A stretch of 35,098 nucleotides of DNA, from positions 1 to 35,098 of the forward strand of contig JANXVU010000135.1 of the NCBI GenBank assembly GCA_025351485.1. The letters are read 5' to 3'. Made by a program: the position numbers and the translations under genes. The notes beneath the pieces are model-generated. The model was not told where the DNA came from and made no database searches. It was given only the letters and a program-made list of their open reading frames with translations. Origin of the DNA: Candidatus Eiseniibacteriota bacterium. Lineage in GTDB: Bacteria; Eisenbacteria; RBG-16-71-46; JACRLI01. Positions 1 through 35,098 of the stretch are shown piece by piece. Numbering within the stretch: position 1 is the stretch's first letter; every line of letters begins with the position of its first letter.

Positions 1-26
1 CAGTAATTCATCCGCAGTTCCCGCAA

Positions 27-50
27 GGGCGGCCCTCCGGGCCGCCCTTT
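27..50 (+). terminator. Rho-independent terminator of a gene upstream of the window
   Basis: A perfect 9-bp GC stem (27-35 pairing with 39-47) closes a 3-base loop and is followed by TTT. It reads best on the + strand and would end a transcript that enters from before base 1. The T-tract is short, so strength is uncertain. Confidence 0.7.
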
Positions 51-163
51 GCATATCCGGGCGCTAACCTAACCCGCGCCGCCTTCCGATAATCCACCGA
101 GAACCCGCCGGGCCGCCGACGCGGCCGAGCCCGGCATTCCCGGCCCCTTCATCGGAGGTTTGC

Positions 164-1150
164 GTGTCCCAGTTCCTGGAAGTCCTGGAGTGGAACGATC
201 CGCTTCCCGGCGAAATCGTCCGTCGTTACCCGGTGGAAGGCTCGGCCGAGATCAAGATGGGCGCGAGGTGCGTCGTGCAGGAGGCCCAGGAGGCGGTGTT
301 CTTCAAGGACGGCCAGTCCACCGACACCCTGGGGCCCGGCTCGCACACGCTGTCCACGAGCAACCTGCCCATCATCACCAAGCTGCTGTCGCTGCCGTTC
401 GGTTTCAAAAGCCCGTTCCGGACGGCGGTTTACTTTGTGAACACCCGGGTGGTCACCGAGCTGCGCTGGGGCACCAAGAACCCGGTGGTGTTCCGCGACA
501 AGGAACTGGGGATCGTCCGCCTGCGGGGCTACGGCATCTACACCCTGAGCGTGATGAAGCCCATGCTGTTCGTGAACACCCTGATGGGCGCCCGCGGCAC
601 GTTCAACACCGACGACATCTCCGACTACTTCTGCGACGTGATCGTCTCGCGACTCAACGACCTGCTGGGGACGACCTTCACCAGCATCCTGGACCTGCCG
701 GCGGGCTACGACGAGCTGGCCTCGAAGATGAAGGAAGCGTGCGCCGCCGACTTCAGCCGCTACGGCGTGAAGCTGGTGGACTTTTTCGTCAACGCCGTCA
801 CCCCGCCCGACGAAGTCCAGAAGATCATGGACGAGCGGAGCGGCCTCGGCGCGGTGGGCAATGTGGACACCTTCCTGAAATTCCAGGCGGCGCGTGCTCT
901 GGGCGGGGCGGCCCAGGGCGGCGTGGCCGGACAGGCGGCCGCGGGGGTGGGCGTGGGGGCCAGCCTTGGAGCGGCACTTCCGATCCTGATGCAGACCGGC
1001 CAGAACGGGCAGGCCACGGTGTTCTCCGCCGCGGGCATTGCCGGCGCCGCCGCTGCCGGCGCCACCGCGGCGGGCTTCTGCCCCAACTGCGGGACCGCCC
1101 GGATTCCTGACGGAAACTTCTGCGCGAAGTGCGGGAACAAGTTTGCCTGA
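164..1150 (+). CDS. SPFH-domain protein with C-terminal zinc ribbon (YdjI-like)
   Basis: 328 aa, GTG start set by GGAGG at 154-158. Residues 1 to about 230 resemble the SPFH/'virion core protein' group that includes Bacillus YdjI: an acidic N-terminal segment, a 'VVQEAQEAVFF' strand, a 'GPGSHTL' turn and a 'VYFVNTR' strand. A long Ala/Gly-rich segment follows (about 240-305), then a double-CxxC zinc ribbon (CPNC...CAKC) at the extreme C-terminus. There is no signal peptide or clear membrane helix, so the protein is probably cytoplasmic and membrane-associated through partners. YdjI-type proteins belong to envelope-stress modules with PspA in Bacillus; no pspA is visible here. The next gene encodes another zinc-ribbon protein and follows at once, so the two probably form one unit. 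The family is fairly sure; the cellular role is inference. Confidence 0.8.
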   Translation: MSQFLEVLEWNDPLPGEIVRRYPVEGSAEIKMGARCVVQEAQEAVFFKDGQSTDTLGPGSHTLSTSNLPIITKLLSLPFGFKSPFRTAVYFVNTRVVTELRWGTKNPVVFRDKELGIVRLRGYGIYTLSVMKPMLFVNTLMGARGTFNTDDISDYFCDVIVSRLNDLLGTTFTSILDLPAGYDELASKMKEACAADFSRYGVKLVDFFVNAVTPPDEVQKIMDERSGLGAVGNVDTFLKFQAARALGGAAQGGVAGQAAAGVGVGASLGAALPILMQTGQNGQATVFSAAGIAGAAAAGATAAGFCPNCGTARIPDGNFCAKCGNKFA

Positions 1151-1199
1151 TCCGGCGCGAAAGCCCCTCCCGGGCGAACTTCCATCGAACCGGCTCACG

Positions 1200-2603
1200 G
1201 TGAGCACGCGGTGCCCCGAATGCGGGGCGCCGCTGGGCATCGATGCCGGTTCGCGCGTGGCCAGCTGCGCCTTCTGCCACCGGGCCCACTATGTGGCCGG
1301 GCCCCGGGAATTCCTCACCACGTTTCTTGAGCCGCGGCTGTCCGCGCAGGATGCGCTGGCCGGGGCGAAGCGGCATCTGCGCGAGAGCCAGGTGCGCTGC
1401 ACCGAGGTGGAGCTCCCGCGTCTGGTGCTGGTCCCGTACTGGCGCCTTCAGACCCGCCTGTACCGCTGGATCTTTGGAACCCGCCTGGTGGCCCCGCATC
1501 CGGGACAGATGGAAGAGACGCCCCGGTCGTCGATGCTGGCGCGCGACTTCGACCACACCTGGCCCGCGGTCTCGCTCGACACCGGGCTATCCGGTCTCTC
1601 CACGCGCCCCTCGGTCCTGGAGGTCAAGGCCTTCGATCCCCAGGCGCTTCCCGCTGGAGCGACCTGGCTGCGGCCCGAGCGGGAAGCATCCAAGGCTCTG
1701 GAGCAGGGGCTGGACCTGGTCACGGGTCTTCTGCACCATGACGACTCGAGGCCCGAGGCAGAGCGGCGCGTACCGCTCCAGCACAGCCTGACTCTGATCT
1801 TTTTTCCCTTCTTCGAGGTGCGCCACAGGTTCCGCGATGAGGGATGCCGCCGGATCCTGGTGGACGCGGTCGGCGGCGAGGTGACGTCCTCCGACGAAAC
1901 CTGCGAGGCGGAAAGCCCGCCGGGTGCGGCGTGGCTGCCACCTTCTTCGGGGCTTCACTTCCTGCCCCTGGCCTGCCCGGACTGCACGTTTACGCTGGAT
2001 CTGGAAGTGCGCCACGAGGTTTGCCGCTGCCCCAACTGCCACCGCGCCTGGGAAGTGGGCGAGAGCGGGCTCGGGCGGGTCACCGAGCAGGTTTCGCGCG
2101 CGGCAAAGGATCCGTCGGCCCGGATGCTCCCGTTCTGGGTGTTCCAGGGTTCGCTCTCGCTCCCCGGCCACGGAGAGTTGAGCGACATGGGCACGCTCAA
2201 GCGGTTGGCATACGAGGGCCAGGTTCCTGGCCCTGGACCAGGCACCAGCGAGGGAGTTCCTCCGATGGAGATCCTGGTGCCGGCATTCGAGTGCCGCCAG
2301 CCCGACAAGTTGCTGGAACTTGCCGCCCGGTTCTCGCTGGCCGGCCAGGAGTGGCCTCGCGCGGACACACCCGCCTCCGGCACCTGCCTGCTCTCCAGCG
2401 AAAGCGCCGCCCGGATGATCGACCTGTGCCTGCTCCGGGTGCTCACGGTGAGCCCGGCCGCGCAGGCCTCCTTCGCTTCGGGCGGATGTTTCTCGTCGCG
2501 GGGCGCGCGCCTCATCTGGGTGGCATTCCGGGCCGAGGGACGCGAGTGGATCGAGCCGGAAACCGGCGCGGTTCTCCAGGAGAACATGCTCGGCGCCTGG
2601 TAG
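1200..2603 (+). CDS. Protein with two zinc ribbons, partner of the SPFH protein
   Basis: 467 aa from the GTG at 1200, which places the first CxxC at residues 5-8. A TTG at 1143, overlapping the previous stop codon, is an alternative start 19 codons upstream; neither has a strong Shine-Dalgarno. Ribbon 1 uses Cys5, 8, 23 and 26. Ribbon 2 uses Cys259 and 262 with Cys277 and 280 (Cys275 is extra). Each ribbon is followed by an aromatic 'PYW' (79-81) or 'PFW' (311-313) strand and later by 'PFFE' (203-206) or 'PAFE' (361-364). The protein therefore looks internally duplicated. No signal peptide or membrane helix is seen. It recalls the TFIIB/primosomal-type zinc-ribbon proteins (YdjG-like) that accompany YdjI-type SPFH proteins, but I cannot assign a family with certainty. 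Function is unknown; membrane recruitment of the SPFH protein is a guess. Confidence 0.7.
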   Translation: MSTRCPECGAPLGIDAGSRVASCAFCHRAHYVAGPREFLTTFLEPRLSAQDALAGAKRHLRESQVRCTEVELPRLVLVPYWRLQTRLYRWIFGTRLVAPHPGQMEETPRSSMLARDFDHTWPAVSLDTGLSGLSTRPSVLEVKAFDPQALPAGATWLRPEREASKALEQGLDLVTGLLHHDDSRPEAERRVPLQHSLTLIFFPFFEVRHRFRDEGCRRILVDAVGGEVTSSDETCEAESPPGAAWLPPSSGLHFLPLACPDCTFTLDLEVRHEVCRCPNCHRAWEVGESGLGRVTEQVSRAAKDPSARMLPFWVFQGSLSLPGHGELSDMGTLKRLAYEGQVPGPGPGTSEGVPPMEILVPAFECRQPDKLLELAARFSLAGQEWPRADTPASGTCLLSSESAARMIDLCLLRVLTVSPAAQASFASGGCFSSRGARLIWVAFRAEGREWIEPETGAVLQENMLGAW

Positions 2604-2678
2604 ACACTTCCAGCCCCTCCGCCTTCCCGCGAAAACCGCTTCACCCGATCACCTCCCCGCGATGCGTCCCCACGCTCG

Positions 2679-2687
2679 TGCTATCCT
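2679..2687 (+). promoter_or_regulatory. Possible extended -10 promoter for kdsB
   Basis: TGC followed by TATCCT forms an extended -10 element about 48 bases before the kdsB start. No recognisable -35 lies 17 bases upstream. The 131-base gap 2604-2734 otherwise holds nothing evident. Confidence 0.35.
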
Positions 2688-2734
2688 GACGCGGAATCGA
2701 TCCCCCTGCCGTCACGCCCGTCGTGGAGGAGTCC

Positions 2735-3454
2735 TTGAGCGTCCTGATCGTGATCCCCGCCCGCATGGGCAGCACCCGCCTCGCGGAAAAACCGCTTCGG
2801 CTGCTTCGCGGCCGGCCGCTGGTGCTGTGGGCGCGGGACGCTGCGCTCAAGGCCGGAGTGGGCCGGGTGGTGGTGGCGACCGATGACGAGCGCATCCGGC
2901 AGGTGGTGGAGGCGGAAGGCGGTGAGGCCGCGCTCACCGGGGTCCACCACCGCACGGGCACCGACCGGGTGGCCGAGGTGGCGCGCCGTTCCGCGGAGGA
3001 CGTGATCCTGAACCTGCAGGGTGATGAGCCCGACGCGGACCCGCTGCTGATCCGCCGCATCGCCGAGGCGTGTAAGGCCGGTGGGGGGATGGTCACGGCG
3101 GCCGCCGAGATCGAGGATCCCGAGGCCGCCGACAGTCCGCAGGTGGTCAAGGTGGTCGTGGGCGCCGACGGGAACGCTCTCTACTTTTCAAGGGCCCGGA
3201 TCCCGGCCACCCATCCCGGCCACGCCGGGTCCCGGCCATGGCCCCTCGGGCACCTGGGAATCTATGGCTTCCGGAAAGAGACCCTGCTGCGCTTCGTGGA
3301 GCTGCCTCCCGGCCGACTCGAAGGGATCGAAGGTCTGGAGCAGCTCCGGGCCCTGGAGAACGGAATTCCCATCCGGGTGCTCCTCGCCGACCGGTTGAGC
3401 CGGGGCGTGGACACCGAAGAAGACCTGGCCCGTCACGAGAAAGGAAGTGGATGA
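2735..3454 (+). CDS. kdsB: 3-deoxy-manno-octulosonate cytidylyltransferase (CMP-Kdo synthetase)
   Basis: Activates Kdo with CTP to CMP-Kdo for lipid A glycosylation in the cytoplasm. I place the start at TTG 2735 (239 aa) because GGAGG (2725-2729) lies 5 bases upstream and the protein then begins 'LSVLIVIPARMGSTRL', matching the family N-terminus. An in-frame GTG at 2723 would overlap the ribosome binding site. Family motifs are the nucleotide-binding 'PARMGSTRL...KPL', 'GTDRVAEVA', 'NLQGDEP', 'HLGIYGF' and 'LEQLRALENG'. Length is typical. The stop codon touches the start of the DinB-like gene, so both are probably translated from one message. pyrG, whose product supplies the CTP substrate, and kdsA lie just downstream. 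Confidence 0.95.
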   Translation: MSVLIVIPARMGSTRLAEKPLRLLRGRPLVLWARDAALKAGVGRVVVATDDERIRQVVEAEGGEAALTGVHHRTGTDRVAEVARRSAEDVILNLQGDEPDADPLLIRRIAEACKAGGGMVTAAAEIEDPEAADSPQVVKVVVGADGNALYFSRARIPATHPGHAGSRPWPLGHLGIYGFRKETLLRFVELPPGRLEGIEGLEQLRALENGIPIRVLLADRLSRGVDTEEDLARHEKGSG

Positions 3455-3937
3455 ATGGACGAGCGGATCGCCATGTCCTCACGCAGCTTCGAAATGACCG
3501 CCCGGCTGATCCGGCGGGCGCTGGAAGGGTTGGACCGCTCGGCGCTCCTTCGCCGGGTGACCCCGGATAGCAACCCCATGCTGTGGATGGTCGGGCACAT
3601 GGCGCTGTACCGCTCCATGCTCCTCGGCCTCCTCGGGGGCGACCGGGCGGCCTGCTGGAGCGACCTGTTCGAGCGGGGGGCCGGGCCGGCGGACGAGTCG
3701 CTCTATCCTTCGCTCGACGAGCTGCTGGTGGAGTTCGACGCGATCACGCTGGAGTTGAAGGCGCGCTTCGAGGTCGTGATGGTGGCCGAGCTGGACGCGC
3801 CGGTGGCCAAAGGGACGCCCAGCATCGACGGCACGCTGGCCGGATGCGCCGCTTTCCTGGCGTTCCACGAGGGCTACCACTGCGGCCAGATGGGGCTCCT
3901 GCGCAAGCAGCTCGGTTTCGGCCAGCTGGTCGGATAA
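3455..3937 (+). CDS. DinB-like four-helix metalloprotein
   Basis: 160 aa, ATG directly after the kdsB stop codon, with AAGGAAG at 3441-3447 as ribosome binding site. The protein is all-helical in character and carries the DinB/YfiT metal triad pattern: His48 in a 'VGHM' helix, then His138 and His142 in 'FHEGYHCGQ' near the C-terminus. Members include thiol-dependent transferases (bacillithiol and mycothiol S-transferases, maleylpyruvate isomerase) and many proteins of unknown substrate. There is no signal peptide, so it is probably cytoplasmic. Coupling to kdsB may be incidental, because DinB proteins occur in many contexts. The substrate cannot be told from sequence. Confidence 0.85.
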   Translation: MDERIAMSSRSFEMTARLIRRALEGLDRSALLRRVTPDSNPMLWMVGHMALYRSMLLGLLGGDRAACWSDLFERGAGPADESLYPSLDELLVEFDAITLELKARFEVVMVAELDAPVAKGTPSIDGTLAGCAAFLAFHEGYHCGQMGLLRKQLGFGQLVG

Positions 3938-3976
3938 AGGCCGGGAAGATTTTGCCGCCGGAAGCCTGAACGTAAC

Positions 3977-4005
3977 TTGACCCCGGGTAAACACGGTGCT
4001 AACTT
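3977..4005 (+). promoter_or_regulatory. Sigma-70-type promoter for pyrG
   Basis: TTGACC (3977-3982), a 17-base spacer, then TAACTT (4000-4005) preceded by TGC, an extended -10. Transcription would start near 4012, about 60 bases before the pyrG ATG. It lies in the 134-base gap after the DinB-like gene. Confidence 0.55.
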
Positions 4006-4071
4006 TGAAATCCGTGAGGGCAAGCCCCGGGAGGGCCTGCCACGCGGTCCCACCCAAACCCGTAGGTCTCC

Positions 4072-5700
4072 ATGCCAAAATACGTTTTCGTAACGGGCGG
4101 CGTCGTTTCGTCCCTTGGCAAAGGCATTGCTGCAGCTTCGCTTGGACTCCTGCTCAAGGCGCGCGGTCTTCGGGTCTGTCTCCAGAAACTCGATCCCTAT
4201 CTCAACGTGGATCCCGGCACCATGAGCCCGTTCCAGCATGGCGAGGTGTTCGTCACCGAGGACGGCGCCGAGACCGACCTGGACCTGGGCCACTACGAGC
4301 GCTTCACCGATACCTCGCTTTCCCGCAAGCACAACATCACCGCCGGCCAGGTCTACGACACCATCATCCAGAAGGAACGCCGGGGCGACTACCTCGGGCG
4401 CACCGTGCAGGTGATCCCGCACGTCACCGACGAGATCAAGAACCACATCCGCGAGGTGGCGGCCGACGTGGACGTGGCCATCATCGAGGTGGGCGGCACG
4501 GTGGGGGACATCGAGAGTCTCCCGTTTCTGGAAGCCATCCGGCAGATGTACCTCGAGCTCAAGCGCGGCGACACCGCCTTCATCCACCTGACGCTGGTGC
4601 CGTTCGTGAAGGCCTCCAGCGAGCTGAAGACCAAGCCCACGCAGCACTCCGTGAAGGAGTTGCGCGAGATCGGGATCCAGCCGGACATCCTGCTGTGCCG
4701 CAGCGAGTCCCACCTCACCCCCGACATCCGGGAAAAGATCGCGCTGTTCACCAACGTCCGCAAGGAGTCGGTGATCGAGGCGCTCGACGTGAGCTCCATC
4801 TACCAGGTGCCGCTGGTGTTCCACGAGGGCGACCTGGACGGCCAGGTGTGCGCGCTGCTCGGCCTGGAAACGCCTCTTCCGGACCTGGACGACTGGCGCA
4901 GGTTCGTGCACGCCGTGGACGAGCCGAAGGGCGAGGTCAAGGTCGCCATCTGCGGCAAGTACACCCACCTGCGCGACTCCTACAAGAGCATCATCGAGGC
5001 CATGTCCCACGCCGGCGCGGTGAACGGAGTGCGCGTGAACCTGGAGTGGGTGGACACCGAGAAGATCGAACTGGACGGGGCGCACGCGTGGCTCTCGCAG
5101 GTCCACGGCATCCTGGTTCCGGGGGGATTCGGAGACCGCGGCAGCGCCGGCAAGCTTGATGCCGTTCGCTACGCGCGTGAGAACAACGTGCCGTACTTCG
5201 GGATCTGCCTGGGCATGCAGGCAGCGGTGATCGAGTACGCGCGGAACGTGTGCAGCATGGCGCGCGCCAATTCCACCGAGTTCGACGCGCACACGCCCTA
5301 CCCGGTGATCGACGTGCTCCCGGAGCACGCGGGGGCCGGGCGCATGGGAGGCACCATGCGGCTGGGCGCCTATCCGTGCCGCCTCAAGGGCGAGTCGAAG
5401 TCGTTCGAGGCCTACGGCACGGAGTTCGTTTCGGAGCGCCACCGCCACCGCTACGAGGTGAACGAACGCTATCGGGACGACCTGATGCGCGGCGGCTTGA
5501 TCATGGCGGGGATCTGTCCCGACAACTCCCTGGTCGAGATCGTGGAACTGCCCGGGCACCCGTGGTTCGTGGGGGTCCAGTTCCACCCCGAGCTCAAGTC
5601 CCGCCCGATGCACCCGCACCCGCTGTTCCGGAGTTTCGTCGCCGCCTCCGTGAAGGAGGCCGCCAGGCGGGAGGCCGGAGCCCGCAAGAGCAAGGCGTGA
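4072..5700 (+). CDS. pyrG: CTP synthase
   Basis: Makes CTP from UTP, ATP and glutamine. 542 aa, the usual length. The N-terminal synthetase domain opens with '[14 protein letters not shown]', containing the ATP-binding loop; the '[21 protein letters not shown]' region binds UTP and allosteric CTP. The C-terminal class I glutamine amidotransferase domain carries the nucleophile in 'GICLGMQ' (Cys379) with His505 and Glu507 of the 'FHPEL' motif, a complete triad. The Shine-Dalgarno is weak (TAGGTC), but the ATG gives the exact family N-terminus. The last 4 bases overlap the kdsA start, so CTP supply and Kdo synthesis are translationally linked. The pyrG-kdsA pairing is well known in proteobacteria. 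Confidence 0.98.
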
Positions 5701-6512
5701 TCTCCCCGGTGGTCATCCAGGGTCCGCGCGGGGCGGTTTCCGCGGGGACCGGCTCACTGGTGGTGATCGCCGGCCCGTGCATGCTGGAATCCCGCGATCT
5801 GGCCCTGCGCACCGCCGGCGCCGCCGCCGAGACGTGTGCCAAGCTGGGCATCCCGTTCGTGTTCAAGAGCTCCTACCTCAAGGCCAACCGCACCTCCGCC
5901 GGGTCCGCCACGGGCCCGGGCCTGGAGGCGGGCCTCAAGATCCTCGCCGAGGTCCGCGAGTCGCTGGGAGTACCCGTGCTGACCGACGTGCACAGTCCGG
6001 CCGAGGCCCGCGCCGCGGCCGCCGTGGTGGACGTGCTGCAAGTGCCGGCCTTCCTGTGCCGCCAGACCGAACTGCTTCAGGCGTGCGCCGCGACCGGCAA
6101 ACCCGTGAACGTAAAGAAGGGCCAGTTCATGAACCCGGCCGACATGGGCCGCGCGGCGGAAAAGGCCGGCGGCCCGGGGCGGGCACTGCTGTGCGAGCGC
6201 GGGACCTTTTTCGGGTACGGCGACCTGGTGGTGGATTTCCGGTCGCTCCACGTGATGCGCGAGTGCGGCTACCCGGTGGTGTTCGACGTCACCCACAGCC
6301 TGCAGCGGCCCGCCGGGGGAACCACCGGCGGGGACCGCCGCTTCGCCCCCGCCATGGCCCGCGCCGCGGTGGCCTTCGGGGTGGACGCGCTGTTCCTGGA
6401 AACCCATCCGGACCCACCGCGCGCGCTGTCGGACTCCGCCGTCCAGCTGCCCCTGGAAGTGTTCGCTTCGCTCTTGTGGGAGTGCTCGCAGATGGCACGG
6501 CCTTCGCTGTAG
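5697..6512 (+). CDS. kdsA: 3-deoxy-8-phosphooctulonate synthase, metal-dependent type
   Basis: Condenses phosphoenolpyruvate with arabinose 5-phosphate to Kdo-8-phosphate. 271 aa from GTG 5697, in a GTGA overlap with the pyrG stop codon; the open frame runs further upstream but only as an overlap inside pyrG. Motifs: '[12 protein letters not shown]' for PEP binding, '[13 protein letters not shown]', '[11 protein letters not shown]', '[13 protein letters not shown]' and 'DVTHSLQRP'. The N-terminal '[10 protein letters not shown]' has Cys where the E. coli enzyme has Asn. Together with the later His, Glu and Asp ('DVTHS', 'LETHP', 'ALSDS') this forms the ligand set of the metal-dependent, Aquifex-type class. 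It works with kdsD, which makes its substrate, and kdsB. Confidence 0.96.
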
Positions 6513-6605
6513 GCGCAGGTGCCATGCGTGTTCCGGTGCTTCCGGCCGGGTGCAGAATTCACAAGCTCGGTCACCCCATCCGCCCCCTTCAGCCCCCGAT
6601 GCACG

Positions 6606-6634
6606 TTGACTGTCACGCGTCGTAGCTATAAGAT
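6606..6634 (+). promoter_or_regulatory. Candidate sigma-70 promoter before the FG-GAP gene
   Basis: TTGACT (6606-6611) lies 17 bases before TAAGAT (6629-6634), with TATAAG (6627-6632) and GATAAT (6632-6637) overlapping as alternative -10 hexamers. This AT-rich patch is the only one in the 251-base gap 6513-6763. The leader would be about 120 bases long. No terminator for kdsA was seen in the gap. Confidence 0.5.
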
Positions 6635-6763
6635 AATCGGCGATATATCCCACTCAGACAGCATCCCGTTCGGGCGATCCCGACTGTTCCTGCACCTTGC
6701 CGAACTGTTCTATCCGGCTGCCTTCCGGTGCGGCCGGACCCTCGACTGAAGAGGACCGCTCAC

Positions 6764-9616
6764 ATGAACTCCCGCCCCGCGCTCCGCCTGGCTTTCGCGG
6801 CGATCCTGACTTGTCTTGGAATCACCTGGCTCGCGTCACAGGGGCGCGCGGCGTGCGTGCTGGACTCGCTGCTGCTGGGGAAGCCCGCGGCCCCGGTCGG
6901 GGCAGGTCCGTTCGGCATCACCGCTGGAGACTTCAACGCGGACAGCATTCCCGACCTCGCGTTTGCCGTGCTCGGAGAAAACTCGGTCAAGGTATTGCTC
7001 GGGGTGGGAGACGGGACGTTTGGTCAACCGTCGGTGTATCCGGCCGGTAGCTCTCCCACCAGCGTGGTGGCGACCGACCTGGACGGCGATGGCATCCTTG
7101 ACCTGATCGTTTCGGACGGGGACCCGGTGGCCAGTGCCATCCTGGTGCTCAAAGGCCTCGGCAGCGGGGGCGTGGGCAACGGCCACTTCGCCCCAGCCGT
7201 CGCCTACCCGTCCGGCCCGCAGGTGTACCGGGTCGCCGTGGGGGACTTCAATCATGACGGTCACCCGGATATCGCGGCGACCTTCTTCGGATCCAACCGG
7301 GTGGGCGTCTATCTCAACAACGGGGACGGCACCTTTCCGGCGCTCGTCGTCTCGTACCCGACCGGACTGAAACCCTACGGGGTCGAGGCGGCCGATCTGA
7401 ACGGTGACGGCGTTGCGGACCTGGTAGTGGGAAATCAGGACGGCAATACGATTTCGGTGCTCTTAAATAATGGGGACGGCACGTTCAGGCCTACCGTGAA
7501 TTACCTGGCATCTGGATACAATTACGAAGTCCGGGTGGCAGATCTCGACGGTGATGGAGCGCCGGACCTGGTCGTGGTGCAGAGCTCAAATGAGGCCGGA
7601 GTGGGAGTGCTCATGGGACATTTGTCCGCGGGTCTCCCGGACGGCACTTTCGGGGCAGTGACTTCCAACACGACCAGCAGCAGGGATCGGGCATCGCTGG
7701 TGGTCGCGGATCTGGATCACGATGGCCGCCTGGATATCGCGGTGACCGAACCCTCCAGCGGTAAATTGGAAATCCTGCGCGGGTTTGGCGACGGGTCCTT
7801 TGCGCATCTGCCCACGGTCTACCCGGTCGACGGGTATCCGTGGGAGCTCACAGCCGCCGATTTCAACCACGATGGCATGCTGGACCTGGTGACGGGGGGA
7901 TATCGCGGAGGCAACTTTACGGTCCTCCTTGGCCGCTGTGCCAGCACTCTCCCTCCGCCTCCGCCTCCCTGCCCCGGCAGCCCGCTCTTTGATCCAGCTG
8001 TCTACGTCGGGACCGGAGGAGCGCCATTCGGGATCGGGACCGGTGATTTCAATGGTGATCACATTCCCGATCTGGTGGTCGCCAACCTGGGCCAGAACCG
8101 GCTGCAGGTCCTGATTGGCAGACCGAATGCCACGTACTCTAATCCCGTGCCCTTCTACGCGGGCGAAGGACCGATTGGCGTCGCCACGGCCGACTTCAAC
8201 GGCGATGGAATCCTCGATCTGGTGGCTGCGGATGCTTCCCAGAACGCCAACTCGGTCGGCGTGCTGCTGGGACTCGGCTCCGGCGGCGTCGGCGACGGGA
8301 ATTTCGGTCTCCTCCGCCAGTTTCCAGCCGGCGCGCAGCCGTTCGCGGTCATTGCGGGGGATTTCGATGCCGACGGCAGGCAGGATCTGGCGGTCGCGGA
8401 TTACGCTGACCACAGGGTAGCGGTGTTGCTCGGGAACGGTGACGGCACCTTCCGCGTGCCCGTCTTCTATCCGTGCGGAGATCGCCCCTACGGGCTGGCC
8501 TCCGCGGACCTGGATGGCGATGGAATTCCAGACCTGGTGGTGGGCAGTGAAGGCACCAAGGATGTCACGATTCTCAAGGGGGTCGGGGACGGCACATTCA
8601 GCTGGACCGAATCCTGGGGCGCGGCGGGTCCGGCCTATTCTGTCGCCGTCGGGGATTTCAATCACGATGGGCTGCCGGACATTGCGATGATCAACGGAGG
8701 GACTCCCACGATCGGTGTGCTCCTCGCGATCAGCCCGGGACACTTCACGGGAGCGAAGAATTACCAGGTTACAACCAACGGCCCCCTCGGACTCGTGGCG
8801 GCGGACTTCAATCACGACGGAATTCTCGACCTGGCGGTGGGCAATTCAAGTGGCGGCTCGGTGGACGTCCTCATCGGGCTGGAGAGCGGCGGGCACGGCA
8901 ACGGAGCATTTTCCGCGCCGTTTAATTTCCGTGCGGGACCGGTGGCCGCCAGGCTGGTCGCTGCTGATCTGGACCGCGACGGCACTCCCGACCTGGCGGT
9001 CGCCGATTACGCTGGCGGCTGGGTCTCGATCCTGCGCGGCGGCTGCCGCCTGGTCACCGACGTGCTGGTCAGCGATGCGCGCGCCGAGGCGGAAGACGGC
9101 GCGGTGCGCCTGAGCTGGTCAGTCGCCTCGGATGGTCCGGTGGAATTCCAGGTGTCTCGCTCCACGGCGCTCGAGGCGGGCTACCTTCAGGTGGCTTCAT
9201 TCCCCGTGCAGCAAGGCCGTGAAGAATATTCCTGGCGGGACAACACCGCTCAGCCCGGGCTCACCTACTTCTACAAGATCGCCTACCGGCAGAGCGGGGC
9301 GTGGAAAGTTTACGGCCCCGTCCGAGTCCAGGCAGCCGCTGCGCGGTTTGCCCTTCGCGGGACCGCGCCCAATCCATCCCGCGGCCCGGTGCGGATCGAC
9401 TACGAGATGGACCGGGCTGGTCCGGTCCGCCTGGAAGTGTTCGATCTTTCGGGACGCCGGGTCGCGCGGCTGGTCGATGGCCAGGCGCCGGCCGGGCGGG
9501 CCTCGGTGCAGTGGAACCCCCGGGTGGAGGGGACCCGGCTCCCGGCGGGCGCCTACTTCGTGCGCCTGAGTTCGGGGGCCCGGCAGGAATCCCGGAAGCT
9601 GGTTGTGGCTCCGTAG
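6764..9616 (+). CDS. Secreted FG-GAP/VCBS double beta-propeller with FnIII-like and FlgD-Ig/T9SS-like C-terminal domains
   Basis: 950 aa from ATG 6764 (AGAGGA upstream), with an N-terminal signal peptide ending near residue 29. Fourteen calcium-loop motifs of the form D-x-[ND]-x-D-x-x-x-D occur between residues 56 and about 745, seven in each half. Each half is bracketed by Cys: C31 to C392 and C403 to C761, 361 and 358 residues apart. A six-proline linker joins them. Matching second blades ('GLGSGGVGNGHF' and 'GLGSGGVGDGNF') support a tandem duplication of a seven-bladed propeller. Residues about 762-865 look like a fibronectin-III-type domain. The last 80 residues, with 'APNPSRGPVRIDYEM' and 'LPAGAYFVRL', match the FlgD-Ig/T9SS type A sorting-like domain common in FCB bacteria. 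It is probably an extracellular adhesive or ligand-binding protein; the ligand is unknown. Base composition is slightly more AT-rich than in neighbours. Confidence 0.9.
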   Translation: MNSRPALRLAFAAILTCLGITWLASQGRAACVLDSLLLGKPAAPVGAGPFGITAGDFNADSIPDLAFAVLGENSVKVLLGVGDGTFGQPSVYPAGSSPTSVVATDLDGDGILDLIVSDGDPVASAILVLKGLGSGGVGNGHFAPAVAYPSGPQVYRVAVGDFNHDGHPDIAATFFGSNRVGVYLNNGDGTFPALVVSYPTGLKPYGVEAADLNGDGVADLVVGNQDGNTISVLLNNGDGTFRPTVNYLASGYNYEVRVADLDGDGAPDLVVVQSSNEAGVGVLMGHLSAGLPDGTFGAVTSNTTSSRDRASLVVADLDHDGRLDIAVTEPSSGKLEILRGFGDGSFAHLPTVYPVDGYPWELTAADFNHDGMLDLVTGGYRGGNFTVLLGRCASTLPPPPPPCPGSPLFDPAVYVGTGGAPFGIGTGDFNGDHIPDLVVANLGQNRLQVLIGRPNATYSNPVPFYAGEGPIGVATADFNGDGILDLVAADASQNANSVGVLLGLGSGGVGDGNFGLLRQFPAGAQPFAVIAGDFDADGRQDLAVADYADHRVAVLLGNGDGTFRVPVFYPCGDRPYGLASADLDGDGIPDLVVGSEGTKDVTILKGVGDGTFSWTESWGAAGPAYSVAVGDFNHDGLPDIAMINGGTPTIGVLLAISPGHFTGAKNYQVTTNGPLGLVAADFNHDGILDLAVGNSSGGSVDVLIGLESGGHGNGAFSAPFNFRAGPVAARLVAADLDRDGTPDLAVADYAGGWVSILRGGCRLVTDVLVSDARAEAEDGAVRLSWSVASDGPVEFQVSRSTALEAGYLQVASFPVQQGREEYSWRDNTAQPGLTYFYKIAYRQSGAWKVYGPVRVQAAAARFALRGTAPNPSRGPVRIDYEMDRAGPVRLEVFDLSGRRVARLVDGQAPAGRASVQWNPRVEGTRLPAGAYFVRLSSGARQESRKLVVAP

Positions 9617-9708
9617 CACCCCGGCTCGGGCTGCGTTGCGCCCCGACTTCCGATGGGGTAGTGTGCGGGTCATTCCAGTCTTCATCCCAATCCTCCGGAG
9701 GCGCCTGC

Positions 9709-10452
9709 TTGGATTTTGACGAGACCGTACGCTACGGCACGAACAAGAATATCTACTTCGACACCCAGGGATCCCCGGGCCGGGCCCTGGTCGAACTGGC
9801 CAAGAAGGCAGCCCGCGCAGTGGAGCGCCGCTCCAAGCTGGCCTATCGCCCGGTGTTCTCGGAGCAGACCCTGGAATACCCGCTCCTGTACCAGGCCATC
9901 GAGCCCGGCGTAAAGACCATCCTCGATTTCGGCTCGGTCGAGAACATCCTGCCGATGGTGCTGTGCAGCCTGGGCTACCAGGTGACCGGGCTGGACTTCC
10001 TGCCCTATCCCTTCCAGCACCCGAATTTCCGTTTCATCCAGCACGACATCATGACCTGGGAGCCGAAGGAAGACGCGTTCGACATGGTGATTTCGATTTC
10101 CACCATGGAGCACGTGGGCCTGGGTTACTCCGGGGACCCGCTGCAGCAGGATGGCGGCGACAAGATCGCGGCCGGCAAGCTGTGGAAGTCGCTGCGCAAG
10201 GGCGGCAAGCTCTACGTCACGCTCCCGGCGGGCAAGCCGCACGAGCAGCGCGGATACCGCACCTACAACGAGGCGCGCATCCGGCAGCTCTTCCCGAACA
10301 TCGAACGCCTCCGCTTCTTCCGCAAAGCCGGCCGTTTCGAGCCATGGGCCGAGGAGCAGGATTCCTCCCGGATCGACTCGCTCAGCTACAGCAACTACGA
10401 CGCCCTCTACCCCACGGAAGCCGTCGCCATCATCGAGGCCCGCAAGCTCTAG
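9709..10452 (+). CDS. SAM-dependent methyltransferase-like protein (possibly DUF268-related)
   Basis: 247 aa from TTG 9709; GGAGG at 9697-9701 with 7-base spacing fixes this start over the longer open frame that reads back into the FG-GAP gene. 'TILDFGSVENILPMVL' is a glycine-poor version of class I motif I, followed by an acidic turn 'VTGLDF' and the motif-IV-like 'FDMVISISTMEHVGLG'. The stretch 'EHVGLGYSGDPLQQDGGDK' followed by 'LRKGGKLYVTLP' resembles DUF268 proteins. There is no signal peptide. It lies 32 bases before kdsD, so a role in methylating a cell-surface glycan or lipid precursor is possible, but the substrate is unknown. The 92-base gap before it (9617-9708) contains no clear terminator. 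Confidence 0.75.
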   Translation: MDFDETVRYGTNKNIYFDTQGSPGRALVELAKKAARAVERRSKLAYRPVFSEQTLEYPLLYQAIEPGVKTILDFGSVENILPMVLCSLGYQVTGLDFLPYPFQHPNFRFIQHDIMTWEPKEDAFDMVISISTMEHVGLGYSGDPLQQDGGDKIAAGKLWKSLRKGGKLYVTLPAGKPHEQRGYRTYNEARIRQLFPNIERLRFFRKAGRFEPWAEEQDSSRIDSLSYSNYDALYPTEAVAIIEARKL

Positions 10453-10484
10453 ACGCGGCACCCTCGCGTCTGGAAGAGGTGGAC

Positions 10485-11489
10485 ATGGGCAAGCCCGAAA
10501 CCAGCGCGCCGACGGCCCGCGAGCGTGCCATGGAAGCCGCCCGCCGGCTGCTTCGACTGGAGAGCGAGGCGGTCCGCGCGCTGGAAGCGCGCGTGGACGA
10601 CACCTTTGCGCGCGCCGTGGAGACGGTTGCCGGTTGCCGTGGCCGGGTGCTCACCTCGGGCGTCGGCAAGTCGGGGCTGGTGGCGCAGCGCCTGGCCGCC
10701 ACTCTCACTTCCACGGGCACGCCGGCGGTGTTCATCCATCCGGTGGAGGCGCTGCATGGAGACCTTGGCATCGTCTCCCGCGAGGACGTCGCCATCCTGG
10801 TATCCAAGAGCGGCGAGACGGACGAGCTCGGCGCCATCATCCCCACCCTCAAGCTGCTCGGCCTTCCGATCCTCGGAATCCTATCCAATGAACGCAGCCC
10901 GCTGGCCGGCTCGTGCGACCTGGTGCTGGCTATCGGCCGCCCCGAGGAAGGGTGCCCATTCGACCTGGTTCCCACTTCGAGCAGCGCCGCGGCCCAGGCC
11001 ATGGGCGATGCCCTGGCCATGGCGGCCCTCGAGATGAAGGGCCTCAAGCGCGAAGACTTCGCGTTCTTCCACCCCGGGGGCGCCATCGGCCGGAACGCGC
11101 TGGTCAAGGTGGGGGATGTGATGCGCTCCGGGGAGGCGCTCCCGCTGGTGCCGGAAGAGACGCCGATGCGCGAGGCCCTGCGGGTGATCTTGCAGATGGG
11201 CCTCGGGCTGGTGGTGGTGCGCGACGGGGCGGGGCAGCTCGCGGGGATCCTCACCGACGGGGATTTCAAGCGCCTGATCCTGCGCGATCCCGATTTCCTG
11301 CAGCGCACCGTGGGAGAGACCATGTCGCGCACGCCCCGCACCATCGGAGCGGACGCGTGGCTGACCGAGGCGGTGCGGCGCATGGAAGAAAATCCGGGCG
11401 GGGCCATCACCTCGCTGGTGGTGGTCGACGGATCCGGCCGGCCCGAAGGCGTCATCCACCTGCACGACTGCCTGAAGAAGGGGCTGTAG
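10485..11489 (+). CDS. kdsD: Arabinose-5-phosphate isomerase (KpsF/GutQ/KdsD family)
   Basis: Converts ribulose 5-phosphate to arabinose 5-phosphate, the KdsA substrate. 334 aa with GAAGAGGTGG before the ATG. The SIS domain (about 35-190) carries 'SGVGKSG' (58-64), 'EALHGDLGIV', 'VSKSGETDE' and 'FFHPGGAIGR'. Two CBS domains follow (about 209-265 and 275-330), with the 'GILTDGDFKRLI' signature of the family. Length and domain order are standard. In E. coli the next gene is kdsC (Kdo-8-phosphate phosphatase); here an alpha-hydroxy-acid oxidase takes that place, 25 bases downstream. GutQ-type sugar-phosphate isomerases are similar, but the cluster with kdsA, kdsB and lptB supports KdsD. Confidence 0.93.
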   Translation: MGKPETSAPTARERAMEAARRLLRLESEAVRALEARVDDTFARAVETVAGCRGRVLTSGVGKSGLVAQRLAATLTSTGTPAVFIHPVEALHGDLGIVSREDVAILVSKSGETDELGAIIPTLKLLGLPILGILSNERSPLAGSCDLVLAIGRPEEGCPFDLVPTSSSAAAQAMGDALAMAALEMKGLKREDFAFFHPGGAIGRNALVKVGDVMRSGEALPLVPEETPMREALRVILQMGLGLVVVRDGAGQLAGILTDGDFKRLILRDPDFLQRTVGETMSRTPRTIGADAWLTEAVRRMEENPGGAITSLVVVDGSGRPEGVIHLHDCLKKGL

Positions 11490-11514
11490 CTCCGGCTCTG
11501 CGCCGCCTTCCGCC

Positions 11515-12612
11515 ATGACCACGCCCCCCGTTCTGCTCAACTCCGACGACTACGAAGACGAGGCCCGGGCCCGGCTCTCCCCGGGCGCCTACGGCTATTT
11601 CGCGGGCGGATCCGAGGACGAGATCACGCTTCGCGAAAACCGCGCCGCCTGGGAGCGCATGGCCCTGCTGCCGCGGGTGCTGGTGGACGTGAGCCGCCGG
11701 AACCTCACCACCACCGTGATGGGATCTCCCGTCGCCATGCCGGTGCTGCTGGCCCCGTGCGCCATGAACGCGCTGGCCCATCCCGACGGGGAACTGGCCG
11801 TGGCGCGGGCCGCCTCCGCCACCGGGGTGCTGCAGGTGCTGAGCACCGGCTCCTCGAGGAGCATCGAGGAAGTGGCGGCCGTGTCGACCGGCCCGCGCTG
11901 GTTCCAACTGTATTGCATTCGCGATCCCGAAGTCAGCCTGTCCCTGGTGCGGCGGGCCGAGGCCTCCGGCTACTCGGCCATCGTGCTGACGGTGGACATG
12001 GCGGTGCTGGGCACCCGCGAGCGCGACCTGCGCACCGGGTTCGAGCTTCCTGACGGAATCACCTGGAAGAATCTAGAAGCCGCCGACGCGCAGGCGTTGG
12101 CGCCCCGGGTTCACGGCTCGCCCGCATCCGCCGACGAGACCTGGTACCAGGCGCTGGACTGGAACTTCCTGGAAGAGCTGTGCCGGTTCACGGCTCTGCC
12201 GGTGCTGGTGAAGGGAGTGCTGTCCCCGCTCGACGCGCGGCTCGCCGTGGAACACGGTGCGCGCGGCATCGTGGTCTCGAACCACGGCGGCCGGCAACTG
12301 GACGGCGCGATTTCGACCGCGCGGGCGCTGCCCGCGGTGGCCGAAGCGGTGGCCGGCCGCGCGGAAGTCTACGTGGACGGCGGCATCCGCCGCGGGAGCC
12401 ACGTCCTCAAGGCGCTGGCCCTGGGCGCGCGGGCGGCGCTGGTGGGGCGGCCGTACCTGTGGGCCCTGGCCGCCGGAGGAGAGTCCGGCGTGGGAGATTG
12501 GCTCGAGCGGATCCGCGGGGAATTCGACGCCGCCATGGCCCTATCCGGACTGACCGACACGTCGCAGATTTCAGCCTCCCTGCTCGCCCCCGAATCGCGC
12601 CCCAGCACATGA
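11515..12612 (+). CDS. FMN-dependent alpha-hydroxy-acid oxidase/dehydrogenase
   Basis: 365 aa TIM-barrel flavoprotein that oxidises an L-2-hydroxy acid (lactate, glycolate or similar) to the 2-oxo acid. Active-site residues of the glycolate/lactate oxidase family are all in place: Tyr in 'YGYFAGG', Tyr in 'WFQLY', Asp in 'LTVDMA', Arg in 'GTRERD', Lys in 'VLVKG', and the catalytic His257 and Arg of 'SNHGGRQLD'. 'VDGGIRRG' and 'ALVGRP' bind the FMN phosphate. No signal peptide or membrane-anchoring insert is present, so a cytoplasmic oxidase-like form is likely. The ATG at 11515 has no strong Shine-Dalgarno but matches the family N-terminus. Substrate cannot be told from sequence. The position between kdsD and lptC, where kdsC is usual, is odd. 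Confidence 0.92.
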   Translation: MTTPPVLLNSDDYEDEARARLSPGAYGYFAGGSEDEITLRENRAAWERMALLPRVLVDVSRRNLTTTVMGSPVAMPVLLAPCAMNALAHPDGELAVARAASATGVLQVLSTGSSRSIEEVAAVSTGPRWFQLYCIRDPEVSLSLVRRAEASGYSAIVLTVDMAVLGTRERDLRTGFELPDGITWKNLEAADAQALAPRVHGSPASADETWYQALDWNFLEELCRFTALPVLVKGVLSPLDARLAVEHGARGIVVSNHGGRQLDGAISTARALPAVAEAVAGRAEVYVDGGIRRGSHVLKALALGARAALVGRPYLWALAAGGESGVGDWLERIRGEFDAAMALSGLTDTSQISASLLAPESRPST

Positions 12613-12658
12613 GCGCCCCGGTTCATTAAGTTCCTTTCGCTGATGCCGATAATCTACG

Positions 12659-12674
12659 TGGCATAGTTGTTGCT
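12659..12674 (+). promoter_or_regulatory. Sigma-54 (-24/-12) promoter before lptC-lptB-rpoN
   Basis: TGGCATA, four bases, then TTGCT. GG (12660-12661) and GC (12672-12673) are separated by exactly 10 bases, as the -24/-12 consensus TGGCAYG-N4-TTGCW demands; one position of the -24 box differs (A for G). Transcription would start near 12685, giving a leader of about 28 bases with AGGGTGA (12699-12705) before the lptC ATG. It lies in the 100-base gap after the oxidase gene. Since rpoN is the third gene of the unit, the site suggests autoregulation. No enhancer-binding protein gene is in the window. Confidence 0.65.
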
Positions 12675-12712
12675 TGATCCTTCCGTTCTTTCTCTGTTAG
12701 GGTGACGTGGAA

Positions 12713-13288
12713 ATGAACCGAACCCCCTCGGGTCCGCTGGCCCTGGTCACCCTCGCGTTCCTGGCCGTGATGTCGCTGGCTGCGGGATGCTCCAAGGAGA
12801 GCGCCGCGCCCGCTCCGACCGCGGGCCGCGTCGGGCCGGACGAGGTGATCGAGGACTTCGAGGTGACCGAGACTTCCGCGGGGACGCGCACCAGCGTGGT
12901 GCACGCCCGCCGGGCCCGGATCTACCAGTACGACGGGCACACCGAAGTGGACGGCCTGGACGTGGACTTCTACGATGCCTCGGGAAAGAAGTACTCGCAC
13001 CTCCGGAGCGACCGCGGCAGCCTGAACCAGAACACCAAGGACATGAAGGCCGAAGGCCACGTGGACATCGTGACCATCGAGGGCGTGCACGTGGAGGCCC
13101 CGGTGATCCAGTACTGGGACGCATCGCAGAAGCTGGTGTCGGACGCGCTGGTCAAGGTCACCGACAAGAACGGCAGCGTGCTGACCGGCGTGGGATTCGA
13201 GAGCGACACCAAAGTCACCCACTATCGCGTGGGCAAGGTGAACGCGACGCTTCGCCCGTCCGAGCCGGGCCGCGGGAAAGGGAAGTAG
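12713..13288 (+). CDS. lptC: LptC-like lipoprotein of the LPS export machine
   Basis: 191 aa. ATG 12713 is preferred over GTG 12707 because AGGGTGA at 12699-12705 then has 7-base spacing. An N-terminal hydrophobic stretch ends in a lipobox-like 'LAAGC', so the protein is probably lipidated rather than held by the transmembrane helix of E. coli LptC. The rest is the beta-jellyroll type: 'FEVTETSAGTRTSVVHARRA', 'GSLNQNTKDMKAEGHVDI', 'VSDALVKVTDKNGSVLTGVGF' and 'ESD' follow the LptC pattern (wrapping strands, GhV turn, G-x-G-x-x-x-D). It would bridge LptB2FG to periplasmic LptA. lptB starts 3 bases after its stop codon. No lptA lies between them, unlike proteobacteria; LptA must be elsewhere or the name is imprecise. 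Confidence 0.82.
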   Translation: MNRTPSGPLALVTLAFLAVMSLAAGCSKESAAPAPTAGRVGPDEVIEDFEVTETSAGTRTSVVHARRARIYQYDGHTEVDGLDVDFYDASGKKYSHLRSDRGSLNQNTKDMKAEGHVDIVTIEGVHVEAPVIQYWDASQKLVSDALVKVTDKNGSVLTGVGFESDTKVTHYRVGKVNATLRPSEPGRGKGK

Positions 13289-13290
13289 CC

Positions 13291-14010
13291 ATGCTCTGCG
13301 CCCGCGGCCTGGTCAAGCACTATGGAAAGTTCAGGGTGCTCGACCACGTGGACGTGGAGGTGGCGCCCGGGGAAGTCGTGGGGCTCCTTGGCCCGAACGG
13401 CGCCGGGAAAACCACCACGTTCTACATGCTGGTGGGGCTGCTGGTACCCGACGAGGGTGTGATCACCCTGAACGGCGTGGACGTGACCCGCATGCCGATC
13501 TATAAGCGCGCGCGGCTGGGGCTGGGCTACCTGGCCCAGGAACCCTCGGTGTTCCGGAACCTGACGGTGAAGGACAACGTGCTGGGCGTGCTGGAAGTGA
13601 TGCGCACTCCCTCGGCCATGCGCCGGCGCCGGCTCGACGAACTGCTGGGAGATCTGGGAGTGGCGCACCTGGCCGACCGGAAGGGTTATAATCTTTCCGG
13701 CGGGGAGCGGCGCAAGGTGGAGATCGCGCGCGCGCTGGCGGCCTCGCCCTCGATCTTGCTCCTGGACGAGCCGTTCGTGGGAATCGACCCGATCACGGTC
13801 GCCGACATCCAGGACATCGTCATGAAACTCCGGGCGAAGGGGCTGGGCATCCTGATCACGGACCACAACGTCCGCGAAACCTTGTCCACCACCGACCGGG
13901 CGTACCTGCTGTTCGAAGGCAAGATCCGCGTGCAGGGCACGTCCCGCGAACTGGCGGACGACCCGTGGGCCCGGAAGGTTTACCTGGGCGAGCGATTCAC
14001 GCTTCCCTAG
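13291..14010 (+). CDS. lptB: LPS export ABC transporter ATP-binding protein
   Basis: 239 aa, full length for LptB. It powers LPS extraction from the inner membrane as an LptB2FG dimer. Walker A 'GPNGAGKTT' (34-42), Q-loop in 'YLAQEPSVF', signature 'LSGGERRK' (from 135), Walker B 'SILLLDEPFVGIDP' and H-loop 'ITDHNVRETL' are all present. 'EPSVFRNLTVKDN' and 'DHNVRETL' are characteristic of LptB rather than of amino-acid transporters. It follows lptC by 2 bases and precedes rpoN by 35, the same order as in proteobacterial rpoN clusters. Confidence 0.96.
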   Translation: MLCARGLVKHYGKFRVLDHVDVEVAPGEVVGLLGPNGAGKTTTFYMLVGLLVPDEGVITLNGVDVTRMPIYKRARLGLGYLAQEPSVFRNLTVKDNVLGVLEVMRTPSAMRRRRLDELLGDLGVAHLADRKGYNLSGGERRKVEIARALAASPSILLLDEPFVGIDPITVADIQDIVMKLRAKGLGILITDHNVRETLSTTDRAYLLFEGKIRVQGTSRELADDPWARKVYLGERFTLP

Positions 14011-14045
14011 CCGTCAACGACCACACCCCATCGGATCGGTTCGTC

Positions 14046-15512
14046 ATGGAAATGAAGCACGGGCTGCAGCTCAGCCAACGCCCATCCCTGATCATGACGC
14101 AGCGCCTGCAGCAGGCGCTGAAGCTGCTGCAGATGCCGCAGCTCGAGCTCAATCTGACCATCAAGGCGGAGCTGGAGACCAATCCCTTCCTGGAGGAAGT
14201 GGATGAACTCCTGGAGGAGGCCGTCCCGACCGAGGACCGTGCGTCCGAGACCGACGTGCCCACGCCCGCCGACCCGGAGCCCGAAACTCCCGCCTCTTCC
14301 TCCGAGGAGGAGGACTGGTCCGAGTACTACCAGAACAACGACTTCGACAATCCGTACGTTCCCGCCGAGGACCACTCCGGAGAATATTTCGAGAAGGTCG
14401 CCGTCACCACCATGGGGCTCAACGAGCACCTGGAAACCCAGTTGCTGCTGCTGCCGATCACCAAGGAAGAGAACGAGGTGGGGCGCTATCTGATCGGACT
14501 GCTGGACGAACGGGGCTATCTGATGAGCCCCAAGCCCGAAGGGGAGGACGATCCGGGCCGCGTGGTCCCCGAGGTCGCCGAGATCCTGGGCAAGCCCGTG
14601 GAGATGGTGGAAAAGGTGCTGAACGTGATCCAGGCCCTGGAGCCCGCTGGGGTGGGGGCGCGCGATCTGCGCGAGTGCCTGCTGATCCAGCTCCGGCACC
14701 GAGGTACGGAAGCTTCCCTGGCTTATCGCCTGATCGAGGAGCAGTTCGACAACCTGGTGAACCGCCGCTTCCAGGACATCGCACGACACTTCAAGGTGAC
14801 CGTGGAGCAGGTGCAGGAGGCGGGCGACGCGATCGGCACGCTCTCGCCCAAGCCGGGGCTGGACGTGTCCCAGGAAGAGCCCAAGTACATCATTCCCGAC
14901 CTGGTGGTGGAGCGCGTGGACGGCGAGTACGTGGTGTACCTGAACGACCGGCATGTGCCCCGGCTCAGGGTCAGCAACACCTACGAGAAGCTGTTGCGCG
15001 AGCGCAAGGGCCGCGGCGACAAGACCCGCGAGTTCGTGCAGGGCAAGCTGTCCTCCGCCCGCTGGCTCATCCAGACCATCGAGCAGCGCCGCCGCACCAT
15101 GATCAAGGTCATGACCTGCATCGTGGATAAGCAGCGCGAGTTCTTCGAAAAGGGCATCGCGTTCCTGCACCCGCTCACGCTGCAGGACGTGGCCCGCGAG
15201 ATCGGCATGCACGAGTCCACCGTGAGCCGCGTGACTTCCGGCAAGTACGTGCAGACCGGCCGGGGCGTGTTCGAGCTGAAGTTCTTCTTCTCCAGCGGCC
15301 TCCGGGGGGACAATGGCGAGGATGTGTCGGCCAAGTCGGCCCGCGACATCATTTCCCGACTGGTCACCGGCGAGGACAAGAAGGACCCGCTCAGCGACCA
15401 GAGGATTGCCGAACTGATGAAGGACCAGGGCGTGGACATTGCACGCCGCACCGTCGCCAAGTATCGCGAGCAGCTTCAGATCCTGCCGGCCCGCTACCGG
15501 AAGCGCGTGTAG
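14046..15512 (+). CDS. rpoN: RNA polymerase sigma-54 factor
   Basis: 488 aa from ATG 14046; a second ATG at 14052 is equally usable and neither has a strong Shine-Dalgarno. Region I is the Gln/Leu-rich activator-interaction helix ('LQLSQRPSLIMTQRLQQALKL'-like, residues 5-35). An acidic region II follows (about 55-105), then the core-binding domain, the HTH with 'LQDVAREIGMHESTVSR', and the RpoN box 'ARRTVAKYRE' at 466-475 that reads the -24 element. All functional parts are intact. A sigma-54-type promoter lies before lptC, so RpoN may control its own operon. hpf follows after 33 bases, as in many Gram-negative genomes. Confidence 0.97.
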   Translation: MEMKHGLQLSQRPSLIMTQRLQQALKLLQMPQLELNLTIKAELETNPFLEEVDELLEEAVPTEDRASETDVPTPADPEPETPASSSEEEDWSEYYQNNDFDNPYVPAEDHSGEYFEKVAVTTMGLNEHLETQLLLLPITKEENEVGRYLIGLLDERGYLMSPKPEGEDDPGRVVPEVAEILGKPVEMVEKVLNVIQALEPAGVGARDLRECLLIQLRHRGTEASLAYRLIEEQFDNLVNRRFQDIARHFKVTVEQVQEAGDAIGTLSPKPGLDVSQEEPKYIIPDLVVERVDGEYVVYLNDRHVPRLRVSNTYEKLLRERKGRGDKTREFVQGKLSSARWLIQTIEQRRRTMIKVMTCIVDKQREFFEKGIAFLHPLTLQDVAREIGMHESTVSRVTSGKYVQTGRGVFELKFFFSSGLRGDNGEDVSAKSARDIISRLVTGEDKKDPLSDQRIAELMKDQGVDIARRTVAKYREQLQILPARYRKRV

Positions 15513-15545
15513 CGGGGCCGCGAACCCAATCCGAAGGAGCCTGTC

Positions 15546-16070
15546 ATGGACGTCGTCATCACGGCCCGTCACTTCAAGCCTTCCCCCAAGCTGCGCGCCC
15601 ACGTCCTGGAAAAATTCGGGCGTCTTTCGCGCTACCTTCCGCCGGAGTCCGAGGGCATCCACGTCACCCTGAGCGCCGAGCGCAACCAGAAGCGCGTGGA
15701 GGTCGTGGCCGGGGCGGTGCGCATCAAGCAGGAATCCGACGACCTGATGTCGGCCGTCGAGCAGGCGTTCGACCGCATGAAGGAGCGGTTGGCCAAGGAC
15801 CACGACAAGCGCCGCGAGCACAAGGGCCGGATGTCGGTCCGCGACACCTCGGGCGGGCGGGCGACCGCGCGCCGCATCACGCGCGAGCCCAAGCTCAAGC
15901 GCGAGGCGCATGAGATGGAGGAGGTCGAGGTGGAGGCCGCCGCCCGCGCGTTCGCCAAGAGCAAGAAGCCGTTCATGATCTTTGTCAGCAGCGAGACGGG
16001 CCAGGTCAACGTCCTCTATCGGCGCAAGGACGGGGAGCTGGGCCTGATCGAGGCGGAGCCGCAGGAATAG
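15546..16070 (+). CDS. hpf: Long-form ribosome hibernation promoting factor
   Basis: 174 aa with AAGGAG (15534-15539) before the ATG. The N-terminal beta-alpha domain (1 to about 100), starting 'MDVVITARHFKPSPKL', binds the 30S decoding centre. A basic linker with 'GRATARRITRE' leads to a C-terminal dimerisation domain (about 120-170, 'KPFMIFVSSETGQVNVLYRRKDGELGLIE'-like). The C-terminal domain marks the long form, which makes 100S dimers by itself. The position after rpoN is standard. hprK starts 5 bases beyond the stop codon, so they are probably cotranscribed. Confidence 0.95.
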   Translation: MDVVITARHFKPSPKLRAHVLEKFGRLSRYLPPESEGIHVTLSAERNQKRVEVVAGAVRIKQESDDLMSAVEQAFDRMKERLAKDHDKRREHKGRMSVRDTSGGRATARRITREPKLKREAHEMEEVEVEAAARAFAKSKKPFMIFVSSETGQVNVLYRRKDGELGLIEAEPQE

Positions 16071-16074
16071 CCGC

Positions 16075-17043
16075 GTGAACTCGATATCGGTCGCACGCTT
16101 CTTCGAGGAGCAGAAGGACGAGCTCAAGCTGGAGCAGCTCACGACCAGCCTGCAGTGCCCGGTGGAGATCACCACCAGCGACATCAACCGCCCGGGCATG
16201 TGCCTGATGGGGTTCACCGAGAATTTCCTGGCGGAGCGCATCCAGATCCTGGGGCAGACCGAGATCAGCTATCTGGCCCAGCTTTCCGGCGAGGAGCCGC
16301 GCGAGTCGCTGGAAAGGCTGCTGCAGTTCCAGGTGCCGTGCATCATCGTGGCCAAGGGACTTGAAATCCCGCCCCACCTGGTCGAGCGCTGCAACGGCCT
16401 GAAGATCCCGGTGATGCGGACCCCCATGTCCACCACGCCGTTCATCCACGACCTGACCAAGTACCTGGACACGGTGTTCGCGCCCAGCGTGATCATCCAT
16501 GGGTCGCTGGTGGACGTGTACGGCGTGGGGTTGCTGTTCACCGGCAAGAGCGGGATCGGCAAGAGCGAAACCGCCCTGGACCTGGTGGAGCGAGGCCACC
16601 GGCTGGTGGCCGACGACGTGGTCACGGTCACCCGCCGCCAGGGCGACATCCTGATCGGCATGGGCAACGAAGTGCTGGCGCACCGGATGGAAGTCCGCGG
16701 CCTGGGGATCATCGACGTTCAGAGCATTTTCGGCATCCGGTCCATCCGGGCGCAGAAGCGCATCGAACTGCAAGTGAACCTGCAGGAGTGGGGGGCCACC
16801 GAGAACATCGACCGGCTGGGCCTGGACGACCACCACACCACGCTGCTCGACGTGAGCATTCCCTATCTTGAAATCCCCATCTTCCCCGGAAAGAACATCA
16901 CGGTGATCGCCGAAGTGGTGGCGCTGAACTACCTGGTGAAGGTCTACGGCTACAACCCGGCCGAGGTGTTCAACCAGCAGCTCCTGGAGCACATGCGCAA
17001 GCGCAGCGTGGCCCGCGCCTGGGTGCGGGACGACACCGAATGA
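16075..17043 (+). CDS. hprK: HPr kinase/phosphorylase
   Basis: 322 aa, GTG start with AGGA about 10 bases upstream. It phosphorylates and dephosphorylates Ser46 of HPr. An N-terminal regulatory domain is followed by the catalytic core: His142 in 'IIHGSLVDVYG', Walker A 'GKSGIGKS' (157-164), 'GHRLVADDVV', and the family signature 'MEVRGLGIIDVQSIFG' with 'IELQVNLQEW'. Its substrate is encoded in the same cluster: the HPr here keeps Ser46. It overlaps the EIIA start by ATGA. This arrangement (rpoN-hpf-hprK-EIIA) parallels proteobacterial rpoN-hpf-ptsN-rapZ clusters but with HprK and mannose-type EIIA. Confidence 0.96.
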   Translation: MNSISVARFFEEQKDELKLEQLTTSLQCPVEITTSDINRPGMCLMGFTENFLAERIQILGQTEISYLAQLSGEEPRESLERLLQFQVPCIIVAKGLEIPPHLVERCNGLKIPVMRTPMSTTPFIHDLTKYLDTVFAPSVIIHGSLVDVYGVGLLFTGKSGIGKSETALDLVERGHRLVADDVVTVTRRQGDILIGMGNEVLAHRMEVRGLGIIDVQSIFGIRSIRAQKRIELQVNLQEWGATENIDRLGLDDHHTTLLDVSIPYLEIPIFPGKNITVIAEVVALNYLVKVYGYNPAEVFNQQLLEHMRKRSVARAWVRDDTE

Positions 17044-17459
17044 CGATCCACGCGCTGATCGTGGCCCACGGGGACCTGGCGCGGGCGCTTCTCGCGGCCG
17101 TGGAGAAGCTCGCCGGCCCCCAGGAGGGCGTGAGGACGCTGTCCAACGAGGGCTGCGATATGGAGACGCTGCGCGCGCGCATCCAGCAGGCCTCGGACGA
17201 GCTGGGCTCCGGGCCGCTGGTGGTGTTCGCGGACCTGTTCGGGGGCTCGTGCGCGAACGCCTCCACGGCCCTCATCCATGGCCGTCCGGATTGGCGCCTG
17301 GTGACCGGCGTGAACGTGCCCATGCTGGTCAACTTCTTCCAGAACCGCGAACGGCTGCCGCTGGACGAGACGATCGACCTGCTCGTCTCCCGGGGCCGCG
17401 ACGGGGTCAAACGCTTTCCCGAGACGGAACATGGCCTGGCTTCTCGTCCGACTGGATGA
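17040..17459 (+). CDS. PTS mannose-family EIIA component
   Basis: 139 aa cytoplasmic phosphocarrier. It accepts phosphate from HPr on His10 ('IVAHGDLA'); Asp65 in 'FADLFGGS' is the conserved partner residue. A four-base overlap joins it to hprK, and its last 29 bases overlap the EIIB start, so the genes are translationally coupled. Stand-alone EIIA-Man proteins of this size are common in proteobacteria in regulatory roles; here EIIB, EIIC and EIID follow in the same operon. The sugar is unknown. Confidence 0.93.
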   Translation: MTIHALIVAHGDLARALLAAVEKLAGPQEGVRTLSNEGCDMETLRARIQQASDELGSGPLVVFADLFGGSCANASTALIHGRPDWRLVTGVNVPMLVNFFQNRERLPLDETIDLLVSRGRDGVKRFPETEHGLASRPTG

Positions 17460-17910
17460 CCGGCTGCTGCACGGACAGGTCGCGGTCGGCTGGACCGGTG
17501 CCCTGCGTCCGCGTCAAATCCTGGTGGCCGACGATCGGCTGGCCTCCTCCGGCTGGGAGAGGGAAATGGTCGAGGCGTCCGCGCCCGAAGGGGTGGCCGT
17601 GCGGGTGTTGAAGGTGGACGAAGTGGCCACCGTCCAGCCCGACGAGCAGGCCGGATCCTTTCTGTTGTTGCGCTCCCCGCTCGAGCTCGCGCGGCTGGTG
17701 CGCGCCGGGGTCCGGCCGCCCGAGGTGAACGTGGGCGGCCAGCACACTTCCGTCGGCAAGACCCGCCTGCTCGACTACATCCACATGGACGCCGCCGACG
17801 CCGCGATGGCCCGTGAGTGCGCCGAGGCCGGGGTCCGGCTGTTCGCCCAGGACGTTCCGGGCAATCCACGCCTCGAGCTCTTGCCGCTGCTCTCCAAGGC
17901 CGGGCTATGA
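17431..17910 (+). CDS. PTS mannose/sorbose-family EIIB component
   Basis: 159 aa. The N-terminal 'LVRLDDRLLHGQV' holds the phosphorylated His14, the hallmark of the family; 'VNVGGQHTS' later is also conserved. It transfers phosphate from EIIA to the sugar carried by EIIC/EIID. The start lies inside the EIIA 3' end and the stop codon overlaps the GH57 start (ATGA). It is a separate polypeptide, unlike E. coli ManX in which EIIA and EIIB are fused. Length is typical. Confidence 0.93.
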   Translation: MAWLLVRLDDRLLHGQVAVGWTGALRPRQILVADDRLASSGWEREMVEASAPEGVAVRVLKVDEVATVQPDEQAGSFLLLRSPLELARLVRAGVRPPEVNVGGQHTSVGKTRLLDYIHMDAADAAMARECAEAGVRLFAQDVPGNPRLELLPLLSKAGL

Positions 17911-20033
17911 AGTCCGTTTCGCTGCTGCTCGCCCTGCACAACCACCAGCCGGTCGGAAACTTCGATTCCATCTTCGAGGAATGCTACGAGAAGTCCTACC
18001 TTCCGGTGCTGGAGACGTGGCGGGACTTCCACGACATTCCCTTCTCCATCCACAACTCGGGCGTGCTGTGGGACTGGCTGGCCGAGCACCGTCCCTACTA
18101 CCTGGAGCTGGCGAAGGTCCTTTCCATGAGCGGCCAGATGGAGCTGCTGACGGGCGGCTACTACGAGCCGATCCTGGCCGCGATCCCCGACGCCGACAAG
18201 ATCGGCCAGGTCCGCAAGCTCACCGCCTTCCTGCACGACCGCTTCCGCGCCACGGCCGAGACGCTGTGGCTGACCGAGCGGGTATGGGAGCCCGCCCTGC
18301 CGGCGCCGCTGGCCGCCTCCGGGGTCAAAGCCGTGCTGGTGGACGACGAGCACTTCCACGCCGCGGGCGTGGCGCACTCCGACCTGGCGGGGTACTTCGT
18401 CACCGAGGAGGCCGGGGAATCGGTGGCAGTGTTCCCCATCCTCAAGGAACTGCGCTACCTGATCCCGTTCCGTCCGCCGGAAGAGACCATCGAATTCCTG
18501 CGCGGCTGGTCGGACGAGAGCGGCGACCGGCTGGCGGTGCTGGGGGACGACGGCGAAAAGTTCGGAGTCTGGCCGGACACCTACAAGACGGTGTTCGAAG
18601 AAGGCTGGCTGCGGCGTTTCCTGGAACTCCTCCGGCAGAACAAGGATTGGCTGCAAGTCACCACGCCCGCGCGCTGGATGCGCGAGAAACCTTCGCGAGG
18701 CCTGGTCTACCTGCCCGCCGCCTCCTACGCCGAGATGGGCGAGTGGGCCCTGCCGACCCGCGCCCAGGGAGCGTTCCAGGACGTACGCCACCGCGAGGAG
18801 CACCACGCCGACGCCGCGCCGTTCGTGCGCGGCGGGTTCTGGCGGAACTTCCTTTCCAAGTACCCCGAGAGCAACCGCATGCACAAGCGGGCGCTGGACC
18901 TGAGCCGCCGCATCCGCGAACTGCCCGAGCCGCAGCAGCAAGGGCCCCTGGACGCGCTGTGGCAGGGCCAGTGCAACTGCGCCTACTGGCACGGCGTGTT
19001 CGGCGGGCTGTACCTGCCGCACCTGCGGGACGCCGTCCACCGGCGGTTGCTGCGGGCCGAGACGCTGCTGATGGAGGCGCGCGGCCTGGAACTGGGGGCC
19101 CGCGAGTTGGAACTGTTCGGGGACGAGGGCGGCGCGTGGCTGCTGTTCAACCCGCACCTGAGCCTTGGAGTTTCCCCGCAGCGCGGCGGGATGCTGTTCG
19201 AGTGGGGCGACCGCCGCACCGGGCACGACTTCGGAAACACCCTTGCGCGCCGCACCGAGGGTTATCACGCCAAGTTGAGCCAGGCCGGCCAGGGCGCAGA
19301 AGGCGACGGGCACGGGGCCAGCATCCATGACCGGGTGAAGATCAAGGAGCCCGGTCTGGAGAAGCTGCTGGCCGAGGACGCGCTCCCCCGCGCCTCGTTC
19401 CTGGACCACCTGCTCCCCATGGAGGTGACCGAGGCGGAGGCCCGCCGGCACCTGGCAACCGGGCCGTTCGACTTCGCCGGGCGCCCTTACGAGGCCGGGC
19501 TGGAGTGGGACCGGGACCGGGTGATCCTCGAGTTGAAGCGCGAAACCGATCTCGCCGGATGGGCCGGGTCCCGGATCCGCGTTACCAAGTTGTACACGCT
19601 GCTGCGCGACTACTCCGCCTTCGAGGTGATCTACCGGGTGCAGCACGTTTCCGGCCCCGCGGTGGAGGCGCGGTTCGGCGTGGAGTGGAACGTCACATTC
19701 CTGACCGCTTCTGCGATGGACCGCTGGATCGACCTTGGCGAGCGCGGCGGGCGCGTGGGCATGGGGCATGAGGGCGCTTTCGAGTCCGTCGGGGAGTTCA
19801 AGCTGGGGGACGAGTGGCTGGACCTGGTCTTCGAGGCGGACGTGGAGCCCTCCGCATCCGTCTGGACCTGGCCGGTCGAAACGGTCTCGCTCTCGGAGGA
19901 CGGTTTTGAGCGCAACTACCAAGGCACCTGCATCCTGCATCACTGGCCGCTGGCGCTCCGGGAAGGGGAGTTGCGCGAGTTCCGGTTCGAAGTCCGGAAC
20001 GTGCCGCTCCGCTCCGCGGCGGCCGCGCCGTGA
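17907..20033 (+). CDS. GH57 alpha-glucan enzyme, 4-alpha-glucanotransferase-like
   Basis: 708 aa from ATG 17907, overlapping EIIB by ATGA; the open frame reads 30 codons further upstream only inside EIIB. The N-terminal (beta/alpha)7 barrel has GH57 region 1 'HNHQP' (11-15), the nucleophile Glu124 in 'TERVWEP', and the acid/base Asp in 'LGDDGEKFG' (214/215). These positions agree closely with Thermococcus litoralis 4-alpha-glucanotransferase (Glu123, Asp214). 'FWRNFLSKYPESNRMHKR' and 'QCNCAYWHGVFGGLYLPHLR' match the DUF1925 region; the C-terminal 300 residues form the DUF1926-type beta-sandwich. No signal peptide is present, so it acts on intracellular glucan (glycogen or maltodextrin). GH57 members also include alpha-amylases, so exact activity is open. 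A PTS operon is an unusual home: EIIC overlaps its end by GTGA. Confidence 0.93.
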   Translation: MKSVSLLLALHNHQPVGNFDSIFEECYEKSYLPVLETWRDFHDIPFSIHNSGVLWDWLAEHRPYYLELAKVLSMSGQMELLTGGYYEPILAAIPDADKIGQVRKLTAFLHDRFRATAETLWLTERVWEPALPAPLAASGVKAVLVDDEHFHAAGVAHSDLAGYFVTEEAGESVAVFPILKELRYLIPFRPPEETIEFLRGWSDESGDRLAVLGDDGEKFGVWPDTYKTVFEEGWLRRFLELLRQNKDWLQVTTPARWMREKPSRGLVYLPAASYAEMGEWALPTRAQGAFQDVRHREEHHADAAPFVRGGFWRNFLSKYPESNRMHKRALDLSRRIRELPEPQQQGPLDALWQGQCNCAYWHGVFGGLYLPHLRDAVHRRLLRAETLLMEARGLELGARELELFGDEGGAWLLFNPHLSLGVSPQRGGMLFEWGDRRTGHDFGNTLARRTEGYHAKLSQAGQGAEGDGHGASIHDRVKIKEPGLEKLLAEDALPRASFLDHLLPMEVTEAEARRHLATGPFDFAGRPYEAGLEWDRDRVILELKRETDLAGWAGSRIRVTKLYTLLRDYSAFEVIYRVQHVSGPAVEARFGVEWNVTFLTASAMDRWIDLGERGGRVGMGHEGAFESVGEFKLGDEWLDLVFEADVEPSASVWTWPVETVSLSEDGFERNYQGTCILHHWPLALREGELREFRFEVRNVPLRSAAAAP

Positions 20034-20728
20034 TCGCCATCTACCAGAAGGCCGCGTTCTTCGGCCTGGCCGCGCTCCTGGGCGCGGACCAGACGGCCGG
20101 TCCGCAAGTGATGCTGAGCCAGCCGGTGGTGGCCGGCATGATCGGCGGCCTGGTCGTGGGCCAGCCGATCCTGGGAGCCTTGATCGGCGTGGCGGCGCAG
20201 TTGGCGTGGAACGGAGCGGCCCCGGTGGGAAGCCTGCCCAACCCGGATGTTTCGGGCGGCGTCCTCGCCGGGATCCTCACCACTGGTCGGCTTTCCGAGC
20301 ATGTGGGCCCGGGCCGCGCGATTCTGGCGGGCCTGGCGGTGACGCTGCTGGCCGGATGGGCAGGCAGCGCGATCATCCTGCTCAATCGTCGTTTGAATGC
20401 GCGCTGGACGCCGTGGGTGCTGGCGGCGCACGGGCCGGCGCGACACCGGCGCGCGCAACAGGCCACCGGCCGCGCGTGGTTGCTGACCGGCACCCTTTCC
20501 GGGACATGGGTCCTGGTGGCGGCCGCCCTCGGCAGCCGGCTGGCGCACCTGCTGCTTGGATGGCTGCCGGTTTCGACAGGCAACATGAGCGTATGGTATC
20601 CCTTCGGGTGGGGCCTCGGGCTGGCGGGATGCGTGCTGGCGTTCTGGAAGGACCGCGCGCGGGACTGGGCATGGATCCTGGGCGGAGCTCTCGCCGCGGG
20701 CGCGCTGAAAGTGGCGGGGGCGTACTGA
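20030..20728 (+). CDS. PTS mannose/sorbose-family EIIC component (divergent)
   Basis: 232 aa integral membrane protein, GTG start overlapping the GH57 stop codon. Several hydrophobic helices are visible. The N-terminal third ('DQTAGPQVMLSQPVVAGMIGGL', read in parts, then 'VVGQPILGALIGVAAQLAWNG') follows the ManY pattern: a polar D...Q motif before helix 2 and a 'G...G...iG...el...g' substrate-site stretch. It would form the sugar channel with EIID. It is shorter than E. coli ManY (about 266 aa), and a basic loop near residues 122-148 ('RRLNAR', 'ARHRRAQQ') is prominent. Transport competence is likely but not certain. Confidence 0.85.
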   Translation: MIAIYQKAAFFGLAALLGADQTAGPQVMLSQPVVAGMIGGLVVGQPILGALIGVAAQLAWNGAAPVGSLPNPDVSGGVLAGILTTGRLSEHVGPGRAILAGLAVTLLAGWAGSAIILLNRRLNARWTPWVLAAHGPARHRRAQQATGRAWLLTGTLSGTWVLVAAALGSRLAHLLLGWLPVSTGNMSVWYPFGWGLGLAGCVLAFWKDRARDWAWILGGALAAGALKVAGAY

Positions 20729-20729
20729 G

Positions 20730-21410
20730 ATGTGGGAACGGACGCACTTTCTTCAAGCGGTCTTCAGTTACGAGTACAAGCAGAACATCGGGTTTGCCGC
20801 GGTGTACGGGGAGCTCGCCGGGCCGGAATCGGTAGCGGGCGATGAATACTTTCGCCCGTTCAACACCAACCCGGTGACGTCCAGCTTCGTGATTCCCTTC
20901 CTGGCCCGGCTGCGGGAACAGGGGGCCGGCGCCGAGGAGTTCGAGCGGGCCAAGGCGTTCCTGTCCACTTCGTTCGCGGCCACCGGGGACCGTTTTGCGT
21001 GGTTCCTGCTGCGGCCGCTGGCCGGGCTCATGGGGGCCACGGTATTGTGGGTCCTGCCCGGGGCGTCCTGGCTGGGGGTGCTGACGCTGCTCCTGGTCTA
21101 CAATGGTCCGCAGCTCCTGCTCCGCTCCCGCCTGTGGAGGGCCGGCAGCCGCGGGGACTCTCCGGCTGCCGAGGTGCAGCGCATCAGCCGGATGTCGGAG
21201 ACGGTCCGGCGGGCGGGCCTCGCGGCGACTGGATTCGCCGCGGTGGCGGTGCTGGCCCGCGAGCCGTTCGGACATCCGGAGGCCGTGGGCTTCATGGCCG
21301 TGGCCATCCTGATTTCTCTACCGATGTTGAAGCGCTTTCCGCGCTCCGGCACCTGGATCGCCCTGGGATTCCTGGGGCTGACCCTCACCCTCAACCACGG
21401 ACTGCGCTGA
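20730..21410 (+). CDS. PTS mannose/sorbose-family EIID component (divergent, short)
   Basis: 226 aa, ATG one base after the EIIC stop codon. 'FNTNPVTSSFVIPFLARLREQGA' (in parts) matches the conserved 'FNTqP' segment of EIID, and 'ATGDRFAWFLLRPLAG' lies where typical members have 'GvGDPiFWgtvRP'. The C-terminal half has hydrophobic stretches around 98-125, 165-183 and 188-226. The family is usually about 270-300 aa, so this copy is short and the Gly-Asp-Pro motif is altered (Asp-Arg). It would partner EIIC; whether it moves sugar or serves mainly in regulation cannot be told. Confidence 0.83.
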   Translation: MWERTHFLQAVFSYEYKQNIGFAAVYGELAGPESVAGDEYFRPFNTNPVTSSFVIPFLARLREQGAGAEEFERAKAFLSTSFAATGDRFAWFLLRPLAGLMGATVLWVLPGASWLGVLTLLLVYNGPQLLLRSRLWRAGSRGDSPAAEVQRISRMSETVRRAGLAATGFAAVAVLAREPFGHPEAVGFMAVAILISLPMLKRFPRSGTWIALGFLGLTLTLNHGLR

Positions 21411-21411
21411 A

Positions 21412-21678
21412 GTGTACTCGGAAGAAGTCGTCATCGAAAATGAGCTGGGGCTGCACGCACGGCCGGCCGCGCTGTTCACGCGCACGGCCACTCGTTTCAA
21501 GTCGGAGGTCTACGTCTGCAAGGACGGGACGCAGATCAATGGAAAGAGCATCCTGGGCGTGATGATGCTGGCCGCGTTCCAGGGAACCCGGCTGACCATC
21601 CAGGCCGAAGGCGAGGACGAGACCGATGCGGTCAAGGCCCTCGTCGAGCTGGTGAAAGGCAAGTTCGGTGAGAACTGA
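21412..21678 (+). CDS. ptsH: Phosphocarrier protein HPr
   Basis: 88 aa, GTG one base after the EIID stop codon. His15 in 'GLHARPA' takes phosphate from EI and passes it to EIIA; Ser46 in 'NGKSILGVMML' is the HprK target. Both are at canonical positions and the protein is of normal length. With hprK five genes upstream, HPr can carry the Ser-P regulatory state. EI starts 9 bases downstream. Confidence 0.97.
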   Translation: MYSEEVVIENELGLHARPAALFTRTATRFKSEVYVCKDGTQINGKSILGVMMLAAFQGTRLTIQAEGEDETDAVKALVELVKGKFGEN

Positions 21679-21687
21679 GGCGTCCGC

Positions 21688-23445
21688 TTGAAGGGCAAGT
21701 CGGTCACACTGCAGGGCGTCGCCGCCTCCCCGGGCATCGGCATCGGGGAAGTGCGCGTGCTCAACTTCGACGAGCTGCGCGTGAGCGACCGCTCCGTGGG
21801 GGCCGCCGAGGTCGGGGCGGAAGTGGCGCGCTTCGAGCAGGCGCTCACCGAGGCGGCGCGCGAGCTGGGAGAAATCCGGGCCTGCTACGCCGAGGACATG
21901 GGCGAGGCGTCCGCGCTCATCCTGGATGCGCAGCTGCTGCTGTTGTCCGATCCGGTGATGCGCGAATCCACGATCAAGGTCGTGCGGTCGGAGCTCCGTA
22001 GCGCCGCGTGGGCCTTCCGCGACGTGCTGGCGGGCGCCCGCCACCACCTTGAGTCCTCCGAGAACGAGTACATGCGTGACCGGGCGGCCGACTTCCTGGA
22101 CGTGGAGCGCCGGGTGCTGCACCACCTGCTGTCGCGCAGCAGCGCCGGTTTGCGGGACCTCGCCGGGCCCTCCGTGCTGGTGGCCCACGACCTGCCGCCC
22201 AGCGAAACCGTGCTCATGCATCCGGACAAGGTGCTGGGCTTCGCGCTCGAAACCGGGGGCCGCACTTCCCACTCGGTGATCGTGGCGCGCTCGCGCGGGA
22301 TCCCGGCGGTGGTGGGCGTGCACGGCGCGCTGCGCGAGGTCCACGACGGCGACATGTTGATCGTGGACGGCAACGACGGGGTCATCGAGGTGAACCCCGA
22401 CGAGGCCACGCTCCATCGCTACCGCCAGAAACTTAAGGATTTCCAGGAGTTCGAAACCCGCCTGGAGCAGAATCGCGACCTGCCCGCAGTAACGCTGGAC
22501 GGCCGGCGCATCCAGTTGCTGGCCAACATCGAGGTGCCCGAGGAGGCCGAGGGGCTGCGCCGGCGCGGCGCCGAGGGCGTGGGCCTGTTCCGCACCGAGT
22601 TTTTCTACCTGAACCATGCCTCCCTGCCGACGGAGGAGGAGCAGTACGCCGCCTACAGCGCGGTTGCCCGGGCGATGGCCCCGGATTTGGTGGTGATCCG
22701 CACCATGGACGTGGGCGGGGACAAGGTGACCTCCTACATGGGGGCCTCCCCGGAGGACAACCCCTTCCAGGGCTGGCGCGGCATTCGTTATTCGCTGGCG
22801 CACGAGGACATTTTCAAGACCCAGCTCCGGGCCATCTACAGGGCCAGTGCGCACGGCGAGCTCTGCATCATGATTCCCATGGTGACCCGCATCGAGGAGA
22901 TCGAGCGCACCCGCGAGCTGTGCGCGGAGGTCCGGCAGGAGCTGGTGGGGGCCGGGATCCCGTGCTCCCCCGACATCAAGCTCGGGATCATGGTGGAGAC
23001 GCCCGCGGCGGTGATGATCGCCGACCACCTGGCCGGCGTATCCGACTTCTTCAGCATCGGGACCAACGACCTGCTCCAGTACACGCTGGCCGTGGATCGC
23101 GGCAACGAGCGCACTTCGCACCTCTACGAGCCGCTGGACGTGGCCATGCTGCGCTCCATCTCCCGGGTGGTGGAGGAGGGGCACAAGCGGGGGATCTGGA
23201 TCTCGGTGTGTGGCGAGATGTCGAACGATCCGCTGGCGTGCGTGGCGCTGGCCGGGCTGGGGGTGGACAAGATTTCGACCAGCCCGTTCGGGCTCCCGGG
23301 CATCAAGAGCATCCTGCGGTCCATTTCGTGCGCCGAAGCACGCCAGTGGATGGAACAGGCGCTGCAACTTCAAACCGCGGCCCAGGTGAGGCAGTTGCTC
23401 CGCGCCCACCTCACCCAGGCCTCCGAAATCCTGCGCTGGGCCTAG
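21688..23445 (+). CDS. ptsI: PTS enzyme I (phosphoenolpyruvate-protein phosphotransferase)
   Basis: 585 aa from TTG 21688, with GAGG about 8 bases upstream; the protein then starts 'LKGKSVTLQGVAASPGIGIGE', the family N-terminus. Autophosphorylates from PEP at His195 ('GGRTSHSVIVARSRGIPAV', in parts) and passes phosphate to HPr. The C-terminal PEP barrel contains 'GVGLFRTEF', 'RTMDVGGDK', 'GTNDLLQYTLAVDR' and the catalytic Cys508 in 'VCGEMSND'. Full length with all active-site motifs, so the PTS chain is complete in this window. A 67-base spacer with no clear terminator follows. Confidence 0.97.
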   Translation: MKGKSVTLQGVAASPGIGIGEVRVLNFDELRVSDRSVGAAEVGAEVARFEQALTEAARELGEIRACYAEDMGEASALILDAQLLLLSDPVMRESTIKVVRSELRSAAWAFRDVLAGARHHLESSENEYMRDRAADFLDVERRVLHHLLSRSSAGLRDLAGPSVLVAHDLPPSETVLMHPDKVLGFALETGGRTSHSVIVARSRGIPAVVGVHGALREVHDGDMLIVDGNDGVIEVNPDEATLHRYRQKLKDFQEFETRLEQNRDLPAVTLDGRRIQLLANIEVPEEAEGLRRRGAEGVGLFRTEFFYLNHASLPTEEEQYAAYSAVARAMAPDLVVIRTMDVGGDKVTSYMGASPEDNPFQGWRGIRYSLAHEDIFKTQLRAIYRASAHGELCIMIPMVTRIEEIERTRELCAEVRQELVGAGIPCSPDIKLGIMVETPAAVMIADHLAGVSDFFSIGTNDLLQYTLAVDRGNERTSHLYEPLDVAMLRSISRVVEEGHKRGIWISVCGEMSNDPLACVALAGLGVDKISTSPFGLPGIKSILRSISCAEARQWMEQALQLQTAAQVRQLLRAHLTQASEILRWA

Positions 23446-23512
23446 GCGGCGGCGACATGTCGTCCGCTCCGCCCATCGTGCACCCTTTTCCCGCGCCGTC
23501 CCCGGAGGAATC

Positions 23513-24580
23513 TTGAACACCCTGGACGATCTGGACCTTTCCAAGCGCGATCCCGGTGGGATGGCGGGCCGCATCGCGGCCATGGGGGAGGACGCCGCGC
23601 GGGCCTTCGAGGCTTCGCAGCGCCTGGAGTGGAAGCGCATCTCCGCGCCGCGGGCGATCATCCTGGCCGGCATGGGCGGCTCGGCGATTTCGGGTGACCT
23701 GCTGCGCGACTACGTGGAGGACGAGCTGCCCGCCCCGCTCCTGGTGGTGCGCGACTACGCCCTGCCGGCCTGGGCGGGGCCCGACTGCCTGTTCGTGGCG
23801 GCCTCCTACTCCGGCGGCACCGAGGAAACCCTCTCGTGCTACGCCGATGCGCGTCGCCGGGGGATTCCGACCGTGGCCCTGTGTTCCGGCGGCCGGCTCA
23901 AAGAGCTGGCCCTGGCGGATGGGATTCCGTGGGCCGGCTTTCCCGGCGGGTACCAGCCGCGGGCAGCGCTGGGATGGTCCTTCTTCACCTTGCTGGGGGC
24001 GTTCATACGGCTGGGGTTGGTCGGGCCGCGGGACCGCGAGGTGGCGGGCGCGGTGCGGACCCTCCAGGCTGCGGCGACCCGCTTCGGCCCCGGCGTGCCC
24101 GAGCACGGCAACCGGGCCAAGCAGCTGGCGCGCTGGATGTCCGAAGGGCTGCCGATCCTGTACTCCCCGGGCCGGCGGCTCGGGGCGGTGGCCTTCCGGT
24201 GGCGCACCCAGATCAACGAAAACGGCAAGTTCTTCGCCCACCAGGCCACCCTCCCGGAACAGAACCACAATGAAATAGTCGGCTGGGAGAAGAGCCAGCC
24301 GTGGCTCCGGGGCAGCCGCGTGGTGGGCCTCCGGGACCGGGACGACCACCCCCGGGTCCAGGCCCGCCTGCGGATCGCCTGCCGCATGGCGGAGGAGGCC
24401 GGCGCGGGGGTCCAAGTGCTGGAAACGGAGGGGGAAAGCCTGCTCCAGCGCCTGTTTTCGCTGCTTGTCCTCGGGGACTGGGTCAGTTTATACTTAGGCC
24501 TCATCAACGGGGTGGATCCCACCCCGGTTGCCAACATTGACCGCCTCAAGAGCGAGCTGGAGAAACCCGGTGCCCCTTAA
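23513..24580 (+). CDS. Bifunctional phosphoglucose/phosphomannose isomerase
   Basis: 355 aa from TTG 23513 with GGAGGAA (23504-23510) just upstream. Two SIS domains: the first carries 'ILAGMGGSAISGDL', 'AASYSGGTEETL' and 'PTVALCSGGRLKELA'; the second includes 'ENGKFFAHQATLPEQNHNE', a stretch typical of the archaeal-type PGI/PMI family (Pyrobaculum, Aeropyrum). The enzyme interconverts glucose 6-phosphate, fructose 6-phosphate and mannose 6-phosphate in the cytoplasm. After a complete PTS this is a sensible place for it: PTS-imported hexose enters here as hexose 6-phosphate. Its 3' end overlaps the next gene by 11 bases. Confidence 0.9.
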   Translation: MNTLDDLDLSKRDPGGMAGRIAAMGEDAARAFEASQRLEWKRISAPRAIILAGMGGSAISGDLLRDYVEDELPAPLLVVRDYALPAWAGPDCLFVAASYSGGTEETLSCYADARRRGIPTVALCSGGRLKELALADGIPWAGFPGGYQPRAALGWSFFTLLGAFIRLGLVGPRDREVAGAVRTLQAAATRFGPGVPEHGNRAKQLARWMSEGLPILYSPGRRLGAVAFRWRTQINENGKFFAHQATLPEQNHNEIVGWEKSQPWLRGSRVVGLRDRDDHPRVQARLRIACRMAEEAGAGVQVLETEGESLLQRLFSLLVLGDWVSLYLGLINGVDPTPVANIDRLKSELEKPGAP

Positions 24581-25562
24581 CGGCGTCAGCGCCATCATAC
24601 CGGTGGCGGGCGTCGGATCACGGCTCCGGCCCCACACGCATACCGTCCCCAAGGCCCTGATCAACGTCGCGGGTAAGCCGATCCTGGCTCATATCCTCGA
24701 TGACCTCATGGCCATCGGCGTGCGCCGCCTGGTCCTGGTGATCGGGCACATGGGAGACCGGATCGAGGGGTTTGTCCGGGCACACTACGGCCAACTGGAC
24801 CTGGTCTTCGTGGAGCAACCGGAGCGCCTTGGCCTCGGGCACGCGGTGCACCTGGCGGAAAGCGCGGCGGCCGGCGGCCCGGTGCTGATCGATCTGGGCG
24901 ACACCATCCTCCAGGCGGATTTCAGCCGGCTCAAGGTGGGCGGTTCCAGCCTGCTCGGCGTGCGCGAGGTGGATGACCCGCGGCGCTACGGCATCGTGGA
25001 GCTCAAGGACGGCCGGGTGGTGAAGCTGACCGAGAAGCCCGAGCATCCGACCAGCAACCTGGCCATCGTGGGCTTCTATTTCATCCAGGATTCGGCGCTG
25101 CTGTTCGAGTGCCTGCGCGAGAACATCTCGAAGGACGTCCGGACCAAGGGCGAGTACCAGTTGACCGACGCCCTGCAGCGGATGATCGAGCGCGGGGCGG
25201 TCATGGAGCCGCTCCCGATCGACGCGTGGTTCGACTGTGGGTCTCCGGAGACGCTCCTGCAGGCCAACCGGGAACTGCTGGACCGCCAGACCCAGGGGAC
25301 GTCCATCCCGGGCTCGGTCGTCCGCCCGCCGGTGAGCATCGCCCCGGACGCGGTGATCGAGAACTCCATCGTCGGCCCGCACGTCACCGTGGCCGCCGGG
25401 GCGAGCCTGAAGAGTTGCAGCGTGAAGAATTCGATCATCAACGAGAACGCCCGCGTCGAGGACATCCTTCTCGACGCGTCGGTCATCGGCGAGAACGCCC
25501 TGGTGCGCGGGAATTTCAAGCGCCTGAACGTGGGCGACTCGTCCGAAGTGGAACTGTCCTAG
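24570..25562 (+). CDS. Sugar-1-phosphate nucleotidyltransferase with left-handed beta-helix tail
   Basis: 330 aa from GTG 24570 (GGAG at 24558-24561), overlapping the isomerase gene by 11 bases. The N-terminal Rossmann-like domain shows the pyrophosphorylase signature 'GVGSRLRPHTHTVPKALINVAGKP' (in parts), 'GLGHAVHLAE', 'DLGDTIL', the product-site 'VREVDDPRRYGIVEL' and 'TEKPEHPTSNLA'. From about residue 255 hexapeptide repeats ('VSIAPDAVIENSIVGPHVTV') form a left-handed beta-helix. The family covers glucose-1-P thymidylyl-/uridylyltransferases and mannose-1-P guanylyltransferases; the exact sugar and nucleotide are not decided by sequence. Context suggests sugar nucleotides made from hexose phosphates for surface glycans. 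Confidence 0.88.
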   Translation: MPLNGVSAIIPVAGVGSRLRPHTHTVPKALINVAGKPILAHILDDLMAIGVRRLVLVIGHMGDRIEGFVRAHYGQLDLVFVEQPERLGLGHAVHLAESAAAGGPVLIDLGDTILQADFSRLKVGGSSLLGVREVDDPRRYGIVELKDGRVVKLTEKPEHPTSNLAIVGFYFIQDSALLFECLRENISKDVRTKGEYQLTDALQRMIERGAVMEPLPIDAWFDCGSPETLLQANRELLDRQTQGTSIPGSVVRPPVSIAPDAVIENSIVGPHVTVAAGASLKSCSVKNSIINENARVEDILLDASVIGENALVRGNFKRLNVGDSSEVELS

Positions 25563-25574
25563 CACGCAAACCTC

Positions 25575-25606
25575 GTCCGCGGTCCGGTGGCCTCACGCCG
25601 GCGGAC
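25575..25606 (+). other. GC-rich leader hairpin before metK
   Basis: GTCCG (25575-25579) pairs with CGGAC (25602-25606), and CCGGTG (25584-25589) with CGCCGG (25596-25601, one G-T pair), with a 4-base bulge and a 6-base loop. The hairpin ends 5 bases before the AGGAG of metK. It has no T-tract, so it is not a simple terminator. Confidence 0.35.
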
Positions 25607-25622
25607 CCGCAGGAGAATCGCC

Positions 25623-26780
25623 ATGCCAGATCCCTCGAAGTATCTGTTCACCTCGGAGTCGGTCACTGAAGGCCACCCGGACAAGATGGCCGACCAGGTG
25701 TCGGATGCCATCCTGGACGCGATGCTCGAGAAGGACCCGATGAGCCGGGTGGCCGTCGAGTCCCTGCTCACCACCGGCCTGGTCATGGTGGCCGGCGAAG
25801 TCACCACCAACGCCTACATCGAGATCCCGGAGATCGTGCGCCAGGTGGTCAGCGACATCGGCTACAACGACGCCACCTACGGGTTCGACAGCAACACCTG
25901 CTCGGTCCTGACCGCCATCCACTCGCAGTCGCACGACATCGCGATGGGCGTGGACCACGACGGCGCCGGCGACCAGGGGCTGATGTTCGGGTACGCCACC
26001 GACGAGACCCCGGAGTTCATGCCGCTCCCGATTGCGCTGGCCCACCGGCTCACGCGCAAGCTCGCGGAAGTGCGCAAGGGCAACATCCTCGGCTACCTTC
26101 GCCCGGACGGAAAGTCCCAGGTGACGGTGGAATACACCGACGGCGTCCCGACCCGGGTGGACGCGGTGGTCATCTCCAGCCAGCACGCCGAGTTCAGCAA
26201 GGACCTGACTCACGACAAGCTCCGCCAGGACATCATCGACAAGGTCATCAAGCCGGTCATCCCGGCCAAGTACGACGACGGCGAGATCAAGTACCACATC
26301 AACCCGACCGGCCGCTTCGTGCAGGGCGGACCGTGCGCCGACACCGGGCTCACCGGGCGCAAGATCATCGTCGACACCTACGGCGGCATGGGCCGCCACG
26401 GCGGCGGCGCGTTCTCGGGCAAGGATCCCACCAAGGTGGACCGCTCGGGCGCCTACATGGCCCGCTACGTGGCCAAGAACATCGTGGCTGCGGGCCTCGC
26501 GAAGCGGTGCGAAATCCAGGTCGCCTACGCCATCGGCGTGGCCGAGCCGGTGAGCATCCGCGTGGACACCTTTGGCACGGGCGTGGTGCCGGAGCGCGAG
26601 ATCGAGCACCTGATCCGCAACCGTTTCGACTTCCGTCCCAAGGCCATGATCGAGACCCTGAAGCTGCGCCGCCCGGTGTACCGGGCCACCGCCGCCTACG
26701 GGCACTTCGGCCGCGACGAGGAAGGCTTCACCTGGGAAATGACCAACGCCGTCGCCGACCTGAAGGCGGGCGTCAAGTAG
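25623..26780 (+). CDS. metK: S-adenosylmethionine synthetase
   Basis: 385 aa from ATG 25623 with AGGAG (25611-25615) upstream. Makes SAM from methionine and ATP. Motifs are complete: '[12 protein letters not shown]' near the N-terminus, '[12 protein letters not shown]', the P-loop-like '[19 protein letters not shown]', '[21 protein letters not shown]' (in parts) and the C-terminal 'TAAYGHFGR'. Length is usual for the bacterial enzyme. ahcY follows after 71 bases, pairing SAM production with recycling of its product S-adenosylhomocysteine. Confidence 0.98.
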
Positions 26781-26800
26781 CAGCGAAGTTTTTTCAAGAC

Positions 26801-26817
26801 GGCGGGGCCGCCCCGCC
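26801..26817 (+). other. Perfect hairpin between metK and ahcY
   Basis: GGCGGGG and CCCCGCC form a 7-bp stem around a 3-base loop. It follows a run of six Ts (26790-26795) and is not itself followed by Ts, so it is no ordinary terminator on either strand. It may stabilise or attenuate the message. Confidence 0.35.
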
Positions 26818-26851
26818 AACGGCACAACCGACGCAAGAAAGAGGAAACTGA

Positions 26852-28129
<1,278 letters not shown>

Positions 28130-28157
28130 ATCGCGGAAGACAGACGCAGCGTCGCCG

Positions 28158-28191
28158 GACGGGGGGCCCCACGGGCCCCCCGTCGCGTTTT
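28158..28191 (+). terminator. Strong rho-independent terminator after ahcY
   Basis: A perfect 12-bp stem (28158-28169 with 28173-28184), 3-base loop, followed after three bases by TTTT. It closes the metK-ahcY unit. Confidence 0.9.
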
Positions 28192-28277
28192 ACATCCCCT
28201 TTCGGCCCCTTCCCGTCCGGCCCTCCCGGGTGTAGGCTTATGAGGCTCACTAGGAACACCCGGCCGGGAGGAGATCC

Positions 28278-28694
28278 ATGGACCCCGATTTCCCAGTTCC
28301 CGAAGCGCTGCACTACATCGAGAGCTCGCTGTTCGGCGGCACCCGGGAGATCCGGGTGGAGAACGGCAGCCTGACCTGCACCTCGGGGCAGAGCAGCGAA
28401 GGTGGCCCTTCCGAGAGGGGGGTGGCCCCGCCTCCGGGCACCTGGCTGCGCCTGTGGGACCTCCTGGAAGAGCTCGACGCCTGGCACTGGGCCGGCTACT
28501 ACGGAAACCTGACCGTCGTGGACGGGGTGAGCTGGTCCCTGGACATCAGCTGGAAGGGCCGGCAGCTGTCCGCCGCCGGCTACCACAGCTGGCCGGGCAA
28601 GGACCGGGAATTCGCGCGGCTCATGACGTTGCTGCGCCGTCTCGCGCAGGGCGAACACGAGGGATGGGTGGCAGGGAAGGCCCAGTTGGTATAG
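28278..28694 (+). CDS. Small tryptophan-rich protein of unknown function
   Basis: 138 aa, ATG preceded by GGGAGGAG, an excellent Shine-Dalgarno, which supports a real gene. I do not recognise the family. It has seven Trp residues, several in 'WDLLEELDAWHWAGYYGNL' and 'GVSWSLDISWKGRQLSAAGYHSWPGKDREF' (read in parts). The pattern of paired beta strands with a 'G.h.WP' turn and a final amphipathic helix ('FARLMTLLRRLAQ') recalls small uncharacterised beta-sandwich proteins. No signal peptide, membrane segment or Cys pair is present, so it is probably cytoplasmic. It lies alone between the ahcY terminator and ftsK, 34 bases before the latter. A TATAGA just before its stop codon, preceded by TGG, could be a -10 for ftsK. 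Confidence 0.7.
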   Translation: MDPDFPVPEALHYIESSLFGGTREIRVENGSLTCTSGQSSEGGPSERGVAPPPGTWLRLWDLLEELDAWHWAGYYGNLTVVDGVSWSLDISWKGRQLSAAGYHSWPGKDREFARLMTLLRRLAQGEHEGWVAGKAQLV

Positions 28695-28728
28695 AGTCGG
28701 CACCCGACGCTAGGGAGGGCGTCGAACC

Positions 28729-30960
28729 ATGCCAGAGATCGAACTATCCGCGGAGCGTCAAAGCCACATCCTGGGCGTGCTCCTGCTCGCCCTGTGCGCA
28801 CTCACCGCCGCATCCCTCGCCACGTACGAGGCCGCCGACTGGCCGCACCACGTCGGGATCAGCTACCACAATGCCTGTGGACCGGTAGGGGCGTTCTTCG
28901 CCTTTGGCCTGCACTACCTCTTCGGGCATCTGGTCGCCTGGGGCATCCCGGTGCTCCTGGGCGCGTGGGGCTGGAACCGCGTCCGGACGCGGGAGGCCGC
29001 CGAGCTGCTGGTGCAGTCGGCCATCGGCCTGGCCGTGGGGCTGGCCTTCAGCTCCTTCCTGGGGCTGTGGACCTCTCCGGACTGGTCCGGGCACGTGGGC
29101 GGGGCAGTGGCGTCGCAGACGCTCAGCCTGCTCCACCCGCTGGGAGGGGCCATCTTCCTCGGCACACTGCTGACCATTCTTCTGCTGGTCGCCAGCGAGG
29201 TCGGGTTCTCGCTGGTCGCCCAGGGCATCGGAGCGGCCGTGGCGGTGCCGGTCCGGCTGGGCGAAGCGATCCTTTCACGGTTCCGCCCGGCCACGTCCAC
29301 GCGTTCGGCCCGCCGTGCCGGCAAGGCCGCGATGAAGGTGGTCCGCCGCGACGCCCCGGTGATCGACGAGGATGATGACGACGACGAGTCCATCCAGGCG
29401 CTCCCCCCTGCGCGGAAGCCCGCCACGCAGATCAAGCTGCCGCTGCGCGAGACTCTCAAGCCCGAAAAGAAGGAAAAGGCCGCCGGGCCCCGGCCGCCGC
29501 TGGTCACCTCGGGCGACCTGCCCACCACCGATCTGTTGAACGCGGTCATCCCGAGTGGCGAAGCCCCCACCGACGAGGAACTCAAGGCCAACGCCCAGGT
29601 GCTGGAGCGCACCCTGGCGGAGTTCGGCATCCTGGGCCAGGTTCGCGAAGTCCACCCGGGGCCGGTGGTGACCATGTACGAGTTCGAGCCGGGCCCGGGC
29701 ATCAAGGTGAACCAGATCGTCACCCGCGCCGACGATCTGGCGCTGTCACTGCGGGCCCCCCGCCTGCGCATCCTGGCGCCCATCCCGGGCAAGGCCGCCG
29801 TGGGCGTGGAGGTGCCGAATCCCAAGCCCCAGACGGTCTACGCCCGCGAGGTCATGGAATCCGATGCCTTCCGCCACGGCCAGGGCCGCCTGCTGATCGC
29901 GCTCGGCAAGGACACCGGGGGCAAGGTGTTCGTTTCCGACCTGACCAAGTGCCCGCACCTGCTCGTGGCCGGCTCGACCGGCTCCGGCAAGAGCGTGGGC
30001 ATGAACATGATCCTTTCCAGCCTGCTCCTGCGCCACTCTCCGGATTCCCTGCGCCTCCTGTTGATCGACCCGAAGATGCTGGAGTTGACCACCTACAACG
30101 GCATCCCGCACCTGCTGTGGCCGGTCGTGACCCAGGCCAAGCCCGCCGCCCGGGCGCTTCGCTGGACGGTGGCCGAGATGGAGCGCCGGTACAAGACGCT
30201 GGCCACGACCGGGGTCCGGCACATCGACAGCTACAACGCCCAGATGGCCCAGAACGGGGGCGAGCGCCTGCCCTACATCGTGGTGATGGTGGACGAGCTG
30301 GCCGACCTGATGCTGACCTTGCCGGCCGAGATCGAGGAGCCGATCGCAAGATTGGCCCAGATGGCCCGGGCCGTGGGGATTCACCTGATCGTGGCCACGC
30401 AGCGTCCGTCGGTGGATGTCATCACCGGAGTCATCAAGGCCAACTTCCCTTCGCGCATGGCCTTCCAGGTTGCTTCGAAAGTGGATTCGAGGACTATCCT
30501 GGATATGAACGGAGCCGACACCCTGCTGGGGAACGGGGACATGCTGTACCTGCCCGCCGGCCGACCCGAGCCGACCCGGATCCACGGGGCGTACATTTCC
30601 GACAGCGAAGCCGATGCCCTGGCTGGATTTTGGCGAAGCAAGTCGCCCGCCCAGCCCCCGCCCCCGCCGGCGGATCTCGAGAAGGAACCGGCGCCCGGGG
30701 ACGAGGGTTTCGGGGGGGAGGAGGACGACGACGATCAGCTGGTGGCCGAGGCCGCCCGACTCGTGGTACTCTCCCAACGCGGATCCGTCTCCCTCCTCCA
30801 GCGCCGCCTCAAGATCGGCTATTCCCGCGCGGGACGCATCATGGACAAGCTCGAATCCCTAGGCGTGGTAGGCCCGTTCGAAGGCAGCCAAGCGCGGGAA
30901 GTGCTTGCGGATGAGCGATTTCTGGAGGAGCGGGGCTTCGTCAAGCATTCCGACGCCTGA
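28729..30960 (+). CDS. ftsK: DNA translocase FtsK/SpoIIIE
   Basis: 743 aa, ATG with GGGAGGG upstream. Septal DNA pump for chromosome segregation and dimer resolution. About four N-terminal transmembrane helices (roughly 12-32, 50-75, 85-108, 125-160) are followed by a short charged linker with an acidic run (about 213-223). The RecA-like motor has Walker A 'GSTGSGKS' (415-422), Walker B 'IVVMVDELADLM' and 'HLIVATQRPSVDVITG'. The C-terminal gamma winged helix (about 671-728, 'SVSLLQRRLKIGYSRAGRIMD') reads KOPS-type sequences. The linker is far shorter than in E. coli (1329 aa), as in most bacteria. A terminator follows 33 bases after the stop codon. Confidence 0.97.
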   Translation: MPEIELSAERQSHILGVLLLALCALTAASLATYEAADWPHHVGISYHNACGPVGAFFAFGLHYLFGHLVAWGIPVLLGAWGWNRVRTREAAELLVQSAIGLAVGLAFSSFLGLWTSPDWSGHVGGAVASQTLSLLHPLGGAIFLGTLLTILLLVASEVGFSLVAQGIGAAVAVPVRLGEAILSRFRPATSTRSARRAGKAAMKVVRRDAPVIDEDDDDDESIQALPPARKPATQIKLPLRETLKPEKKEKAAGPRPPLVTSGDLPTTDLLNAVIPSGEAPTDEELKANAQVLERTLAEFGILGQVREVHPGPVVTMYEFEPGPGIKVNQIVTRADDLALSLRAPRLRILAPIPGKAAVGVEVPNPKPQTVYAREVMESDAFRHGQGRLLIALGKDTGGKVFVSDLTKCPHLLVAGSTGSGKSVGMNMILSSLLLRHSPDSLRLLLIDPKMLELTTYNGIPHLLWPVVTQAKPAARALRWTVAEMERRYKTLATTGVRHIDSYNAQMAQNGGERLPYIVVMVDELADLMLTLPAEIEEPIARLAQMARAVGIHLIVATQRPSVDVITGVIKANFPSRMAFQVASKVDSRTILDMNGADTLLGNGDMLYLPAGRPEPTRIHGAYISDSEADALAGFWRSKSPAQPPPPPADLEKEPAPGDEGFGGEEDDDDQLVAEAARLVVLSQRGSVSLLQRRLKIGYSRAGRIMDKLESLGVVGPFEGSQAREVLADERFLEERGFVKHSDA

Positions 30961-30992
30961 GCGCGCCGAGGCGCACATCCCAGGCCAGGGCG

Positions 30993-31018
30993 GGGGCGGA
31001 CTGCAGTCCGCCCCTTTT
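30993..31018 (+). terminator. Rho-independent terminator after ftsK
   Basis: A 9-bp GC stem (30993-31001 with 31006-31014), loop TGCA, followed by TTTT. It separates ftsK from the rimO unit. Confidence 0.88.
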
Positions 31019-31039
31019 CCATGAGGACCACCCGCGACC

Positions 31040-32389
31040 ATGAGCCTGATCCAGATCGACAGCAACGCCGGCGAGCGCCCCCGGGTGGGCTTTGTGACCC
31101 TCGGATGCCCCAAGAACCTGGTGGACAGCGAGCGCATGCTCGGTCTGCTCAGCGGGGCGGGCCTCCTGTCCACCGGCGACCTGGCCGGCGCGGATGTCGC
31201 GGTCATCAACACGTGCGCATTCATCGAAGCATCCCGGCAGGAGTCCATCCAGGCGATCCTGGAGGTGGCCGAACTCAAGAAGACCGGGCGGCTCAAGCGC
31301 CTGGTGGTGACCGGGTGCCTGGCGCAGAAGTTCGGGGACGAGCTTCGCCGCGAGATCCCCGAGATCGACGCCCTGTTGGGCACCGGGGTGGAAGAAGAGA
31401 TCGTCGAGGCGTGCAAGCTGGAGGGCGGCAGCGAAGGCCAGGTCGGCAAGGCCGGAAGCCTGTGGGGAGCGGAAGTTCCAAGGGCGCTGTCCACGCCGCG
31501 CCACACGGCCTATCTCCAGATCGCCGACGGTTGCAACCACGGGTGCACGTTCTGCATCATCCCCAAGCTCCGCGGCCGGCAGAACAGCCGCACCATCGAG
31601 GACCTGGTGGAGGAGACGCGGCGCCTGGCCGCCCAGGGAACGCGCGAGCTTTCGATCATTTCGCAGGACACCACCGCCTATGGCACCGACTGGGACGGCC
31701 GCCAGCACCTGCCCGACCTGCTGCGCGCCCTGGCGAAGGTCGAGGGGATCGAGTGGATCCGGCTGCTCTACACGCACCCGTCCCGCTTCACCGGCGAGCT
31801 GGTGGAGCTCTTGCGCACCGAGCCCAAGCTTTGCAAGTACGTGGACATGCCCCTGCAGCACATCGACGACCAGGTGCTGACGCGCATGCGCCGCCGCGTG
31901 ACCGGCCGGCAGACCCGCAACCTGATCCGGGCCCTTCGCGCCCGAGTGCCGGACATGAGCATCCGCACCACCTTCATCGTGGGCTCGCCGGGCGAGACCG
32001 AGAATGAGTTCCGGACCCTGAAGGACTTCGTGAAAGAGACGGAATTCGAACACCTGGGAGTGTTCAGTTACTCGCAGGAGGAAGGAACACCCCTGGGGGA
32101 CTCCGAGGCCCAGTTGAAAGAGGGGGTCAAGGAAACCCGCCGGCGCGAGGTCATGACCTTGCAGCGGCGGGTGTCAAAGAGGATCCATGCCCGCCGGCTG
32201 GGCCAGCGCGCCCGCGTGCTGGTGGACCAGGTCACGGGCAAAGGCGAAGGGATCGGGAGGACCATGCACCAGGCGCTCGAGATTGACGGCGTGACGTACA
32301 TTCGCGGAACAGGCCTCGAGCCGGGCCGGTTCCTGGACGTGACCCTGACCGAGGCCCGTGCCTACGATTGGGTGGCCGATGCGAACTAA
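31040..32389 (+). CDS. rimO: Ribosomal protein uS12 methylthiotransferase
   Basis: 449 aa. Adds a methylthio group to the conserved Asp of ribosomal protein S12. The N-terminal UPF0004 domain has three cluster Cys ('LGCPKNLVD' with Cys23, 'INTCAF', 'VTGCLAQ'); the radical-SAM triad is Cys165, 169 and 172 in 'CNHGCTFC'. 'IPKLRGRQNSR' and 'LLYTHPSRF' distinguish RimO from MiaB. A C-terminal TRAM domain (about 380-445) follows. The start codon has only a distant GAGG (31023-31026). It follows the ftsK terminator by 21 bases, so its promoter must overlap that region or lie within ftsK. Confidence 0.96.
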   Translation: MSLIQIDSNAGERPRVGFVTLGCPKNLVDSERMLGLLSGAGLLSTGDLAGADVAVINTCAFIEASRQESIQAILEVAELKKTGRLKRLVVTGCLAQKFGDELRREIPEIDALLGTGVEEEIVEACKLEGGSEGQVGKAGSLWGAEVPRALSTPRHTAYLQIADGCNHGCTFCIIPKLRGRQNSRTIEDLVEETRRLAAQGTRELSIISQDTTAYGTDWDGRQHLPDLLRALAKVEGIEWIRLLYTHPSRFTGELVELLRTEPKLCKYVDMPLQHIDDQVLTRMRRRVTGRQTRNLIRALRARVPDMSIRTTFIVGSPGETENEFRTLKDFVKETEFEHLGVFSYSQEEGTPLGDSEAQLKEGVKETRRREVMTLQRRVSKRIHARRLGQRARVLVDQVTGKGEGIGRTMHQALEIDGVTYIRGTGLEPGRFLDVTLTEARAYDWVADAN

Positions 32390-33098
32390 GCCCCATGTCG
32401 CCATGGCGGCACTGCTGCTGCTGCCGCTCCTGGCCGGAACGCCGGTCGCCCGGGCCTCCGACCTGCCCACCAACTCCACCCTCCTGGGCCGGGCGGTGCA
32501 CCAGGCCGTCGACACCCTGGTGGCCGGACTCAAGCTCACTCCCGGCTCCCACGTGGTGCTGCTCCCTGCTCCGGGCCAGTCGCCGGTATGGGGCATCGAG
32601 AACTCCATTGCGGTGGCCTTGCGCGCTCGCGGAGTCGGACGGGTCGGCTTTCACGGTCCGCAGGCCGACAGCTCCGGAGGCAACGTGCCGGCCCCCGGCG
32701 ACACCGTGCAGAAGGACGGGCGGCTTCCCTCCATCGACAATCGTCCCATCGATCCCGACGCCGAGCGCGTGGAGTACCGCGTTGCCGCGCTGGGCGTCAG
32801 CTACACCGATTCCCACAAGAAGCTCCTGTTCGGCGGCACCCGCATGGATCGCCTGGCTCGGGTGGCCCTGGCCGTGCGGCAGCTGGGGCCGGACGGAAGG
32901 TTGCTCTCGTCTTCGGAAGGCAGCGCCACGGCCGAGGACCAGGTTTCGGCCGACCAGCTGGAGCGGCTGGAGGACAACCTCTACCAGTACAAGAATCCGA
33001 TCGCCCCTTCGCGTGACCTGTCGCGCCTGCTGGAGCCCGCCATCGTGGTGGCGCTGGTCACCGGCCTGGTCTATCTCTTCTATACGAATCGGAACTGA
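32379..33098 (+). CDS. Exported protein of unknown function with C-terminal membrane helix
   Basis: 239 aa from ATG 32379, overlapping rimO by 11 bases; this start gives a clean signal peptide (positive Arg/Lys, 'AALLLLPLLAG', cleavage near 'ARAS'). ATG 32403 is a less likely alternative. The body is mixed alpha/beta: a helical segment 'LLGRAVHQAVDTLVAGL', the strand 'HVVLLPA', 'SPVWGIENSIAVALRARG', and a later 'RVEYRVAALGVSYTDS'. The protein ends in a hydrophobic helix 'AIVVALVTGLVYLFYTN' (about 219-236) with a three-residue tail, so it would be held in the inner membrane with its bulk in the periplasm. I do not recognise the family. It is followed at 3 bases by the bamD-like gene, so an envelope role is a fair guess. 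Confidence 0.8.
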   Translation: MRTKPHVAMAALLLLPLLAGTPVARASDLPTNSTLLGRAVHQAVDTLVAGLKLTPGSHVVLLPAPGQSPVWGIENSIAVALRARGVGRVGFHGPQADSSGGNVPAPGDTVQKDGRLPSIDNRPIDPDAERVEYRVAALGVSYTDSHKKLLFGGTRMDRLARVALAVRQLGPDGRLLSSSEGSATAEDQVSADQLERLEDNLYQYKNPIAPSRDLSRLLEPAIVVALVTGLVYLFYTNRN

Positions 33099-33101
33099 CC
33101 C

Positions 33102-33884
33102 ATGAAGTATTCCTGGCGGCGTCTCGTGCTCGCCGCAGCGCTTGTGGTTTCCTTGTCCGGCGCGGTCCTGCTCTCGGGTTGCGGAGCCTCCGCGGGAACG
33201 GTCCACCTGCCCGCCGGCGACGACTCCTTCTCCAACGGTCGCGAGCTCTACGAGGCGCGCAACTACTCCGAGGCATCCCTGTCCCTGAAGGCCTACCTGG
33301 ACGCCAACCCCGCGGGCGCCTCCTCGCAGGAGGCTTCCTACCTGCTCGGCATGTCCTACTTCCACGGCGGGCAGTACACCCTGGCCCAGGTGGAGCTGCG
33401 GCACTTCATCGACAGCTATCCGGGCTCCAAACACCTCGATGAGGTGGAATTCCGGCTCGCGCAGTGCTTCTGGGAGGACGCCCGGCCCCCGGCCTACGAC
33501 CAGGAAAAGACGACCTTTGCCCGGGACCAGCTCACCCGTTTCCTGGCGCTGTACCCCGAGAGCCCCTTCGTTCCCGACGCGAAGAAGGTGATGGCCGCCG
33601 TGCGCGACCGACTCGCGGAAAAGTCGGTGATCAACGCGCGCCTGTACCTCAAGCTCAAGCAGCCGGGCAGCACCATCTTCTACGCAGACCGGGTGATGTC
33701 CGATTTCCCCGAAACGGCCTGGGCGACCGAGGCACGGTACCTCAAGGGCCAGGGGCTGTTCCTGCTCGGGCGTTACGAAGAAGCCCGCGCCGTCTGGAGC
33801 GCGGTTCTCCAGGGGCCTTCCCCGGGGGAATGGGCCGATCGGGCCAGGGAAGGGCTGGCCGGAATCCCCGCCAAGAGCCCATGA
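33102..33884 (+). CDS. bamD: BamD/YfiO-like outer-membrane assembly lipoprotein
   Basis: 260 aa with a type II signal ending in the lipobox 'LLSGC' (about residue 27). TPR-like helix pairs follow: 'FSNGRELYEARNYSEASLSL', 'ASYLLGMSYFHGGQYTLAQ', 'HFIDSYPGSKHLDEVEFRLAQ', 'FLALYPESPFVPDAKKVM' and 'FYADRVMSDFPETAWATEAR' (in parts), matching BamD's repeats including the 'DYP.S....EA.Y' pattern. BamD serves with BamA in folding outer-membrane proteins. Other outer-membrane TPR lipoproteins share this repeat, so the assignment is likely but not certain. The stop codon overlaps the nadD start (ATGA). Confidence 0.87.
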   Translation: MKYSWRRLVLAAALVVSLSGAVLLSGCGASAGTVHLPAGDDSFSNGRELYEARNYSEASLSLKAYLDANPAGASSQEASYLLGMSYFHGGQYTLAQVELRHFIDSYPGSKHLDEVEFRLAQCFWEDARPPAYDQEKTTFARDQLTRFLALYPESPFVPDAKKVMAAVRDRLAEKSVINARLYLKLKQPGSTIFYADRVMSDFPETAWATEARYLKGQGLFLLGRYEEARAVWSAVLQGPSPGEWADRAREGLAGIPAKSP

Positions 33885-34465
33885 GACTCGGGCTCTACGG
33901 GGGGACGTTCGACCCCGTGCACCTGGGCCACCTGGCGGTGGCCGACCGCGCCATGGCGGAGCTTCGACTGGACCGGCTGCTGTGGGTGCTGGCCGGAACC
34001 CCGCCCCACAAGAAGGACCGTCGCCTGACCACCGCCGCGCACCGCCTGTCCATGCTGGAACTGGCCCTGGCCGGCCGCGAGCGCATGGGAGTGTGCGAGG
34101 CCGAGGCCCTGCGCGGCGGGCCTAGCTACACCGCGGACACCCTCCGCGCCTTCCGCTCCCTTTACCCCCGGGCGGAGATCTACTTCCTGGTGGGCGCCGA
34201 CAGCCTGATCGATCTCCCCCGGTGGCATGATCCGGAGGGCGTCCTTGAATTCAACGTCGTGGCCGCCCCGCGGCCCGGCTTCCGCGTTTCGAGCCTGCCT
34301 GCCGCCGTGCGCAGCCGGGTCCGCATGCTGCGCGGCCCACGGGTCCCCGCCTCCTCGCGCGAAATCCGCTCCTCTCTCGGCCGCGGCGGGCCCGCCTGCG
34401 AATGGCTGCCCGCGCCGGTTTCCGAGTACATCGGCGCCCACCGGCTCTACAGGTCCAAGGGATGA
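33881..34465 (+). CDS. nadD: Nicotinate-nucleotide adenylyltransferase
   Basis: 194 aa from ATG 33881 in a 4-base overlap with the bamD-like gene. Adenylates nicotinate mononucleotide in NAD synthesis. The nucleotidyltransferase signature 'LYGGTFDPVHLGHL' is at the N-terminus, followed by 'LAGTPPHKKDRRLT', 'YTADTLRAFRSLYP', 'FLVGADSLIDLPRWHDP' and the 'PASSREIRSSL' ATP-binding motif. Length is standard. Its stop codon overlaps the polA start by ATGA. Confidence 0.96.
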   Translation: MRLGLYGGTFDPVHLGHLAVADRAMAELRLDRLLWVLAGTPPHKKDRRLTTAAHRLSMLELALAGRERMGVCEAEALRGGPSYTADTLRAFRSLYPRAEIYFLVGADSLIDLPRWHDPEGVLEFNVVAAPRPGFRVSSLPAAVRSRVRMLRGPRVPASSREIRSSLGRGGPACEWLPAPVSEYIGAHRLYRSKG

Positions 34466-35098
34466 AACTGATCCTCGTCGACGGCATGGCGCTGCTCTAC
34501 CGCGCCCACTTTGCCATGATCCGTTCGCCGCTGCGCGATTCCCAGGGGCGCAACACCAGCGCGATCTTCGGGTTCGCGCGGGTGCTGCTGGCCCTGCTGG
34601 AAAAGGAGAAGCCCACCCACTGGGCCGTGGCGTTCGACACCCAGGCGCCCACCTTCCGGCACGACGCCTTCGAGGAATACAAGGCCCACCGCCCGCCCAT
34701 GCCCGAGGACCTGGTCCCGCAGATCGACGAGGTGAAGAAGCTTCTGGACGCCATGCGGGTGCGCGTGATTCTTCGCGACGGCTTCGAGGCGGACGACCTG
34801 ATGGCCGCGCTCGCGCGCCGCGCCGGGGGCGAGGGCTGCGACGTGCGGCTCTTCTCGAGCGACAAGGACCTGCTCCAGGTGGTGGACGAGCGGGTGCACG
34901 CGCTGATCCCGCAGGGCAAGGGCGAGGAGGCGCTGGAACTGGGTCCGGCCCAAGTGCGCGAGCACTGGGGAGTCGGTCCTGAACACATCATCGACGTGCT
35001 GGCGCTGATGGGCGATTCGGTGGACAACGTGCCCGGCGTCAAGGGAGTGGGGGAGAAGACCGCGGTCATGCTGATGAGCCGGTACGGCAGCCTGGAGG
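34462..35098 (+). CDS. polA: DNA polymerase I, N-terminal part (cut by window end)
   Basis: The first 212 codons are inside the window. They form the 5'-3' exonuclease (FEN-like) domain: 'ILVDGMALLYRAHFAM' with the first metal-binding Asp, 'WAVAFDTQAPTFRHDAFEEY' (in parts) with the helical-arch entry, 'FEADDLMAALARRA', 'LFSSDKDLLQVV' and the helix-hairpin-helix 'GVKGVGEKTAVML'. The polymerase part is beyond base 35098, so a stand-alone 5'-3' exonuclease cannot be excluded. The ATG overlaps the nadD stop codon, indicating cotranslation. Confidence 0.9.
   Translation, partial: MKLILVDGMALLYRAHFAMIRSPLRDSQGRNTSAIFGFARVLLALLEKEKPTHWAVAFDTQAPTFRHDAFEEYKAHRPPMPEDLVPQIDEVKKLLDAMRVRVILRDGFEADDLMAALARRAGGEGCDVRLFSSDKDLLQVVDERVHALIPQGKGEEALELGPAQVREHWGVGPEHIIDVLALMGDSVDNVPGVKGVGEKTAVMLMSRYGSLE

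Follow-up and report, generated by a model that had tools for sequence, protein, structure and literature searches.

Upstream of the lptC-lptB-rpoN genes in the stretch of DNA analyzed here (35,098 nucleotides; hereafter, the window), a sigma-54 -24/-12 element is fused to the -35 element of a housekeeping-type promoter. We observed the site itself, its conservation, its fused register with the -35 and -10 elements, and its near-exclusive occurrence at the rpoN operon. This arrangement probably mediates negative autoregulation, in which Esigma54, or sigma-54 itself, would occupy the site and block the -35 element of the rpoN operon promoter.

A near-consensus sigma-54 promoter with exact GG/GC spacing had been proposed in front of lptC in the initial annotation, and its position, strand, and consensus match were all confirmed (Table 1). 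The GG (12660-12661) and GC (12672-12673) of TGGCATAGTTGTTGCT show the correct GG-N10-GC spacing, in agreement with the TGGCAY / TTGCW consensus, and the element is the single zero-mismatch match to TGGCAYRNNNNTTGCW in the window. It lies within a 100-bp gap (12613-12712) between the open reading frame of an FMN-dependent dehydrogenase and lptC. Transcription from this element is predicted to start at approximately 12684-12686, leaving a leader of ~28 nt before lptC, for which ATG 12713 is a likelier start than GTG 12707. Genome-wide motif counts, here and below, are pattern searches; TGGCAYN5TTGCW had five exact matches in the 3.44-Mb genome, the element upstream of lptC among them. Near matches with one or two mismatches to the sigma-54 consensus were not above chance in the window or in the genome, where one-mismatch matches were compared with a reversed-pattern control. 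Therefore, the match score proves little alone, and it is conservation that carries the proof.

Table 1. Promoter elements and genes of the rpoN operon region, with positions in the window
Feature	Position	Strand	Evidence or remarks
FliA/WhiG (sigma-28)-like block, TTAAGTTC-N11-GCCGATAA	12626..12652	+	Conserved in 17 of 18 f1 and f2 genomes
Sigma-54 -24/-12 element, TGGCATAGTTGTTGCT (TGGCAT-AGTTG-TTGCT)	12659..12674	+	Exact consensus match and conservation
-35 element TTGATC, housekeeping-type promoter	12674..12679	+	TTG(A/C) nearly invariant at this register; first T common to the sigma-54 element
Extended -10 element TGt-TAGGGT, spacer 18	12695..12703	+	In relatives, spacer 17 and TGnTAGCGT
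lptC, lipoprotein-type N-terminus	12713..13288	+	PF06835, E 2.3e-12
lptB, ABC ATPase (LptB-like)	13291..14010	+	PF00005; gene order kept in relatives
rpoN (sigma-54), RpoN box ARRTVAKYRE	14046..15512	+	PF00309, PF04963, PF04552
hpf-type ribosome hibernation factor (S30AE/HPF)	15546..16070	+	PF02482, PF16321
hprK, HPr kinase/phosphorylase	16075..17043	+	PF02603, PF07475

Loss of the motif in close relatives had been named beforehand as a result that would speak against the promoter; we ran this check, and the promoter withstood it. In the sister family f2, which belongs to the same order as the window (Candidatus Eisenbacteria), TGGCAY-N5-[GC]TGCTTG was found upstream of lptC in all 17 genomes with readable upstream DNA. 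Pairwise identity within f2 reaches 0.97 in the -24 block and 0.92 in the -12/-35 block versus ~0.30 in the flanks, and the 9-bp -10 block is 92% conserved versus ~30% in the flanks. The element also precedes lptC-rpoN genes in other Eisenbacteria families and in records labeled Krumholzibacteriota or Latescibacterota; such phylum names are record labels that may be imprecise, all the organisms are uncultured, and most of the genomes are MAGs. GG, GC, and the C at -12 are invariant across the 42 training sites, which scored at least 19.2 with the PWM built from them, while other forward-strand sites scored at most 15.0 and the best reverse-strand site 17.1. The element was absent from families f5 (8 readable genomes), f3, and f9, and no comparable site was found in the kdsD-lptC-lptA-lptB-rpoN region of E. 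coli. Two f10 genomes (L114 and L116) have, ahead of lptC, a perfect sigma-54 site that is not fused to a -35 element, and in family f11 (L111) TTGATC-N17-TAGCAT is placed 9 bp further on, suggesting that exact fusion is not required for the sigma-54 site to act. In other phyla (L277-L286), sigma-54-like sites lie near some rpoN genes, none of them fused to TTGAC. Unfused sites of this kind were seen in the rpoN regions of L277, L279, and L286, e.g., TGGCATACGTTTTGCT ~230 bp before rpoN in L286.

The fused design consists of TGGCAY-R-N4-NTGC joined directly to TTGAC-N17-TAnnnT, with one T serving both as the end of the -12 element and as the start of the -35 element; the promoter of the window reads TTGATC-N18-TGtTAGGGT. 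In f2, TTGC(G/A) shares its first T with the end of the sigma-54 element, TAnnnT follows at N17 in 17/17 genomes, and the full TGnTAGCGT is present in all but one, which lacks the TG. Loci of other Eisenbacteria families and of the Krumholzibacteriota or Latescibacterota records often show TTGCTTGAC-N17-TATAAT-like promoters ahead of lptC or of acyltransferase-lptC-lptB-rpoN operons, and the design is AT-richer at loci labeled Krumholzibacteriota or Latescibacterota, e.g., TGGCACACTGATTGCTTGACT-N17-TATAAA and TGGCATAATTGTTGCTTGACA-N17-TATAAA. Overall, TAnnnT occurs at spacer 17 in 25 of 45 distinct loci and is rare at other spacers; beyond f1 and f2, a clear -10 element at N17 is missing from approximately one-third of the loci. 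The sigma-54 site thus lies inside the footprint of a sigma-70-type promoter, with a base shared with the -35 element and a -10 element at N17/N18, which is the arrangement expected of an occlusion site. A promoter of the same type was also seen before mreB in one relative (L150).

Searched alone in 80 genomes, the fused element gave 43 matches in 42 genomes, versus 3 for a reversed-pattern control. Among 20 previously unseen loci picked by the motif alone, 19 were located at lptC, lptB, or a lipid A acyltransferase-lptC operon. Hence, the element has essentially one target, the rpoN operon, and can be used as a marker that leads to it. Of 20 genomes, 16 contained one match each to TGGCAYRNNNNNTGCTTGAC, and the control had none. 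A shorter form had 30 matches in the 47 genomes of the window's phylum; the rpoN operon accounts for 22 of them, and one more precedes an acyltransferase gene whose contig has no rpoN. These sequence comparisons strongly support a true sigma-54 site in front of the rpoN operon, from which RpoN autoregulation would follow. This part of the initial annotation is upheld by the cross-phylum conservation and the near single-copy occurrence at the rpoN operon.

The genes lptC, lptB, and rpoN are contiguous on one strand, with gaps of 2 and 35 bp, which places rpoN behind the sigma-54 site, and they are presumably cotranscribed. Their order is kept in relatives, and many fused-element loci begin with a lipid A acyltransferase gene (PF03279 in both of the two tested), followed by lptC-lptB-rpoN. 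Pfam recovered all three domains of RpoN (activator-interacting, core-binding, and DNA-binding), and the RpoN-box residues are largely invariant in the alignment; the genome encodes an intact sigma-54, together with AAA+ enhancer-binding activators (bEBPs). Several minor observations were made in these regions. In the window, the FMN-dependent dehydrogenase gene (11515-12612) separates lptC from a kdsD-like SIS-CBS gene, and in several f2 relatives the promoter is immediately preceded by the end of a kdsD-type gene. Mannose-type PTS components and EI seemingly follow hprK (17040-23445, by eye), which would link a PTS/HprK cluster to rpoN. Further upstream, 6728-9616 encodes an FG-GAP repeat protein of 962 aa that has a weak Por_Secre_tail (T9SS-type) sorting domain at its C-terminus, and Rfam gave no match in the window. 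Families f9 and f10 (G028, G031, G038, G040, G044, and G045) have two divergent rpoN-like genes per genome.

The Esigma54 closed complex does not open without an activator. As to sigma-54 binding, the direction of its effect (repression), and its physiology, we infer the following. The housekeeping holoenzyme would transcribe lptC-lptB-rpoN from TTGATC-N18-TGtTAGGGT until sigma-54 accumulates, whereupon Esigma54, or sigma-54 alone, would dock at the -24/-12 site just upstream. The docked Esigma54 would cover the -35 element, and the unopened closed complex would block the housekeeping polymerase. No dedicated repressor would then be needed for RpoN to limit its own operon. This is a concrete and testable design by which the sigma-54 level might be held constant, and the proposed control would tie that level to genes of LPS export and lipid A acylation. 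We lean, by a little, toward an ancient, self-contained feedback device present across several phyla, in which sigma-54 acts as its own repressor through a site welded to the -35 element and its level is coupled to LPS-export expression. In Geobacter, growth is inhibited when RpoN is overexpressed (PMC2725144), which would give a reason for a brake on rpoN.

Both sigma-54 occlusion of sigma-70 promoters and negative autoregulation of rpoN are already known elsewhere. In E. coli, sigma-54 sites occur in the sigma-70 footprint, and Esigma54 represses by binding competition, as confirmed in vitro (Schaefer et al. 2015, PMC4551910); overlapping sites of this kind are also attributed to Zafar et al. 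2014, as cited in PMC4551910. As in those occlusion sites, the sigma-54 site described here lies inside a sigma-70 footprint and has a C at -12, a base found in all E. coli repressive sites (PMC4551910) and invariant in our 42 training sites. However, the E. coli sites are scattered over genes of one species, whereas the rpoN element is a base-to-base fusion, located at rpoN, conserved across phyla, and present in about one copy per genome. Such a conserved, single-purpose site supports the view put forward in PMC4551910 that repression belongs to the basic functions of sigma-54. Negative rpoN autoregulation has been described in Rhizobium leguminosarum (as stated in PMC3538637); there too RpoN lowers its own expression, as we propose here, but in another lineage and operon, and the accessible part of that source describes no fused -12/-35 element. 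Sigma-54 promoters before rpoN have been inferred in several classes and taken as autoregulation (PMC12316311). Those cases likewise have a sigma-54 site upstream of rpoN, but there rpoN is read as transcribed from the sigma-54 promoter and the accessible passages note no overlap with a -35 element; PMC12316311 mentions neither Eisenbacteria nor Latescibacterota. The conserved neighborhood of LPS transport genes and rpoN is common to our case and the lpt/kds-rpoN gene context described in diderm bacteria (Francke et al. 2011, PMC3162934), which concerns gene context, whereas the present case adds a specific promoter element for that context. No report of the fused, single-copy, cross-phylum form was found in open-licence literature, and it may already have been described in a subscription journal.

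The main rival to negative autoregulation is a second, bEBP-activated promoter that overlaps the first, so that basal housekeeping transcription would be supplemented by sigma-54 transcription from ~12685, i.e., the positive autoregulation of the initial annotation. The perfect -24/-12 consensus would suit it, as would the two f10 genomes with a sigma-54 site alone before lptC and the sigma-54-driven rpoN inferred in several bacterial classes (PMC12316311). It is also favored by the approximately 22 strong bEBP AAA+ domains of the genome; all of these are on other contigs and none was found on the window's contig, which bears out the earlier statement that the window holds no enhancer-binding activator and argues against the dual promoter. 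An active sigma-54 regulon is evident from sigma-54 promoter-like sites downstream of 8 of 20 bEBP loci of the same genome (L004, L009, L010, L011, L014, L015, L017, and L018), on the same strand and ~540-690 bp past the AAA+ domain; the genes that follow include type IV pilin-like, FlgB-like (by eye), and response regulator genes. Nevertheless, these bEBP-linked promoters are not fused to a -35 element, and the predicted sigma-54 start at rpoN falls inside the housekeeping spacer. In addition, a search for conserved words and 4-bp dyads in the 200 to 250 bp upstream in f1 and f2 returned only the sigma-28-like block; since enhancers can be distant or degenerate and then escape such a search, this failure is weak evidence. 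Enriched upstream words at other loci (ATCCACGAC) were rejected as enhancers, as they look like the end of the upstream kdsD-type coding sequence. Because the -12 element abuts a conserved -35 element and no conserved enhancer-like element was found, repression by occupancy fits better than the RpoN-dependent transcription of LPS export genes claimed earlier, the sign of which had been assumed and not argued. Considering the closed complex that cannot open by itself, the E. coli occlusion precedent, the unfused bEBP-linked promoters, and the lack of a conserved enhancer, we prefer negative autoregulation and regard the bEBP-activated dual promoter as doubtful.

It is improbable that TGGCAYR-N4-NTGC is an operator for another activator or repressor, placed at ~-42 of the housekeeping promoter and resembling a sigma-54 site by coincidence. 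Such an operator would agree with the single target and with the register to the -35 element, fixed as class II activators require, but abutting elements keep their register without any contact requirement. The partial dyad GCAC-N5-GTGC of f2, which might be read as operator symmetry, is broken in the window and outside f2, while every core sigma-54 consensus base is kept, and GTGC variants also occur at the bEBP-linked sigma-54 promoters of the same genome (TGGCACAGGCCGTGCA). Moreover, the match spans the whole sigma-54 consensus, and the operon itself encodes sigma-54. A palindromic operator or terminator hairpin formed by the f2 dyad was rejected, as neither the window nor the other lineages keep the dyad intact, while the sigma-54 consensus holds. 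A chance match without function would be in line with the lack of enrichment of near matches in both the window and the genome; its probability is nevertheless negligible, as the comparative data, with cross-phylum conservation and operon exclusivity, refute it.

The sigma-28-like block upstream of the sigma-54 site was not found outside the window's order. The corresponding pattern, TNAAG-N15/16-CCGATAA, had 83 matches versus 1 in the control in 8 genomes, and the readable genes downstream were not mainly flagellar. In the genomes G000-G016 (L153-L182), it was seen before accB-like, TPR, GGDEF, and other genes. The flagellin promoters of the window's own genome lack this pattern, so "FliA/WhiG-like" stays a label and not a sigma-28 identity. 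Three f2 genomes without flagellin matches still encode a FliA/WhiG-family sigma, which suggests a nonflagellar role. In the window, 6 bp separate the end of the sigma-28-like promoter from the sigma-54 site downstream of it, and docked sigma-54 would block this promoter as well.
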